Source of the DNA: Sphingobacterium sp. R2
GTDB taxonomy: Bacteria > Bacteroidota > Bacteroidia > Sphingobacteriales > Sphingobacteriaceae
DNA: 64,000 nucleotides
Reading direction: 5' to 3'
Assembly (NCBI RefSeq): GCF_040760075.1
Contig: NZ_CP142884.1
Span: forward strand, 4,216,001-4,280,000
Part shown: positions 1-64,000 of the stretch, piece after piece
Position numbering within the stretch: the first letter of the stretch is position 1
How the letters are laid out: the number at the start of each line of letters is the position of its first letter
Program-made: the position numbers and the translations under genes
Notes under the pieces: generated by a model
What the model saw: only the letters and a program-made list of their open reading frames with translations
Told to the model about the DNA's origin: nothing
Database searches by the model: none

Positions 1-1806
1 GTTCTCTCCAGCAAATTGCTGCAGCATCTGCGCTTGGGTAGCGTGAACTACATCACGGAAATCCATATGCTCTTTCATACTCCCTTTAAAGGTAACTTTT
101 ACCGACTCAGGAATTGGCATTGAAGCCTCTCCAGTAGCCAACGCTAATGCAACGGTGCCCGAGTCAGCGCCAAAAGCGACACCTTTGGACATCCGCGTAT
201 GGGAGTCCCCTCCAATAATGATGGCCCATTCGTCGATAGTGATATCGTTTAAAACTTTATGAATAACATCAGTCATGGAATGATACACGCCTTGTGGGTC
301 ACGCGCAGTAATTAATCCAAAGTCATTCATAAATTTCATCAATTTGGGAATATTTGCTTGCGCTTTTTTATCCCATACAGATGCGGTATGACAACCCGAC
401 TGATAAGCACCATCCACTGTCGGCGAAATGACTGTTGCAGCCATAGCCTCCAACTCCTGTGCTGTCATCAAACCAGTAGTATCTTGAGAACCAACAATGT
501 TTACTTTAACGCGAACATCAGAACCCGCATGTAAGACCTTACCAGGCGTAACACCGACCGCATTTTTGTTGAAGATTTTCTCCACTGCTGTCAAGCCTTG
601 CCCTTCAATAGTAATCTCTTTTGAAGGAGCAAATACCGCAGGCGCTTGAATGCCCAGTGTTTCTGCAGCAAATGTTTGTATCTTTTTACCAAAAACAATC
701 GCATAAGAGCCGCCGGCTTTAATAAATTCCATTTTCTGGGGAGTCAAAGCTTTCGAAATATCGATCAGCTCACGCTCGCCATGATATAATTTCTTCGTCT
801 TTGTATTAATAGTTAAAACAGTTCCCGTCGCAACAGAGTAAGCTTCTTCAAGAATGGGCTCGTCTTTTTCGTTACGAACAACATTCCCCTGCTCATCCAC
901 TTTCTTCACCCAGTTTTTCAAGTCGATACCAATACCACCAGTCACATCTACCGTTGTCAAGAAAATTGGCGAAATACCATTCGTACCACCGACAATCGGC
1001 GCAATATTCACAAAAGGAACATAAGGACTTGCTTGTTTACCTGTCCAAAGTGCCACATTATTTACTCCCGACATACGAGAGGAGCCTACACCCATCGTTC
1101 CTTTCTCAGCAATCAACATGACACTTTTACCTGGATGTTGCGCCTGCAATTCACGAATGTGCTGTTGCGCTTCAGGTGTGATCATACATTTACCATGTAA
1201 TTCACGATCCGAACGTGAGTGCGCTTGATTTCCCGGGGATAATAAATCTGTCGAGATATCGCCCTCACCCGCAATAAAAGTAACCACTTCAATTTCTTCC
1301 TGCACCTCTGGTAGCTTCGTAAAAAACTCCGCTTTTGCATAGCTTTCCAAAATATCCTTAGCTACTTCGTTACCTTGCTGATAAGCATCTTTCAAACGTG
1401 CTGTATCAGCATCATATAAGAAAACTTGTGTTTTAAGCACTTCGGCAGCTTGTTTAGCAATCATGACATCATCACCCAAAGCTAAATCTAATAAAACTGC
1501 AATAGAAGGTCCACCCTTCATGTGGGACAATAACTCAAAAGCAAAGTCAGGTGTGATTTCAGCAACAATAGATTCACCTAAAATAATTTCCTTCAAAAAT
1601 TGCGCTTTAACGCCAGCTGCAGGAGTTGTACCCGGCAGTGTATTATAAATAAACAATCGTAAAGAATCTGCTCTATTATCGTTGTTTAAATCCTTAATCT
1701 GAGCAATTACTTCACTTAGTAATTCTGCTCCATCAATTGGCTTAGGATGTAACCCCTGGCCTTCTCGTTCTACAACCTCTTGTACGTAATCGTTGTAAAT
1801 ACTCAT
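1..1806 (-). CDS. acnB: Aconitate hydratase B, C-terminus cut off by window edge
   Basis: AcnB interconverts citrate and isocitrate in the TCA cycle using a 4Fe-4S cluster. Reading from the ATG at 1806, the protein begins MSIYNDYVQEVVERE, followed by the AcnB-type N-terminal helical domain. The substrate-binding signature GGDSHTRMSKG sits near residues 530-540, then FRDVVHATQAQ at the window edge. 602 codons are present; family members run to roughly 860-930 residues, so about a third is missing to the left. The order of the segments (helical domain first) marks AcnB rather than AcnA. No lesion is visible. Its upstream region (1807-2120) is long and carries a palindrome annotated separately. 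Confidence 0.95.
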   Translation of the reverse strand, partial: MSIYNDYVQEVVEREGQGLHPKPIDGAELLSEVIAQIKDLNNDNRADSLRLFIYNTLPGTTPAAGVKAQFLKEIILGESIVAEITPDFAFELLSHMKGGPSIAVLLDLALGDDVMIAKQAAEVLKTQVFLYDADTARLKDAYQQGNEVAKDILESYAKAEFFTKLPEVQEEIEVVTFIAGEGDISTDLLSPGNQAHSRSDRELHGKCMITPEAQQHIRELQAQHPGKSVMLIAEKGTMGVGSSRMSGVNNVALWTGKQASPYVPFVNIAPIVGGTNGISPIFLTTVDVTGGIGIDLKNWVKKVDEQGNVVRNEKDEPILEEAYSVATGTVLTINTKTKKLYHGERELIDISKALTPQKMEFIKAGGSYAIVFGKKIQTFAAETLGIQAPAVFAPSKEITIEGQGLTAVEKIFNKNAVGVTPGKVLHAGSDVRVKVNIVGSQDTTGLMTAQELEAMAATVISPTVDGAYQSGCHTASVWDKKAQANIPKLMKFMNDFGLITARDPQGVYHSMTDVIHKVLNDITIDEWAIIIGGDSHTRMSKGVAFGADSGTVALALATGEASMPIPESVKVTFKGSMKEHMDFRDVVHATQAQMLQQFAGEN

Positions 1807-2120
1807 AGATATCTATCTTTCTATTTTAAGGGTAGCCAAAAAGACACAATGTCTTGCTAAACCACCTTGACTGTAATATAATTAAGCTAATAAGCCATCG
1901 ATCGGTTTCCAGATCAAATCACAATTTAGCCCTTCCACTTCATGTTTGAAGTTAACTTATTTGTCGTAAATCAACTCCTGTGACTAAATACAAAAATAGT
2001 GAAAATACAGCTTTAAACGCATGCGTTCCATCTATTTAAAGCAATTTGGAATTGTTCTAAACAGCCTTTTGCAATCATGCCCGTTTTTTCCAATTCGCTA
2101 TTTTTACTGCCTGATGTTTA
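1807..2120. other. Intergenic region between acnB and rpe; acnB control region
   Basis: No credible gene. Read on the minus strand it holds a TATTTTTG (-7-like) at 1991-1998 and a nested palindrome at 2011-2041. Nothing else stands out. acnB and rpe both read leftward, so this stretch should contain the acnB promoter. Confidence 0.6.
2011..2041. promoter_or_regulatory. Nested inverted repeat upstream of acnB
   Basis: A perfect 12-base palindrome AACGCATGCGTT lies at 2016-2027. An outer pair, CTTTAAA at 2011-2017 and TTTAAAG at 2035-2041, partly encloses it. On the minus strand it lies 18 bases upstream of a -7-like TATTTTTG (1991-1998), where a -33 box would be. An operator is inferred; no regulator is identified. 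Confidence 0.35.
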
Positions 2121-2157
2121 AAAAAAATAGGTGATCTATATGACTAAACCACCTATT
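2121..2157 (-). terminator. Terminator of rpe
   Basis: Minus-strand hairpin with ATAGGTG / CACCTAT arms, ending in seven U residues (A run at 2121-2127 on the plus strand). It lies just past the rpe stop codon. Confidence 0.6.
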
Positions 2158-2161
2158 CTAT

Positions 2162-2842
2162 TTATATCGTTTCTACATGTATATCGATGTCCTTCAATGT
2201 CTTGACCGTTTCCAGAGGATCTGTGGCATTAAAGACAAACGATCCGGCCACCAGCACATCTGCCCCTGCTTTCAATAGCTGCGCTGCATTTGCAGTCGTC
2301 ACTCCCCCGTCAATTTCAATCAACAGGCCATCGTTCACACCCGCAGCCATCGCACGTAACTCCTGCACTTTGGCATAGGTATTTTTAATGAATTTTTGAC
2401 CACCAAATCCCGGATTGACTGACATGATGCAAACCAAGTCTAAATCCGCGAGCACATCTTTCAAAAGAGCCACCGGCGTGTGTGGGTTCAATGCAACCCC
2501 GGCTTTACAACCCAACTCTTTAATAGCAGACAGCGTACGATGCAGATGCGTACAGGCCTCGTAATGCACAGTAATGACTGCTGCGCCTGAATCTTTACAC
2601 ACTTGCAAATAACGATCTGGATCAACAATCATCAAATGTACATCCAAAGGTTTAGTCGCATGTTTTGCAATAGCCTGCATAACTGGAAATCCAAAAGAGA
2701 TATTCGGAACGAAAACACCGTCCATAATATCAATGTGAAACCAATCTGCGTCGCTGTTGTTTACCATGATGATATCATCGTATAATTTAGCAAAGTCTGC
2801 AGCAAGGACGGATGGTGCAATGAGATGTGATTTTGTTGACAT
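2162..2842 (-). CDS. rpe: Ribulose-phosphate 3-epimerase
   Basis: Interconverts ribulose 5-phosphate and xylulose 5-phosphate in the pentose phosphate pathway; a cytosolic TIM-barrel metalloenzyme. Visible family motifs in order: SVLAADFAKL near the start, HIDIMDGVFVPNISFG (metal-binding His and Asp), VHLMI, MSVNPGFGGQKF (phosphate and catalytic loop) and EIDGGV. From the ATG at 2842 the protein is 226 residues, the normal family length. An in-frame extension upstream to 2887 exists but adds residues with no family match, and a -7 element TATCTTTG lies at 2858-2865, inside that extension, so 2842 is the better start. The message would have a leader of only about ten bases. Confidence 0.95.
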   Translation of the reverse strand: MSTKSHLIAPSVLAADFAKLYDDIIMVNNSDADWFHIDIMDGVFVPNISFGFPVMQAIAKHATKPLDVHLMIVDPDRYLQVCKDSGAAVITVHYEACTHLHRTLSAIKELGCKAGVALNPHTPVALLKDVLADLDLVCIMSVNPGFGGQKFIKNTYAKVQELRAMAAGVNDGLLIEIDGGVTTANAAQLLKAGADVLVAGSFVFNATDPLETVKTLKDIDIHVETI

Positions 2843-2857
2843 GTTGTATTTTTTCTG

Positions 2858-2865
2858 CAAAGATA
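2858..2865 (-). promoter_or_regulatory. -7 element of rpe
   Basis: TATCTTTG on the minus strand matches the Bacteroidetes TAnnTTTG -7 consensus, 15 bases before the ATG. No convincing TTTG box at the expected distance upstream. Confidence 0.45.
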
Positions 2866-2952
2866 ACAAGTATTTTTTGTTCATCACAGCCTTTAGCCTA
2901 TTTAATGCCCATAAAGGAAAATTGGCAGAAGTGGCAGAAAATAAATTATAAC

Positions 2953-2960
2953 TACATTTG
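2953..2960 (+). promoter_or_regulatory. -7 element of the 7TM-HD gene
   Basis: TACATTTG matches TAnnTTTG exactly. It places transcription start near 2967 and so supports the GTG at 2992 as start codon. The -33 box is weak. Confidence 0.5.
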
Positions 2961-2991
2961 TATATTTACAGAATATAAAATAAAGCTCGCA

Positions 2992-5115
2992 GTGGGAAGA
3001 CTAAAAATAAAATACAGAAGAGAATTAAATACAACGGAAAACCTTGTCCGCAAAATTGGATTAATACTTATTACCATCTTTTTGATCTGTATATTTCTTC
3101 CCAAACAACCCCGTTTCCGCTATGAATTTCAAAAAGGTAAAGTATGGAACCACGAAAATCTAATATCGCCTTACAATTTTGCCATATTAAAAACGCAAGA
3201 AGAATTGAATGCGGACAAGAAAAGCATCTTAAATACCATTCAGCCTATCTACAATGCCAATACAACCACCAGTAAAGAGCAAATTGATCAATTCAACACC
3301 GATCTGGCGGAAAAGTGGCAGAGCAGCAAATTAGATACTACACATGAAAATATAGCGGATTATAGAAATGCCGGTAACGCCATCCTAAATCATCTGTATA
3401 GCAAAGGTATCCTATCCTTGAACAATAGATTTCAAAACCGTAGCAACGACAAATCCCCAGCCTCTAAGCATTATAATTTTACGCTCATTCAAGACAAAGT
3501 TGCCAGCCAAAAAAATACGGCCGACTGCTATACGATCGAAAGCTCTTACAGTTATATGGACGACATTATGCCCAAACTGACCAAAATAAAGCAGAAGAGC
3601 TGGCTGTCGGAAACACTAAAAAACTATATTACCATTAACTACATTTATAATGATCAGCAGACAGAGACCTTGGAACAAAACGCAATTGCCAACATATCAG
3701 CTACGCGTGGCGTTGTCCAAAAAGGGGAACTCATAGCCGAAAAAGATAAAATAATTTCCAATGAAACCTACCAAAAGCTTGAATCACTACGTAAGGTATA
3801 TGAAGATGAAGGCAAGATCAGCGGCAACCAAAATTATGTGACTTTAGGTCAATTTTTGATTATTTCGCTGGCACTTTCTATTTTGATGGTGTTTCTTTTT
3901 CTGTTTCGAAAAGACATCTACTTTAATAACAGACTGCTCGTCATTATCATGATCGTCATCATCGGTATGCTTGCCGTGTTATCTTGGGCCATTAAAATCA
4001 AAATACCTAACCTTTATTATATACCGTTTTGTGCTGTCCCCATTATCATTCGTATATTATTTGACACACGTGTGGCGCTCAATATCCATCTATTGATGGT
4101 CTTATTAGCAGGATTATTCGTCCCAAATAGCTTTGAGTTTGTTTTTCTACAATTTATGGCGGGTATAGTTGCGATCTATAGTATCAAAACATTGGTTAAA
4201 AGAGAGCAATTGTTTATTTCATCGGCAATCATTCTGGGAACGTACTGGATTGCCTATATTGGATTGGTGGTGACCAGAAATGGTTCCATTGACACGATCT
4301 ATTGGTCCGACCTCCTTCCATTCTTCGTCAGCGTATTGATTACGCTCCTTGCCTACCCCATGATTTATGCCTTCGAAAAATTGTTTGGTATCGTATCTGA
4401 CCTTACGCTCATGGAGCTTACTAACAGTAATTCCAAATTATTGCGTGAACTCTCATTTAAAGCTCCAGGCACCTTTCAGCACTCTTTACAGGTGGCTAAT
4501 CTTGCGGAAGCGGCGATTTATAAAATTGGTGGAAATCCACTATTGGTACGTGCTGGAGCACTCTATCATGATATCGGCAAACTGACTAATCCTCAATTTT
4601 TCATCGAGAATCAAAAGACAGAAAAGAATCCTCACGATGAGCTATCCCCTGAACAAAGCGCACAGATTATTATTTCGCACGTCATAAAGGGTGTTGATAT
4701 TGCTAAAAAACATCAATTGCCGGACGTTATCCTTGATTTTATCCGCACGCATCATGGTACTACCCGTGTAGATTATTTTTATAACCTTTTCGTGAAGAAC
4801 AATCCGGATAAATTGGTTGACGAGTCGTTATTTACCTATCCAGGCCCCATTCCTTTTTCAAAGGAAACAGCAGTGCTCATGATGGCAGACTCAGTCGAAG
4901 CTGCGTCCCGCGCGTTAAAAGAGCCATCCGAAGAGTCTATCAATAATCTTGTCGATAAGATTATTGAACACAAATTGATGGGTGGGCAATTCAACAATAG
5001 CAACATTACCTTAAAAGATATCACTGAATCTGCGGTTATTTTTAAGGCCATGCTCAAAAGTATCTATCATGTTCGGGTGGATTACGATTTAAGCAAAAAA
5101 ACGATGCAATTTTAA
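2992..5115 (+). CDS. 7TM-HD family phosphodiesterase (PgpH-like)
   Basis: Membrane HD-domain phosphohydrolase. Family members such as Listeria PgpH degrade cyclic di-AMP, and that activity is inferred here. Layout from the GTG at 2992 (707 residues): a membrane anchor near residues 22-38, a large extracytoplasmic domain to about 280, a block of hydrophobic helices at about 282-455, then a cytosolic HD domain with GTFQHSLQVANLAE and the LYHDIGKLTNPQFF signature (His526-Asp527) and a later RTHHGTTRVDYFY histidine pair. The frame is open back to 2827, but that extension overlaps rpe and precedes the -7 box at 2953. No ATG lies near the proper N-terminus, so GTG is chosen. Catalytic motifs look intact. 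Confidence 0.9.
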   Translation: MGRLKIKYRRELNTTENLVRKIGLILITIFLICIFLPKQPRFRYEFQKGKVWNHENLISPYNFAILKTQEELNADKKSILNTIQPIYNANTTTSKEQIDQFNTDLAEKWQSSKLDTTHENIADYRNAGNAILNHLYSKGILSLNNRFQNRSNDKSPASKHYNFTLIQDKVASQKNTADCYTIESSYSYMDDIMPKLTKIKQKSWLSETLKNYITINYIYNDQQTETLEQNAIANISATRGVVQKGELIAEKDKIISNETYQKLESLRKVYEDEGKISGNQNYVTLGQFLIISLALSILMVFLFLFRKDIYFNNRLLVIIMIVIIGMLAVLSWAIKIKIPNLYYIPFCAVPIIIRILFDTRVALNIHLLMVLLAGLFVPNSFEFVFLQFMAGIVAIYSIKTLVKREQLFISSAIILGTYWIAYIGLVVTRNGSIDTIYWSDLLPFFVSVLITLLAYPMIYAFEKLFGIVSDLTLMELTNSNSKLLRELSFKAPGTFQHSLQVANLAEAAIYKIGGNPLLVRAGALYHDIGKLTNPQFFIENQKTEKNPHDELSPEQSAQIIISHVIKGVDIAKKHQLPDVILDFIRTHHGTTRVDYFYNLFVKNNPDKLVDESLFTYPGPIPFSKETAVLMMADSVEAASRALKEPSEESINNLVDKIIEHKLMGGQFNNSNITLKDITESAVIFKAMLKSIYHVRVDYDLSKKTMQF

Positions 5116-5191
5116 TTATCAAACAACAAATTGACTGTCAAACGCTTATTGCAACGTTACATTTTTTTTGCATTTTTTTTATTATTTAGAC

Positions 5192-5222
5192 TTTGCAGAA
5201 TCAAATAATTGCCTTATGTTTG
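5192..5222 (+). promoter_or_regulatory. Promoter of tRNA-Ser
   Basis: TTTG at 5192-5195, 19 bases, then TATGTTTG at 5215-5222: a full match to the Bacteroidetes primary sigma factor consensus. Predicted start near 5230, seven bases before the tRNA. Confidence 0.75.
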
Positions 5223-5236
5223 CAATGTCAAAACAA

Positions 5237-5326
5237 GGAAGGGTGCCTGAGTGGCCGAAAGGAACAGTTTGCTAAACTGTCGTACTGGAAACGGTACCGC
5301 GGGTTCGAATCCCGCCTCTTCCGCCA
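5237..5326 (+). tRNA. tRNA-Ser (anticodon GCT)
   Basis: A 90-base gene with the long variable arm of class II tRNAs. Acceptor GGAAGGG pairs with CTCTTCC, the anticodon loop TTGCTAA gives GCT flanked by CAG/CTG stem bases, the T loop reads GGTTCGAATCC, and the discriminator G is followed by an encoded CCA (5324-5326). It reads AGC/AGU serine codons. It has its own promoter and terminator and stands at the left boundary of the accessory block. Confidence 0.97.
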
Positions 5327-5331
5327 AAGAC

Positions 5332-5364
5332 AAAAAAAGCTTTCTGATATCAGAAAGCTTTTTT
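5332..5364 (+). terminator. Terminator of tRNA-Ser
   Basis: Perfect hairpin AAGCTTTCTGA / TCAGAAAGCTT followed by a T run; preceded by an A run, so it could work in both directions. The T run is also the start of the left copy of the 31-base direct repeat. Confidence 0.85.
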
Positions 5365-5388
5365 ACATTTAAGCAGTTAGAAATTGCG
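5358..5388 (+). repeat. 31-base direct repeat, left copy
   Basis: Identical over 31 bases to 11562-11592 (offset 6204). The sequence begins CTTTTTTACATTTAAGCAGT and ends GAAATTGCG. Read on the minus strand it is the last few codons of a sulfatase (Arg-Asn-Phe-stop) and the bases after the stop. It brackets the accessory block. Confidence 0.85.
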
Positions 5389-5406
5389 CGGCCCTGGAAT
5401 TTTATA
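5377..5406 (-). pseudogene. Sulfatase C-terminal remnant
   Basis: On the minus strand the last codons read YKIPGPRNF-stop, closely resembling the QEIPVPRNF end of the intact sulfatase whose stop is at 11581. Upstream of this the similarity stops and the IS terminal repeats begin at 5407. Only nine or ten codons survive. It is either a displaced original 3' end or the remnant of a second copy. Confidence 0.6.
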
Positions 5407-5501
5407 GGGATCATACCGAAAGTTTGGGATCATACCGAAAGTTTGGGGGGCAGTAAGTTTTAAGGGATCATACCGAAAGTTTGGGGGGCAGTAAGTTTTA
5501 A
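5407..5501. repeat. 38-base tandem repeat at the IS end, 2.5 copies
   Basis: Two identical 38-base units at 5426-5463 and 5464-5501 and a leading half unit at 5407-5425, each beginning GGGATCATACCGAAAGTTT. The unit nearest the ORF contains the transposase stop codon (5498-5500). Confidence 0.9.
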
Positions 5502-6479
5502 GCATATAATTTCATTACTCGGTATAGGAAGAATGTAGTATCTCTAACCCCTCTGAATATGGCTCTAAAAGATTTTAATTTAGCGTTGAAAGATTCTGCA
5601 GAAGCATTCGTACTCTTATTATCAAAATAGTGAAGGATATTTGCGTGGTGTGCCGCAATAGATCTTGCTACACTTTCGAAAGACTGTATTCCAGCGTTTT
5701 CTACCTGATTATGCCACAACGCTAGTTTAGTAAAAGCACCTTCTTTACTCTTAGATTTATGGAAGATGTTACCTAATGCTAGACTCAAATCATACGCTTT
5801 TTAATAATGGAAACCGCAAGAAAAGCAGCTCTGCTCGATATTTTTGACTTTCAGACCATCTAGAAGGATGTTTGAATAGTAGATGCCTAGATCTTGCAAG
5901 TAATTGTTTCAAGGTATCTCCGTTTGAAAGTATTTCTGGCTCATAAGACTCTCCTTGCTTACGAGCTTGTGTTATCTTATAACTTTCTTCATCTAAGACC
6001 TCCCAGCGATATTTGATCCGTAACTCCTGTACAGCATCGTAGGCTAGTTTTTGTACATGAAATCTATCTATTACTCGTCTAGCATTTCTAAAGCATCGCT
6101 GGATAGCTTTAGCCATATTGGGTGCCATGTCCATGGTCACTTCCTTTACTTTATTCCTCAATCTTAAAGGAATACGTTCTAAAACGTTAATAATATCTTC
6201 AGCTTTAGTTCCTTTGATGGTAGCTAAAATAGTTCCTTTTTTGCCTTTAGCCGCTTTATTACTCACAATAGTATAAAGTTCGCCGTTACTGAAGCTCGTT
6301 TCATCAATACTAAGTTTTTCGCTTATATTATCTGTAAAAAGTGTCCATTGCTCTGCGTGAGATTTCTGATCCCAAGACTGAAAATCGCTCAGATAATTCT
6401 TGTATTGATCTTGTAATTGCTTGCCGTCCATCTGGAAGAATAACCCTACCAAGTGGGCACTTACAGGATAGTTATCCAA
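5498..6479 (-). pseudogene. ISAon1-type transposase, frameshifted
   Basis: The first part, from a TTG at 6479, reads DNYPVSAHLVGLFFQMDG, then the family's LSIDETSFSNGELYT (catalytic Asp-Glu region) and DRFHVQKLAYDAVQELR, and stops at RFPLLKSV near 5790. The family sequence continues in another frame from about 5790 to 5498 (AYDLSLALGN, then STNASAESFNAKLKSFR and a C-terminal KLYA). Joining the halves needs one base removed or two added beside a run of five A residues. I judge this a mutation, because known relatives read straight through here. Confidence 0.75.
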
Positions 6480-6700
6480 ATATCTTCTTTAAAAAAAGCC
6501 CGAATTCAGTCGTCATTCGAGTACCCTCACGCACCAGGTTCCAATCTCTTGTGATAATATCTCCCGTATCTAACACTGTCCAGCGGCGGCGGCTCATATT
6601 TAGCCTAACTTTCTGACCTCTAATGGGAAAGTCTGAAATCTCTGTGGAAGGCATAAAGCCTTTTGACTCCAACTTGCTGTTCTCATAGCCTGTTGGAGCA
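6472..6700 (-). pseudogene. ISAon1-type N-terminal region protein, 5' truncated
   Basis: The C-terminal part of the short first ORF of ISAon1-type elements: KLESKGF, then ISDFPIRGQKVRLNMSRRRW and a TTEFGLFLKKIFG end. It overlaps the start of the main transposase ORF by a few bases, consistent with coupled translation. The beginning is lost. The open frame continues to 6783, but those residues are only the antisense of the recombinase remnant. Confidence 0.65.
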
Positions 6701-7512
6701 ATATTAAGTGTTAAAACCATTGTCTTTAGGGCTATTGCGAAAGATATTATTCCTAAGGATCCTTTTAAGCTGTTCAAAAGCAAGAAAACAAAGTGTAATA
6801 AAAAGCCGCTTTCTTCTGATGAACTTCAGAGGCTGGAGAACAAAGTCTTTTCTTCCGAGCGGCTTGCTGTCATCAGAGACATATTTATTTTCCAATGTTA
6901 TACCGGACTTGCCTACATTGATGCTTACCAGTTGGATCCCTACCATATTAAACAGGGAATAGACGGTGCCTTGTGGATTATGTCAAGCGAACAAAAATCC
7001 AAATCCAATACTGACGTTCCCCTACTGCCAAAGGCAATCGAGATCATGGAACGTTATAAAGATCATCCGATCTATCGTCAACGGGTATCAGTACTGCCAG
7101 TAAAGTCTAATCAAAAAATGAATGAGTATCTTAAGGAAATTGCGGTATTATGCAATTTCCTTAAGATACGCTCAACACACACAAAGCCAGACGTACTTTT
7201 GCCAGCACAGTAACACTTAAAAATGGAGTGCCGATCCATGTGGTCAAAGAGATGATGGGACATCATTCGGTGAGGCAGACAGAGGAATACGCAATAACCC
7301 AACAGGAATCAATCAGCGAGGAAATGAACAACCTTAAAAATAAACTGTCGAACAGTGATAGAGTATATGATCCATTGTTGGTACTGAAGCAACTAGAACA
7401 GGAAGTTCACAATATGAAAAGTAATAGAATCGACGATAGATTACCTTCGCAAGATGATGACAAATTAGATCGCATAGTTGAGGAAATAGATAAAATAAAA
7501 AAAGCTCTATGA
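6700..7512 (+). pseudogene. Tyrosine recombinase remnant, broken by an inverted duplication
   Basis: Phage-integrase-type recombinase as found in Bacteroidetes mobile elements. The visible part starts inside the core-binding domain (AIAKDIIPKDPFKLF), continues with CYTGLAYIDAYQLDP and runs to EYLKEIAVLC. It is then interrupted by a frame change and stop at 7126-7169, and resumes with HKARRTFAST (HxxR box), EMMGHHSVRQTEEYA (catalytic His and Tyr) and a charged tail to the stop at 7510. The first third, including the arm-binding domain, is missing where the ISAon1 remnant abuts. Catalytic residues past the lesion remain but cannot be translated in one frame. It may once have mobilised the surrounding block. 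Confidence 0.75.
7126..7169. repeat. 18-base perfect inverted repeat inside the recombinase remnant
   Basis: Arms at 7126-7143 and 7152-7169 are exact reverse complements around an 8-base loop GGTATTAT. The right arm replaces the codons expected between the core and HxxR motifs and introduces the stop, so it looks like a copied-in reverse duplicate of the left arm. Confidence 0.9.
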
Positions 7513-7563
7513 TCAAAAAAGCTTTAGATCGTAAAAAAAATATAAAATGTATTATACCTCAAA

Positions 7564-7755
7564 GTGAGTGATTGTCTAACCAATGCGATTATAAGCATAA
7601 TTGCATATGAAGCAAGAGGAGGTGGCTACGTATGGTTTCACATGGATTGGGGCTGGCGGGGTCAGAATAACGGTTGGTTTGGCTATGCAAGCACAGATTC
7701 AGGAAACCTAAACTTTCGATATAAGCGAGATATGGTTTATTCAATTTACAAATAA
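7564..7755 (+). pseudogene. C-terminal fragment of a C10 (streptopain-like) peptidase
   Basis: The fragment GGGYVWFHMDWGWRGQNNGWF resembles the end of C10 cysteine peptidases, where a Trp-Gly-Trp-Gly-Gly segment follows the catalytic His. Neither the catalytic Cys nor His region is present, and residues before about 7610 do not look like the family, so this is a leftover tail ending at 7755. A small lipoprotein gene follows 7 bases later, an arrangement also reported for secreted C10 peptidases paired with small proteins. The assignment rests on this short motif only. Confidence 0.5.
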
Positions 7756-7762
7756 CATCAAT

Positions 7763-8027
7763 ATGAACAAGTTATTATTAGTATTCACAAGTCTTCTTAC
7801 TTTCTTCAGTGCCTGTAAGAAAACAGGAGCATTAAGCACAAACGTTTACAGTGAAATGCAGCTACATTTATTAGATGAAAATGGCGTAAATGTGATCGAT
7901 TCAAAACTAACAAGTGCAGATCTGGATCTTTATTACGTCAAAACAATCCCCTTCTTTTGTGCTATATGATGTAACGATCACCAAGGCAAGGGATGTTGTA
8001 AGACTTATTTCTCAAATGTCATCATAG
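7763..8027 (+). pseudogene. Small lipoprotein, frameshifted
   Basis: Begins with a clear lipoprotein signal (MNKLLLVFTSLLTFFSAC) followed by about 45 residues including MQLHLLDENGVNVIDSKLTS. The first frame ends at 7969. The neighbouring frame continues without a stop through SPSFVLYDVTITKARDVVRL to a stop at 8025-8027, which suggests one frameshift near 7940-7950. I do not recognise the family. Its place just after a C10 peptidase tail suggests a lost peptidase partner or inhibitor, but that is inference. Confidence 0.45.
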
Positions 8028-8110
8028 TCTTCAGAACATGCTCATGATAGTAAATAATTATTCGGCCTAGTTTTTGACATATGCAAAATTAAATTTACCA
8101 TTTAATGCAT

Positions 8111-9142
8111 ATGAAAACTTTGCCTTTTACATTTACTTTAATGATCTTAACCGCTTTATTGTTTTTGAGTTGTAGTAAACGTGATGATGACGATAGCTTA
8201 TCAGAATCTGGTCCAATTATTCATGCTGTTGGAAAAATCAATGATAAGGCTATATATTGGAAAAACTCAAGCGTGACCGTATTGGGAAAGGGACCAGGAG
8301 CATCTGAAGCTGTGGGAATGACAATGAATGGAGCAGATATTTATGTAGTAGGTTATGAGATAAATGCAAATGGTAAATATGTTGCAAGATACTGGAAAAA
8401 TGGTTCCGCAGTTGATCTCACTGATGGCTCAAATGATGCGAGGGCAAATAGTATTGTTATTGCGGGTACTGATGTCTATATTGCTGGACAGGAAATGGTA
8501 AGCGGAGGTACAACGTATATTGCTAAATACTGGAAGAATGGAGTTTCCGTTTCCCTAACGGATGCCGGTGAGAATGCAATTTCTTCCGATATTGCTGTAC
8601 TAGGAAATGACGTTTATGTTATTGGCGAAAGAAGGCAACTTAATTGGCTTAATCCTGTTACGTGCTACTGGAAGAACGGACAGCGTACTGATCTTTCCGA
8701 TCAAAACTCGGCAGCAGATAATCAGGCGATCTATATTATAGGTAACGATGTGTATACAATGTGGTCTACCATTTACAATAAACAAGGGCAGATACAAACA
8801 AGATATTCCAAAAATTTTTCACAACCTACGTTGATCCAGGATGGAACTTCAAGTAGCCGGGGAACTTCGTTAATCGTGAAAAATAATGATGTTTATATTG
8901 GAGGCTGTGGTGTTTCGGCCACTGGCAATACGATGTCGGCGAAATATTGGAAAAATGGAACACCTGTCACCTTAAGTTCTGACGATTCGCAAGCATTAAG
9001 TATTGTTTTGCTAAATAATGAAGTATATACAGCAGGCTATCAGAATTCAACAGCAACTTACTGGCACAAAGGAAATTATAAAACACTACCAAGCTCGTCT
9101 GGCAGCTCACTGATTAGAAAAATAATTGTAAAAGATAATTAA
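8111..9142 (+). CDS. Lipoprotein with about seven propeller-like repeats
   Basis: Not a named family. A lipoprotein signal peptide (MKTLPFTFTLMILTALLFLSC) precedes an Asp-rich linker and then about seven repeats of 40-50 residues. Each pairs a NDVYVxG-like strand with AxYWKNG: the YWKNG-type element occurs as IYWKNSS, RYWKNGS, KYWKNGV, CYWKNGQ, RYSKNFS, KYWKNGT and TYWHKGN. The pattern suggests a beta-propeller exposed at the cell surface or in the periplasm. It is the only intact non-IS gene in the accessory block. An ATG two codons earlier (8105) is an alternative start. Confidence 0.7.
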   Translation: MKTLPFTFTLMILTALLFLSCSKRDDDDSLSESGPIIHAVGKINDKAIYWKNSSVTVLGKGPGASEAVGMTMNGADIYVVGYEINANGKYVARYWKNGSAVDLTDGSNDARANSIVIAGTDVYIAGQEMVSGGTTYIAKYWKNGVSVSLTDAGENAISSDIAVLGNDVYVIGERRQLNWLNPVTCYWKNGQRTDLSDQNSAADNQAIYIIGNDVYTMWSTIYNKQGQIQTRYSKNFSQPTLIQDGTSSSRGTSLIVKNNDVYIGGCGVSATGNTMSAKYWKNGTPVTLSSDDSQALSIVLLNNEVYTAGYQNSTATYWHKGNYKTLPSSSGSSLIRKIIVKDN

Positions 9143-9751
9143 TCAAGCGTATTAAAGCTATATAAAGCTCATCTAAGTAAACAAAATTTAAAAATAACGC
9201 GCTCTAAAATGGTTTTAACGAGGGACTATCAAATTATTTTGTTTGGAATTGCTCCGTAATGAAAATAAGGATTTATAGATCTTAGTATGATTTTTAGCAA
9301 GGAATGTAGCTTAAGTATTATCGATCAGATACAGGCCTGACCGTTTTTATTGCTAATGCCAAAAATGAATATTTATTAAGTGAAAATTCAGCGGTGTCAG
9401 ATCGCATTGACCTTGATAAATTAGCTATTGTATCATCAGGCAACAATGAGAAAAAACCAAGCCATGGAGGACAAAAACTAGCTCCTGACATCCTTTCGCC
9501 AGATTTGTTTAGAGTCAAAAATAAAAAGGGAAAAGCATATTTGGCATTGATCTTTGATTGCCTTCGTTTCTTTCTTCCCTCTATTCATTCCTTATTATAT
9601 TCGAATGGAAATTCCTATATTTGATAAAGTAGATTAGTTGTTTTTATTGAGTCTCTGACAAAATTTATTTCTTGAAATTAGCTAAATATTTAATGGCAAA
9701 TTCGTGGCAGTAAATTTAAAATACCTTTAAAAATTAGGCTTAAAGTAGTTT
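9143..9751. other. Gene-poor stretch of the accessory block
   Basis: Mostly AT-rich and featureless. An open stretch on the plus strand from about 9338 to 9624 reads GLTVFIANAKNEYLLSENS and continues to IVSSGNNEKKPSHGGQKLAP. It lacks a good start and I recognise no family, so it may be a gene remnant. I see no RNA gene apart from the tRNA relic that follows. Confidence 0.4.
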
Positions 9752-9785
9752 GGAAGAGGTGGTTCGAATCCCGCCCTCTCCGCCA
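9752..9785 (+). pseudogene. tRNA relic (serine/leucine type) with interior deleted
   Basis: GGAAGAGGTGG is joined directly to GGTTCGAATCCCGCC and then CTCTCCGCCA: the 5' acceptor end fused to the T arm, 3' acceptor and encoded CCA, with the D arm, anticodon and variable arm missing. The 3' part and the AAAGA after CCA resemble the intact tRNA-Ser at 5237-5326. It cannot function as a tRNA. It lies 5 bases before the left end of the IS1182-type element. Confidence 0.65.
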
Positions 9786-9790
9786 AAGAG

Positions 9791-9832
9791 AAAAAAGAGG
9801 CTGTCTCAAATTTATTTGGGACAGTTTTTTTG
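9791..9832. repeat. Left inverted repeat of the IS1182 element with hairpin
   Basis: The terminal repeat (9791-9810) runs into a hairpin CTGTCTCAAAT / ATTTGGGACAG followed by seven T residues, so it can terminate transcripts entering from the left. Confidence 0.7.
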
Positions 9833-9924
9833 TTTAAAAAGTCTATGAGATAGATTTGTGTGTTGTTTGTTGGTTATTTGAAAAAGACTCATATGGAGGG
9901 GAGAAATGAACAAAAAGTAGCTTT

Positions 9925-11460
9925 TTAGGCTGCTTTTTTTCTTAGATTTTGTGCTATTGCCAATAATCCCCATTCTATGGACACTTTTTCTTTACCCCGG
10001 AGCATAAATCTTCGGAACCCATGGTTCTGTTTAATGTTTGCAAAGACAGGTTCGACGTCACAACACCTCTGTTTTCGTTTAGCTACACCTACATCGCTGT
10101 TGAGCAATTGGTATGCCCTGTTCCTGTAAATCTCAAGTTGCTTATTCACCCCGATGATCCTATTTCCCTGTGATTTGTGACAGGCGCCATTCAACGGGCA
10201 GTTTGTGCAGTTTTTTGCCTGATACTTTTTGATTTCCTGCCGGAAGCCTGCGGAGGTCTTTTGGCTAAATGTACCTATACAATGCATTTCCTGTCCCATT
10301 GGACAGATATAGCAATCTTGTGAAGGATTATAATGTAATTTATCTACAGAAAATGGTTTCTTATCCCCACAGCTCTTTTTCTGTCCTTTGTCAAACATAC
10401 CATATTTCACATAGCTCTCAATATTTTTTGCTGCCAGTAATGCATAGTTTTCTTCACTGCCATAACCGGCATCCGCGGTAAGGGTTCCCGGTGTTTTTCC
10501 AAAGCTGTCCTCATGTTGTTGCAAATGACCGGATAATGTTCTGGTATCTGTGGGATTGGAATGTATGGTGTAATTGACGATGTATTGATTGGACGTGGAT
10601 ATCTGGATATTATATCCTGGTCTGAGCTGGCCATTTTTCATATGATCCTCTTTCATCCGCATAAAGGTGGCATCGGGATCTGTTTTGCTATAACTGTTTC
10701 TGTCTCCCAGAGTAGCTTCCTGCTCTTCATATTGTACGATCTTCTCTGGATAGTTTTTGGTTACATAACGCAACTTTGCCTTCATCTTTTTATTTACCGA
10801 AGGTTTGTCGGATAAGACTCTGTTCAGCTTATCGACCGTAGCCCGGACTTTTTCGCTGTCAATTGTCGTCAGATCGGGAGGATCCGGGAGGTTGTCCTCC
10901 GACTTGGCAATACTTTGGGCGTAGTCCCATATATCTTTTAAGGCAGCTTTCATCTTTTCCTTATTGGTATGGATAGCTTTCTTCCAAACGAAAGTGTATC
11001 TGTTTGCATTAGCCTCTATCTTGGTGCCATCGGTGTAGACATCTTCTATGCTTAACAACCCTTCTTCGGCCAGGAGCTTAACAACTTCTTCAAATACACT
11101 GCGAAGTGCTTCTTTTAAGCGGACACCACGAAATCTGTTGATGGTATTGTGATCGGGATAGCTCATGCCGCTCAGCCACATGAAGTTGATATTCTCCCGG
11201 CAGGCTGTTTCCAGTTTCCGACTGCTGTAGACATTGCTTACATAGCCAAACACCAGAACCTTCAACAGCATTTGCGGATGATAACTGGAACAGCCTTTTA
11301 TCTTGTAGGCATCCAAAAGACCCTGTATGTTGATACGGTTGATCACATCGTTAACAATACGTACCGGATGTCCTTTGGAGACCAATTCGTCCAAAGTTGG
11401 GGGAATTGCCATAATCTGATCCTGATAGTAAGGCTTAAAAGTAGGTCTTTGAGATGACAT
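9925..11460 (-). CDS. IS1182 family transposase
   Basis: DDE transposase of 511 residues. In order: an N-terminal region with YYQDQIMAIPPTLDELV, SYHPQMLLKVLVFGYVSNVYSSRKLE, the WLSGMSYPDHNTINRFR motif, EDVYTDGTKIEANANRYTFV (first catalytic Asp), LTADAGYGSEENY (second Asp), a Cys cluster with YICPMGQEMHC and CTNCPLNGAC (zinc ribbon), and a C-terminal EPVFANIKQNHGFRRF carrying the catalytic Glu. The open frame extends 12 codons upstream to 11496, but MSSQRPTFKPY at 11460 is the family N-terminus. No lesion is visible; probably active. Confidence 0.93.
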   Translation of the reverse strand: MSSQRPTFKPYYQDQIMAIPPTLDELVSKGHPVRIVNDVINRINIQGLLDAYKIKGCSSYHPQMLLKVLVFGYVSNVYSSRKLETACRENINFMWLSGMSYPDHNTINRFRGVRLKEALRSVFEEVVKLLAEEGLLSIEDVYTDGTKIEANANRYTFVWKKAIHTNKEKMKAALKDIWDYAQSIAKSEDNLPDPPDLTTIDSEKVRATVDKLNRVLSDKPSVNKKMKAKLRYVTKNYPEKIVQYEEQEATLGDRNSYSKTDPDATFMRMKEDHMKNGQLRPGYNIQISTSNQYIVNYTIHSNPTDTRTLSGHLQQHEDSFGKTPGTLTADAGYGSEENYALLAAKNIESYVKYGMFDKGQKKSCGDKKPFSVDKLHYNPSQDCYICPMGQEMHCIGTFSQKTSAGFRQEIKKYQAKNCTNCPLNGACHKSQGNRIIGVNKQLEIYRNRAYQLLNSDVGVAKRKQRCCDVEPVFANIKQNHGFRRFMLRGKEKVSIEWGLLAIAQNLRKKAA

Positions 11461-11531
11461 ATATCTTTTTTTGAAATATAAATATATGAAAATCAATTAA
11501 TTAAATCAAATTAAATATCATGAAATAACAT

Positions 11532-11568
11532 AAAAAAGAGGCTGTCTTTTTGAGACAGCCTCTTTTTT
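11532..11568. terminator. Palindromic right end of the IS1182 element, likely terminator
   Basis: Arms AAAAAAGAGGCTGTC (11532-11546) and GACAGCCTCTTTTTT around a short loop form a long perfect stem with A and T runs on both sides. It includes the IS right inverted repeat. It lies 13 bases past the stop of the sulfatase gene at 11581, so it probably also terminates the susC-susD-sulfatase operon. Confidence 0.75.
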
Positions 11569-11592
11569 ACATTTAAGCAGTTAGAAATTGCG
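11562..11592 (+). repeat. 31-base direct repeat, right copy
   Basis: Identical to 5358-5388. Here it forms the real 3' end of the sulfatase gene (stop codon 11581-11583) plus the sequence after the stop, and overlaps the T run of the IS1182 right end. Confidence 0.85.
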
Positions 11593-13200
11593 GGGTACTG
11601 GTATTTCCTGCACTTTACTTTCCCTAAAATCCTTCATAGTTTTGGGTTCCTTAACTTCCAATTCTGCAAAATCCACAACACCGTTTTCTTTTGCCCATTG
11701 GAAATAAGCAGTAGACAAACGGGACACAACGTCGTGATGCTGTCCGGCAACATCGTTCCGTTCAGTAGGATCCTGCGCAAGATCGTAAAGTTCCCATTTA
11801 TAGGACGGCCAGATCGATACAAGTTTCCATTTTCCAATACGGGCAGCACGATTACCGGCGCGCTCCCAAAATAAACCTTCTTCTCGCCGAACGGTATCTT
11901 GATCTTGGAATAAAACCTGAAGCAAACTCTTTCCTGGTAAAGCATTCGCCTTATGTCCCTCATATTCTTTTGGGTATACTGCGCCAACCAAATCGTAGAA
12001 CGTCGGCGCCAGATCGATGACGTGACCAGTGCCCTGTTTGATGCCTTTCCCTATTTTACCAGGAAACCAAGCTATAAATGGTGTATTAATCCCACCTTCA
12101 TAGGTATAATCTTTAAATGCTTTAAAGGGTGTATTGGATGCATATGACCAATTTTTGCTCTGCGATTCATAAGAACCCAGTGTTCCAACCGGTCCTTTAT
12201 TTATGCGGGCGCCATGATGCCAACGAACAAGATCTTCAGCCGGCGCACCATTGTCTGACAAGAAAACAATCAGTGTATTGTCCAATTGTCCATTGTCTTT
12301 TAGCTTACCTAACAATTTCCCTATAGTCTGATCCAATCTGTCGACCATAGCCGCAAACACTTCCATTTTTTTTGCCCAAAGCATTTTTTGATCAAATGAT
12401 AATCGTGACCAATCGTAAATATCCTCATCAACAAGCGATGGTCGGCTTGCTTGCGATACCAGCCCTAATTGTTTCTGTCGCTCAAAGCGTTCTTGACGTA
12501 TCACCTCCCACCCGCTGTCGTACCGCCCTTTGTATTTGGCGATATCTTGCGGCAATGCTACTAATGGCCAATGTGGCGCTGTGTGTGCTAAATAGAGAAA
12601 AAAGGGTTTATCCTGCGTTTTGATCTGATCCAGAAATGCCTCAGCTTCACGATTGATAACCTCTGTTGAAAATGCATCTTCCAAGGGATAGCCTTCAGAA
12701 TCGGTTTGTGCCTGAAAAGTCGGTGCGCCTGAATCAGCATTTTTTTCCACTCTTGGGAAAACCAAATCAAAACCGCGTTCCCAGGGTAAACTTTTCCCTT
12801 TTCCAGACACGTGCCATTTACCCGAAGTTGCCGTAATATAACCATTCAACCGAAGGACTTCAGCAATGGTCAGCGATTCCGAATTGATATAACCCTGATA
12901 AGCAGGCAGTCCAAGATCATTGGAAAAATACCCAACGCCAGCTTTGTGCTGATATTGCCCTGTGATCAGGGAGGCCCTTGTGGGTGCACATATGGAATTG
13001 TTATAAAATTGCGTCAACCTTAGCCCTTCGTTGGCTAAACGATCCAAATTGGGTGTAGAAATTTCTGAACCGTATGCTCCAAGATCAGAATAGCCTAAAT
13101 CATCGGCCAAAACCAAAATGATGTTTGGTTTTTTCTGTTGTGCATAGCCAAACCATAATGTAATATAAACAAGGTATAATATCGAAACTATCTTCTTCAT
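11581..13200 (-). CDS. Secreted type I sulfatase (copy 1)
   Basis: Removes sulfate esters from carbohydrates or other substrates; the natural substrate is not evident. Signal peptide MKKIVSILYLVYITLWFGYAQ, then metal-binding ADDLGYSD (Asp33-Asp34) and the activation motif NSICAPTRASLITGQ, with Cys71 to be converted to formylglycine and Arg75. Later IVFLSDNGAP supplies the second metal-binding Asp-Asn pair. 539 residues, typical for the family. It is the last gene of the susC operon, 17 bases after copy 2, which it resembles throughout. Its last codons are duplicated at 5377-5406. Confidence 0.93.
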   Translation of the reverse strand: MKKIVSILYLVYITLWFGYAQQKKPNIILVLADDLGYSDLGAYGSEISTPNLDRLANEGLRLTQFYNNSICAPTRASLITGQYQHKAGVGYFSNDLGLPAYQGYINSESLTIAEVLRLNGYITATSGKWHVSGKGKSLPWERGFDLVFPRVEKNADSGAPTFQAQTDSEGYPLEDAFSTEVINREAEAFLDQIKTQDKPFFLYLAHTAPHWPLVALPQDIAKYKGRYDSGWEVIRQERFERQKQLGLVSQASRPSLVDEDIYDWSRLSFDQKMLWAKKMEVFAAMVDRLDQTIGKLLGKLKDNGQLDNTLIVFLSDNGAPAEDLVRWHHGARINKGPVGTLGSYESQSKNWSYASNTPFKAFKDYTYEGGINTPFIAWFPGKIGKGIKQGTGHVIDLAPTFYDLVGAVYPKEYEGHKANALPGKSLLQVLFQDQDTVRREEGLFWERAGNRAARIGKWKLVSIWPSYKWELYDLAQDPTERNDVAGQHHDVVSRLSTAYFQWAKENGVVDFAELEVKEPKTMKDFRESKVQEIPVPRNF

Positions 13201-13217
13201 GTTCTTTCTTTTTACTC

Positions 13218-14810
13218 CTAACGAAATTGATTGATAGTTTTTAAACGCTTGTAATCCACAACGGAATTCTCTTCAGCCCAGGCTTTATACCTTGCTTCGA
13301 GATCTTTCACGATAGCTGGATAACGACTGGCAAGATTGTTATTTTCGCCCCGGTCCTCATCAATATTGTATAATTCGGGTTTGTTCCCCTCTTTAAATAA
13401 TGAGACCAGTTTCCATTTACCATATCGAACAGCACGATTCCCCGCCCGTTCCCAAAACAGCGGAACATTCCTCTCGATCTGATTGCTATCTGAACGCAGC
13501 AGCGCGCGCAAACTCAGCCCCGGAAGTGTATTTGTCGCCGTGTCACCAACACGCTTCGGATAGGTTGCACCTGCGTAGTCATACAAGGTGGGAGCGATAT
13601 CAATAAGATGGCCTCCCCCCTTCTTAATCACGTTTGATCTTACCTCTTTTGGATACCACACAATAAAAGGGGCACCAATGCCGCCTTCATACGGATTATC
13701 TTTGTAACTTCTCAACGGTGAGTTTCCGGTTTGGGACCAATTGCTGTTTTGCACATCATAGGAACCTGGTAATCCGACAGTCTCTGTATTCCTTGCCGTA
13801 TACACGCGTGTACGATCCCCGCCCTGGGCTCCGTTATCCGACAAAAAAATGATTAGCGTATTCTTATCTTTTTTTAGCTCTTTTAACGTTTGTCTGATGC
13901 GGCCGATACTCTGATCCATGCGATCGATCATACCAGCAAAGACCTGTTGCCGACGTTGCCAATACTGCTGCTCATCATAGGTCAATTTATCCCAGTTCTG
14001 TACGGTCGAGTCCTTTTTTGCAATGGCCTGCCCTGGCGGGAACACACCTTTTTGCTGCGCATTTTTAAAACGCTGCGTACGCAAAGTATCCCATCCCTCA
14101 CGATACACTCCTATATATTTTTGAGTTTCTTCTTCCGGCGCCTGAAGAGGCCAATGCGGGGCATTAAATGCCAAATACAAAAAGAAAGGCTTTTTATCCT
14201 TTTGCTGTTCTTTTAGAAAGCCAATGGCTTGATCCGTAATCTCATCTGTCAGATAACGCCCCTTGGGTAAATAAAAAGGTTTATTATTTCGGAACAATGG
14301 TACTGTTGGCTGTTCAGGTCCATTTACTTCATAAAAATTAGACGCCCCACCAACAAAATTGAAAGACCGCTCAAACCCGCGCTGTGCCGGCCACTGATCG
14401 TAATCATCACCCACATGCCATTTCCCCGATATAATAGTGGAGTATCCGGCCTGTTTCAAAACTTCAGCCAGCGTCCGTGACTCCCGATTTAAAAAACCCT
14501 GATAAGCAGGCAGCCCAAGATTCACATTAAAATAACCTATACCTGCGCGATGCGCATACTGCCCCGTCAGTAAGGAAGCGCGTGTAGGAGCACAAATGGA
14601 ATTGTTATAAAATTCCTGAAATCTCGTTCCTTCTTCGGCCAAGGCCGTCAAATTGGGGGTCTGCAAGTCCGTTCCGCCGTAGGGCTCTATATCCGAAAAA
14701 CCCAAATCATCAACCAAAATCAATACGATATTTGGCCGATTGTCCTGACCCAAGCTTATCCGAGGTAAGATGGTTAGGCAAAGTGCAACTAATAAACATG
14801 TCGTTTTCAT
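13218..14810 (-). CDS. Secreted type I sulfatase (copy 2)
   Basis: Same family and role as the neighbouring copy, 530 residues. Signal peptide of about 22 residues ending near SLGQ, VDDLGFSD (Asp34-Asp35), then NSICAPTRASLLTGQ with activation Cys73 and Arg77, GKWHVGDDYDQWP, FNAPHWPLQAP and FLSDNGAQGGD. Both copies keep Cys rather than Ser in the activation site, so both need a formylglycine-generating or radical SAM maturase, which this window does not supply. It starts 23 bases after the susD stop. The two copies probably arose by duplication and may act on different positions of one glycan. Confidence 0.93.
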   Translation of the reverse strand: MKTTCLLVALCLTILPRISLGQDNRPNIVLILVDDLGFSDIEPYGGTDLQTPNLTALAEEGTRFQEFYNNSICAPTRASLLTGQYAHRAGIGYFNVNLGLPAYQGFLNRESRTLAEVLKQAGYSTIISGKWHVGDDYDQWPAQRGFERSFNFVGGASNFYEVNGPEQPTVPLFRNNKPFYLPKGRYLTDEITDQAIGFLKEQQKDKKPFFLYLAFNAPHWPLQAPEEETQKYIGVYREGWDTLRTQRFKNAQQKGVFPPGQAIAKKDSTVQNWDKLTYDEQQYWQRRQQVFAGMIDRMDQSIGRIRQTLKELKKDKNTLIIFLSDNGAQGGDRTRVYTARNTETVGLPGSYDVQNSNWSQTGNSPLRSYKDNPYEGGIGAPFIVWYPKEVRSNVIKKGGGHLIDIAPTLYDYAGATYPKRVGDTATNTLPGLSLRALLRSDSNQIERNVPLFWERAGNRAVRYGKWKLVSLFKEGNKPELYNIDEDRGENNNLASRYPAIVKDLEARYKAWAEENSVVDYKRLKTINQFR

Positions 14811-14833
14811 CTACTTAAAATTTAATTAATATA

Positions 14834-16303
14834 TTATCTATTGATCCAGTCGGGGTGCTGCGTGAGATTTGGATTGAGATTCAGTTCCCGTTGTGGCGTC
14901 GGAAAATGAATATGGCGGGCCGACGCATTCGTTTTACCGGCAGCTTTCAGCTTAGCAACATAGTAGGTAGTTCCCCTTCGGACCAGATCGAACCATCGTT
15001 GATATTCGTAAACAAGCTCCTTTCTGCGCTCTTCAAAAATCGATTCTCTAAAAAGATCTTTCGTTTCTGTAGTGGATATATCTTCCACCCCTGCACGACG
15101 ACGGACCGCATTAATAGCATTACGCGCTTCTAAAGTTGGCCCATTCAACTCATTTTCGGCCTCAGCAAAAATCAATAACACTTCCGCATAACGGATGATC
15201 GGCGTATTCTTGGAAGACTGCCCCTGATTTCCTACAACCGTTTCATCATAATATTTATTAAATTGTGGTTTGTTTAAGGCATAGTATTTATTATCTGTTG
15301 GCGACACCATCCCCGTTGTAAAGGTCGCGAGCAGGCGTTTGTCATTTGCCGCAAAGCTTTTATACAGCCCGCCCTCGCTATGAAGCGCATCTGCGTAATC
15401 CCCGTTTATGCCAGGAATATCGGCTGGCGCAGATCTACTGGCCAAAGAATTTCCCTGATAGCCACTGTTGCCTTTAAATTGAGCTGAAAATATATGTTCA
15501 ACACCATTCTTCTCTCCAATATTAAAAACATCGGCAAAATCTTGGAAAAGCGCATAACCTTCTTTATCAATAACTTCCTTGGCTAATAATTTTGCATTCA
15601 CCCAGTCCCCTCGCGTCAGATAGACTTTAGCCAAAAGACTTTTGGCTGCTCCAGCTGTGGCGCGTCCTTTATCTGATTCCGAATAAGACTTATAGTTAGG
15701 CAGCGCCAAAGCAGATTTTAAATCTGCTATTATTAATCCATACACCGCATCCTCTGTCGCTTTCGCTACATAAAGTTCTTGAGGAGATAAAGTCTCTACT
15801 GGTTTAGTTATCAGCGGAACTGGTCCGAACCAACGCACTAAATTAAAATAGTGAAGTGCCCTTAAAAATTTCACCTCGTTGATCAGACGCTGTTGGAGAA
15901 TTGGATCGATGCGATCCGCAGACAGCACACTTATTTTAGCAATATTGACATTTGATGCATTGATCGCATCGTAGCTTTGCTTCCAAAGTTGTTCCATACG
16001 GTCATTGGATGCATCATGAGTTAGATTGCTCAGCGCCCTAACATGTGCATTTCTAGCCCGCGGCCCTGCTTCATAATCATCTGTGGCCATTTCAACACCG
16101 ATCTGTAGCAAGCTGTTGTACAAAGACTGCCCAGTTTCATATAACTTTCTGTAAGTTCCTGTCACTGCAGCGATAGCTTGATCTTGATCAAGATAATATT
16201 GCTCCGAAACCAAGGCGCTTGCCGGATCCTCCTCCAATTTCGAGCAGGAAATTGCCGTTAGAAAAATCAGTATGACAGTGGATAAAACATGTATTTTTTT
16301 CAT
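14834..16303 (-). CDS. SusD/RagB-family nutrient-binding lipoprotein
   Basis: Outer-membrane surface lipoprotein that binds a glycan and forms the lid of the SusC transporter. Lipoprotein signal MKKIHVLSTVILIFLTAISC (lipidated Cys20), then YYLDQDQAIAAVTGTYRKLY, an alpha-helical TPR-like body with EVKFLRALHYFNLVRWFGPVPL (the SusD signature), and the C-terminal RYAEVLLIFAEAENEL and ERRKELVYEYQRWFDLVRR. 489 residues. An ATG three codons upstream is less likely. It follows susC by 70 bases. No ligand can be deduced from sequence alone. Confidence 0.95.
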   Translation of the reverse strand: MKKIHVLSTVILIFLTAISCSKLEEDPASALVSEQYYLDQDQAIAAVTGTYRKLYETGQSLYNSLLQIGVEMATDDYEAGPRARNAHVRALSNLTHDASNDRMEQLWKQSYDAINASNVNIAKISVLSADRIDPILQQRLINEVKFLRALHYFNLVRWFGPVPLITKPVETLSPQELYVAKATEDAVYGLIIADLKSALALPNYKSYSESDKGRATAGAAKSLLAKVYLTRGDWVNAKLLAKEVIDKEGYALFQDFADVFNIGEKNGVEHIFSAQFKGNSGYQGNSLASRSAPADIPGINGDYADALHSEGGLYKSFAANDKRLLATFTTGMVSPTDNKYYALNKPQFNKYYDETVVGNQGQSSKNTPIIRYAEVLLIFAEAENELNGPTLEARNAINAVRRRAGVEDISTTETKDLFRESIFEERRKELVYEYQRWFDLVRRGTTYYVAKLKAAGKTNASARHIHFPTPQRELNLNPNLTQHPDWINR

Positions 16304-16373
16304 TTGAATCAATTGCTTTTTATGGATAATGAGCTAAACTTAGCACTGTTTACTATTCCTGTTTAGCGAGCTA

Positions 16374-19300
16374 TTAAAAGGTCAATGAAACCCCTGCAGA
16401 AAAAGATCTAGATGCGGGATAAATGCCCAGATCGGTACCTATCTGTACATTGCTGCCTGAGGTAACCTCCGGATCAAAACCTGTATATTTGGCCCAGGTT
16501 AAAAGATTTTGAGCCGTTAGATAGAGATTAAGTTCCTTTATCTTAGCGTCCTGAAGCCACTCTTTAGGAAAACTGTATCCGAAATGCAATGATTTTATCC
16601 GTACAAAAGAGCCGCTTTCTACAAATTGGTCCGAAAACACAGGAGCCGGATCCAACTTCGCACGGGGATAAGAATGACTCGGATTTGAGGGAGTCCAGCG
16701 CTCCAATGCATCAATTGATGCATTCTGTTGACCGGTAAACATCTCCAAATTCTGCCTATTAATATTCAGAAGATCATTCCCGACAGTGCCTTGGATAAGA
16801 AACGAAAGATCAAAACCCTTATAGGAAATACTATTGGTCAATCCAAAAATAAAATCCGGCTGTGCATTACCTAAAATCGTTCTATCATTTGCAGTCGTAA
16901 ATCGTCCGTCACCATCGATATCTTTGTAAAGACGGTCACCCGCTTTAGGACTGGCATTTCCTGTAAATTTACCCTTGGCACCCTCCTCTCCCGACTGCAG
17001 AATACCGTCAGTAACATTGCCATAAAAGGTGCCTAGAGGCTCTCCAACTTTAATGATATAATTTCCAGAAATATAAGAACTGGCGCCGTCACCAATCTTC
17101 AGTACGCTGTTGCGATTCAGGGAAAAGTTTACATCTGTGCTCCAGCTGAACAATCCCTCGATATTCCTCGATTTCAACCCCAATTCAAATCCTTTATTTG
17201 ATACAGAACCAAAATTTTGAAGGGAAGAGGCATAACCGGAGGTCCAAGGTATTTCCACATTAAGTAAGAGATCCTTTGTCTTTTTATAATAATAATCAAC
17301 TGTAAATTGAAGACGCTTTTTAAGTAAACTGATATCAAAACCACCATCATATTGTACAGTGCTTTCCCAACCGAGGTTTTTGTTGGGAATACGTTGCGGG
17401 GCAAAACCAGTGACCACGTTGTTTCCAAACAGATAATTTAGGCTATATAAGGTAGATAAGGATTGATATTGCCCGATTTCTTGATTACCTGTGGTTCCAA
17501 AGCTTGTACGAATCTTAAAATCATCTACTCCAGGAAATGCTTCCTTAAAAAAAGACTCATTGGCAGCGCGCCAAGAAAGTGCTATCGACGGGAAATTTCC
17601 CCATTTGTTGTCTGCCCCAAAGCGAGAGCTACCATCACGACGTAGACTGGCCGAAACATAATATTTGTTTGCGAAATTGTAATTTACCCTGGCAAGATAA
17701 GAGTGTAATACCCATGTGTAGCTGTCAGAAGAAGGACGCACAATGGTAGATCCACTCTGTAGATTATTGAACAGTAAGTCGTCGGTCACAAAATTTTCTG
17801 CTCCAGCGTTGAAGATCGTATTTTTGGTTTCTTGCTGCGTAAATCCTATTAAAGCATTGAACGTATGTTTTCCTGTGTTCGCCGAATAGTTTAATGTGTT
17901 TTCATTCAGCCATGAGGTTCCATCCAAATTCCCTAAGCTTGCTTTCCCCTTTGAGCCTGCCCCCTCATAGATATAGGATGGCAAATAAAACTTATCATTT
18001 CGGCCATTTAGGTCAACGCCAACCAACACCTTCGCTTGTAGACCTTTTAAAATACGATATTGTCCAAAAGAAGTTCCCAATATCCGTAGTCCATTGGATG
18101 AATTTGTCGTTTCTTTTAAGGTCGCTATTGGGTTGGCAAAGATGTTTTCAAAAGGATTTCGCAATGTATAAGCACCGTTGGCGTCATACACAGTTGCCGT
18201 CGAAGGCATTAGAAGCAGAGCGTTGACAATTCCTGTCGGAGCTATTTGCGCATAAGTTTTGTTGATCGATAAATTTGCACCAACCTGTAACCGGTCGAAA
18301 GGATTGGCGTCGATATTTGATCTAAATCCTACACGCTTGAAATTAGTGTTGACAATGACACCCTGCTGATCAAAATAATTTGCTCCTAAATAGTATTTCA
18401 CTTTTTCAGCTCCACCCGATAAAGAAAGCTGCTGATTATAAATCTTCCCAGTACGAAACGCTTCTGTTTGCCAATTTGTACCAGCACCCAGCTGATCGAT
18501 TTCAGTTTGACTGCGGTATTGAAAAGCTCCGAGGTTGGGATTCGCATCGTACAAAGCCTCATTTCTTAAGATTGCAAAATCGTGAGCATTCAATACCTCG
18601 ATTTGTTTCAATACATTTTGTGCGCCAAAACTCCCATCATAGTTTAATTGTACCTGTCCTGCTCTACCTTTTTTTGTTGTTACCAAAATTACCCCATTCG
18701 CCCCTCTGGATCCGTAGATTGCCGTTGCAGCAGCGTCTTTTAGAACTTCAATACTTTCAATATCAGTTGGGCTGATGCTTGCTAATGGGTTGACTGGTGT
18801 ACCGCTCCCTACTCCCGTACTTTCAGTTTGATTATATACCGGAAATCCGTCAATAACATAAAGGGGTTCATTTCCCCCTTGTATGGATGCGCCACCGCGA
18901 ATGCGAACACTCACACCCCCGCCTGGTTGTCCCGAAGTTTGTGTAACCTGAACGCCCGAGATCCCCCCTTTCAATGCCTGATCAAGCGAGGATACGGGCT
19001 GTCTGAGAAGCTTCTCAGGCAAGGTCGCCACAGCTCCAGTGAGATCACGACGTTTCTGGGTTCCGTACCCTACAACCACAACCTCATCCAAGTCTGTTGA
19101 GATGGGCGATAACGCTATTACAGTCGGTGAAGAATTGACGACTACCTGTTTTTTCTCATAGCCTACAAAACTGACAATTAACGTAAATGGAAGCTTCTGT
19201 CCTGTCACAAACTGGAAATTACCTTGGTTATCCGTTTGTACACTATGTGTTACCGCTTCCAATTGTACCGTAACGCCCTGAATGGGTTCTTTGGTTTTCG

Positions 19301-19427
19301 CATCGATAACTTTACCGATTAACGATGCATTAATAATTGGTCTGGGTTCTTGTGCCCGTACACTTCCAAATGCGTACAGAAAAAGCACCATTGAAAGCGA
19401 ATACCAAAGTACTCTGTGTTTTTTCAT
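16374..19427 (-). CDS. SusC/RagA-family TonB-linked outer membrane transporter
   Basis: TonB-dependent beta-barrel importing oligosaccharides or other polymers. Signal peptide of about 25 residues, a carboxypeptidase-D regulatory-like domain (LIGKVIDAKTKEPIQGV, to about residue 110), then the plug with DEVVVVGYGTQKRRDLTGAV, the SusC signature GGNEPLYVIDGFP and IEVLKDAAATAIYGSRGANG, and a long barrel ending in an aromatic SLTF. 1017 residues, intact. It heads the minus-strand operon susC-susD-sulfatase-sulfatase. The 620-base upstream region has a likely promoter and several inverted repeats. Confidence 0.96.
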   Translation of the reverse strand: MKKHRVLWYSLSMVLFLYAFGSVRAQEPRPIINASLIGKVIDAKTKEPIQGVTVQLEAVTHSVQTDNQGNFQFVTGQKLPFTLIVSFVGYEKKQVVVNSSPTVIALSPISTDLDEVVVVGYGTQKRRDLTGAVATLPEKLLRQPVSSLDQALKGGISGVQVTQTSGQPGGGVSVRIRGGASIQGGNEPLYVIDGFPVYNQTESTGVGSGTPVNPLASISPTDIESIEVLKDAAATAIYGSRGANGVILVTTKKGRAGQVQLNYDGSFGAQNVLKQIEVLNAHDFAILRNEALYDANPNLGAFQYRSQTEIDQLGAGTNWQTEAFRTGKIYNQQLSLSGGAEKVKYYLGANYFDQQGVIVNTNFKRVGFRSNIDANPFDRLQVGANLSINKTYAQIAPTGIVNALLLMPSTATVYDANGAYTLRNPFENIFANPIATLKETTNSSNGLRILGTSFGQYRILKGLQAKVLVGVDLNGRNDKFYLPSYIYEGAGSKGKASLGNLDGTSWLNENTLNYSANTGKHTFNALIGFTQQETKNTIFNAGAENFVTDDLLFNNLQSGSTIVRPSSDSYTWVLHSYLARVNYNFANKYYVSASLRRDGSSRFGADNKWGNFPSIALSWRAANESFFKEAFPGVDDFKIRTSFGTTGNQEIGQYQSLSTLYSLNYLFGNNVVTGFAPQRIPNKNLGWESTVQYDGGFDISLLKKRLQFTVDYYYKKTKDLLLNVEIPWTSGYASSLQNFGSVSNKGFELGLKSRNIEGLFSWSTDVNFSLNRNSVLKIGDGASSYISGNYIIKVGEPLGTFYGNVTDGILQSGEEGAKGKFTGNASPKAGDRLYKDIDGDGRFTTANDRTILGNAQPDFIFGLTNSISYKGFDLSFLIQGTVGNDLLNINRQNLEMFTGQQNASIDALERWTPSNPSHSYPRAKLDPAPVFSDQFVESGSFVRIKSLHFGYSFPKEWLQDAKIKELNLYLTAQNLLTWAKYTGFDPEVTSGSNVQIGTDLGIYPASRSFSAGVSLTF

Positions 19428-19455
19428 CGTAAATTCTATTTAATGTGAAAATGCA

Positions 19456-19486
19456 AACAAGTGCCAACGCCATTGGTACGCTTGTT
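19456..19486 (-). promoter_or_regulatory. Imperfect inverted repeat just upstream of susC
   Basis: AACAAG...CTTGTT outer arms and CCAA...TTGG inner arms, 30-60 bases before the susC ATG. In RNA this would form a hairpin close to the ribosome entry site. Confidence 0.45.
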
Positions 19487-19501
19487 ATAAATAAGATGGA
19501 A

Positions 19502-19521
19502 TGCTTATTGAACAATAAGCA
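19502..19521 (-). promoter_or_regulatory. Perfect 9-base inverted repeat in susC leader
   Basis: TGCTTATTG and CAATAAGCA around AA. It is not followed by a T run on the minus strand, so it is not a standard terminator. Confidence 0.5.
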
Positions 19522-19530
19522 CAAGGAAGG

Positions 19531-19546
19531 TGTGCTCTTCAGCACA
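19531..19546 (-). promoter_or_regulatory. Short inverted repeat in susC leader
   Basis: TGTGCT / AGCACA with loop CTTC, ten bases from the previous repeat. The tetraloop type suggests an RNA hairpin. Confidence 0.4.
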
Positions 19547-19662
19547 TGCGCATTCGACAAATAAATAGATAATAATTAGATGTAATGAAGCAATAGCTCT
19601 CTCGATAGAAAAAGTAGTCGTTTTTCATACTTGTATAATATTTAATGAGATAATTTTATAAT

Positions 19663-19700
19663 CGTTGCCAACGCCAATCGTTAACGACTAACCAAATATA
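19663..19700 (-). promoter_or_regulatory. Predicted susC promoter with palindromes at the start site
   Basis: TATATTTG on the minus strand (19693-19700) matches TAnnTTTG; the predicted start is near 19686. The perfect palindrome TCGTTAACGA (19678-19687) sits on that start and CGTTGCCAACG (19663-19673) just after. LacI-family operators have such CG-centred palindromes; repressor control is inferred. Confidence 0.45.
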
Positions 19701-19906
19701 AAACTATTCCACAATAAAATCTATATACTTAGTAGTTTATTTACAAAAAAGTAAATTCCCTTTTAATCAGTAAAGCTACTACACAACGATCAACTATGAT
19801 TTGATGAAATTTTTGTTACAAAGGCATAGCCCATCCAAAATTTTACTCCGCTAATTTCTAAGGCTAGCAAAACCTAATCAATTCATACCCAAATTTGCCA
19901 TTTAGA

Positions 19907-19983
19907 CAGTGCTTGTTCAGTGCTCGTTCAGTGATTACTCAGTCATCATTCAGTCAGTAGTGACGAAGTAGTGACTAATTACT
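19907..19983. repeat. Phased 11-base repeats upstream of the DUF6266 gene
   Basis: Units begin every 11 bases: CAGTGCTTGTT (19907), CAGTGCTCGTT (19918), CAGTGATTACT (19929), CAGTCATCATT (19940), CAGTCAGTAGT (19951), then the weaker GACGAAGTAGT (19962) and GACTAATTACT (19973). One unit is close to one DNA helical turn. The array ends about 100 bases before the DUF6266 start codon. Confidence 0.8.
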
Positions 19984-20084
19984 GGCTAAAAAATGTATAA
20001 ATTTTGTTTATAGGGATAAATTGATATTAGGTTTTACCAGCTTTAATGCTTATATTAAATGTTTATAAACTTAATAAAGCAATT

Positions 20085-20744
20085 ATGGCAATCCTTAAAA
20101 ATGGCGTCAATGGATCGGTCTCGGGAAAGGCAGGTTCTGTTGTATTTGTTTTGACTAAAGCAGGAAATTATGTACGGTCTCTTCCTCGCGTAAAAAAGCG
20201 AAAGCCCAGTGCTGGTCAGTTGCTCTCTCGAACACGTTTCAAAATGGTGAGGTCACATATCATTATGCTCAATCCGATCATCAAATTGGGGTATAAGACG
20301 TATAGCGCCCCTAAAAGGCCATACGACGCCGCGATGTCGTATAATTTGAAAGAAGCTCTCATTCGTCAAGATGATGGATTTGCGATTGACTGGCAGAAGT
20401 TTATGATCGCAAAAGGAAGTCCAAATCCCATCAGTTCTTATAGCATCGAATATGATCAGGAAAATCAAGTGCTTGAAGTTACTTGGGAATATGACACCTA
20501 TCTGGAAGAAAAATATAAAACCCAGCACTACAACTCCTTCTTAGTTTTGTATAGTGCGGCAGATGAAGGAGTGCCCTTTCAGATGTTGACCAATGACTTA
20601 GAAAGCACCTTATCTTCTGGAAAACAAAACATTAAGATCAAGAAAAATAAAAATGAAGTGACCTACGAAATGTTTATCTTCTTTTTAGAAAGCTATGGCG
20701 AAGGTAATACAGATAGTTTGCACTTGGGTAGCATAAAAGTTTAA
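20085..20744 (+). CDS. DUF6266 family protein
   Basis: A family of unknown function found in Bacteroidota. The N-terminus MAILKNGVNGSVSGKAGSVV with LPRVKKRKPSAGQLLSR is the family signature: a Gly/Ser-rich opening followed by a basic segment. The rest has mixed strands (SSYSIEYDQENQVLEVTWEY) and no recognised catalytic motif. 219 residues from the ATG at 20085, chosen because relatives start with MAILKNG; an in-frame ATG at 20046 adds 13 unmatched residues. No signal peptide, so probably cytosolic. No operon partner. The upstream phased repeats suggest specific control. Confidence 0.85.
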   Translation: MAILKNGVNGSVSGKAGSVVFVLTKAGNYVRSLPRVKKRKPSAGQLLSRTRFKMVRSHIIMLNPIIKLGYKTYSAPKRPYDAAMSYNLKEALIRQDDGFAIDWQKFMIAKGSPNPISSYSIEYDQENQVLEVTWEYDTYLEEKYKTQHYNSFLVLYSAADEGVPFQMLTNDLESTLSSGKQNIKIKKNKNEVTYEMFIFFLESYGEGNTDSLHLGSIKV

Positions 20745-20852
20745 GAAGAGTTAATAGAACCATAACATAGCTGAACTTGTGGATAGATAAAAATTCCCTA
20801 CGACTGCTAAAAAATACCTGAAACCAGTGATCAAGTTTAGAACCAATTGGTT

Positions 20853-20860
20853 TATTTTTG
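20853..20860 (+). promoter_or_regulatory. -7 element of the SH3-like gene
   Basis: TATTTTTG, matching TAnnTTTG, 19 bases before the ATG at 20880. The -33 box is not clear. Confidence 0.4.
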
Positions 20861-20879
20861 CAATAAAGAACCGTGAAAT

Positions 20880-21746
20880 ATGAGAAAATTAATTGGATAC
20901 TGTTTAGTTATACTCGGTGCAGGGCCACTCTACACAGAAGCGCAAGAAAATTTAAACTTCGACGATAACTTCAACTTATGGAATGTTCGGGCTGGTCAGC
21001 AGACCACCGTCTTTGCAGCAAAAGCTTACGTGCGCAAGCAACCTAATCTTAAAGCTGCCATTGTTGATTCGCTATCTGTAGGAAATGTTGTTACGATCAC
21101 TAGCCCACCATTTAAGGGAAATACCATAAAAAATTTTTATGCCCCTTGGCATGAAATAACCTATACTAAAGACGGCATCAAAAAAACTGGCTTTATTTGG
21201 CTGGGGCTATTGGCGCTTGGAAAACAAAGCGCCTCAGATGGCTCGCAATACATATACGGTTTTGATCGTTTGACTGAAAGTAGCGACGAACAGAATCACT
21301 TCTCAACAGGTGTTAAAATTCTCGATGCAAATGGAGATTTTCTAGCAGAACATACCTATCGTTTCACCTACTCTGGGCAAACCTTCGCTCAAAGTAAATT
21401 GCTTCCGGCAATGGGTCTGCAAAACGTCAAGCAGATTCTGCGTATGGAGTTTTTGGGTGAAGCCTGCGGCATACCATCAGAATATTACTATATGGGCTGG
21501 ACAGGAAAGCAACTTATTGATCTACCGAGTCGGTATTCGGTCGCTGATGCAGGTATTTATTATTACGATGAAAAGATGCTATTTCCTTCCGAACATGGCA
21601 AAAACAATCAGATTATCTATAAATACATCGAAGAAGGGGAAGCTTTGGACGATAATGTAGAAAATCCAAATCTTAAAATCACAAAAAAACAGGAAGAGTT
21701 CCAATGGAGTGGTACGAGTTTTCAAAAGCTTTCGACATCCAACTAG
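20880..21746 (+). CDS. Secreted protein with SH3-like domain, function unknown
   Basis: Signal peptide MRKLIGYCLVILGAGPLYTEAQ, then a bacterial SH3-type segment near residues 45-110 (KAYVRKQPNLKAAIVDSLSVG, then a HEITYTKDG strand and GFIWLGLLAL), followed by about 170 residues rich in Tyr and Gly with EACGIPSEYYYMGW. SH3-type domains often bind peptidoglycan or proteins; nothing enzymatic is visible. Single gene. I do not recognise the C-terminal part. Confidence 0.75.
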   Translation: MRKLIGYCLVILGAGPLYTEAQENLNFDDNFNLWNVRAGQQTTVFAAKAYVRKQPNLKAAIVDSLSVGNVVTITSPPFKGNTIKNFYAPWHEITYTKDGIKKTGFIWLGLLALGKQSASDGSQYIYGFDRLTESSDEQNHFSTGVKILDANGDFLAEHTYRFTYSGQTFAQSKLLPAMGLQNVKQILRMEFLGEACGIPSEYYYMGWTGKQLIDLPSRYSVADAGIYYYDEKMLFPSEHGKNNQIIYKYIEEGEALDDNVENPNLKITKKQEEFQWSGTSFQKLSTSN

Positions 21747-21800
21747 TATTTTATATCGTTTTTACGCACGAGGGCCAAATTCATCCTTTCATTTTATGCT

Positions 21801-22096
21801 ATGAAAACACAAAACTATATCGCGACAGGGGTGATCTCGCTATGCGCTCTTACAAACTATGCGCAAGACAACAATTTAATAGCTAGCGACATCAAAATTC
21901 CTGGAAATTGTGCTATGTGCAAAAAACCTATAGAAAATGCGCTTCAGCTCATGCTGAAGTAGACTGAAACGACGATGAGCAAACAGCGACACTCGATTAC
22001 AATGCAGGAAAAACGTTCTTAGATGCAGTACTAAAGCGTATTGCGGGATCAGGCTATGACAACGAAAAATACCTGGCTGCTAAGGATAATTCATGA
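21801..22096 (+). pseudogene. Heavy-metal-binding (HMA) domain protein, inactivated
   Basis: A signal peptide (MKTQNYIATGVISLCALTNYA) leads to IPGNCAMCKKPIENA, the CxxC metal site of HMA domains. One base is then missing near 21943; in the shifted frame the domain continues as ASAHAEVD, a TGA where Trp is expected, then NDDEQTATLDYNAGK and DAVLKRIAGSGYDNEKYLAAKDNS to the stop at 22094-22096. Restoring one base and one Trp codon gives a normal 98-residue protein. The two lesions suggest a fairly recent loss. Metal (copper or mercury) unknown. Confidence 0.8.
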
Positions 22097-22186
22097 TTTT
22101 TATAAACCAAAACAGTATATTTAGTATCAGTAATAGAGGGAGGAGTGAAATGTTCAAATTAATTTACTAAAATCAACGTTCGATTC

Positions 22187-23119
22187 ATGGAGAAAGTGGT
22201 TATTACAGGTGGTAGTGGAGCTATTGGTCTCCATTTGACAAAGCTATTGGTTGCCAATCACTATGACGTGATTATTTTTACAAGAAATCCCAAGTCGTAT
22301 CCTGCCCAGGCCAACGTCAAATATGTACATTGGGATCCCAAAAAACAGGAAATAGACGTCAAATCGATTCAAGAAGCTGACTATATCATCAATCTGGCAG
22401 GTGCAAATCTCAACGCCAAGCGCTGGACAAAAGCGTATCAGCAAGAAATTATTGCCAGCCGCGTAGAAAGTGGGCAGTTGCTTTACCAAAGTTTAAAAAA
22501 GCTGCCAAATCATGTTAAAGCAGTTATATCTGCCTCCGCTATTGGTTGGTATGGAGCAGACGACCCTTACCAGAAAAGGCCTTTTACAGAAGAAGACCCT
22601 CAAGGCGGCAATTTTCTATCCTGGCTTTGCAACCTTTGGGAAGGAAGTGTTAAACCTATTGAAACGTTGGGAAAAAGACTTGTTGTATTCCGCTTTGGAG
22701 TTGTGATCAGCAAGGACCAGGGATTATTAAAGGAAGTCGGCCGCTTCCTACCCTTCCGTTCAATTCCGATATTGGGTTCGGGCAAGCAGATGCTCAGCTG
22801 GATCCATATGGATGATCTCTGTCGTATGCTGTTATTTGGCATACAAAACAATAACCTCGCAGGTATTTACAATGCCTGCTCATCTGAACCGCTTCCCCTT
22901 GGCGAATTTACCAAAAGGATCGCCAGGCGTAAATACGGCCCTTTCTACTTGAGGCTGCCTACCCCGTCATTTTTGATCCGGTGGATGCTGGGAAAAAAAG
23001 GACAGGAAATGATACTCGATGGCACATGGGTAAGTAACAAAAAGATTGTTCAGGAGAGATTTCCCTTTAAATACCCGCTTTTGGATAATAATTGTATAGA
23101 CAATTTACATATCGATTAA
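22187..23119 (+). CDS. TIGR01777-type NAD(P)-dependent epimerase (SDR39U1/YfcH-like)
   Basis: Extended short-chain dehydrogenase fold of unknown substrate. N-terminal VVITGGSGAIGLHLTKLL is the nucleotide-binding Gly motif, NLAGANLNAKRWT follows the family pattern, and SASAIGWYG holds the catalytic-region Tyr. The C-terminal DUF1731-like part includes LGSGKQMLSWIHMDDLCRML and LPTPSFLIRWMLG. 310 residues, normal length. It lies upstream of the FAH-family gene, which has its own promoter. Confidence 0.9.
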   Translation: MEKVVITGGSGAIGLHLTKLLVANHYDVIIFTRNPKSYPAQANVKYVHWDPKKQEIDVKSIQEADYIINLAGANLNAKRWTKAYQQEIIASRVESGQLLYQSLKKLPNHVKAVISASAIGWYGADDPYQKRPFTEEDPQGGNFLSWLCNLWEGSVKPIETLGKRLVVFRFGVVISKDQGLLKEVGRFLPFRSIPILGSGKQMLSWIHMDDLCRMLLFGIQNNNLAGIYNACSSEPLPLGEFTKRIARRKYGPFYLRLPTPSFLIRWMLGKKGQEMILDGTWVSNKKIVQERFPFKYPLLDNNCIDNLHID

Positions 23120-23163
23120 TTGTTAATTGCTGTTACTTTCTGCCCTTTTTGGGACAAAATCCG

Positions 23164-23171
23164 TATATTTG
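23164..23171 (+). promoter_or_regulatory. -7 element immediately before the FAH-family gene
   Basis: TATATTTG ends seven bases before the ATG at 23178, so the predicted message has essentially no leader. A TTTG at 23148 is too close to be a standard -33 box. Confidence 0.5.
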
Positions 23172-23177
23172 CGGCTT

Positions 23178-24038
23178 ATGAAGATTTTTAGATATGGCGC
23201 AAAGGGCTCCGAAAAGGCGGGAGTCATTTTAAACGAAAAGAGATATGATGTTTCAGTAGGAAATTTCCAATATAACCGCGATTTCTTTGCGGATATTTCG
23301 AATTTGGAAAGACTTCAAACCTACGTCATTGAGCATAGTGACAAGCTTGAAGAGATAGCTGATGATGAGCGTATCGGAACACCATTGGAAGCCCCTTCCA
23401 AAATTCTCTGCGTAGGACTTAATTTTGATGATCATGTGAAAGAGACAAAATTGGAGCAGGCTTCAGAACCTATTGTCTTTATGAAATCTGTATCGGCGTT
23501 CAACGGTCCTTTTGATGGAATTACCCTTCCGAAATCCTCTGTGAAATCAGATTGGGAAACTGAACTTGCCATCGTTATAGGAAAAAAAGCTTCCTACGTG
23601 ACGGAGGAAGAGGCGCTGGATCATGTATTTGGCTACGTGCTGCACAACGATGTTACGGAGCGTGAATTTCAAATTGAACGCGGCGGAACCTGGGATAAAG
23701 GTAAAGGATGTGACACGTTCGCACCTATCGGTCCGTTTATAGCTACTAAAGACGAAATAGAAGATATCGATAATTTAAGAATATGGCTGAAGCTCAATGG
23801 TGAACTTATGCAAGATGGTAATACCAGCGATTTTATCTATCGTATACCCAAGTTAATTTCCTATTTGAGTCAATTCATGAGCTTACTTCCAGGTGATATT
23901 ATTTCTACAGGATCGCCTGCAGGATCTGGAATGGGAAAATCGCCGCAAAGGTTCCTTCGAGATGGTGATATTATCGAATATGGCATTGATAAACTCGGAT
24001 CGGCAAAGCAAGTAATTTCGGCCTACAAAACACTATAA
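23178..24038 (+). CDS. Fumarylacetoacetate hydrolase (FAH) family protein
   Basis: FAH-fold enzymes split or hydrolyse beta-diketo or oxaloacetate-like acids; substrate unknown. Motifs: SKILCVGLNFDDHVKE, EPIVFMKSVSAFNGPFD, SDWETELAIVIGKKA (metal-binding Glu residues), YVLHNDVTEREFQ, GKGCDTFAPIGPFI and DIISTGSPAGSGMGK. From ATG 23178 it has 286 residues, the normal length for the single-domain bacterial members. The frame is open 17 codons further upstream, but the -7 box lies inside that stretch. Confidence 0.9.
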   Translation: MKIFRYGAKGSEKAGVILNEKRYDVSVGNFQYNRDFFADISNLERLQTYVIEHSDKLEEIADDERIGTPLEAPSKILCVGLNFDDHVKETKLEQASEPIVFMKSVSAFNGPFDGITLPKSSVKSDWETELAIVIGKKASYVTEEEALDHVFGYVLHNDVTEREFQIERGGTWDKGKGCDTFAPIGPFIATKDEIEDIDNLRIWLKLNGELMQDGNTSDFIYRIPKLISYLSQFMSLLPGDIISTGSPAGSGMGKSPQRFLRDGDIIEYGIDKLGSAKQVISAYKTL

Positions 24039-24073
24039 AAAAGGGCGTAATGAGTTCTTTTTTATCCGTGGCA

Positions 24074-24106
24074 TTTGTGTACATTTATGGCATCATCATA
24101 CATTTG
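24074..24106 (+). promoter_or_regulatory. Promoter of the metNIQ operon
   Basis: TTTG at 24074-24077, 21 bases, TACATTTG at 24099-24106. Predicted start near 24113, giving a leader of about 27 bases, too short for a riboswitch. Confidence 0.65.
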
Positions 24107-24139
24107 TCCAAATAAAACATTTAACTCCTGACAGAGTCA

Positions 24140-25159
24140 ATGATTCAACTAAACAACATATCCAAATCGTTTGAAGTAAAAGCCGCGCGTATTGATGCCT
24201 TAAAAGATGTCTCCCTGTCTATCGGCAGAGGAGAAATTTTCGGCGTTATAGGTTCCTCTGGGGCCGGAAAAAGTACATTGATACGCTGTGTCAACCTGCT
24301 AGAAAGACCAGATTCTGGTCAAGTAATGATAGAAAGCGACGATTTGATGTCGCTGTCCGCCAGTAGCCTTATACTGAAAAGGAGAAAAATTGGAATGATT
24401 TTTCAGCATTTCAATCTCTTATCCTCAAGAACGGTATATGAAAACATATCTTTTCCACTTGAACTGGAGGGAAAATCAAAAGATTTTATCCATCAAAAGG
24501 TAGTGGAACTACTGCATTTGGTAGGATTGGAAGACAAGGCCGAGGTTTATCCTGCAAATCTTTCAGGCGGTCAAAAGCAGCGCGTTGCCATTGCAAGAGC
24601 CTTAGCCAACGACCCCTATATACTTCTTTGCGACGAGGCTACAAGTGCGCTCGATCCAGCGACAACAAATGCTATCCTCAAGCTGCTAAAAAAAATAAAT
24701 AAGCAGCTTGACCTAACAATATTGCTGATCACACACGAAATGGATGTTATAAAAAGTGTCTGTGACCAAGTGGCCGTATTAGACAAGGGAAGACTGATCG
24801 AAACGGGCCCGGTAGAGGAAATATTTGCCAATCCAAAAGAGACAACCACCAAGAATTTTATTCAATCTTCACTTGCAGTTGAAATTCCGTTGAGTTTCCA
24901 GGAACTATTAAAAACTACGGGGAATCCACTGGTAGAAATCTACCTCACCTCAAATGAAGAATCCATCTCTTTTATAGCGCAATTGGAACAAAAATTTGGC
25001 GTTAAAACAAATATTATTACGGCACAAATCGACTATATTGGCGAACTAAAATTCGGTGTTATATTGGCTGAACTATCCGGAGAACAAGAAAATATAACAA
25101 ACAGTCTATCTTTCTTAAAAGAAAAACATGCACAAACAAAAATATTAGGCTATGTCTGA
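24140..25159 (+). CDS. metN: Methionine ABC transporter ATP-binding protein
   Basis: Cytosolic ATPase of the MetNIQ importer for methionine. Walker A GSSGAGKST, Q-loop GMIFQHFNLLSSRTV, signature LSGGQKQRVAIARAL, Walker B LLCDEATSALDP and the switch His in LLITHEMDV. A C-terminal extension of about 75 residues corresponds to the NIL domain, the methionine-sensing site in MetN. 339 residues. It overlaps metI by 8 bases. Confidence 0.95.
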   Translation: MIQLNNISKSFEVKAARIDALKDVSLSIGRGEIFGVIGSSGAGKSTLIRCVNLLERPDSGQVMIESDDLMSLSASSLILKRRKIGMIFQHFNLLSSRTVYENISFPLELEGKSKDFIHQKVVELLHLVGLEDKAEVYPANLSGGQKQRVAIARALANDPYILLCDEATSALDPATTNAILKLLKKINKQLDLTILLITHEMDVIKSVCDQVAVLDKGRLIETGPVEEIFANPKETTTKNFIQSSLAVEIPLSFQELLKTTGNPLVEIYLTSNEESISFIAQLEQKFGVKTNIITAQIDYIGELKFGVILAELSGEQENITNSLSFLKEKHAQTKILGYV

Positions 25160-25805
25160 TCAGGTATTTACACTGCTGTTATCAGGTACTTTAGAGACCT
25201 TAGCCATGACTTTTCTGTCGGGCTTTTTTGGCTTTCTCCTGGGGCTACCCCTTGGAATATATCTTTTCTTAACCCGAAAACATCAGTTGCTCGAAAACAA
25301 AGGTATGCACCAACTTGTATCCTTGTTCGTGAATATTTTTAGGTCTATTCCATTCATTATACTTATTGTATGGATGATTCCGTTTACACGTCATATTGTC
25401 GGAACATCAATCGGGATGTCCGCAGCATTGGTTCCATTAAGTATAGGTGCAGCACCTTTTATTGCAAGACTTGTGGAAAATAGCCTACTTGAAATTCCGA
25501 ATGGCCTGATTGAGGCAGCAAGAGCAATGGGCGCAAACGCAAAACAGGTGATTTTTAAAGTGTTGCTTCCTGAGGCTCTCCCCTCGCTTGTAAACAATGC
25601 AACAATTACGTTAATTACTCTTGTTGGTTACTCCGCAATGGGTGGCGCTGTAGGTGCTGGTGGACTGGGACAGATTGGTTATCAGTATGGTTATGTCGGC
25701 TATGATACTTTTATCATGAATTCTGTTTTAATTTTATTAATTTTAATCGTATTCCTGTTGCAATACACAGGAGATTACATCTCAAAAAAAGTAAACCATC
25801 GATAA
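25152..25805 (+). CDS. metI: Methionine ABC transporter permease
   Basis: Inner-membrane permease with about five helices. It contains the EAA-loop signature EAARAMGANAKQVIFKVLLPEALP, here starting around residue 117, which contacts MetN. Early residues LLSGTLETLAMTFLSGFFGF and the helix VNIFRSIPFIILIVW match MetI. 217 residues, the normal length. Its ATG lies inside the end of metN, consistent with coupled translation, and metQ follows after 15 bases. Confidence 0.95.
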   Translation: MSDQVFTLLLSGTLETLAMTFLSGFFGFLLGLPLGIYLFLTRKHQLLENKGMHQLVSLFVNIFRSIPFIILIVWMIPFTRHIVGTSIGMSAALVPLSIGAAPFIARLVENSLLEIPNGLIEAARAMGANAKQVIFKVLLPEALPSLVNNATITLITLVGYSAMGGAVGAGGLGQIGYQYGYVGYDTFIMNSVLILLILIVFLLQYTGDYISKKVNHR

Positions 25806-25820
25806 TATAAATTGGATGAT

Positions 25821-26633
25821 ATGAAAAAATTGAACTATGCATTTGTAATCTTAGCCCTCAGTCTCCTCACGGTTGTGGCATGCAATAACAAAGAAAAGAA
25901 AGAGCATATCCTTAAAGTGGGTGTGGTATCAGGTCCAGAAAAAGAGCTTGCAGAAACGGCTAAGAAGGTTGCGAAAGAAAAGTTCGATCTCGATGTTGAG
26001 TTGGTGGCATTCAATGATTATGTGGTACCGAATGAGGCATTAAATCAGGGTGATATTGATGTGAATGTGTTCCAGCATCAGCCCTACTTACAGGAGCAAT
26101 CGAAACAACGCGGTTTCACTAAATTAACCATCGTTGGAAACACCTTTGTATTTCCCATCGTTGCCTATTCAAACAAAATAAAAACGATCACTGCTTTACA
26201 GCCTGGTGCCGTTATAGCTATTCCTAATGATCCCACCAATGGTGGACGTTCACTACTGCTTCTCCAACGAGAAGGCATTATCGGATTAAGAGAAAATGTA
26301 GGTATACAACCCAAAGTGACCGATATCGTGACTAATCCAAAACAGATTAAAATTATCGAAATGGAAGCTCCGCAGCTGCCTCGCGTTCTTGATGATCCGC
26401 AAGTGACCATTGCCATCATCAACAATAGTTTTGCCGCTCAAGCTGGACTGGATCCAGAAAAACAAGGTTTATTTACAGAAGACAAGGAATCTCCTTATGT
26501 GAACCTGATTGTTGCCCGCGCAGATAATAAAAACGATGAGAAGGTACAACAGTTTATTCAAGCCTATCAGTCACCCGAAGTAGAAGCAACAGCTAAAAAA
26601 GTGTTTAAAAATGGTGCGATTAAAGGCTGGTAA
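25821..26633 (+). CDS. metQ: Methionine-binding lipoprotein
   Basis: Periplasmic substrate-binding lipoprotein (NlpA family) of the Met importer. Signal peptide MKKLNYAFVILALSLLTVVAC, with lipidated Cys, then KVGVVSGPEKELAE, NEGALNQGDIDVN-type sequence (here PNEALNQGDIDVNVFQHQPYL), and IAIPNDPTNGGRSLLLLQREG. 270 residues from the ATG at 25821; the frame also opens at a TTG three codons earlier, which I reject. Third gene of the operon. Confidence 0.95.
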   Translation: MKKLNYAFVILALSLLTVVACNNKEKKEHILKVGVVSGPEKELAETAKKVAKEKFDLDVELVAFNDYVVPNEALNQGDIDVNVFQHQPYLQEQSKQRGFTKLTIVGNTFVFPIVAYSNKIKTITALQPGAVIAIPNDPTNGGRSLLLLQREGIIGLRENVGIQPKVTDIVTNPKQIKIIEMEAPQLPRVLDDPQVTIAIINNSFAAQAGLDPEKQGLFTEDKESPYVNLIVARADNKNDEKVQQFIQAYQSPEVEATAKKVFKNGAIKGW

Positions 26634-26647
26634 AATTTAGAAAAGTG

Positions 26648-27031
26648 ATGGAATTAGGCCATTTATGTCCCTGTGGCACGGGCATCAACTATGATGAATG
26701 CTGCCAACAAATACATCGTTGCCATGCCAAAGCACATACAGCGGAAGCATTAATGCGCGCACGATATAGTGCCTTTGTAAAAAAAGAAATCGATTTTTTA
26801 TACCGTACATTTCATCCCTCGACAAGAAGGTTCCAAAATAAACAGGCCATCGGACATTGGGCAATAGAGAATAAATGGATGCAGCTTCAAATTCTTAAAT
26901 CTACGCTCCATACCGTTGAGTTCGAAGCACATTATCTGGATGCACAGATGCAAGTGCAGGTTCACCATGAAAAGTCTACCTTCAAAAAACAAGGTGACCT
27001 CTGGTACTATGTAGAGGGCACAGTTAAATAA
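26648..27031 (+). CDS. YchJ-like protein with SEC-C zinc motif
   Basis: Small protein of unknown function. The N-terminal CPCGTGINYDECC is a SEC-C-type zinc-binding Cys cluster, followed by ALMRARYSAFVKKEIDFLYRTFHP, typical of YchJ family members with an NTF2-like body (residues 30-125). 127 residues. Start chosen at ATG 26648 rather than the GTG one codon earlier. It begins 14 bases after metQ and is followed by a strong terminator, so it is probably the last gene of the met operon; a functional link to methionine is not known. Confidence 0.85.
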   Translation: MELGHLCPCGTGINYDECCQQIHRCHAKAHTAEALMRARYSAFVKKEIDFLYRTFHPSTRRFQNKQAIGHWAIENKWMQLQILKSTLHTVEFEAHYLDAQMQVQVHHEKSTFKKQGDLWYYVEGTVK

Positions 27032-27033
27032 TA

Positions 27034-27071
27034 AAAAAGGCAGTTTTAACCAAGGTTAAAACTGCCTTTTT
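27034..27071. terminator. Bidirectional terminator between met operon and symporter gene
   Basis: Long stem AAGGCAGTTTTAACC / GGTTAAAACTGCCTT with A run before and T run after; serves two convergent transcription units. Confidence 0.9.
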
Positions 27072-27104
27072 AGTAGTAGACTATTTACCAGTCCCTATAC
27101 TTTT

Positions 27105-28541
27105 CTACACCAGTTCTTCTGTATCTTCACGATAAGGGGCTTCCTCATCAAACTCTCCTTCCCATTTAGCGACAACAACCGTTGCAAGACAGTTTCCCAC
27201 AACATTTACCGAAGTGCGGGCCATGTCCATCAATTCATCAATACCCAAAATTGCAGCAATAACAAATGTAGGCAATCCAAACTGATCAGCTGTAGCAATT
27301 AAAATAATTAATGAAGCTCTTGGAACGGCGGCAACGCCTTTTGATGTGATCATCAATGTAAAGGCAATCATCAGTTGATGGCCAAACGACAAATGTATAC
27401 CTGCAGCTTGGGCTACGAAAATTGCTGCCAATGACAGGTAAAGGGATGTTCCGTCCAGATTAAAGCTATACCCGGTAGGAATGACAAAAGATACAATTTT
27501 ACGGGGGACCCCAAATTTTTCCATCGCACTCATTGCTTTCGGTAATGCGGCATCTGAACTCGTTGTCGCAAATGCAATTGAAACAGGTTCTTTAATTGCA
27601 TTGATAAACCGTTTGACAGGGATTTTCAAGTAAAGCGCGACAGGGAGAAGGACCAGACATAAAAAGCAGATCAAAGCGAAATACAGCGTAGCCAATAACA
27701 TGAAGAGATTCTTCAAGATATCGACACCAAGATGCCCTACGGTATAGGCCATAGCCGCTCCAACCCCTATTGGGGCAAAATACATAATGATGTTTGTAAA
27801 TTTAAACATCGCTTCAGACATGCTCTCGGTAAAATCTACCAAAGGTTTACGCTTTTTTTCTTCCACCATCGCCAATCCGATACCGAATAAAACCGAAAAG
27901 ACTACAATCTGCAGAACCTGATTATCAGCAACGGATTTTACAATGTTTTCAGGAAAGAGGTCACGTATAAAAGAAGTGAATTTATAAACGGGATGCACAT
28001 GGTCAGGAAGTGTTTTAAGGATATGCTCATCCATACTTTCTTTGGGCGCAGGAAGTTCTTCATGCGGCATATGGGCAACATCAACCCCCACACCTGCCCG
28101 AGTAAGATTAATAGCGCCTAAACCGATAAAAATAGCACAGGTTGTAGCACAGAAGAAATACAGCATAGATTTCCATGCCATACGTCCCACTTGCTTCAAA
28201 TCGGAATGGCCTGCAATTCCGTAAACGAGCGTTGCAAAGAGAATAGGTCCAACAATTGTTTTCACTAACTTGATAAAACCTTTACTTAAAGGCTGCAAGG
28301 AAATCGCCAGATTTGGAAAATCTAACCCAACGAAGATCCCGATAATCATGCAGGTCAAAATCCAGGTGGTCAAATTTTTCTTAAAAAGCGCATTGACAAC
28401 CAAAACGGTAGCAACTATCCAACGGACAGCCATTAGAAATTCATGCGAAAAGCCTACAACATCAAATTCGTATAATACAGCAATGATACAAGCTAATGTA
28501 ACTGTGATCAGGGTCATCAACCCTATTTTGGTTTTTAACAT
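27105..28541 (-). CDS. Dicarboxylate/amino acid:cation symporter (DAACS family)
   Basis: Secondary transporter importing dicarboxylates or acidic amino acids with protons or sodium. Motifs: the first re-entrant hairpin ATTSSDAALPKAM with the Ser-rich tip, GYSFNLDGTSLY (the NMDGT-like substrate site, here NLDGT), ITSKGVAAVPRASLIIL (second hairpin) and GIDELMDMARTSVNVVGN (transmembrane Asp and Arg). 478 residues with an N-terminal extension of about 40 residues and an insert after helix 3 (residues 165-210). DctA versus GltP type cannot be settled by eye. Confidence 0.92.
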   Translation of the reverse strand: MLKTKIGLMTLITVTLACIIAVLYEFDVVGFSHEFLMAVRWIVATVLVVNALFKKNLTTWILTCMIIGIFVGLDFPNLAISLQPLSKGFIKLVKTIVGPILFATLVYGIAGHSDLKQVGRMAWKSMLYFFCATTCAIFIGLGAINLTRAGVGVDVAHMPHEELPAPKESMDEHILKTLPDHVHPVYKFTSFIRDLFPENIVKSVADNQVLQIVVFSVLFGIGLAMVEEKKRKPLVDFTESMSEAMFKFTNIIMYFAPIGVGAAMAYTVGHLGVDILKNLFMLLATLYFALICFLCLVLLPVALYLKIPVKRFINAIKEPVSIAFATTSSDAALPKAMSAMEKFGVPRKIVSFVIPTGYSFNLDGTSLYLSLAAIFVAQAAGIHLSFGHQLMIAFTLMITSKGVAAVPRASLIILIATADQFGLPTFVIAAILGIDELMDMARTSVNVVGNCLATVVVAKWEGEFDEEAPYREDTEELV

Positions 28542-28567
28542 TTAAAAGATTTTAATGGTCAAAAGAA

Positions 28568-28598
28568 CAAAAATAAAAAAATACTATGCTTTTGCAAA
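28568..28598 (-). promoter_or_regulatory. Promoter of the symporter gene
   Basis: On the minus strand TTTG (28595-28598), 19 bases, TATTTTTG (28568-28575). Predicted start near 28561, 20 bases before the ATG. Confidence 0.7.
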
Positions 28599-28661
28599 TA
28601 TTATTATTCCAAATAGCCATGTTTCGCAACAAAATATCGATTTCTCAAAATTGTAAAACAC

Positions 28662-28692
28662 AAAAAAGGCAGGAAAATTTCTTTTCCTGCCT
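28662..28692 (-). terminator. Terminator of the ferredoxin gene
   Basis: Minus-strand stem GGCAGGAAAA / TTTTCCTGCC followed by T residues, 25 bases past the stop codon. Confidence 0.85.
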
Positions 28693-28716
28693 CATATCTC
28701 TTGCGGAGCAATAAAC

Positions 28717-29067
28717 TTATTCCGCGTGTAACCAAGATTTTTTCGCTAATAGCTCGTCGTTAGACTCACGCACATCTTCGTCGTCCACGCAACAATCTAC
28801 AGGGCAAACCGCTGCACATTGAGGCTCATCATGAAAACCTACACATTCTGTACATTTATCCGAAACAATATAATAGACTTCATTAGAGATTGCTTCCTGA
28901 GACTCATTGGCATCAAGTGTAACACCGTCGCCAAAATCAATAATCCCGTCCAAAGCAGTCCCATCTGAGAATTTCCAAGTTACACCAGCATCGTATATCG
29001 CATTATTTGGGCATTCGGGTTCGCAAGCACCACAGTTAATGCATTCGTCTGTAATTTTAATCGCCAT
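28717..29067 (-). CDS. 4Fe-4S dicluster ferredoxin
   Basis: Small cytosolic electron carrier. Two cluster motifs: CINCGACEPECP at residues 9-20 and CTECVGFHDEPQCAAVCP near 74-91, the second with the enlarged Cys spacing seen in alvin-type ferredoxins. A 45-residue insert lies between them. Acidic, 116 residues. It is divergent from the acyl-CoA reductase gene, a pairing I recall in related genomes, where the two may share a reductive role; this is inference. Confidence 0.92.
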   Translation of the reverse strand: MAIKITDECINCGACEPECPNNAIYDAGVTWKFSDGTALDGIIDFGDGVTLDANESQEAISNEVYYIVSDKCTECVGFHDEPQCAAVCPVDCCVDDEDVRESNDELLAKKSWLHAE

Positions 29068-29223
29068 TTATAACCTCACAATTATGATAAATAAACTATT
29101 TTTGCATTATCAATATGAAACAAAGTCGAATTGTACAATAAGGCTAGATGATTCACGTTGATTAATGTTAACAGCACAAATATAACACAAATTTGTGTAT
29201 TCATCTTTTAAAATTTTAATATT

Positions 29224-30237
29224 TTGACAAAGGAACAACGAATAAATGCATTTGTAAAATTAGGCGAGCAGCTTCGACTGCCTTCTGAAGAATCCAGTCA
29301 GATTATCCAATCTGCCCAACATAAAAACCCCTGGTATACCCCACAAAATGTTGAACGCGCGCTACGGGCGATTGCAGAAAATCTTACCATAGAGAAACTT
29401 ACGCATTGGTTGGCGCCATACCCAGATATACAATCGACAAAAACTGTAGGATTAATTCTCGCGGGCAATATACCTTTGGTCGGATTCCATGACATCCTCG
29501 CCGTTTTGATAAGTGGCTTTAAAGCCAAAATAAAAGTATCATCTGACGACGCGGGACTGACGGCCTATGTGATGGGTCTGCTGAAAAAAATTGATCCATA
29601 TTTTGGCGATGCTTTTGAAATTGTTGACCGATTAAAAGATTTCGACCTGGTCATCGCAACGGGATCTAACAATAGCGCCCGCTATTTCGATTACTATTTT
29701 GGTACCAAGCCGCATATTATCCGCCGCAATCGAAATAGTGTAGCTGTGTTGGGGGGAGCGGAATCTCCTAGCCAGCTGGAAGCTCTTGGGCATGATATTT
29801 TCGATTATTTTGGACTGGGTTGCCGCTCTATTTCCAAACTATTTATACCAAAGGAGTATCCAATAGCCCATTTTTTTGAAGGTATAGCGGCATTCAATAA
29901 TGTGACAGCGCATTTTAAATATACCAATAATTATGATTACAACAAATCCATCTATCTGATCAATGGCGACAAACATTTTGATAATGGATTTTTATTGCTG
30001 AAAGAAGATGAGAAAACAGCTTCTCCCCTTGCCGTGGTTTATTATGAAACTTACGAAACAATTGCTGAAGTCGAGAATAAGCTGACATTAGCGCAAGAAA
30101 ACATTCAATGTGTTGTATCCGAACTGGCATTGAAAGTGCCGTCTCCCCAATTTCATTTTGGCGAAAGCCAGTGTCCATCGCTAGATGATTACGCCGATGG
30201 GGTGAATACGCTGGATTTTCTATTTGCCAACTGTTAA
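29224..30237 (+). CDS. Acyl-CoA reductase (LuxC-like)
   Basis: Aldehyde-dehydrogenase-fold protein of the acyl-CoA reductase family, which forms aldehydes from acyl-CoA or acyl thioesters. Visible: VGLILAGNIPLVGFHDILAVL (nucleotide-binding region), RRNRNSVAVLGGAES and FDYFGLGCRSISKLFIP, where the Cys in GLGCRS is the expected nucleophile. 337 residues, shorter than Vibrio LuxC. The start is taken as the TTG at 29224 because MTKEQRINAF matches the expected N-terminus and no ATG is nearby. There is no luciferase operon, so bioluminescence is not implied. Confidence 0.85.
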   Translation: MTKEQRINAFVKLGEQLRLPSEESSQIIQSAQHKNPWYTPQNVERALRAIAENLTIEKLTHWLAPYPDIQSTKTVGLILAGNIPLVGFHDILAVLISGFKAKIKVSSDDAGLTAYVMGLLKKIDPYFGDAFEIVDRLKDFDLVIATGSNNSARYFDYYFGTKPHIIRRNRNSVAVLGGAESPSQLEALGHDIFDYFGLGCRSISKLFIPKEYPIAHFFEGIAAFNNVTAHFKYTNNYDYNKSIYLINGDKHFDNGFLLLKEDEKTASPLAVVYYETYETIAEVENKLTLAQENIQCVVSELALKVPSPQFHFGESQCPSLDDYADGVNTLDFLFANC

Positions 30238-30292
30238 GCTTCCTTTAAATTCGTAGTAAAGAAATTGCATTAAAAATACTAACTTTGAATCT

Positions 30293-30496
30293 ATGTATAT
30301 CATTAAAGTAAAAGGTGTAGCCAAAATCCCTGATTATGTACAACTAAGAGATGATGCGTTCACCTTACTTGCATATTTTAGAGTCGACCGCCCGGACAAA
30401 TCGCTTGATAAGATCGGATTAGGAGAAAAGGCAGCATATATCATGCAACTGGTTAGAGAAATGCCCTTTGGACAAATTAAAAAATTAGAATTTTAG
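30293..30496 (+). CDS. Small conserved protein upstream of the FtsE-like gene
   Basis: 67 residues, MYIIKVKGVAKIPDYVQLRDD at the start, no signal peptide or membrane segment, mixed charge. I do not recognise a named domain. It lies 55 bases after the acyl-CoA reductase gene and 5 bases before the ftsE-like gene, so it is probably translated as part of that unit. The compact spacing and clean ATG argue that it is real. Confidence 0.7.
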   Translation: MYIIKVKGVAKIPDYVQLRDDAFTLLAYFRVDRPDKSLDKIGLGEKAAYIMQLVREMPFGQIKKLEF

Positions 30497-30501
30497 CTTC
30501 C

Positions 30502-31182
30502 ATGATTGAAAATAAAGTTATTACATTAAAAAACGTTGACATTTTCCAACAGAAACATTTGGTATTGTCGAATGTAAATCTAAATATCGGCAAAGGCGAG
30601 TTTATCTACCTTATCGGTCAGTCCGGCAGTGGAAAGAGTAGTTTGTTAAAGATAATTTATGGCGACTTATACATTGGTAATGGAGAGGGCATGATTGCTG
30701 GTTTTGATTTAAAAAAACTGCATGAAAATGATGTTCCATACCTGCGTAGAAAACTGGGAATCGTTTTTCAGGACTTTCATCTTCTATCGGATCGAAGCAT
30801 CGAGAAAAACCTCGAGTTTGCACTGAAAGCAACAGGGTGGAAAGACAAGAAAATGATCGATAGCCGTATCTTGGACGTATTGGAAAAAGTTGGACTTCGC
30901 TCCAAATTGAAGAAAATGCCCCATGAACTTTCCGGTGGTGAACAGCAACGTATTGTGATTGCCCGTTCATTGTTAAATAATCCAGAAATTATTTTGGCAG
31001 ATGAACCTACAGGTAACCTAGACCCTGCTACATCAGAAGAAATTGTCTTGTTGCTAAGAGATATTGCCAGCTCAGGAACAGCTATATTGATGGCCACACA
31101 CGATTATACCATTATCCGCAATATGCCTTCCCGTATCATTAAAACCGGTGATGGTATATTACAGGACAATGTCAGTATCTAA
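30502..31182 (+). CDS. ftsE: FtsE-like ABC transporter ATP-binding protein
   Basis: Cytosolic ATPase that pairs with FtsX to regulate peptidoglycan hydrolases at division. Walker A GQSGSGKSS, Q-loop LGIVFQDFHLLSDRSIEKNL (the QDFxLL pattern is typical of FtsE), signature LSGGEQQRIVIARSL, Walker B IILADEPTGNLDP and switch His in MATHDY. 226 residues. No ftsX is adjacent, which is common in Bacteroidota, so the partner must be elsewhere. A lipoprotein-release (LolD-like) ATPase is the main alternative. Confidence 0.85.
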   Translation: MIENKVITLKNVDIFQQKHLVLSNVNLNIGKGEFIYLIGQSGSGKSSLLKIIYGDLYIGNGEGMIAGFDLKKLHENDVPYLRRKLGIVFQDFHLLSDRSIEKNLEFALKATGWKDKKMIDSRILDVLEKVGLRSKLKKMPHELSGGEQQRIVIARSLLNNPEIILADEPTGNLDPATSEEIVLLLRDIASSGTAILMATHDYTIIRNMPSRIIKTGDGILQDNVSI

Positions 31183-31334
31183 ACGGAAAACTGACATATA
31201 AAAATACCGATTCCGACAAATTGTTAGGCTTTTTTAATAAAATCTGACAAGCTGTCGGAATTTTATTGTTTGGCAAAAACTTTGACAAACGAAGCATAGA
31301 GTAAATTTTTGAATCTAATTTTAGCATTGAAGAT

Positions 31335-31886
31335 ATGAATGAGCAAGATAATTATTACGATGAAAGCCAAGATCCAGTAGAAACGAATTCTTCTGAACAA
31401 CAAGAACTACCTGCTGATAACCTAGCAGAAGAACTGTCTACTGAAGATAAACTGGCTGCAGAATTGGCAGAGGCAAAGGATAAGTACATTCGTCTATCTG
31501 CCGAATTTGACAATTATAGAAAACGTACAAGTAAAGAACGTGTTGAATTGATTCAATCAGCTGGGAAAGATGTTATCAGCAAGTTGTTGCCTACATTGGA
31601 TGATTTTGACAGAGCGTTAACAGCCATGGAGACTGCAACTGATGTTGAGTCGGTCAAAACGGGAATGGAAATTGTCAACAATAAATTCAGACAAACATTA
31701 TCGCAATTAGGGTTAAAGGAAATGGACGTTAAAGACCAAGATTTCGATCCTGAGTTACAAGAGGCTATTACAGCAATACCTGCCGCTACAGAAGAGTTAA
31801 AGAACAAAGTGGTGGATGTGATCGAAAAAGGTTACTACTTAGGTGACAAAGTTATCCGTCACGCAAAAGTAGTTATAGGTCAATAA
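31335..31886 (+). CDS. grpE: Nucleotide exchange factor GrpE
   Basis: Releases ADP from DnaK in the Hsp70 cycle. An acidic N-terminal tail (about 50 residues), a long coiled coil with [24 protein letters not shown], then [16 protein letters not shown] and the beta domain ending in [19 protein letters not shown], the family signature. 183 residues. It precedes dnaJ by 10 bases, an operon. dnaK is not in the window. Confidence 0.96.
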
Positions 31887-31896
31887 TATTAAGACG

Positions 31897-33051
31897 ATGT
31901 CAAAAAGAGATTATTACGATATACTTGGTGTCTCGCGATCAGCGGACGAGAAGGAGATTAAATCAGCGTATCGCAAGCTAGCGATAAAGTATCATCCGGA
32001 CAAAAATCCGGGTGACCATGAGGCTGAAGAAAAGTTTAAGGAAGCTGCTGAGGCATACGATATCTTGAGCAATCCACAGAAACGTCAACGTTATGACCAA
32101 TTTGGCCATGCTGGTAATTCTGCCAGCGGTGGTTTCGGCGGCGGCGGCGGCATGAATATGGAAGACATATTCAGTCAATTTGGTGATATCTTTGGCGGAG
32201 GACATCCCTTTGAAAGTTTCTTTGGCGGCGGCGGTGGCCAGCGTGGCGGACGCCGCGTAGCCAGAGGAAGCAACTTACGCATAAAAGTTAAGTTAACGCT
32301 TGAGGAAATTGCCAAAGGCGTTGAGAAAAAGGTAAAAGTCAACAAGCAAGTCGTCTGTCATACCTGTGACGGATCGGGTGCTAAAGATAAATCTTCTTTC
32401 CATACCTGTAAAACCTGTGGTGGATCGGGATCAGTTAGACGAGTTACCAATACGATTTTAGGACAAATGCAAACTACAAGCACCTGTCCTACCTGTAATG
32501 GTGAAGGCGTAGAAATCACGGCAAAATGTACAACGTGTCGTGGTGAAGGACTTGAACGTGGCGAAGAGACAATCTCCATCAATATCCCGGCAGGGGTAAG
32601 TGAAGGCATGCAACTATCCATGAGCGGAAAGGGAAATGCAGCCCCACGTGGTGGTGTACCGGGAGATTTAATTATATTGATCGAAGAAGTTGCTCACGAA
32701 AGTTTAAAACGCGACGGACTCAATGTCATCTACGATTTGTATATTAATTTTGTAGATGCTACATTAGGAACCAGCGTGGAAGTTCCGACAATAGACGGAA
32801 AAGCAAAAATCAAAATTGAGCCCGGCACACAAGGTGGTAAAATTTTACGGTTAAAAGGAAAGGGTATTCCTGAGGTTAATTCTTACCACAAGGGAGACCA
32901 GCTTGTATATGTTAATATATGGACACCAAAAGCTGTGTCTAATGAAGAAAAAGAATTACTGAACAAACTGAAAGAATCACCAAACTTTAAACCTCAACCA
33001 GGTAAAAGTGAAAAATCATTCTTCGAACGAATCAAAGAATATTTCGAGTAA
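31897..33051 (+). CDS. dnaJ: Chaperone DnaJ
   Basis: Co-chaperone stimulating DnaK ATPase. J domain at residues 1-70 with the HPD tripeptide (KYHPDKN), a Gly/Phe-rich linker near 75-125, a zinc domain with four Cys repeats ([32 protein letters not shown]) and the C-terminal substrate domain. 384 residues, a type I DnaJ, all motifs intact. Second gene after grpE and followed by a strong terminator. Confidence 0.97.
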
Positions 33052-33067
33052 GATTTAATTTTATAAT

Positions 33068-33110
33068 GAAAAAAAGCCATTTGTCAAATACTGACAAATG
33101 GCTTTTTTTT
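33068..33110 (+). terminator. Terminator of grpE-dnaJ
   Basis: Stem AGCCATTTGTCA / TGACAAATGGCT followed by eight T residues. Confidence 0.9.
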
Positions 33111-33361
33111 ATCTTCTTGCTTGAATTTGACAATTAAATACAAAAAGTCAGCATAATATCATTATCATTAAATAGAAACAATAAAAATAAAATTATAACA
33201 AATTTTAAGACCTTGATCCACTATAATTTACGATTATATCAAATATCTAGACAATCCAATGACAAAAAAATAGAATATGATTTCGATATTTGACTAACAA
33301 ATTTAAAAAGTCAGGAAGTAATAACTGGCACATTAAAACAAACTATTAAATAAAAAAAGAC
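33111..33361. other. AT-rich upstream region of the outer membrane protein gene
   Basis: Very AT-rich with no gene. ATTTG-like elements occur near 33289 but none matches TAnnTTTG. It presumably holds the promoter of the barrel gene at 33362. Confidence 0.4.
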
Positions 33362-34000
33362 ATGAAAAAAGTTTTACTAACATTAGCAGCTGTAGCTGGT
33401 TTGACATTTGCTTCACAAGCACAAGAATTCGGATTCAAAAAGAGCGATGTTATTGTTGAAGGTAACCTATCCGCTAATACTTCAAACGATAAGACTAATC
33501 AAACAAAAACAAATTCCTTTAACTTCAACCCTTCTGTTGGTTACTTCGTCTCTGACAAGATCGCAGTTGGTTTAGATGTAAACGTTGGTAATGAAAAAGC
33601 GACAAAGAACGTAGATCAGTCGAATGAATCATATGTAAAAAACAACCAATTCGGTATAGGTGCATTTGGACGTTACTATTTCCTTGAGTTAGGTTCAAGA
33701 TTCAAAACGTATGCACAACTTGGTGCTGGTTATGCGCAAGAAGATGGAAAAATCAATAATGGAACTACCACAATTGATATGGCTAAAACAAAAGGTTTCG
33801 GTGCGAACGCTGGTTTGGGGATCAACTATTTTGTGACACCTAAGATTGCGATCAATTTTGGTCTGACTGACTTATTGTCGTTCAAAACTTCAAAAGTTGA
33901 TGTTGATGGTGCTAAATCATCTAATGAATTTAATGCAAACATCAATAGCTTTAACAACTTCTTTGATACTGCTAAATTTGGTTTGACATTCAAATTCTAG
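33362..34000 (+). CDS. Outer membrane beta-barrel protein
   Basis: Signal peptide MKKVLLTLAAVAGLTFASQA, then alternating strands with a C-terminal aromatic residue (FGLTFKF), the pattern of small eight-stranded barrels in the OmpA/OmpW-like superfamily (PF13505-type). Strands include FNPSVGYFVSDKIAVGLDVN and FGIGAFGRYYFLEL. 212 residues. No catalytic motif; role probably structural or adhesive. Single gene. Confidence 0.85.
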   Translation: MKKVLLTLAAVAGLTFASQAQEFGFKKSDVIVEGNLSANTSNDKTNQTKTNSFNFNPSVGYFVSDKIAVGLDVNVGNEKATKNVDQSNESYVKNNQFGIGAFGRYYFLELGSRFKTYAQLGAGYAQEDGKINNGTTTIDMAKTKGFGANAGLGINYFVTPKIAINFGLTDLLSFKTSKVDVDGAKSSNEFNANINSFNNFFDTAKFGLTFKF

Positions 34001-34020
34001 TCTCAACGAAACACATAGAA

Positions 34021-34059
34021 AAAAGAAGGGCGATAAACTATTTTATCGCCCTTCTTTTT
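34021..34059. terminator. Bidirectional terminator
   Basis: Stem GAAGGGCGATAAA / TTATCGCCCTTC with A and T runs on the two sides, between convergent barrel and NlpC/P60 genes. Confidence 0.88.
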
Positions 34060-34065
34060 CCTATG

Positions 34066-34839
34066 TTAATTATACCGTTTAACAATGCGAAGTTTGTGTG
34101 TATAGCAATTCAGTTCTGCATTAAAAATACCTGCTGAATCCATCCTGTCCACACGAACTTTTGCAGAAGCATGGATAATCGTATCGCGATCCAGCATAAT
34201 CCCTACATGTGTAATCCTTCCTTCGGCATTATCGAAAAAAGCCAAATCCCCTACCTGTATTTCCGAAACAAAATCTACAGTCTGCCCGATCTCGGCCTGC
34301 TGGTAAGCATCGCGTGGTAAGGATATATCGAAACACCTATAAATCAATTGGGAGAAACCAGAGCAATCAATCCCCCATTGCGAACGTCCACCCCATAGAT
34401 AAGGAACGTCTTTGTAACTTAAGGCCAATTGCGCTAACTCGGTTTCAAATTGCTCTCTGATATAGGTATTGATACGACCTTGATAGGTAAATGTCAATTG
34501 CGATAAATTGACGGTATTCCCTGCATTTAGATAAAGCTTGGTACCATGACAGAGCTGCAATTGTGTTGTATCGTTAAAAAGAACTCCACCCTCCCGTCCA
34601 ACAATAGTAGGCTCTCCACTTAAATAATGTTGTCTATCCAAGTCGGCTAGTTGCTGAAACTGCCCGTTTTGAATCCAACCCAAATAATCCGTTTCCAATA
34701 AACGTATTGATGTCCAATCCGCCTGTTCATCCAGGATCTCAAACAGCTCTCCAAACAATACCTGAGAAACCATCTCGCTACGGTGTGCCTGTTCTAGACG
34801 TAACGGTACGAGAGCAAGTGTACAAATACCATATTTCAT
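34066..34839 (-). CDS. NlpC/P60 (C40) peptidase with SH3-like domains
   Basis: Cell-wall peptidase that cuts peptide stems of peptidoglycan, probably a dipeptidyl endopeptidase. Two SH3-like segments occupy about residues 1-120 (LFGELFEILDEQADWTSIRLL). The catalytic domain follows with YLWGGRSQWGIDCSGFSQL (nucleophile Cys), a His in GRITHVGIMLD and a third polar residue in TIIHAS. 257 residues. No signal peptide is obvious, as for several cytosolic recycling peptidases of Bacteroidota. Divergent from the universal stress protein gene. Confidence 0.9.
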   Translation of the reverse strand: MKYGICTLALVPLRLEQAHRSEMVSQVLFGELFEILDEQADWTSIRLLETDYLGWIQNGQFQQLADLDRQHYLSGEPTIVGREGGVLFNDTTQLQLCHGTKLYLNAGNTVNLSQLTFTYQGRINTYIREQFETELAQLALSYKDVPYLWGGRSQWGIDCSGFSQLIYRCFDISLPRDAYQQAEIGQTVDFVSEIQVGDLAFFDNAEGRITHVGIMLDRDTIIHASAKVRVDRMDSAGIFNAELNCYTHKLRIVKRYN

Positions 34840-34911
34840 ATGCTAATAAAACAAAATCGTCCAATCTATGATTATATATTATATGACGAAGATAAATCAA
34901 TAATAGCAGAT

Positions 34912-35385
34912 ATGGAGAATACAAATTCAAAATTCAAAAGGATATTAGTCGCTGTTGACGACGAGCCATGCGCTGAAAAGGCAATACATTATGCGAAAGA
35001 AATGGCCCAGGTATTTGGAGCTTCCGTAGCCCTTGTCACCGTTATCCCCCCTACTTCTCCTGCCAATTTTGGAGCAGATCCCTTATTGGGGCAGCAGCCT
35101 ATCATCGTTCCGGAGGTTTCGGAAATGGAGCAGGACAATGCGCAAAAGTATTTAGAGAAGATAAGCCGCGAGTTTACTGGTGCAGGCGAAGTCTATTTGT
35201 TTAATCGAATAGGATCTATTAAAGAAGAAATTCTGGCTGCATCGCACGAATGGTCTGCGGATCTGATTATCATGGGCTCTAATGGGCGGACCGGTTTTGA
35301 TCATTTTATATCTGGTTCTGTCTCTGAATCGGTTATTCGCAAATCTACCTGCCCGGTACTGGTGATCCCCAGTAAATGTGACTAA
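34912..35385 (+). CDS. Universal stress protein (UspA family)
   Basis: Single UspA domain: FKRILVAVDDEPCAEKAIHYA at the N-terminus and the ATP-binding GxGxxG-like motif IIMGSNGRTGFDHFISGSVSESV near the C-terminus, ending STCPVLVIP. 157 residues from ATG 34912; the frame opens at 34840 but that extension has no family match. Function in stress survival is inferred from family. Confidence 0.92.
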   Translation: MENTNSKFKRILVAVDDEPCAEKAIHYAKEMAQVFGASVALVTVIPPTSPANFGADPLLGQQPIIVPEVSEMEQDNAQKYLEKISREFTGAGEVYLFNRIGSIKEEILAASHEWSADLIIMGSNGRTGFDHFISGSVSESVIRKSTCPVLVIPSKCD

Positions 35386-35414
35386 CGAATGCAACAAAAA
35401 TACGTATAGTCATG

Positions 35415-35450
35415 AAAAAAGGCTATTTTTTCCGTTTGGAAAAAATAGCC
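35415..35450 (-). terminator. Terminator of the RNA methyltransferase gene
   Basis: Minus-strand stem GGCTATTTTTTCC / GGAAAAAATAGCC followed by T residues. Confidence 0.8.
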
Positions 35451-35473
35451 TATACACTTTCTACAATAAGATA

Positions 35474-36649
35474 TTACTTTTTTATCAAACGCGCGACAAA
35501 CATGCTATCGGCCTTTTCGGTATACCCTTCCAGGTAATCCATGCGTGCTATTTCAAAACCAAAATGATCAGCAATATAGCTGACAACATCTTCATTTTCT
35601 GCTTTAAAAATGGAGCAAGTGATATAAATTAGTGGCTTACCCACTTTTACATGCCCCACCACATGACTGGCTATATTTTTTTGAAGTGCATTAAATTCAG
35701 CGATCTTATCGGCCCTAAATTGCCGAATCATTTCGGGCGTACGTCCCCACGTTCCTGATCCTGTGCACGGCGCATCCAAAAGTACTCCGTCAAATTTTTC
35801 GCTCCCAAGGAGCGGAAAAGTATCTTTGCTAAGATCAATTATTTTCTTGCGATAATGCTTTATTCCGGCACGATCAAAACGCTCGTCGAGGTTCCGAAGA
35901 ATGCTCATACGAATATCCGATACCAACAAATTTACGGTAGGACAAGCATCCATCAATAAAAGGGATTTACCACCCGAAGCTGCACATGTATCCCACCAGG
36001 ATTCATTTTCTCCGGGCTCCATATACGCTAAAGTACGTTGTGAAGAAAGATCCTGTACTTCAATAATGCCATCCAAGGCATCAAATCGTTGTAAGGAGGT
36101 ACCATTAGTTAAGGCAATGGTCTGCTCGCCAATAGTGGTATAGGGAATCTGACTACCATCTAAAATGGCGCGCACGAAATTTGTCTTTCCTCGTTTTACC
36201 CGAATATATAAATAGGGCTGAATGCACTGACTTTCCAAAAAGGCAGTTAAATTCACCTTTTCAGAAATATGCTCCGTAAAGGGAAATAGGTCTTCCAATT
36301 TAAAAAAGCCTTCAGACTCCAAAAAGTTAATTTTGTCTCGGATTGAAAGGTGAAGCTTATCGGCGTAAGCAGGTTCAAGAACTGCCACTAAGGGGCTTTC
36401 TTGCTCGCATAGAAATTCGGCAATTACCAGCCTACGTTGCTGTGATAACTGCGGAGCTGCAGTCCCTAAACGGAAATAATTATAGCACAAACGGGAGACG
36501 GCCTTTCGGTCGGAAGATCCCATTTGTTTATTTAGCTTAAAAAAAGTTGTTAAATAACGTGAAAATGGTTGATCAGCTTCAAAACCATCCATTGCTCGCT
36601 CAAAATTACGTATTTGCTGATGAACACGTTTTTCACTGAATTCAGCCAT
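35474..36649 (-). CDS. RsmB/NOP family RNA m5C methyltransferase
   Basis: SAM-dependent cytosine-5 methyltransferase acting on rRNA or tRNA. The C-terminal half shows the SAM site DTCAASGGKSLLLMD, VSDIRMSILRNLDERFDRAG, the catalytic LLDAPCTGSGTWGRTPE (Cys in PC) and LIYITCSIFKAENED (second catalytic Cys). The N-terminal 150 residues are helical as in RsmB, with no NusB domain evident. 391 residues. It begins 7 bases after the binding-protein gene stop and may share its transcript. Confidence 0.9.
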   Translation of the reverse strand: MAEFSEKRVHQQIRNFERAMDGFEADQPFSRYLTTFFKLNKQMGSSDRKAVSRLCYNYFRLGTAAPQLSQQRRLVIAEFLCEQESPLVAVLEPAYADKLHLSIRDKINFLESEGFFKLEDLFPFTEHISEKVNLTAFLESQCIQPYLYIRVKRGKTNFVRAILDGSQIPYTTIGEQTIALTNGTSLQRFDALDGIIEVQDLSSQRTLAYMEPGENESWWDTCAASGGKSLLLMDACPTVNLLVSDIRMSILRNLDERFDRAGIKHYRKKIIDLSKDTFPLLGSEKFDGVLLDAPCTGSGTWGRTPEMIRQFRADKIAEFNALQKNIASHVVGHVKVGKPLIYITCSIFKAENEDVVSYIADHFGFEIARMDYLEGYTEKADSMFVARLIKK

Positions 36650-36656
36650 TCAAAGA

Positions 36657-37940
36657 TTATTTTCTTTCAAATTTTTTATCGTGATAGACCAACATGCCCA
36701 ACGATCTGTTTGCATAGCCCCATTTTGGGTAAAATTCAAATCTGTAATCGCTATTCAATCCCGAAAACTTCTCCTGCGTCATTCGGCTGACATAATCCAC
36801 TCCATACTTATGAATCAATCGACCAAAATACAATGCAGCGTCATACCCTTTGTAAGAAAACTCGGACGGATCAACTTTATAAGCAGCTTTGTAATTTCCA
36901 ATAAACTTTTTGGTATCTCCATCCGTCTCATCAACCAAGTTAGAAGAGGTAATGGTCAATGCATAAAAATCCATGTTTTCGAAATTCTCAAAGGAAAGCT
37001 TGGCCATGTTTGGGTGTCCATATAATTTAAACTGATTACCTGGATTCAGAAAGCGTTCATCCATAGCATCCAAGAGGCCCTTTACTAAATTTTTATTGGC
37101 AGTACCTGAAATGATATGATTGGTACCTGCCAACACAAGACTGTTGTTAAGCTCATTGATGCTCATAACCGTTTTTACTTTAGCCTGTGGGTTAGCTTTG
37201 GTAATCTCGTTTGCAAAATTGACCAAAAATTGTTTGCTGTCATCATCACCAGCATCGTAAATAACAATCTGATCCCCATTATAATATTGCTCGGCAACAT
37301 ACTTCGCCAATGTTTCGGCGTGTGTACGAATAGATGGTGTTATAGAAACCAAATTGGGGAGGCTAAATTCAGAAGCCATGGTTGCTGCCAATGGAGAAAC
37401 CTGTAGAACGTTCTTGTTTGCAAAGGCCTGCCCAAAGCTCTTAATCTCACGCGGATATACTGGTCCCACCACGAGCACGGCATCTTTGACATTGGCCGAT
37501 GTACCCAATGTTGCATTATACGCAACATTGTCTCTAGAATCAATTACCTGCAAATCGAACAAAGCACCTTCCTTCGCAATTTTGTCAAGACCTAACTGAA
37601 ATCCCTGGTAAAAATCCAGCGCCAAAGATGAGCGCTCCACGTCTTCCTTCCTAACTGTGCCTGCAATATTACCTAACTCGAACGGCAAAAGCAGTGCGAT
37701 GCGATTATTTTTCACAGCATAGCCATTGACATGTTGGGTATCCCCCATCCTGGTAATGGTACTTTCTTTGTCAACAGGTGGTTTAGTAACAGCAGTTTGC
37801 TGTTCGCCATGACCAGAGGAAGGCGAACGCAATACTGTGCTTTTTTTGGTTGTACAGCTTGCAAGGCATAACGCTACAAGCGCCGCAACCCATATTTTAT
37901 TCCCACTCAATTGTAGCGGGTGGTTTTGAACTGATATCAT
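36657..37940 (-). CDS. Lipoprotein with type 1 periplasmic-binding fold
   Basis: Resembles branched-chain amino acid-type binding proteins and LppC-like proteins: [49 protein letters not shown] and [13 protein letters not shown]. The signal ends LALCLASC-like (residues 21-29, VALCLASC), so it is lipid-anchored. No ABC permease is adjacent, so it may act outside transport, as LpoA does for cell-wall enzymes; this is inference. Start taken as ATG 37940, which overlaps the end of guaA by 44 bases; TTG 37910 is an alternative that still gives a full lipoprotein signal. 427 residues. Confidence 0.75.
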
Positions 37941-39447
37941 ACACAACTCTGTTTATTCCTTTCACATGGTTGATAATTTCATTTGAAATCTTTGCCAACA
38001 GATCATATGGTAAATGTATCCAATCCGCAGTCATTCCATCTAGCGAACCGACCGCACGCAAGCTAACGACGTGCTCGTAAGTGCGCTCATCACCCATAAC
38101 GCCTACTGAACGCACAGGTAAGAAAATTGTGCCTGCCTGCCATACTTTATCATACCAACCGGATTCTTTCAGATTATTGATGAAGATCGCATCAGCCTCT
38201 TGCACAATACGTACACGCTCGGGTGTAATATCACCCAAAATACGAATTGCCAAACCCGGCCCAGGAAATGGATGTCTACCTAAAATTGACGGATCAACTT
38301 CCAGCGCTTTCCCTACTCTTCTGACTTCATCTTTAAACAAAGTCTTAAGTGGTTCCACAACTTTCAGCTTCATGAAATCAGGTAAGCCTCCAACGTTATG
38401 GTGTGATTTGATAGTCGCCGAAGGCCCTTTCACTGAAACTGATTCGATGATATCAGGGTAAATTGTTCCTTGCCCTAACCACTTCGCTTCAATGCCTTCA
38501 GGCAATTCCTTTTGGATCTCTTTTGCAGCTTCATCGAAGACATCAATAAACGAATTACCAATGATCTTGCGTTTTTCTTCTGGCTCGGAAACTCCAGCTA
38601 ATCTACCATAAAACAAATCTTTTGCATTGATTCCTTTAATATTTAAGCCCATATTTTTGTAAGAATCCAATACTTGCTCATATTCATCCTTACGAAGCAA
38701 ACCATGATCTACAAAAATACAATGGAGTTTCTTTCCGATTGCATGGTGTAATAACACCGCAGCAACTGTCGAATCTACCCCACCAGACAAAGCCATAATA
38801 ACATGATCATCACCTAGTTGCTCTTTCAAAGAAGATACCGTTGTATCGACAAAAGCATCTGGTGTCCATTCCTGTGCACAACCACAAATATTGACAACAA
38901 AGTTTTTCAATACGATAGCACCGTCTGTACTATGCGTTACTTCGGGATGAAATTGTATACCGTATGTGCGGGTACCTTTTACTTGATACGCTGCTACGCG
39001 CACTTTATCTGTACTCGCTATAATTTCAAAATGTGCAGGTACTTCTTTAATCGTATCGCCATGAGACATCCATACCTGCGATTGCGTGGGTACGCCTGCC
39101 AATAATTCATTCTCACTATTGACAAACTGCAGATTTGCACGACCATATTCACGAATTTCAGAAGGTAACACCTCACCGCCGGATTTTTGAGCAATGTATT
39201 GCGCTCCGTAACATACGCCTAAAAGTGGGAAACGATCCTGAATAGCGACAAAATCTATTTGTGGCGCATCTTCTTGTCTAACAGAATAAGGACTTCCCGA
39301 AAAGATAACACCTCTTACGGTGTCGTCAAAATCTGGCAATTTATTGAACGGGTGTATCTCACAATACACATTTAGCTCTCTGACACGTCTTGCGATCAAC
39401 TGTGTGTATTGAGACCCGAAGTCTAGAATTATAATTTTTTCTGGCAT
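37897..39447 (-). CDS. guaA: GMP synthase (glutamine-hydrolysing)
   Basis: Converts XMP to GMP. N-terminal glutamine amidotransferase with [13 protein letters not shown] (nucleophile Cys) and QFHPEVTHS, then the ATP-pyrophosphatase motif [15 protein letters not shown] and a dimerisation domain ending [16 protein letters not shown]. 516 residues, complete. A -7 element (39452-39459) lies just before the ATG. The next gene downstream overlaps its 3' end. Confidence 0.97.
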
Positions 39448-39451
39448 GCTG

Positions 39452-39459
39452 CAAAGGTA
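39452..39459 (-). promoter_or_regulatory. -7 element at the guaA start
   Basis: TACCTTTG on the minus strand, four bases before the ATG, so the message should be leaderless or nearly so. No TTTG at 19-21 bases. Confidence 0.45.
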
Positions 39460-39489
39460 AGTATTACGAATGAATTATTAAATGTCAAA

Positions 39490-40326
39490 TCAGGAAATAA
39501 TACCCGCTTTTACCAGTTCTATTTCCATTTCTTTTTGAAGAATTAAAGCTTCCTGCCGCGCTCTTTCAGCGAAATCAGTCCCTTTTGAAGCATAGATAAT
39601 GCCCCTTGTGCTGTTGACCAAAAGTCCACAATCTTTGTTCATACCAAATTTACATACATCTTCGAGCGAGCCCCCCTGAGCACCCACGCCCGGAACCAAT
39701 AAAAAATGATCTGGCGCATGCTCCCTAATTTTGATAAATCCTTCTCCCCGGGTTGCCCCGACCACATACATAAGATTTTCTGGCGTGCCCCAGGTATTGA
39801 CTTTGTCGATCACCTGTTCGAACAACTGCAGCCCCTCTTTATTCTCAAAATTCTGAAAGTCTAAGCTACCCGCATTTGATGTTAGCGCTAGCACGATAGC
39901 CCATTTGTCTTTAAAATCCAAAAACGGCGTTACCGAGTCCTTGCCCATATAAGGTGCAATGGTGATACTATCGAATCCGAGACCAGAAGCCTTTTCATCA
40001 AAAAATGCCATCGCGTAACGTCCGGATGTATTACCGATATCCCCTCTTTTTGCGTCAGCAATACTAAAACAGTCCTTTGGTAAGGCAGCCCAGGTTCTTT
40101 GAAGCGATTGCCAGCCTTTTATTCCATAACATTCATAAAATGCTATATTCGGTTTGTAGGCTACACATAGATCAGCTGTTGCTTCTATTATAGCTTTGTT
40201 AAAGCTATAGATCGGATCCTCATCGTCTAAAAGATGGTCAGGTATTTTGGCTAGGTCAGTGTCCAGTCCGACACATAGAAATGAGCGTTTCGCTTTTATT
40301 TGATGAATAAGTTCTGCTCTTGTCAT
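39490..40326 (-). CDS. pyrF: Orotidine 5'-phosphate decarboxylase
   Basis: Last step of UMP synthesis. The catalytic motif [15 protein letters not shown] and [12 protein letters not shown] at the N-terminus mark the longer subfamily (TIGR02127-like); [10 protein letters not shown] and [14 protein letters not shown] form the phosphate site. 278 residues. It lies 24 bases after a TlpA-like gene on the same strand. Confidence 0.96.
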
Positions 40327-40350
40327 GCTTATTTTAGAGATCTTAAAAAA

Positions 40351-40941
40351 TTATTTATTGATTAAATCTTGAATAAATTTGGTCACCTCTGGAGTCGAAT
40401 AGTCAGCCAGCCCTTCATGTCTTGCGGCAAGATTTCCTTCCTTATCCAATATGAGTGTTGTTGGAATAGGCCCAGAAAGCCACTCCTTTGGAATATCACT
40501 GTTCGGAAAGCTTAGCGGTAAGTTCAATCCCTCTGCCTTAATGAACGCTTCGGCCTTCGCTCTATCACCCTCTACCTCAACAATCAAAAACACAACATGG
40601 GCGCTATCCTTATACGTATTATAAAGTTTATTTATCGAAGGCATTTCGGCCCGACAAGGGGCACACCAAGTTGCCCAAAAATTGATAAAAATCACCTTTC
40701 CTCTCAGATCAGCCACCTTTACGGGCATGCCTTGCTGGTTTATAAAAGATACCTCAGTGCCTAACTTGGGCGAAGTCGCAAAAGATTTTTTAGCGTCCGG
40801 CGTAACTTCTAACTTTAGTTTAAAAAAGCCTATTTTCATTAGGGCTTGCTGAAAATAACTTCTACTTGTTGGCCAAATCAGCAAACCAATAACCAGTACA
40901 AATACAACGTTTCCGACTATTTTCTTTGTCTTCGGGTTCAT
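40351..40941 (-). CDS. TlpA-like thioredoxin-fold protein
   Basis: Membrane-anchored thiol oxidoreductase facing the periplasm. N-terminal anchor VGNVVFVLVIGLLIW at residues 9-23, then a thioredoxin fold with the active site FINFWATWCAPCRAEMPSI (Cys-Ala-Pro-Cys), GPIPTTLILDKEGN containing the cis-Pro. 196 residues. Likely reduces or shuffles disulfides, for example in cytochrome c maturation; partner unknown. Confidence 0.88.
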   Translation of the reverse strand: MNPKTKKIVGNVVFVLVIGLLIWPTSRSYFQQALMKIGFFKLKLEVTPDAKKSFATSPKLGTEVSFINQQGMPVKVADLRGKVIFINFWATWCAPCRAEMPSINKLYNTYKDSAHVVFLIVEVEGDRAKAEAFIKAEGLNLPLSFPNSDIPKEWLSGPIPTTLILDKEGNLAARHEGLADYSTPEVTKFIQDLINK

Positions 40942-40956
40942 CTGTAAATGGCCTAT

Positions 40957-41700
40957 TTATGAATCAAACTTATCTAACAGCTTTAATAAGGTCGCAAAAT
41001 CCTTTGGATAGGGCGCATCGAAAACCAACTTAACGCCATTCAGTTCGAATTCGATATGTTTGGCATGTAGCGCAAAACGCTTCATGATAGGCTGTTCTTC
41101 CTCGTCTTTCGACAAGGTATACCCACGCTTCTTAATTTGGGATAAATAGACCGGTTTACCGCGATACATATCGTCGCCAACAATTGCTGCGTGTTGTGTC
41201 GCTAGGTGAATACGGATTTGGTGCATCCGTCCAGTAATGGGTTTACATTCCACTAATGTATAATTCTTGTAATATTTGATCGAATTGAATATAGTTTCCG
41301 CTGCTTTGCCATTGGCACGGTCAATCGATACATTTTTATTGCCCTGATTCAAGATCGGTAAATCAACCAGCAAATTCTGAAAAGTGTGCGTACCGCCTAT
41401 GATCGCATGGTAAGTCTTATTCACTCTTCTTTTTTCAAATGCGATAGAAATTGAACGATACGTTTCGGGGTTTTTGGCAATTAATAAAATACCCGAAGTC
41501 TCTTTATCCAAACGGTGGCACACCTGTGCATCCGGATGGTATTTTTTCGCCAATCGAAGGATATTCACCTCTCCGCCCTCACGCTCATCCAAAGAAGCTA
41601 CAAACGGTGGCTTATTGATAACAATCAAATTTTCATCCTCATGAATGATTAATTCTGAAAATTTAGGAAATTTAAATAGACGATTCTCATTTTGTATCAT
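40957..41700 (-). CDS. RluA-family pseudouridine synthase
   Basis: Converts uridines in rRNA or tRNA to pseudouridine. Catalytic motif VCHRLDKETSGILLIAKN with the essential Asp, preceded by ENLIVINKPPFVASLDE and followed by ECKPITGRMHQIRIHLA. 247 residues from ATG 41700; no S4 domain. The frame extends 13 codons upstream, but a TATTTTTG element lies at 41705-41712 inside that extension. Divergent from panB. Confidence 0.9.
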   Translation of the reverse strand: MIQNENRLFKFPKFSELIIHEDENLIVINKPPFVASLDEREGGEVNILRLAKKYHPDAQVCHRLDKETSGILLIAKNPETYRSISIAFEKRRVNKTYHAIIGGTHTFQNLLVDLPILNQGNKNVSIDRANGKAAETIFNSIKYYKNYTLVECKPITGRMHQIRIHLATQHAAIVGDDMYRGKPVYLSQIKKRGYTLSKDEEEQPIMKRFALHAKHIEFELNGVKLVFDAPYPKDFATLLKLLDKFDS

Positions 41701-41704
41701 TTGG

Positions 41705-41712
41705 CAAAAATA
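41705..41712 (-). promoter_or_regulatory. -7 element at the pseudouridine synthase start
   Basis: TATTTTTG on the minus strand four bases before the ATG at 41700; leaderless message predicted. Confidence 0.4.
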
Positions 41713-41731
41713 CAAAACACCAGGCAGAATA

Positions 41732-41763
41732 TTGGTCAATGTATTATAAAAAGCTTACTTTTG
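41732..41763 (+). promoter_or_regulatory. Promoter of panB
   Basis: TTG at 41732-41734, 21 bases, TACTTTTG at 41756-41763. Predicted start near 41770, so a leader of about 14 bases before ATG 41784. Confidence 0.6.
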
Positions 41764-41783
41764 GACACAAAATAAAAGTTAAG

Positions 41784-42599
41784 ATGTCTGTAAACAAAGA
41801 AATGAAACGCGTAAGCACCGCCATGCTACAAGCCATGAAAGACCGTCAGGAAAAGATATCTATGCTGACCAGCTATGATTATTCCATGGCTAAAATGGTT
41901 GATCAGGCGGGTGTTGATGTTATTTTGATTGGAGATTCTGCCGCCAACGTATTTGCTGGATATGAAACCACCTTGCCTATTACCCTTGATCATATGATAT
42001 ACCATGCGGCGTCAGTTGCAAGGGGAACGCAGCGCGCCATGGTGCTGGCAGACTTGCCCTTTGGTTCTTATCAGGGATCTGCCAATGAGGCCTACAACGC
42101 AGCCGTCCGTATGATGAAGGAATCTGGCGCACATGCACTGAAACTGGAAGGTGGTCTTGAAATCATAGAAAACATCAAAAAAATCATTGCCGGCGGTATT
42201 CCCGTATGTGGTCACCTGGGCCTTACTCCTCAATCTATCAACAAATTTGGTAATTTTGGTGTCCGTGCCAAGGAAGAACAAGAGGCAGCTAAACTCATCG
42301 AGGATGCGCTTGCTTTACAGGACGCCGGCTGTTTTGCAATTGTGTTGGAAAAGATACCTGCAAAATTGGCCAAGGCAGTGACCGAAACATTGACAATTCC
42401 TACGGTAGGTATCGGTGCTGGACCGGATTGCGATGGTCAGGTACTTGTCATTAACGATATGCTGGGCATGAATGCAGATTTTAAACCTAAATTTATGCGT
42501 CATTTTGCTAAATTGCATGAGCAAATTACCACTGCAGTAAGCAATTATGTGGCTGAAGTGAAAGCAGTAAAATACCCAAACGAAGATGAACAATACTAG
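41784..42599 (+). CDS. panB: 3-methyl-2-oxobutanoate hydroxymethyltransferase
   Basis: First step of pantothenate synthesis, making ketopantoate with methylenetetrahydrofolate. Motifs: KISMLTSYDYSMAKMVDQAG, VILIGDSAANVFAGYETTLP (metal-binding Asp), ALKLEGGLEIIENIK, PVCGHLGLTPQSIN and IGIGAGPDCDGQVLV-type (here VGIGAGPDCDGQVLV). 271 residues from ATG 41784; the longer frame to 41739 includes the -7 box. Complete. Confidence 0.96.
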   Translation: MSVNKEMKRVSTAMLQAMKDRQEKISMLTSYDYSMAKMVDQAGVDVILIGDSAANVFAGYETTLPITLDHMIYHAASVARGTQRAMVLADLPFGSYQGSANEAYNAAVRMMKESGAHALKLEGGLEIIENIKKIIAGGIPVCGHLGLTPQSINKFGNFGVRAKEEQEAAKLIEDALALQDAGCFAIVLEKIPAKLAKAVTETLTIPTVGIGAGPDCDGQVLVINDMLGMNADFKPKFMRHFAKLHEQITTAVSNYVAEVKAVKYPNEDEQY

Positions 42600-42608
42600 G
42601 TATACAAT

Positions 42609-43211
42609 ATGCGGTTCCTGATCATTGGACTTTTTATCCTTATTGCTTATCTGATGATACGCAAAAAATTTAATCTTTTTGGGTTTGCTGCTGGTGGATC
42701 CAAAGATTTAAAATCAGGTTTTCAATTGATTGAGGCTTCCTCCGCAGTCATCCAGGCAAATCTAAAAAAAACCATTTCCAATGTCATCATGGGTGTCATC
42801 CTGATTCTGATTACCGTATTGCTGTTTGTGAAGATAAAAATTATCCTCTTCCTCCTTCCCATTGCATTCTTTCTTATAGGCTATCTTTTTTTGTTCAACA
42901 ACCATTTTAATAAGGTAAAGAGCCAGCAAGTATGGTATAATGCCAAAACTGATGAAGTATTTATTGAACAATTAAAAGGAGAAAATTATAGCTTTAACCT
43001 TTTAAAGGATATTGAAGCCGTGCAGAAAATTGAATCGATTCAGACGACCAGAGGGTTGTTATATGGCTATTACCGTATTAAATTAAAAAATAGCATATTG
43101 GAAATTCCCTACTTAGTTGCCGAAAACAAACCAATCAACAATTTGTTTTTTGATACCATTACCCAAAACTTCAAAATTGATGTCCAAAAACGTATTTTTC
43201 CCATTATTTGA
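42609..43211 (+). CDS. Membrane protein of unknown function
   Basis: About three hydrophobic helices: residues 2-17 (RFLIIGLFILIAYLMI) and a pair near 60-97 (IMGVILILITVLLFV and IILFLLPIAFFLIGYLFLF), then a soluble C-terminal domain of about 100 residues with YNAKTDEVFIEQLKGENYSF. No recognised family. It follows panB by 9 bases and may be cotranscribed. Codon use resembles its neighbours, so I take it as real. Confidence 0.7.
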   Translation: MRFLIIGLFILIAYLMIRKKFNLFGFAAGGSKDLKSGFQLIEASSAVIQANLKKTISNVIMGVILILITVLLFVKIKIILFLLPIAFFLIGYLFLFNNHFNKVKSQQVWYNAKTDEVFIEQLKGENYSFNLLKDIEAVQKIESIQTTRGLLYGYYRIKLKNSILEIPYLVAENKPINNLFFDTITQNFKIDVQKRIFPII

Positions 43212-43291
43212 AGACAAAACAGTTGACTCTTTAAAAACAAATCACTATATTTAGGTTATATATAATTTTAAAAACCAAAATATTTTACACT

Positions 43292-43444
43292 ATGGGAAAA
43301 GGTGACATCAAAACCAGAAGAGGAAAAATATCGAATGGTTCTTTTGGAAAAAGAAGACCGCATTTGTCCAGAGCTGCAATCAAGCCGAAATTAAACGATG
43401 AGGCTCCAAAAGAAGTGGAACAAAAGACAAAATCAAAAAAATAG
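43292..43444 (+). CDS. 30S ribosomal protein THX
   Basis: Very small basic protein, 50 residues: MGKGDIKTRRGKISNGSFGK, then RRPHLSRAAIKPK and a lysine-rich tail. The MGKGDxKTxRGKIxxGSxG opening is the signature of THX, first known from Thermus, which sits in the 30S head. Own gene with a terminator after it. Confidence 0.9.
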   Translation: MGKGDIKTRRGKISNGSFGKRRPHLSRAAIKPKLNDEAPKEVEQKTKSKK

Positions 43445-43451
43445 TAAACGC

Positions 43452-43481
43452 AAAGCTAGAAATGAATTTCTAGCTTTTTTT
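43452..43481 (+). terminator. Terminator of the THX gene
   Basis: Stem AAAGCTAGAAAT / ATTTCTAGCTTT followed by a T run. Confidence 0.85.
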
Positions 43482-43627
43482 CTCCCTTCGCTCCCAGCAA
43501 AAACACTGTGCATGATCTTGCTACAGTTTTGTATATATTGTAAAATCCTTTTGACAACCCGTAACCACATTATAATAAACCTATATTTACCAGTTAAATA
43601 TAAAAAGTACACAAGATACTATACCAT

Positions 43628-44689
43628 ATGAATAAAAAATCGATCATTTACCTTCTTTTGGCCTGCGCTGTTTTTGGAGGTGGATACTTTCTGGTTACTG
43701 CTAAAAAAGACAAAGAGGGAACCGATAAGCCGAGGGAGAAAAAAGATGTTCCAGTGCCGGCACAGGCGATCATTGCCAAATCTTCTGTCGCCGATAGATC
43801 GATCAATCTTTCGGGAAGCATTGACGCAGAAGAGCAGGTCGAGGTCAGAAGTGAAGTCAATGGTCGAATCACCAAAATATATTTTGCAGAAGGGCAGCGT
43901 GTCAGGCAGGGTGAACCTTTGATCAAGATTGATGATATAGAACTGCAGGCACAATTAAGACAATCCCAAACGACCAATCAGCTCAATGCAGAAAATGAAC
44001 GTCGAGCCAAATTGCTGTTGCAAAAAGGCGCTATCAGTCAAGAGGAATTTGATATTGCCAGTGCGGCCTTAAAAACTTCTGCCGCACAGATTCAGTTGAT
44101 CCAGGCACAAATATCAAAGACTACCATAAGGGCGCCATTTAGCGGAATGATTGGATTACGGAATATCTCTGTAGGAGCCATTGTCTCGCCCACCACGCTG
44201 ATCACAAATCTGGTCAAGGACAACTTGGTAAAAATCACCTTCGCAGTCCCCGAAAAATACAGCAGTATCGTTAAAGTAAATATGCCGATCGAGTTTAGTG
44301 TCGCCAATGACCCAACCGTCATGAAAGCAACTATCTACGCTGTAGAACCTCAAGTATCACTTAACACCAGGACACTTACAGTCAGAGCCCGCGCAAACAA
44401 CGAGCAGGGAAAATTGAAAGTAGGATCATTTGTTAACGTGAGCGTTCCAATCGAGGTAGAAAACGATGCGATATCCATCCCAACAGAAGCCATCGTACCT
44501 GTTCAGGACGGAAAAAAAGTGTTTATAGTACAGCATGGCCTAGCCAAAGAAGTGAAGGTTGAAACGGGTGCACGTACAGACAAAGATATTGTCATTTTAT
44601 CTGGGATCAGTGCCGGTGACACCATTTTAACTACAGGTGTCCTGTCGTTAAAGGATGGATCAAAAGTTAAGGTATCACTAGCTAACTAA
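43628..44689 (+). CDS. RND efflux periplasmic adaptor (HlyD/AcrA family)
   Basis: Links an RND pump to the outer-membrane channel. N-terminal anchor (SIIYLLLACAVFGGGYFLV), barrel-sandwich halves VEVRSEVNGRITKIYFAEGQRVRQGEPL and TIRAPFSGMIGLRNISVGAIVSPTT around a short helical hairpin, then beta-barrel and membrane-proximal domains. 353 residues. First gene of a three-gene operon (spacing 6 and 7 bases). No regulator gene is next to it. Drug or dye export is inferred. Confidence 0.93.
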   Translation: MNKKSIIYLLLACAVFGGGYFLVTAKKDKEGTDKPREKKDVPVPAQAIIAKSSVADRSINLSGSIDAEEQVEVRSEVNGRITKIYFAEGQRVRQGEPLIKIDDIELQAQLRQSQTTNQLNAENERRAKLLLQKGAISQEEFDIASAALKTSAAQIQLIQAQISKTTIRAPFSGMIGLRNISVGAIVSPTTLITNLVKDNLVKITFAVPEKYSSIVKVNMPIEFSVANDPTVMKATIYAVEPQVSLNTRTLTVRARANNEQGKLKVGSFVNVSVPIEVENDAISIPTEAIVPVQDGKKVFIVQHGLAKEVKVETGARTDKDIVILSGISAGDTILTTGVLSLKDGSKVKVSLAN

Positions 44690-44695
44690 CTGAGC

Positions 44696-47600
44696 ATGAA
44701 TTTATCTGCTATCTTTATTAAACGCCCGGTTTTAACTATTGTCGTCAATATAACCATTATATTGTTTGGCTACATTGGTTTTAGCTTTTTGGGCGTCCGC
44801 GAATACCCCTCCATTGACCCGGCTATTGTTTCTGTTAGAACAAACTATGCGGGTGCAAATCCAGATATCATTGAATCTCAGATTACCGAACCGCTGGAAA
44901 AAGCCATCAACTCCATTGATGGCATCCGGAATATATCATCCTCCAGTAACCAGGGGTCCAGTAACATCACCATCGAGTTTGGTCTGCAGAAAAATCTTGA
45001 AGAAGCGGCAAATGATGTCCGTGATAAGGTATCTCAGGCCATCCGAAGCTTGCCTCAGGATATCGATGCTCCGCCAGTGGTTTCCAAAGCCGATGCCGAC
45101 TCCGATCCTATTATCACGTTGACGCTGCAAAGTGAAACGCGCGATAAACTTTCGCTGAGCGACTACGCCGAAAATGTGATCTCAGAAAGACTACAGACAA
45201 TTCCAGGTGTCAGCAGTACCCAAATTTACGGTCAGAAGCGCTACGCGATGCGCTTATGGCTCAACCCCGACCGTATGGCTGCTTATGGTATCACCGCTTC
45301 TGATATCCGCACGGCACTGAATAATCAAAACGTTGAATTGCCTTCTGGAAAAATTGTTGGAAATACCACGGAGCTCACTGTAAAAACCGTAGGAAACCTT
45401 TCTACACCCGAACAGTTTAATGCTATCGTTCTGAAAGCCGATAGCAGCCGTATTGTCAAATTCATCGACATTGGCCGGGCAGAAATAGATGCCGAAAATC
45501 TGGAAACAAAAATGGTCAGCAATGGGAAGCAATTGGTTGGTATAGCAATTATTCCTCAACCCGGCACAAACTACCTCGATATTGCCAATAATTTTTATAA
45601 AATGCTCGATCAGATCAAGGAAGATCTACCCCAAGATATTATCCTTAACATAGCTTCTGACAACACTACATTTATTAAAAAATCTGTTGAGGAAGTCGCC
45701 GAGACACTGCTGATTTCAATTATCTTGGTCACCTTAATTATTTACTTTTTCTTCCGCGACTGGGGTATCGCATTACGGCCTCTTCTGGATATTCCCGTCT
45801 CATTGATTGCAACATTTTTTATTATGTACATGTTCGGATTTTCGATTAATGTGCTTACTCTGCTTGCGATTGTACTCGCGACAGGTCTTGTCGTCGACGA
45901 TGGGATTGTAGTGACGGAAAATATTTTTAAGAAAGTGGAAGAAGGTATGTCTCCCATAGAAGCTGCTTTGAAGGGCTCAAAGGAAATCTTCTTTGCCGTT
46001 ATCTCGATTTCAATCACACTTGCAGCGGTATTCTTACCTGTTATATTTCTTGAAGGCTTTGTGGGTCGGTTGTTCCGCGAATTTGGAGTCGTTATCGCTT
46101 CGGCCGTATTAGTTTCTGCGTTTGTTTCCCTGACGCTCACCCCTATGCTCAATGCCTATCTTATCAAAGGTGGTGGACACAAAAAAACAAAATTTTATAA
46201 TTGGACCGAACCCATGTTTGTCAAGATGAACAAGGGGTATGCTAATGCCCTTGACAAATTCATGAAATTCAAATGGATCAGCTTTCCGATCCTAATCATC
46301 TGTTTTGTGGTTATTGGAATCCTTTTTTCGTCCATTAAAAAAGAAACTGCACCTTATGATGACCGAAGTAATATCTCTGTCAATGTAACAGGTCCAGAAG
46401 GTGCTACCTACGAATATATGGATCGTTATATGCAGGAACTGGACAAACTCGTGTATGATTCAATTCCGGAGAATAAAATCAGTCTCAACATCACTTCACC
46501 TGGCTTCGGAGCAGCGTCCGTCAATTCTGGACGTATTCGGATGACGTTAGTTGACCCCAGTGAGCGCCAGAAATCCCAGGATGATATTGCGAAGGAATTG
46601 ACCAAATGGACTAAACAATACGATGCTGTTCGGGTCAATGTATCACAGTCGCCCACAATATCCATGAATCGTAGAGGTGGGTTACCTGTGCAATATATTA
46701 TCCAAGCACAGAATTTTGAAAAACTTCAGGAAAAAATACCGCAATTTATGAATGAGGTCAACAACGATCCCACGTTCTCAACAACAGATATCAACCTCAA
46801 GTTCAACAAGCCAGAGCTTCATGTTGAAATTGACCGGCTAAAGGCGCTAAGCCTAGGCGTCTCTGTACTGGATGTTTCGCAATCCTTACAATTGTTGCTG
46901 AGCGGTCAACGATTTGCCTATTTTATGCGCGACGGAAAACAATATCAAGTTATTGGCCAGGTTGAGAATGACCGTCGGGCGACTCCAACGGATCTTTCTT
47001 CCATCTATGTACGCAATAACATGGGGCAGCTTATCCAATTGGACAACGTTGTCAGCGTGAAAGAAGAAAGTAGTCCACCCCAACTCTATCACAACAACCG
47101 TTATATGTCCGCTACCGTTTCCGCAGGCCTGGCTCCTGGTATGAGTATGAGCGACGGTATTGCTGCAATGGATCGGATAAAGGAAAAAGTACTCGATCAG
47201 AGCTTTACTACCGACCTTAGCGGTGAATCGCGTGATTTTATTGAAAGTAGCTCCAATACCCTATTTGCATTTGGTCTGGCTCTATTACTAATCTACTTGA
47301 TCTTAGCGGCTCAATTTGAAAGCTTCCTTGATCCTTTTATCATCATTCTGACTGTTCCCATGGCTGTAGCCGGTGCACTGATCAGTTTATGGTTATTTGA
47401 TCAGACCTGGAATATCTTCAGTCAGATCGGAACGATTATGCTGATCGGACTCGTCACCAAAAATGGTATCCTGATTGTTGAATTTGCCAACCAGATGCGA
47501 GAAGAGGGAATGGAAAAATTTGAAGCCATTATGCATGCAGCCGAATCCCGGCTTAGACCGATCTTAATGACCAGTTTGGCCATTGCGCTCGGCGCATTGC

Positions 47601-47779
47601 CAATTGCGATGTCGCTCGGCGCTGCTTCGACCAGCAGAATTGGGATGGGGGTAGTAATTGTCGGAGGCACCATATTTTCGCTTATTCTGACCTTATTCAT
47701 CATCCCGGCAATTTATTATATGTGGTCGCGACAAAAAAAGCATAGACCAGAATTTGATAACATTAAAAGCTACGAATAA
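44696..47779 (+). CDS. RND efflux transporter permease (AcrB/HAE1 family)
   Basis: Proton-driven inner-membrane pump. 1027 residues with 12 helices and two large periplasmic loops. Proton-relay residues are present: LATGLVVDDGIVVTENIFK (Asp-Asp of helix 4) and GLVTKNGILIVEFANQ (Lys of helix 10). N-terminus FIKRPVLTIVVNITIILFG is typical of the family. Intact. Second gene of the efflux operon. Confidence 0.96.
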   Translation: MNLSAIFIKRPVLTIVVNITIILFGYIGFSFLGVREYPSIDPAIVSVRTNYAGANPDIIESQITEPLEKAINSIDGIRNISSSSNQGSSNITIEFGLQKNLEEAANDVRDKVSQAIRSLPQDIDAPPVVSKADADSDPIITLTLQSETRDKLSLSDYAENVISERLQTIPGVSSTQIYGQKRYAMRLWLNPDRMAAYGITASDIRTALNNQNVELPSGKIVGNTTELTVKTVGNLSTPEQFNAIVLKADSSRIVKFIDIGRAEIDAENLETKMVSNGKQLVGIAIIPQPGTNYLDIANNFYKMLDQIKEDLPQDIILNIASDNTTFIKKSVEEVAETLLISIILVTLIIYFFFRDWGIALRPLLDIPVSLIATFFIMYMFGFSINVLTLLAIVLATGLVVDDGIVVTENIFKKVEEGMSPIEAALKGSKEIFFAVISISITLAAVFLPVIFLEGFVGRLFREFGVVIASAVLVSAFVSLTLTPMLNAYLIKGGGHKKTKFYNWTEPMFVKMNKGYANALDKFMKFKWISFPILIICFVVIGILFSSIKKETAPYDDRSNISVNVTGPEGATYEYMDRYMQELDKLVYDSIPENKISLNITSPGFGAASVNSGRIRMTLVDPSERQKSQDDIAKELTKWTKQYDAVRVNVSQSPTISMNRRGGLPVQYIIQAQNFEKLQEKIPQFMNEVNNDPTFSTTDINLKFNKPELHVEIDRLKALSLGVSVLDVSQSLQLLLSGQRFAYFMRDGKQYQVIGQVENDRRATPTDLSSIYVRNNMGQLIQLDNVVSVKEESSPPQLYHNNRYMSATVSAGLAPGMSMSDGIAAMDRIKEKVLDQSFTTDLSGESRDFIESSSNTLFAFGLALLLIYLILAAQFESFLDPFIIILTVPMAVAGALISLWLFDQTWNIFSQIGTIMLIGLVTKNGILIVEFANQMREEGMEKFEAIMHAAESRLRPILMTSLAIALGALPIAMSLGAASTSRIGMGVVIVGGTIFSLILTLFIIPAIYYMWSRQKKHRPEFDNIKSYE

Positions 47780-47786
47780 TTAAAAC

Positions 47787-49088
47787 ATGAAGAGAAATTT
47801 CACCCTACTACTATGGCTTTGCTCCATCATGTTTCAAGCTCGTGCCCAAGCGATATTGACCTTGGAAGATGCGCTAAAAACAACGTTGAGCAATAACTTC
47901 AATATTCTTTTGGCTAAAAATGACAACAACATTGATATCGAGAATACCAGTTTAGGAAGCGCTGGCATGCTTCCCGCAGTAACCGGTACATTTAACAGAA
48001 GTAATTCGGTCCAGAACTCAAGACAGGTTAGGGCCGATGGACAGGTACAGCAGGTTTCCAATGCAAAAAATGACAATATGTCGTATGGCGTTAACTTAAA
48101 CTGGACAGTATTTGACGGACTGGGTATGTTTGCGCGTAGGGATCGATTTAAAGAAATACAGCGTCAGGGCGAGGCTGAGATAAGATATGAGGTCACTACG
48201 CAACTCAGTGAAGTCATGGCCACCTATTATAATCTTGTGCAGCAAAAACGATTGATAAACGCATTAGATACAACCATTACACTTTCTCAATATCGGGTTA
48301 CTCTGGCCGAAAATCGCCTGCAGATCGGAAAAGGTTCCAAGCTTGATCTGCTGAATGCTAAAGTCGATCTGAATACCGATCAGACAAACCTGCTTAGACA
48401 GCTCGAAAGCTTTAAAAACACCAAGACATACCTCAACCAATTGATGACAAGAGATTTGAGTCTAGACTTTGACGTTGAAGATGAAATGAAACTGGATACG
48501 GATCTTAAACTGGGTAATCTCATCGAAATTGCTGATCAACAAAATCCTCAAATTCAGCTTGCCATCATCAACAACCGCGTCGCCGAACTCAACCTAAAGG
48601 CAGTAAAAGCCGAACGTTATCCCAAAATTGGTTTAAATAGTGGGTATAATTGGAACGAATCTCACTCCTCACTTGGTTTCTCTACAGAAAATAAAAATAG
48701 AGGGCTCACCTACGGTGTATCGGCGTCCCTGAACATATTCAACGGCTTTTTGCAAAATAGAAACGAGCGTATCGCCAAATTTCAGATTAAAAGTTCTGAA
48801 ATACAGATCAAACAGCAAAAACAAGATATACAGGCTCAAGTAAGAACTTTGTTTCAAACCTACATTACCAACATCGAATTGGCCAATGTAGAACGGAAAA
48901 ATGAGGAACTGGCAAAAGAAAATTTAAACATCACCATGGATAAATTTCGCATCGGTACCATCACGACCTTGGAAGTAAGAACGGCGCAGCTAAATTACAT
49001 CAATGCAATGACACGTAGCTATACGGCACAATACGATGCTAAAGTGTCGGAAATACGACTAAAGGAATTGACAGGAGAAGCATACTAA
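47787..49088 (+). CDS. TolC-family outer membrane efflux channel
   Basis: Outer membrane factor completing the tripartite pump. Signal peptide of about 20 residues ending ARAQ, then two OEP repeats: ILTLEDALKTTLSNNFNI and TTQLSEVMATYYNLVQQ, with KGSKLDLLNAKVDLNTDQ and KFRIGTITTLEVRTAQLNYI. 433 residues, normal length. Third gene of the operon. Confidence 0.95.
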   Translation: MKRNFTLLLWLCSIMFQARAQAILTLEDALKTTLSNNFNILLAKNDNNIDIENTSLGSAGMLPAVTGTFNRSNSVQNSRQVRADGQVQQVSNAKNDNMSYGVNLNWTVFDGLGMFARRDRFKEIQRQGEAEIRYEVTTQLSEVMATYYNLVQQKRLINALDTTITLSQYRVTLAENRLQIGKGSKLDLLNAKVDLNTDQTNLLRQLESFKNTKTYLNQLMTRDLSLDFDVEDEMKLDTDLKLGNLIEIADQQNPQIQLAIINNRVAELNLKAVKAERYPKIGLNSGYNWNESHSSLGFSTENKNRGLTYGVSASLNIFNGFLQNRNERIAKFQIKSSEIQIKQQKQDIQAQVRTLFQTYITNIELANVERKNEELAKENLNITMDKFRIGTITTLEVRTAQLNYINAMTRSYTAQYDAKVSEIRLKELTGEAY

Positions 49089-49164
49089 AATTACGGCTTG
49101 TAACCCACTCGTTTTAGAGACAAAACAAAAGCCAATTTTGCCAATAAGCAAGATGTAATCATAC

Positions 49165-49199
49165 AAAACGGAGGCTCCTAAATAGGAGCCTCCGTTTTT
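49165..49199. terminator. Bidirectional terminator after the efflux operon
   Basis: Stem AAAACGGAGGCTCCTA / TAGGAGCCTCCGTTTT, also serving the convergent small gene at 49205. Confidence 0.9.
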
Positions 49200-49204
49200 A
49201 TTAC

Positions 49205-49471
49205 TTAATAATCAATGGCTATAATAGACTTTAATGGTATTAAAATCCCACTTTTAATCTGAATATATCTATCAGTCAACGACCACACCGTGGTCTCAAT
49301 ACGTTTTGGTCCGGAATCTGTCTGAAAGGCAATTTCGGTTTTGGATTTAAACTCATTTCCCAACCGAAGTGCACCTTTCAATTTATCCATAAAGGTCGCA
49401 GTCTTATCTTCAATCGCCGGGATAAATTTAAATTGAGGAATTTCCTCTTTAGCTATTAGTTGTCCAACCAT
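49205..49471 (-). CDS. Small conserved protein, function unknown
   Basis: 88 residues with no signal peptide. The end VWSLTDRYIQIKSGILIPLKSI looks like a short beta fold with a PH-like or bPH_2 character, but I cannot assign a family. The shared terminator and clean start support it as a real gene; its neighbours give no hint of role. Confidence 0.6.
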   Translation of the reverse strand: MVGQLIAKEEIPQFKFIPAIEDKTATFMDKLKGALRLGNEFKSKTEIAFQTDSGPKRIETTVWSLTDRYIQIKSGILIPLKSIIAIDY

Positions 49472-49725
49472 AATACGAGCATTTAATGTTTAACAATAGT
49501 ATTTGCGCTACATAATCAATAACGCTTTCAAGCCAATCTTATTTTATCTTCTTCTGCCATTGGCTTATCTAAATCTACCAATTCCAACTATAATAATCAA
49601 TATGCTAATAGAAAACTATCATTTATTTTACAATAAAAATACGTTTGTACCTTGGAGAGCGTTCGCGTTATCTGGATAGCGTGTCATTTCATCGTATAGG
49701 GATGGCACAAGTGATTCCAATTATC

Positions 49726-49733
49726 TATTTTTG
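49726..49733 (+). promoter_or_regulatory. -7 element of the thioesterase gene
   Basis: TATTTTTG, 17 bases before the ATG at 49751. Confidence 0.4.
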
Positions 49734-49750
49734 CGGAAAATATATGCTAT

Positions 49751-50476
49751 ATGGAACGATCTGTCTTCGAAAAAGAGTGGGAAATTAATTTCACCCAGTG
49801 CTACTCCAATGGTCGCATCCGTTTCTCCGATTTGTCTAATATCTTACAGCTCACCGCTGGAGAGCATGCCAATGTAGCGGGTTTTGGATTTAAAGAAATG
49901 GCTAAACATAACCAAACGTGGGTACTAAGCCGTATCCGAATTGAGATTGCGAGGTTACCCAAATGGATGGATATTGTCAAGGTCAAAACCTGGGTGCAGG
50001 AACTGGAAGGCGCACGCTCGACCAGAAATTTTGAAATTACAGTGAATGGGCAGACTTATGTGACAGCAAGCAGTTATTGGGCCGTCATCAATACAGTAAA
50101 AAGAAGTTCCGAAACACTGGCAATTTCGACCGAAGATTTTGTCACATATCCCGACCGTCCAGCCACTCAGCGGCCTTTTTCGAAGCTCGATATCTCCAGT
50201 ACGGTCAAAAATAGGGATGAATATATCGTAAAGCTCTCCGATCTCGATATTGTCAACCACGCTAACAATGTTAAATATCTCGACTGGTGTATGGATAGAT
50301 TGCCTATGGAACTTGTCTTAACCAATCAGATCCGGTCGTTGGAGATGAATTACCTTCGTGAACTACGTTATAACGATACAGTAGAAATCAATGGTGATTC
50401 TACCGATCAGGGATATTTTATGACGGTTACTAAACAGCAGCGGATCCATTTTGCCCTGGCAATCGAGACAAAATAA
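49751..50476 (+). CDS. Acyl-ACP thioesterase
   Basis: Releases fatty acids from acyl carrier protein; double hot-dog fold related to plant FatA/FatB. N-terminal EWEINFTQCYSNGRIRFSDLSNILQLTAGEHA, WVLSRIRIEIARLPKWMD and the second-half motif LSDLDIVNHANNVKYLDW, containing the Asn-x-His-x-Asn catalytic cluster. 241 residues, the usual bacterial length. Confidence 0.9.
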   Translation: MERSVFEKEWEINFTQCYSNGRIRFSDLSNILQLTAGEHANVAGFGFKEMAKHNQTWVLSRIRIEIARLPKWMDIVKVKTWVQELEGARSTRNFEITVNGQTYVTASSYWAVINTVKRSSETLAISTEDFVTYPDRPATQRPFSKLDISSTVKNRDEYIVKLSDLDIVNHANNVKYLDWCMDRLPMELVLTNQIRSLEMNYLRELRYNDTVEINGDSTDQGYFMTVTKQQRIHFALAIETK

Positions 50477-50499
50477 AAAGGAGACCATGGTCTCCTTTT
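50476..50499. terminator. Perfect palindromic bidirectional terminator
   Basis: A 24-base perfect palindrome from 50476 to 50499, with arms AAAAGGAGACCA and TGGTCTCCTTTT, between the thioesterase gene and the end of the eight-gene operon. Confidence 0.8.
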
Positions 50500-50521
50500 A
50501 TCTTTACTTTTCCAAGCTTTG

Positions 50522-51151
50522 TTAAGCAAATGCTTTGTCTCCTTTTTTGTATGGAAGATTACCATCAAATTTTCCGGGAATCTTCACATAGCGCAATGCC
50601 TTTGTACAGCCCAGTTCAGAGTTAAAGAAACCGGTCAACGTTAGCTGCTTAAACATGGTGAACCAATGAGGTGGATCATTATCCACATAATTGTACAATT
50701 CATTCTGTTTCTCTCTATTTTTCTCCCGAATATCTTTCTGATCTTCCGCCTGTTTTTTGTTGAACTCGTTCGCTTCTTTATCCAAGGCCGCCGCGACCGC
50801 CGTTCTATCTTCCGCCGAAAGTTCTAGGAATGGTTTCCCTTTTACTTCTTTCGATTTGTCGTCCAAACTGCCCAAGCCATCTAAAAACGCTTTTTGTTGC
50901 TTCTCTGTATAGCAGTCACGCACCATGACAGGGATAAAACTTCCTACCCCAGCTTCTTTCGCTCCCGGAGTGGCAGTTTTAGGTAAGATAGCTTCCGCTA
51001 GATCACCTAGCAAGTCGGTCGTCTTAGCTTCAAATAAGGCTTGCACATCTTTCGTTGCTGAACGTGTACAACCTTCCAAAAATAAATTAGCGCCAATAAC
51101 GGTACCTCCTAAAATTAAGGCAACCCGTTGTAATGCTTCTCTTCTATTCAT
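50522..51151 (-). CDS. Gluconate 2-dehydrogenase subunit 3-like protein
   Basis: Small partner of GMC-type membrane dehydrogenases. N-terminal RREALQRVALILGGTVIGANLF resembles a twin-arginine signal, and FLEGC supplies a possible lipidation Cys. DLAEAILPKTATPGAKEAGVGSF matches the PF13618 family, with KEVKGKPFLELSAEDRTAV later. 209 residues. Last gene of the operon, close to a Gfo/Idh/MocA gene and the GMC oxidoreductase. In glucoside 3-dehydrogenases this type is the small subunit; that role is inferred. Confidence 0.88.
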   Translation of the reverse strand: MNRREALQRVALILGGTVIGANLFLEGCTRSATKDVQALFEAKTTDLLGDLAEAILPKTATPGAKEAGVGSFIPVMVRDCYTEKQQKAFLDGLGSLDDKSKEVKGKPFLELSAEDRTAVAAALDKEANEFNKKQAEDQKDIREKNREKQNELYNYVDNDPPHWFTMFKQLTLTGFFNSELGCTKALRYVKIPGKFDGNLPYKKGDKAFA

Positions 51152-51170
51152 ACTACTAAATATCTTAATT

Positions 51171-52604
51171 TTAGAAATTATATTTCATTTCCCAACCTTG
51201 TCTGTAATTCCGTTTTACATACTGATTGACATGATCAAAGTTTGTAACGCGCATATTATTGTTATCCCAAAGCAATTTCAGGTTACGTCCAGGATATTTG
51301 CCATCGATGCGTAAATCAGCTCCTCTGATTGCCAAATTAGCCATCAATAAAGCTTCAGTCAACGGACCGGCGATCTCAAATGGCGAACTCACCTCTTTCT
51401 TACCGTATCCAGCCTGACAAGCTTCTACCCATTGTGCATAGTGTCCACTTTCTTGTCCGGGTACACGCGCATACTTTTGGGCAATTTGTTCTTTTCTCGA
51501 CGTTGGTAATAAACGTGCATTCTGTCCATAAGTATCAGCAAGGATTTTTCCCTTTGTACCGACAAGTAAGATACCATTACCACCATCACCAAAAATTTCG
51601 TTTGGACCTAATTCATCCGGACGAGCGGGCTGAATACCACCGTCCATCCAGTGTAATGTGACAGGGCCATTAGTACGCGGTGTTTTCGGGAATGTTAATG
51701 TTGCATGGCTTGACGGCGGACAGCTTTCCGGAAAATATCCGCGTTTGAACTCATCCACATATACCGAACCTACAGTTGCTTGTACATCCTGTACATAGGT
51801 AAGCCCTAAGGTACTGAAAGGCACTTCCAACAAGTGACAGCCCATATCGCCCAATGCACCGGTACCATAATCCCACCAGCCGCGCCAGTTGAAAGGCACC
51901 AATTTGTCGACATATTCTTTGTAAGGAGCAGTACCTAACCAAAGATCCCAATCCAGTTCTTTCGGAATCTCAGCTTTACCTGTAGGCCAAGCAATTCCCG
52001 AAGGCCATACTGGACGGTCTGTCCAACAATATACTGTATGTACATCACCAATAAGACCAGCTTCGTACCATTCACGGACAAAACGTGGTCCATCATTGGA
52101 TGCCCCTTGATTTCCCATTTGGGTAACTACTTTATATTTCTTTGCGGCATGCGTCAATGCTCTGGCTTCCCAAACATCGTGTGTCAGCGGTTTTTGAACA
52201 TACACGTGTTTACCTAACTGCATAGCTGCAAGCGCCTGAATTGCATGTTGGTGATCTGGAGTCGAAACAGAAACAGCTTCAATACGTTTGTGCTCCTTAT
52301 CCAGCATCTCGCGGTAGTCTTTATAATATTTTGCCTTCGGGTACCGTTTTAATGCACCGGCCGCACGACGGTCGTCCACATCACACAAGAAAGCCAGATC
52401 TGCTTTCCCTGAATCGTGAAACGCATTGATGTCGCTAAAACCTTTGCCTCCTACACCGATACCTGCTACTTGTAATTTGTCACTTGGAGCTGTAAAGCCA
52501 TTTCCGCCCAATACATGGCGAGGGACGATCATAAAAGCCGCCGCAGCGGTCGCGGCACTCTTTATAAAACCTCTTCTACTCGTCTTATTTGAGTTATTTT
52601 CCAT
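51171..52604 (-). CDS. Gfo/Idh/MocA oxidoreductase with twin-arginine signal
   Basis: NAD(P)-dependent sugar oxidoreductase family. Twin-arginine signal SRRGFIKSAATAAAAFMIV (Arg10-Arg11), so exported folded with its cofactor. Rossmann motif VAGIGVGGKGFSDI and VQKPLTHD, the family's Lys-Pro motif. 477 residues including the longer C-terminal domain typical of Bacteroidota secreted members. Nineteen bases separate it from each neighbour in the operon. Confidence 0.92.
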   Translation of the reverse strand: MENNSNKTSRRGFIKSAATAAAAFMIVPRHVLGGNGFTAPSDKLQVAGIGVGGKGFSDINAFHDSGKADLAFLCDVDDRRAAGALKRYPKAKYYKDYREMLDKEHKRIEAVSVSTPDHQHAIQALAAMQLGKHVYVQKPLTHDVWEARALTHAAKKYKVVTQMGNQGASNDGPRFVREWYEAGLIGDVHTVYCWTDRPVWPSGIAWPTGKAEIPKELDWDLWLGTAPYKEYVDKLVPFNWRGWWDYGTGALGDMGCHLLEVPFSTLGLTYVQDVQATVGSVYVDEFKRGYFPESCPPSSHATLTFPKTPRTNGPVTLHWMDGGIQPARPDELGPNEIFGDGGNGILLVGTKGKILADTYGQNARLLPTSRKEQIAQKYARVPGQESGHYAQWVEACQAGYGKKEVSSPFEIAGPLTEALLMANLAIRGADLRIDGKYPGRNLKLLWDNNNMRVTNFDHVNQYVKRNYRQGWEMKYNF

Positions 52605-52623
52605 TGTTATGAATCTTTAGCTG

Positions 52624-54309
52624 TTAGATGTTACCTTTTTTCAATTCACTTACTGCAAAGTCAACTGCACGAGCAGTAAGCGCCATGTACGTTAATGAAG
52701 GGTTGACACAACCTGCAGAAGTCATACAAGCACCATCAGTCACAAAGACGTTCAATGCATCCCACACTTGGTTGTTACCATTTAAGACGGAAGTTTTTGG
52801 ATCACGTCCCATACGGGCAGTCCCCATCTCGTGGATACCTTGACCAAAGCCATATACATTATCGTAGGTATAGATATCTTTCACGCCAACTTTTTCCAAC
52901 ATTTCTTTCATCTCATTCTGCATGTCACCACGCATCTTCAATTCATTATCCTTGATCTCCGCGTCAAATGACAATACAGGTAATCCCCATTTATCTTTTT
53001 TGCTTTTATCAAGCGTAACTTTATTTTCGTGGTAAGGTAACGTTTCTCCGAAAGCGGTAAAACCTACGGTCCAATCACCTGGCTCACAGATGGCATCTTT
53101 CCATGCACCCCCCACTTCCATCTCGGCAACAGCACCAGACCAACGTCCGCGACCTGCCGCACCTTGGTATCCGAATCCACGAACATAATCACGTTTTTTG
53201 GTATCACCTTCTACGTTTACAAAACGAGGTACATACAAACCTGTCGGTCTGCGGCCATACACATAGCTATCCAAATAACCATCAATCTTACCTCCGGCAC
53301 CACAACGGAAATGGTGATCCATCAGGTTATGCCCCAATTCGCCACTGCTGCTACCCAGACCGCCTTCCCAAACATCTGTGGCAGAATTCATCAATACCCA
53401 TGTTGAGTTCAATGCAGATGCACAAACAAAGATGACCTTTGCGAAAAATTCATAGGTTTGATTTGTTTCAGCGTCGACAATTTCTACACCTTTTGCCTTT
53501 TTCGTGTTTTTATCGTAGATAATTTTAGTTACGATGGAAAAAGGGCGTAATGTCAAGTTATTTGTTTTTTTCGCTGCAGGAAGAGTCGCCGACTGTGTAC
53601 TGAAGTAGGCACCAAAGTTACAACCCAACCAACATTGATTTTGATATTGACAGTTTACACGGTCGTGATGCGGAACAGTAATGTTTGCCGTTCTACCCAT
53701 GATGAAATGACGTTGACCGCCATATTGTTTTTTCAAACGCTCCGCTAAGTCTTTTTCAACAATATTCATCGCCATTGCAGGCATGTAGTCTCCATCTGGC
53801 AAAGATGGTACACCGTCGCGATTACCGGAGATACCAGCAAATTTCTCCGCATAACTATACCAAGGGGCAATTTCATTATAACGAATTGGCCAGTCTACAC
53901 CGTGACCGTCTTTTAAGTTCGCTTCGAAATCCAAATCGCCTAAACGATAAGATTGTCTTCCCCACATCAGCGATCTACCGCCAACATGATACCCACGGTA
54001 CCAATCAAAACGTTTGACTTCGGTATAAGGGCTCTCCTTTTCATTTACCCAAAAATCCAGGTTTTTTTCGTTCAATGGGTAATCTCTACGCAACACCGGA
54101 TACTCTTCGATCATTTTTTGCGTACGACCGCCAGCATGTGGCCATTCCCATGGATTTTTATTTGGCGCAGTATAATCTTTGATGTGTTCGATGTTACGAC
54201 CACGCTCCAGCATAATTGTTTTCAGCCCTTTCTCTGTCAATTCTTTCGCAGCCCATCCACCACTTATCCCCGAACCGATTACAATTGCGTCATAAGTATT
54301 TGTTGCCAT
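52624..54309 (-). CDS. GMC-family FAD oxidoreductase
   Basis: FAD-binding Gly motif AIVIGSGISGGWAAKEL at residues 8-24, then MLERGRNIEH, GGRSLMWGRQSYRL and the C-terminal HEMGTARMGRD and NPSLTYMALTARA. 561 residues from ATG 54309; the frame extends 23 codons further up into the end of the permease gene without a family match. No signal peptide; in related enzymes it is exported with the twin-arginine small subunit. Best reading: catalytic subunit of a sugar or glucoside dehydrogenase, probably acting at C3, but substrate unproven. Confidence 0.9.
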   Translation of the reverse strand: MATNTYDAIVIGSGISGGWAAKELTEKGLKTIMLERGRNIEHIKDYTAPNKNPWEWPHAGGRTQKMIEEYPVLRRDYPLNEKNLDFWVNEKESPYTEVKRFDWYRGYHVGGRSLMWGRQSYRLGDLDFEANLKDGHGVDWPIRYNEIAPWYSYAEKFAGISGNRDGVPSLPDGDYMPAMAMNIVEKDLAERLKKQYGGQRHFIMGRTANITVPHHDRVNCQYQNQCWLGCNFGAYFSTQSATLPAAKKTNNLTLRPFSIVTKIIYDKNTKKAKGVEIVDAETNQTYEFFAKVIFVCASALNSTWVLMNSATDVWEGGLGSSSGELGHNLMDHHFRCGAGGKIDGYLDSYVYGRRPTGLYVPRFVNVEGDTKKRDYVRGFGYQGAAGRGRWSGAVAEMEVGGAWKDAICEPGDWTVGFTAFGETLPYHENKVTLDKSKKDKWGLPVLSFDAEIKDNELKMRGDMQNEMKEMLEKVGVKDIYTYDNVYGFGQGIHEMGTARMGRDPKTSVLNGNNQVWDALNVFVTDGACMTSAGCVNPSLTYMALTARAVDFAVSELKKGNI

Positions 54310-54352
54310 CTCTCTTCTAATTATTTGTTTTTTTAAATAGTTATTTTTCTGT

Positions 54353-55600
54353 TTAGTGTACAGCATTTGTACTATCAATCTTTTCGTCCTTAAAAAGGGC
54401 TAGAAAGATAAAAAATACCACCGCTGCGATAATTGCTGGTACGACCCAGGTATGATTCCAAAATGCCGCCAGGTCAGTTGCCTTCAAATCTTTGTACTTG
54501 TCGCCGACATAACTAGCAACCCAGAAACCGATCAGCTGTCCAACACCGTACGTTGCCAAAGTAATTAAGCCCTGTGCCGCCGATTTGTATTTAACACCCG
54601 CTTTGCTATCTGTATAAATCTGACCGGAAACAAAGAAAAAGTCATAACAGATACCATGCAATGCAATACCGATCAATAACATGAACGATAACTCGCCCGC
54701 ATTGCCATAAGCAAATAACAGGTAGCGGATTACCCAAGCAAGCATACCCACAAGGATTGTTTTCTTAAAGCCAAATCGTGTAAAGAAAATTGGCAAAGCC
54801 AATAAGAACAATACTTCCGATGCCTGACCGATAGTCATCTTACCCGTTGGATTTTCCAAACCTATCTCTGAAAGGAATAAATTTGCATTTGAGTAATAAA
54901 AGGCCAATGGAATACAGATCAATACCGAAGAAATGAAAAAGATAAAAAAGTTTTTGTCTTTCAATAATTTAATCGCATCCAGGCCAATGATTGATGCAAA
55001 GGATGGTTTTTCGTTTTCATCCAATTTAACCGGCGGCGTTTTAGGCAATGCAAACGAGAATACCCCAAGTACCAATGAAGCAGCCCCTGACATTAAAAAT
55101 GTATTTTTCAAAGCACCCTCTGATGCTGATGCATCCCATCTAAAGATATAACTGATTGCTAAACCTGCTACGATCCAACCAATTGTTCCCCAGATGCGTA
55201 TACCTGAGAATTGTTTTTCCGGATTGGTCAATTGCCTAAAGGAAACTGAACTAGCCAAAGCCAACGTTGGCATATAAAGCACCATATAAGCCAATACATA
55301 CGGATAAAAAGTAGCCATGTCTGCAGCACCATACATTTGGTACATCAATACTGCGCCCACCAAGTGTAAAACACCCAAAATACGCTCCGCATTAAAATAG
55401 CGGTCGGCAATCATTCCGACAATAAAAGGGGCGATAATTGCTCCCAATGATTGTGTTGAAAATACATTAGCCATTTCAAAGTCCGTTGCATGTAGATTTT
55501 TGCTCAAGAAAGTACCTAATGTCACAAACCATCCCCCCCAAATAAAAAATTCGAGGAACATCATGAAGGATAGTTTAAATTTTATTGTTGATGAAATCAT
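54353..55600 (-). CDS. MFS permease, nucleoside/sugar:proton symporter type
   Basis: Twelve-helix major facilitator of the NupG-like family. N-terminus KLSFMMFLEFFIWGGWFVTLG is characteristic, followed by AIIAPFIVGMIADRYFNAERIL. 415 residues. Nucleoside specificity is known for some family members, but the location in a sugar oxidation operon suggests import of a sugar or oxidised sugar. Ninety-three bases separate it from the isomerase gene upstream. Confidence 0.87.
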   Translation of the reverse strand: MISSTIKFKLSFMMFLEFFIWGGWFVTLGTFLSKNLHATDFEMANVFSTQSLGAIIAPFIVGMIADRYFNAERILGVLHLVGAVLMYQMYGAADMATFYPYVLAYMVLYMPTLALASSVSFRQLTNPEKQFSGIRIWGTIGWIVAGLAISYIFRWDASASEGALKNTFLMSGAASLVLGVFSFALPKTPPVKLDENEKPSFASIIGLDAIKLLKDKNFFIFFISSVLICIPLAFYYSNANLFLSEIGLENPTGKMTIGQASEVLFLLALPIFFTRFGFKKTILVGMLAWVIRYLLFAYGNAGELSFMLLIGIALHGICYDFFFVSGQIYTDSKAGVKYKSAAQGLITLATYGVGQLIGFWVASYVGDKYKDLKATDLAAFWNHTWVVPAIIAAVVFFIFLALFKDEKIDSTNAVH

Positions 55601-55693
55601 AAAAAAAAATGGTGTTTTACAATACTACTAATTGGTTTTACCTGCTCAATTTAAGAAATTAAATCTAATTGTCAATAGTACACTATTAAAATA

Positions 55694-56617
55694 TTACAAA
55701 AAGCTATCCACCTCGCGATACGCTGCCACCAAGCGATCCTCACCTTCTTTACCTGGCTTGGATATACCATGTTCCATCCCCATGATACCCTTATATCCCT
55801 TACTGTGAATATGTTTGAATACGTTCTTGTAATTAATTTCGCCCGTAGTTGGCTCTTTTCTACCCGGGTTATCACCGATCTGTATGTAGGCAATTTCGTC
55901 CCAACAACGATTCATATTGGCAATTAAATCACCTTCGGTACGCTGCATATGATAGATATCATATAAAATTTTACAGGACGGACTGTTCACAGCCTTACAT
56001 AAGGCATACGTCTCATGTGTCTGCTGCAAAAACAAATCTGGTGTATCACTTAAAGTTTCCAATACCATTACCAAACCATGCGGCTCAAAGATTTCGGCGC
56101 CTTTGCGCATCGCTGTTAGGATATTGCTAAACTGATTGCCCCAGGGAAGTCTACGTTCATAAAATCCGGGCACTACAGTGACCCATTTCGCATGGCAATA
56201 TTTGGCAGCTTCTACAGACTTCTTGCAGGTTTCGACAAACTTGTCCAAATACTCTTGTTTGCCGGTCGCCAATGATGGCATCCAGTTTTGGCCGCCGTCC
56301 ACCACAAATACGCCCATCGTCATACCCAGCTTGGCCAACAGATCACCGATCTTTTTCTGCTCATCCAAAGTTCTCCCTAAAAAACCATTATCTTCAATCC
56401 CACGAAAACCCAAATCATACATATAACGAATTTCATCGAGAAAATTATCCCCAGCGTGGTTTTTGAACATCCCCTGATGCGGGGCATAATTTAAGTTGAA
56501 TGTTTTACCTTTATCCATCGTATTTGCTGTATGTTGAGTTGTTGACGCAAAAGTCTGTCCAGCCAGTCCTGCCCCAGCGGCCAAAAGACTACCTTTAATA
56601 AAATCCGATCTCTTCAT
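55694..56617 (-). CDS. TIM-barrel sugar isomerase/epimerase, exported
   Basis: Hydroxypyruvate isomerase-like (AP endonuclease 2 family) barrel. Starts MKRSDFIKGSLLAAGAGLAGQTFA, a signal resembling twin-arginine types with Lys-Arg in place of Arg-Arg. Metal-binding residues appear in VLETLSDTPDLFLQ (Glu), LYDIYHMQRTEGD (Asp-His) and GMEHGIS (Glu). 307 residues. Relatives act on 3-keto sugars, which fits the neighbours. Confidence 0.88.
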   Translation of the reverse strand: MKRSDFIKGSLLAAGAGLAGQTFASTTQHTANTMDKGKTFNLNYAPHQGMFKNHAGDNFLDEIRYMYDLGFRGIEDNGFLGRTLDEQKKIGDLLAKLGMTMGVFVVDGGQNWMPSLATGKQEYLDKFVETCKKSVEAAKYCHAKWVTVVPGFYERRLPWGNQFSNILTAMRKGAEIFEPHGLVMVLETLSDTPDLFLQQTHETYALCKAVNSPSCKILYDIYHMQRTEGDLIANMNRCWDEIAYIQIGDNPGRKEPTTGEINYKNVFKHIHSKGYKGIMGMEHGISKPGKEGEDRLVAAYREVDSFL

Positions 56618-56633
56618 TTTATTTTATAATTGA

Positions 56634-57656
56634 TTAATTTTTAAATAATTTACCAAATCCCTCCGAATAAATCGTTTGAATGGTTTGATTTTTATCTTTA
56701 AAAATGACAAATACTGCCACATCTTTAAATTTTTTGGCTTCTGTCATCACTTTATCGGGTTCCATGCCCATAAAATAATTATCCAGTGCATCTGCTTCCA
56801 TCGCAGTTTTTGCATAGACGCTGACACTTAGGATATCGCTCGTATATGGAAAACCTGAAACGGGATCGATATGGTGTCCCAATTTTTTCCCTTTATATTG
56901 AATATACTTTTCGAAACTACCAGCCGTGGTCAGGGCACCCGCTCTCAGCTGCGCCACAGCAGTAATCAATTCTTCACCGCCAGTATCATCAGGCTGAACG
57001 ATACCAATGGAAAACCCCTGCCCCGCAGGTGGCGTACCCGAAGCCCTAATTTCACCACCGACCTCAACGATATAATTGACAATTCCCTTTCGCTCAAGAT
57101 AGTCCGCCAAAAAATCGACCGTATAGCCCTGTGCAATACCATTGACATCGATTTTAACGCCCTTTTTCTTCTTGATCAGCCGATTCCCGCTCACCTTCAA
57201 ATACTGCATGCCAACAAGTTCCTTCACTCGCAATACCGTCGCCGAATCTGGGGCTGCGACACTCTTATATGCACCAAAGCCCCAAAGGTTGACCAACGGG
57301 GCAATCGTAATATCAAATTGACCATGTGATAATTTATGATACTTAAAAGAAGCTTTTATCACCTTGGCCATGTGGTTATCCATGACAATAGACTTAACCG
57401 AATCGGTATTGAACTGAGATATTTTCGAGTCTTTGCGATAGATTGACATCGACAAATCAATGGCCGTCAATATACTATCAACTTCCGACCGTCTCAAGAG
57501 ACTGTCGGAAGCAAAATAAGTGATATGGAATTGTGTCCCCTGTGCGGGCCCTTCCAGCTTAAATTTGTGTAATTCAGGCAACGGAATTTGCGCCTGTACA
57601 TGCATGCGACAAACGATACTAAAAAATAGGATGCACACATAACACTTTAATTCCAT
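56634..57656 (-). CDS. apbE: FAD:protein FMN transferase (ApbE family)
   Basis: Covalently attaches FMN to Ser/Thr in target proteins outside the cytoplasm. Signal peptide of about 22 residues ending HVQAQ. Motifs: GPAQGTQFHITYFA, AIDLSMSIYRKDSKISQFN, KKKGVKIDVNGIAQGYTVD (flavin binding), NYIVEVGGEIRASG and HHIDPVSGFPY, and the metal-site Asp/Thr in TAMEADALDNYFM. 340 residues, complete. In an operon of sugar oxidoreductases; no adjacent gene has an evident FMN-attachment motif. Confidence 0.93.
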   Translation of the reverse strand: MELKCYVCILFFSIVCRMHVQAQIPLPELHKFKLEGPAQGTQFHITYFASDSLLRRSEVDSILTAIDLSMSIYRKDSKISQFNTDSVKSIVMDNHMAKVIKASFKYHKLSHGQFDITIAPLVNLWGFGAYKSVAAPDSATVLRVKELVGMQYLKVSGNRLIKKKKGVKIDVNGIAQGYTVDFLADYLERKGIVNYIVEVGGEIRASGTPPAGQGFSIGIVQPDDTGGEELITAVAQLRAGALTTAGSFEKYIQYKGKKLGHHIDPVSGFPYTSDILSVSVYAKTAMEADALDNYFMGMEPDKVMTEAKKFKDVAVFVIFKDKNQTIQTIYSEGFGKLFKN

Positions 57657-57668
57657 CAGCCTAAAAGC

Positions 57669-58982
57669 TTAAATATAAAGGTTTGTATTTTGGCCAGGCA
57701 CTGCCACTGGATAAAAGCCCTCTGCATCGGGCAGCAATTTTGGTTTTGCATCCCACGCGAGTACATCCGGCCCCAATTTAATGGTCGATTTCAATGCCTC
57801 GTCCCACTTGATTACCTTACCTGTGTAACAAGCAATACGTCCGATGATACCGGTCAATGTACTGTAAGCACCGTATTCAGCATTATCAAATTTATATTCC
57901 CCTTTAGAAATGGCCGCAAAAAGTTCTTTATGTTCTTGCTGATAGGGATTTGGATTCCCTTTCGGGTCGTGCCGATAGATTTCTTTTCCTTTCCAGTCGT
58001 ACAACACAGCCTGTCCCCCCGCAGAGAGATACGCACGTCCTTTGGTTGCCTGAAATTGTTCGTCAACCCGGTTATGAATGCCTTCAAAGTGTCTGCACTG
58101 GCTATAGACAACACTGTTATCGGCATAAGTCAACTCTAATGCAAAGTTATCGTATATTTCGCCATACTCTTTACCGGTACGATGCGCCCTACTTCCGGTG
58201 CCTTGAATCGATACCGGATAAGCTCCTTTTACCCAGTTGGCAATATCGATATTGTGCACATGCTGTTCGACGATATGGTCACCGCACAACCAGTTGAAAT
58301 AATACCAGTTACGCATTTGATATTCCATTTCTGTCTGTTCCGGTTTGCGTGGACGCACCCATACACCGCCCGAGTTCCAATATACTTGTCCCGATGTCAC
58401 ATCACCGATGGCACCTTCTTGGATACGTTTGATAGCCTCCCGGTAATTTGTTTGATAACGGCGTTGCAAACCCACAACAACATTCAGTTTTTTGCGCTTT
58501 GCTTCTGCCGCTGCCCGCAACACCTGTTGCACCCCCGGGATATCAACGGCGACGGGTTTTTCCATGAAAACATGCTTACCCTGACGGACTGCTTCCTCGA
58601 AATGTGTCGGCCTAAACCCCGGTGGCGTCGCTAAGATAACCACATCTGCCAATTGAATTGCATCTTTATAAGCATCAAATCCGACAAATTTATGGTTGTC
58701 GCTCACATCGATCTTATCTTGCCATTTTTCTTTGAGGGTATTATAAGTACTATCTAAATTATCTTTAAAGGCATCGGCCAACGCGACAACCTTGATGTTC
58801 ATTCCTGAGCTCAGTGCATCGAAAGTGGCTCCTGTTCCCCGGCCCCCGCAGCCGACTAAGGCAACTTTGATGACGTCCGAACCTGCAGCATAGGCACCCG
58901 ATAGCGGTAACGAACTCAACATTGCGCCACCCGCCACTACGGCAGAAGTTTTAATAAAATCTCTTCTTTCTAGATTCTCCAT
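57669..58982 (-). CDS. Gfo/Idh/MocA oxidoreductase (second copy) with twin-arginine signal
   Basis: N-terminal ERRDFIKTSAVVAGGAMLSSL is a twin-arginine signal (Arg6-Arg7). Rossmann motif KVALVGCGGRGTGATFDAL and the catalytic-region FMEKPVAVD. 437 residues. Different enough from the copy at 51171 to suggest a different step. Starts 27 bases after the SUMF1-like gene and 12 bases before apbE. Confidence 0.92.
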   Translation of the reverse strand: MENLERRDFIKTSAVVAGGAMLSSLPLSGAYAAGSDVIKVALVGCGGRGTGATFDALSSGMNIKVVALADAFKDNLDSTYNTLKEKWQDKIDVSDNHKFVGFDAYKDAIQLADVVILATPPGFRPTHFEEAVRQGKHVFMEKPVAVDIPGVQQVLRAAAEAKRKKLNVVVGLQRRYQTNYREAIKRIQEGAIGDVTSGQVYWNSGGVWVRPRKPEQTEMEYQMRNWYYFNWLCGDHIVEQHVHNIDIANWVKGAYPVSIQGTGSRAHRTGKEYGEIYDNFALELTYADNSVVYSQCRHFEGIHNRVDEQFQATKGRAYLSAGGQAVLYDWKGKEIYRHDPKGNPNPYQQEHKELFAAISKGEYKFDNAEYGAYSTLTGIIGRIACYTGKVIKWDEALKSTIKLGPDVLAWDAKPKLLPDAEGFYPVAVPGQNTNLYI

Positions 58983-59009
58983 AACAGTTTTATATTGATT
59001 ATTTTATTT

Positions 59010-59978
59010 TTAAAAATCTTTAATTGGTTTTTTATCATAATACGCCATAATCTCCTCATGGCTAGGCGGATTAGCCGGTCTTACCAATCGCAATCCGACA
59101 AAAGGTGCTTCCGGAAACCACCAGTTACTTTTTGGTACTTGCGGATCCAGTTGCTTCCATACTGGATCTGAAGCTCCCCGAGCCGCCGAACGAAGGTCAT
59201 CAGCCGCGCTATCGAATGCACCACCACGGACGACATGTGGATAAAGGGTAGTCGGCACCACTACCGGGTTGGTCAACACCTTTCCCGTACCTTCGCTGTA
59301 GCTATCAGCTTTATATTGGTCGTAAGTCCACTCCGCTACATTGCCATAAATATCATAAAGCCCCCAGGGGTTTGGCTTCTTTTGTCCGACAACATGCGTT
59401 TTCTCTTCCGCATTTTCTTTAAACCAAGCATAATCTGCTAGTTGCGTTGCTTGATCACCGAAAAAATACGCCGTCTTGGAACCTGCTCTGGCAGCATACT
59501 CCCACTCCGCCTCTGTGGGCAAACGATAAAACACGCCGGTACGCACATATAGCCATTTACAGAACTGGATGGCATTGTAATGCGTCATTGCCAAAGCTGG
59601 ATGTCCTTCTTTCCCAAAACCAAAAGTCATATCCAAATACGGCTTCGTAGGACGAGTAACAGCATCGATTTCTTTACTTATTTGGCCGTCCTTACTCTTT
59701 GCAATTTCATAGTCTTTATAGAGAAATGGCTCAAACAGATCCCATGTTACTTCATATTGACCCATCCAAAATGGATCCAATTTCACCTCATGTGCAGGCT
59801 TTTCATCCGCCTTACCTCCACTCGTGCTTCCCATTTTAAAGTTACCACCAGGGATGGCAAGCATTTTAAATGTCAAATTAGTTCCTTCAATAGACTGCTC
59901 GTAAGGCTCAAAGGCCTTTTGCGCCATAGCATGCACGCCAGTCAATAATAAAACAGGAATAAAGATTTTTTTAAACAT
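59010..59978 (-). CDS. SUMF1/FGE-fold protein lacking catalytic cysteines
   Basis: Formylglycine-generating-enzyme-like fold: FKMLAIPGGNFKMGSTSG, DPFWMGQYEVTWDLFEPF, FYRLPTEAEWEYAARAG, GLYDIYGNVAEWTYD, VVRGGAFDSAADDLRSAARG and FVGLRLVRP are all present. The two active-site Cys of true FGE, which lie in the segment around RGGAFDSAADDLRS, are absent; the protein has a single Cys, in FCKWLY. It is therefore unlikely to activate sulfatases. Signal peptide MFKKIFIPVLLLTGVHAMAQ, 322 residues. First gene of the operon, so the promoter should lie in 59979-60200. Confidence 0.88.
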   Translation of the reverse strand: MFKKIFIPVLLLTGVHAMAQKAFEPYEQSIEGTNLTFKMLAIPGGNFKMGSTSGGKADEKPAHEVKLDPFWMGQYEVTWDLFEPFLYKDYEIAKSKDGQISKEIDAVTRPTKPYLDMTFGFGKEGHPALAMTHYNAIQFCKWLYVRTGVFYRLPTEAEWEYAARAGSKTAYFFGDQATQLADYAWFKENAEEKTHVVGQKKPNPWGLYDIYGNVAEWTYDQYKADSYSEGTGKVLTNPVVVPTTLYPHVVRGGAFDSAADDLRSAARGASDPVWKQLDPQVPKSNWWFPEAPFVGLRLVRPANPPSHEEIMAYYDKKPIKDF

Positions 59979-60258
59979 ATTTAGGTTTGTAATTAAAGAC
60001 TAAAATATAAAATAAGGTGTACACTTTACACTTTGACACTATAACTTTTTTATTACAGTTTAATTCTTCACATAATAGTCTATTTGTAATAACGGTTTAG
60101 CAAAATCACTCCCTACAATCTCCCCCACTTCAACTAGGCTCACAGTTTTAAACACAAATGCTAAACTGCCTTTAACCGATCCATTGTCTGCCGAACAAAC
60201 AAAAAAGGTTTTCCACTTTCATGAAAAACCTTATTATTTTATCGCTTACACCGATACG
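59979..60258. other. Upstream region of the eight-gene operon
   Basis: No gene. It contains GTGTACAC (palindrome near 60018) followed by TTACACTTTGACAC-like half-sites that could bind a regulator. No exact TAnnTTTG on the minus strand. The terminator of the neighbouring gene is at 60201-60232. Confidence 0.35.
60201..60232 (-). terminator. Terminator of the LEA-type lipoprotein gene
   Basis: Minus-strand stem AAGGTTTTTCATG / GTGGAAAACCTT (imperfect) followed by a T run. Confidence 0.65.
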
Positions 60259-60849
60259 CTAAAGTAGGATCTTGCGGCTTACCGCTTTATCTATGGTAAT
60301 ATAGCCCGGATAGAAAACAGATTGACCAGCGATATTGATTGAAGGTTTCACTTTTAACGTGAATATTCCTTTTTTATTTTCATCGCTTGACATTAAAAAA
60401 TCCTGTAGATCCGAATTTTTCAACAAATCGTAGATATTGGTTGCTATACGTACATTAGCGATCGTAGATTGTCCGGGTTCTATTTGTAAGGATTGATTGA
60501 CAATACCTTCAACAAGCTGCTGCCCACCGTAAAGAATGATATACTGGAATTTATTAATAGACGCTTTCTTAAGCGTCGGATTATCTATTTTAAGCCGGAT
60601 AACAGCGTCTAAGGGAATATCTTTCCGAAGATACGCCAATGCTAAGCTTGGCGCTGCCCCTAAGTCAATCTGATTATTTCTGATCAGTCGTTGCAGCGAT
60701 GTCCCTGCCAAGCGGATACTATCCACCGATTCTACATCGAACTTACATTTCGCCAAGTTCTCGATCTGCGCTTTTTGCCGATTTATTCCACAGCCGGATA
60801 TAAACACACCCAGCACTACAAAAAACGCCAATAATATTTTCTTGTTCAT
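60259..60849 (-). CDS. LEA type 2-like lipoprotein
   Basis: Lipoprotein signal MNKKILLAFFVVLGVFISGC, then a single Ig-like domain with IRLKIDNPTLKKASINKFQYIILYGGQQLVEG, the pattern of water-stress/hypersensitive-response (LEA_2) domains, and ITIDKAVS at the end. 196 residues. Five bases follow the upstream barrel-like gene, so they are cotranscribed. Periplasmic or inner-leaflet location; role unknown. Confidence 0.75.
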   Translation of the reverse strand: MNKKILLAFFVVLGVFISGCGINRQKAQIENLAKCKFDVESVDSIRLAGTSLQRLIRNNQIDLGAAPSLALAYLRKDIPLDAVIRLKIDNPTLKKASINKFQYIILYGGQQLVEGIVNQSLQIEPGQSTIANVRIATNIYDLLKNSDLQDFLMSSDENKKGIFTLKVKPSINIAGQSVFYPGYITIDKAVSRKILL

Positions 60850-60854
60850 AGCCG

Positions 60855-61598
60855 CTATTTTCCTCCAAATTTATATAAAACTCCCAACGTAAACAATGGA
60901 TAACCTGCTTTTAAATAGGTATTACTTTTTAGACCGAAAACCATACCATTTGTATATTGCAGCTTCCACCCTTTTCCAAGCCCCATCCGGGTATAAAATA
61001 CAGGCTCGACCAGCATATTTTCTTCTTTTTCTGCAGGAAGGCCATCGATGGCAAAATTCTTCATGCGCATATTACTGAGACGGATGATGGTACCATAATC
61101 GATGTCATGCCGGTTACCAAATAGTTTCAGGGCATCCTTTTTTTCTGATGAAAAATTGACCTGCACAAATACTTTGTCAAAATCCATATCCTTCGTTTCC
61201 ACAATAGCCTGTCCCATGGTCGATGAACGCTTATCTAGTACATTCGTATTGCCCACCCCATAACCGCCATAAACCTCAAATACGCGGTTATTTTTACGGC
61301 CAAACCGTGTATAATAGCCTATTCCCGCTTCTCCCATTTTTTGCGCATAGTCTTTGATATTGGATCTACTGTCCACATAAGAACCGTTGGCAATCACCGC
61401 CACGTGATCTGTGACCGCGACACCGAGGTTGGCCGATACATTAGCTTTGGTATTAATATTACCCGAAACATACACTTCCCCAGCTTCTGTAAACATTGGC
61501 GCGGATGGCACATTGGGCATATAAATGGAACTACAGGAATAGAATGAACAGGCAAATAATCCAGCGCACATAGCATATCCCAACTTATTGTATTTCAT
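60855..61598 (-). CDS. Outer membrane barrel-like lipoprotein
   Basis: Signal MKYNKLGYAMCAGLFACSFYSC with a lipobox, then SSIYMPNVPSAPMFTEAGEVYVSGNI and alternating strands such as GIGYYTRFGRKNNRVFEVYGGYGVG and LQYTNGMVFGLKSNTYLKAGYP, ending LYKFGGK. Probably a small barrel or lectin-like surface protein of unknown function. 247 residues from ATG 61598; the open frame reaches 61652 but the lipoprotein signal fixes the start. First gene of a two-gene unit. Confidence 0.75.
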   Translation of the reverse strand: MKYNKLGYAMCAGLFACSFYSCSSIYMPNVPSAPMFTEAGEVYVSGNINTKANVSANLGVAVTDHVAVIANGSYVDSRSNIKDYAQKMGEAGIGYYTRFGRKNNRVFEVYGGYGVGNTNVLDKRSSTMGQAIVETKDMDFDKVFVQVNFSSEKKDALKLFGNRHDIDYGTIIRLSNMRMKNFAIDGLPAEKEENMLVEPVFYTRMGLGKGWKLQYTNGMVFGLKSNTYLKAGYPLFTLGVLYKFGGK

Positions 61599-61652
61599 AT
61601 GTAAGTATTTATTCGTTCTTGTCTGCATGATATGGACACATGAATGCATCAT

Positions 61653-62050
61653 ATTCCGCTCTGTTATCGATAGCTATATCATCTCGTCTACACACGCATA
61701 TCGTATCCACATATATAAACCAAGCGGGCTTCGCTGCTACTGCTTGTAAATTTCTATTTAATCTGTGTCGATATCTTGTCAATTGGTGTATATTTTAAAA
61801 ACACTAATAGTTTATAAAAATTGTACCAAAGCAGTTACATTTAACAGAAAATAACAATTTAAATCTGTTTAATAATTTAAACTATTCATTATCAAGCCAG
61901 ACGATATAGCCTACAGCGGGATGAGACATTTGAATAGCGCGATGCTGCAACCAAACGTTTTACGATGGTGTTAATGCACTATTGCGACAGCGGTAGAGCC
62001 GGCCAGTTGCAGCCGCAGACATGAAGGATAAGCAGATAAGTAGTAAAAAG
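61653..62050. other. Intergenic region, no gene seen
   Basis: About 400 bases, AT-rich near the barrel-lipoprotein gene and more GC-rich from about 61900. I see no open reading frame of note, tRNA or exact TAnnTTTG element. It should hold the promoter for the lipoprotein pair. Confidence 0.4.
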
Positions 62051-62076
62051 AAAAAAGGCATCAATTTCTTGATGCC
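62051..62076 (-). terminator. Terminator of rplU-rpmA
   Basis: Minus-strand stem GGCATCAA / TTGATGCC followed by six T residues. Confidence 0.8.
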
Positions 62077-62099
62077 TCTTCAAATATTGTTGCATAACC

Positions 62100-62363
62100 T
62101 TATGCTTGTTCTGTAGGAACTACAGATACATAAGATTTATTGTTAGCTTTTTTACGGAAAACTACTTTACCGTCTACTAAAGCGAACAATGTGTGGTCTT
62201 TACCAATACCAACATTTGTGTCGGGATTGTGTTGTGTACCGCGTTGGCGTACGATGATGTTACCAGCGATTGCTTGTTGACCACCGAAGATTTTGATACC
62301 TAAACGCTTGCTATGTGACTCACGGCCGTTCTTCGAACTACCCGCACCTTTTTTGTGTGCCAT
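62100..62363 (-). CDS. rpmA: 50S ribosomal protein L27
   Basis: Starts [22 protein letters not shown], the L27 signature, with [21 protein letters not shown]. 87 residues; no N-terminal extension of the cleaved Firmicutes type. Follows rplU by 44 bases. Confidence 0.97.
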
Positions 62364-62407
62364 TTCTTTATCTTAATTTAAGACTGTTTGTCTGATTAAA
62401 AATTCAA

Positions 62408-62719
62408 TTATAACGTAATACCAGTGATCTGGATTTTAGAAAATTGTTGACGGTGACCGTTTTTCTTTTTGTAGCCTTTACGACGTTTTTTCTTGAAAAC
62501 GATAACTTTATCGCCTTTTAAATGAGACAAAATTTTAGCCGAAACTTTTGCACCAGCAACGCTAGGTGTACCAATGGTAAATTTACCACCGTCTTCTGCT
62601 AACAATACATTGTCAAATTCAATACTAGCGCCTTCATCTCCTTGTAAACGGTGTACAAAAAGGAACTGGTCTTTTGCAACTTTAAATTGCTGTCCTGCTA
62701 TATTTACTATTGCGTACAT
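62408..62719 (-). CDS. rplU: 50S ribosomal protein L21
   Basis: [20 protein letters not shown] at the start and [21 protein letters not shown] near the end, both L21 signatures. 103 residues. First gene of the rplU-rpmA operon, with its own promoter. Confidence 0.97.
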
Positions 62720-62753
62720 TGTTAATTAATTAAATGTGTTATTAAATGAAGGG

Positions 62754-62784
62754 CAAAAGTAATCAGTTTTTCTCACAATTCAAA
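62754..62784 (-). promoter_or_regulatory. Promoter of rplU-rpmA
   Basis: On the minus strand TTTG (62781-62784), 19 bases, TACTTTTG (62754-62761). Predicted start near 62747, 28 bases before the rplU ATG. Confidence 0.75.
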
Positions 62785-62879
62785 GACAAATTTATATTTT
62801 CATTTCTACTTAAACGTTATTTTGTGCATAGTATTGCCCTAAGAACCATCAAGACAATACCATTCGTCCCCAAAAGTTA

Positions 62880-64000
62880 TTACCAAACCAAAACTCTCTT
62901 CTCGGGTGCTACATACATTTTTGCCGTGGGCTGTATATTAAATGCCTTGTAGAAAGCCTCCATATTATACACGGGGCCATTTACGCGAAATTGTTCGGGG
63001 CTATGCGGATCGACTTTTAAGCGCAAACGCATTCTTTCATCACTACTCTTTACGCGCCACACCTGCGCGAAACTCAGGAAGAAGCGTTGATCCGGTGTAA
63101 AACCATCGATTTTCTCTTGCCCCTGCCCTTGCTTGGTCAATTTAAAGGCGTCATAGGCAATATTGAGCCCTCCAATATCAGCGAGATTTTCGCCCAGCGT
63201 GAGTTCACCATTCACATGTTGATTGTCCAACAAAGTGAAACTACTGTATAACTTCGCTACCTGATTGGCCCTTTCTGTAAACTGCTTTGCATCGACCGCA
63301 GTCCACCAATCGGTCAAATTACCATCTTTATCATATTGACGTCCCTGATCATCAAAGCCGTGGGTCATCTCGTGACCGATAACGGCGCCAATAGCGCCAT
63401 AGTTTACGGCGTCGTCTGCGTTCACATCAAAAAATGGAAATTGCAATATCCCAGCTGGAAATACAATTTCGTTGTAAGGCGGATTATAGTATGCATTTAC
63501 CGTAGGTGTTGTCATCAGCCATTCCGACTTGTCAACCGGTTTACCGATTTTGCCTACCATTTCTTTATAAGCATGTTTTGCTGCAGACTGTAAATTGGCA
63601 TAATAGGTATCTTTAGCCACTTCCACGTCCTTATAATCTTTCCATTTTTCGGGGTAACCGATTTTCTTGGTGAAGGCCTCCAATTTTTCGATTGCTTTCT
63701 TCTTGGTCTCCGGTGTCATCCAGTCCAATTGCTCGATGCGGCTTTTATACACCTTTTGCAGGTTGTCGACCAGTTCAAGCATCCGTTTCTTTGCTTCAGG
63801 TTTAAAATACTCATCCACATATAACTTTCCGACAATCTCCCCCAAGTTTTGATCTGCGGAGCTTACCATTAATTTCCAGCGTTCTTTCTCCTGCCGCTGA
63901 CCATTCAATATTTTTCCAAACAACTCAAATTTAGCCTCCCGAAATTCCTTGCTCAAAGCGTCAGCAGAAGCATTTGCTAAATCTGCTTTTAGCTTTGTCT
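62880..64000 (-). CDS. M13-family zinc metallopeptidase, N-terminus beyond window
   Basis: Neprilysin-like endopeptidase. Zinc site AVIGHEMTHGFDDQGRQYD (His-Glu-x-x-His) and third ligand GELTLGENLADIGGL, with NAYYNPPYNEIVFPAGILQ and CxxW-like FRVNGPVYNMEAFYKAFN near the C-terminal VLVW end. Reading continues past 63956 with TKLKADLANASADAL in frame, so the gene runs off the right edge; about 373 residues are visible of an expected 670-690. Probably secreted or a lipoprotein; the signal is not in the window. Confidence 0.95.
   Translation of the reverse strand, partial: TKLKADLANASADALSKEFREAKFELFGKILNGQRQEKERWKLMVSSADQNLGEIVGKLYVDEYFKPEAKKRMLELVDNLQKVYKSRIEQLDWMTPETKKKAIEKLEAFTKKIGYPEKWKDYKDVEVAKDTYYANLQSAAKHAYKEMVGKIGKPVDKSEWLMTTPTVNAYYNPPYNEIVFPAGILQFPFFDVNADDAVNYGAIGAVIGHEMTHGFDDQGRQYDKDGNLTDWWTAVDAKQFTERANQVAKLYSSFTLLDNQHVNGELTLGENLADIGGLNIAYDAFKLTKQGQGQEKIDGFTPDQRFFLSFAQVWRVKSSDERMRLRLKVDPHSPEQFRVNGPVYNMEAFYKAFNIQPTAKMYVAPEKRVLVW

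Follow-up and report, generated by a model that had tools for sequence, protein, structure and literature searches.

Phage 186 Apl, lambda Xis, Pukovnik Xis and other RDFs are small winged-helix proteins that act at att sites and promoters, where they bind tandem direct repeats 10-11 bp apart in a cooperative, head-to-tail manner and bend the DNA (PMC7498355). Streptomyces BldC, the nearest solved relative of the gene found next to many of the arrays described below, also forms head-to-tail oligomers on direct repeats of varying number, but its sites are 9 bp long, its regulon is dispersed and it has no such long dyad arrays (PMC5859096). Apl arrays comprise five and seven repeats in one direction, whereas the arrays reported here are chromosomal and contain about 10-20 half-sites in two converging arms; unlike in the RDF systems, no integrase was noticed in the DUF6266 loci examined. 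The ParR centromere parC of plasmid R1 consists of two sets of five 11-bp direct repeats flanking the promoter beside parM/parR. The array studied here also has two sets of five, but these are inverted and abutting, and no ParM or ParR genes were recognised by eye in the listed DUF6266 neighbourhoods. REP/ERIC-type elements are dispersed intergenic imperfect palindromes; here, in contrast, both the period and the half-sites have been kept, and a single layout recurs in front of one gene family although the sequence families differ. We regard the array as a probable operator array of a kind known elsewhere, here in a variant form at a gene family without a described function.

The window, a stretch of 64,000 nucleotides from Sphingobacterium sp. 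R2, carries one such array at 19907-20006, with ten half-sites, five forward and then five inverted (Table 1). The forward CAGT half-sites start at 19907, 19918, 19929, 19940 and 19951, and their exact 11-bp spacing agrees with an earlier note on this DNA. That note counted five clear and two weaker units and ended the array at 19983. The five clear units stand; the weaker ones are in fact inverted half-sites of a dyad that the note missed, with AGTG, AGTG, ACTG, AATG and TTTG at 19959, 19970, 19981, 19992 and 20003, 11 bp apart and in the same phase. Its proposals of helical phasing and of a binding array rather than CRISPR are both supported: the period of 11 recurs across arrays, and a CRISPR array is ruled out by an 11-bp unit without spacers or any repeat-spacer structure.

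Table 1 Features of the array locus in the window
Feature	Position	Strand	Basis
Left flank of the unit, conserved (TTTTGTTACA ... CCAAATT)	19811..19906	+	Common to dispersed copies
Left arm, five CAGT half-sites	19907..19954	+	Direct reading and family alignment; family pattern CAGTnnTnnnT
Right arm, five inverted half-sites	19959..20006	-	Alignment against 38 other copies and dyad test; pattern AnnnAnnACTG
Leader from array to gene	20007..20084	+	Common to other copies as far as the DUF6266 start codon
DUF6266 gene, 219 aa	20085..20744 (longest frame from 20046)	+	Pfam PF19781, E=2.1e-15

Periodicity was scored as the number of matches over 77 bp after a given shift (the lag), with thresholds of at least 43/77 for a scan of 1.314 Mb of the same genome and at least 40/77 for DUF6266 loci. 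The best 77-bp stretch of the window array matches itself at 55/77 at lag 11, the maximum of the 64-kb window, in which the next score is 39. The 1.314-Mb sample was partly picked around DUF6266 genes and gives no basis for a whole-genome total of arrays; within it, 12 stretches reach the threshold at lag 11, and the multiple lag 22 gives 11, compared with 0-1 each at lags 8, 10, 13, 14, 16, 17, 19 and 20. Of 73 arrays of the window-array kind, 65 have a two-arm dyad that exceeds shuffles of their 11-mers at z>2.

Two other features of the region were observed. In two parts of the genome that are not linked, a SusC/TonB-type receptor gene and a DUF6266 unit are divergently oriented (window 16374-19427 and L263 7031-10117). 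The window also contains a perfect tandem 38-bp duplication, GGGATCATACCGAAAGTTTGGGGGGCAGTAAGTTTTAA, at 5407-5502, and similar sequence flanks arrays L043 and L036; this is perhaps an insertion-sequence end.

The link between such arrays and DUF6266 genes, proposed in the earlier note together with a check for the period upstream of other family members, is confirmed. Within the genus Sphingobacterium, a period-11 array lies upstream in 30/36 DUF6266 loci and downstream in 0/36, and in other genera of the family 11/29 loci reach the threshold of 40 upstream and 0/29 downstream; the loci were taken as best-scoring hits and some are related to one another, so that the counts do not represent independent samples. 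Over the 700 bp upstream of the 36 genus genes, the mean best scores are 46.3, 41.8, 40.2 and 36.9 at lags 11, 22, 33 and 44, against about 29 at most other lags and 29.0 at lag 11 downstream. The other-genera loci have a second period, of 10 bp, closer to the gene. Across the phylum, where DUF6266 occurs in 26/395 genomes, the lag-11 trend is weaker (36.4 upstream vs 31.1 downstream). Beyond the family, 18 further families of the class were sampled with pieces of at most 20 kb, next to two pieces that consisted of N alone, and none contained an array; this is too little sequence to exclude arrays there.

The array words vary with the class of DUF6266 gene (CAGTG, TTCGA, TTAGGG, CTTTG, CATCG, TTACG and others), while the period remains constant, and about ten distinct word classes show the same array pattern before DUF6266. 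In TTCG-class loci, up to 11/12 TTCG words share one 11-bp phase and are followed by in-phase CGAA words, with the TTCG/CGAA junction fixed at 13 bp wherever both junction words are intact. Some loci depart from the simple layout. L051, L063, L064 and L010 have a second, proximal 11-bp array upstream of DUF6266 (two units, one different, two units), whose words are GGACA, CGGTC or CCTGTCA and which in several cases is followed by a conserved ATACCGGTAT palindrome. A 7-bp period in L065 and a 9/37-bp period in L095 replace or adjoin the 11-bp array.

The window array also belongs to a dispersed family. The 200 bp around it recur at eight more places of the genome with 69-82% identity, and the element is present in 13 of the 60 genomes searched (own genome included), all Sphingobacterium; the DUF6266 on an S. 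multivorum contig is 71% identical. The copies have flanks in common, and several lead into the DUF6266 start codon or a remnant of it. In the family alignment, length differences between copies correspond exactly to the gain or loss of one 11-bp unit, which bears out the suggested growth by whole units. The earlier note had taken the same array at unrelated genes to speak against its proposal. Copies without an adjoining gene do occur, but several of them retain DUF6266-start remnants, and these lone arrays are under selection. Core positions are conserved at 0.97 in both lone and gene-linked copies, whereas flanks have decayed to 0.64 in lone copies vs 0.79 in gene-linked ones. Between this genome and the sister species G116, the differences in seven syntenic lone arrays amount to 9/419 for core positions and 50/277 for variable ones (2.1% vs 18.1%; Fisher p=1.6e-13), with the core defined from other genomes. 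This conservation of core over variable positions indicates that arrays work without a DUF6266 gene alongside.

Lone arrays of other word classes have gene-linked partners in the same genome: L015 for the TTAGGG arrays C1:6081 and C1:401893, and L011 for the CTTTG array L114. The two TTAGGG-class arrays (L104:6081 and L142:11893 in locus coordinates) are near-identical with period 11, and they directly follow two long segments, mutually 98% identical, which are probably ribosomal RNA operons.

A candidate for the binding protein is encoded next to many arrays. In 38/65 DUF6266 loci, a small winged-helix gene is found upstream in the same orientation, and as a rule it stops shortly before the array; with a background of 3 hits per 864 kb, the expectation is about 0.3. 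Its product matches HTH_17 and also phage excisionase and regulator families. Among the structures, RacA and the phage protein Gp37, which we take to be an Xis, are weaker-scoring matches to the winged-helix profile. The best solved relatives are 6AMA (E=1e-4) and 6AMK (3.5e-4), both BldC-DNA complexes (PMC5859096). The profile has no hit in the 64-kb window, and nearly all CAGTG-class units likewise lack one within 1.5 kb. For this reason, the window copy is classed not as a member of the BldC/Xis type but only as working like one, and its binder would be either a trans-acting protein or DUF6266 itself.

Further genes accompany the array. Some loci encode a LytTR-type regulator upstream of the winged-helix gene, and downstream of DUF6266 the gene content varies and can include a second DUF6266, a membrane protein of 128 residues, a CHAP protein that matches phage endolysins, DUF5675 and a lipoprotein. 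The membrane protein has the size of a holin, and the labels holin and spanin derive from size, order and hydrophobicity alone. A conserved chromosomal operon was seen in L009, L011, L047, L051, L079, L264, L265, L266 and L271, in which a regulator and the winged-helix gene precede the array, and one or two DUF6266 genes are followed by membrane protein, CHAP endolysin-like or DUF5675, and lipoprotein. It resembles a lysis cassette, with no obvious prophage around it. At L118 8942-9319 (C1:3508942-3509319), a winged-helix gene precedes a short array with a dyad, whose lag score of 37 is under the threshold, and no DUF6266 lies within 1.5 kb; the nearest one, L010, lies about 20 kb away without an array of its own, which suggests that an insertion divided one unit. 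That the L118 winged-helix gene is still followed by an array is a weak hint for a winged-helix binder.

The DUF6266 protein of the window scores 57.2 bits against PF19781, compared with a curated cut-off of 23.4. Its AlphaFold model (pLDDT 91.7, pTM 0.81) predicts a fibronectin-III-like fold for residues 109-219 (best Z 10.0, rmsd 2.3 over 93 residues). The N-terminal domain, modelled alone from a 38-sequence alignment with L009 as the first sequence (pLDDT 86.9), has no clear PDB match (best Z 2.8 with VIA-align 2); its predicted fold thus stays unplaced, which does not make it new. Over 65 members, the mean net charge is +8.7 for the N-terminal part and -4.9 for the remainder. Phage records and PHROGs gave no convincing DUF6266 match and PADLOC gave none, and a literature search found no paper on DUF6266 and, with the terms tried, none on such arrays.

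Together, these results make it very probable that a DNA-binding protein uses the window array as a landing strip. We lean slightly towards an operator for a BldC/Xis-type winged-helix protein that controls the DUF6266 lysis-type operon. Its main rival, which we hold to be rather unlikely, is that DUF6266 binds its own array through the basic N-terminal domain, for autoregulation and at dispersed sites in trans. The charge of that domain and its lack of a known fold match would suit such a role, and the CAGTG class has retained array and DUF6266 with no adjoining winged-helix gene. However, the domain shows high conservation between classes with entirely different array words, and the gene stands first in a lysis-type operon, an unusual position for a repressor. 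Distribution also bears on this point: among 94 genomes of the genus, CAGTG arrays occur in 25 and a CAGTG-class gene in 24 of these, with no genome that has the gene only and a single one, a contaminated draft, that has the array only. Since each gene brings its own array, this co-occurrence is partly trivial, and its informative part is solely that genomes with the array only are nearly absent. With its gene next to the array in 38/65 loci, the BldC/Xis-like protein is the better candidate, though the gene is absent at the window copy. The LytTR-type regulator is an improbable third candidate. LytTR regulators bind direct repeats (PMC5859096), and one upstream neighbour has a LytTR domain (Pfam 3e-4, just under the cut-off) that others resemble, but a second such neighbour has no Pfam hit and the gene lies farther from the array than the winged-helix gene.

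Two further explanations were weighed. A selfish dispersed repeat of the MITE/REP type, with the array as its transposase-binding end, could account for scattered intergenic copies that have flanks in common and that are present or absent between sister species. We consider it improbable as well, because most copies in this genome have syntenic counterparts in the sister species, the half-sites are under selection, the layout is kept before one gene family in many classes, and no terminal repeat with a target duplication was seen at the one site examined. In the alignment of that presence/absence site, 404 bp stand against about 30 bp without a clean duplication; L197 and L203, present in the sister and absent here, show no clean insertion. 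A search for an empty site through the gene downstream of the window unit found the unit in the sister and different neighbours in other genomes. Alternatively, the array could be transcribed and act as a long RNA hairpin, or as a cruciform, a reading that we reject as highly improbable. One turn of A-form helix is 11 bp, and predicted stems are strong in several copies (-71 kcal/mol in L008 and -62 in L007), so the earlier note's remark that the array is not a hairpin holds for the poorly folding window copy, little better than shuffles, but not for sister copies with near-perfect stems. Over 39 aligned CAGTG copies, however, the arms do not covary: complementarity is 31.41 for true pairs vs 31.19 +/- 0.18 for permuted ones (maximum of 400: 31.69). 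Rfam gives no match for the array up to E=1, and some classes have promoter-like sequence between array and gene. What is conserved is each half-site separately (CAGTnnTnnnT and its mirror), not the stem, and this individual retention is the mark of a protein-binding site.

We then propose a model for a winged-helix-coated operator, inferred from the fit of the array and its neighbour gene to the Apl/Xis/BldC scheme. In this operator, half-sites spaced by one helix turn would be arranged head to tail in two sets that converge. Winged-helix protomers may load cooperatively on each arm, perhaps as a filament, and bend the DNA, and the bound array would control the promoter of the downstream gene. 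In intact loci, the protein probably also controls its own gene, just upstream. An intact unit would comprise the genes for a LytTR-type regulator and the winged-helix protein, the array, one or two DUF6266 genes, and genes for a holin-like protein, an endolysin-like CHAP protein or DUF5675, and a lipoprotein. The window would then represent a reduced unit, array and DUF6266 stripped of the winged-helix gene, and lone arrays may be units that lost the gene and retained the platform.

It is tempting to speculate that these units form a chromosomal release system, an unlikely extension of the model. A winged-helix switch on a two-armed array would drive the DUF6266, holin, endolysin and lipoprotein genes, a minority of cells would lyse and free DUF6266, and array-only stations would be kept as platforms for the same switch protein. 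Such a system, if true, would be so far undescribed in Bacteroidota. The constant geometry with changing words offers a natural series on specificity change in DNA-coating winged-helix proteins, and the selection on lone arrays suggests that a so far undescribed set of sites extends across the chromosome. Through the array, DUF6266, a family without a described function, gains a control region together with a probable regulator and an operon of lysis-like type, all of which can be tested in laboratory strains.
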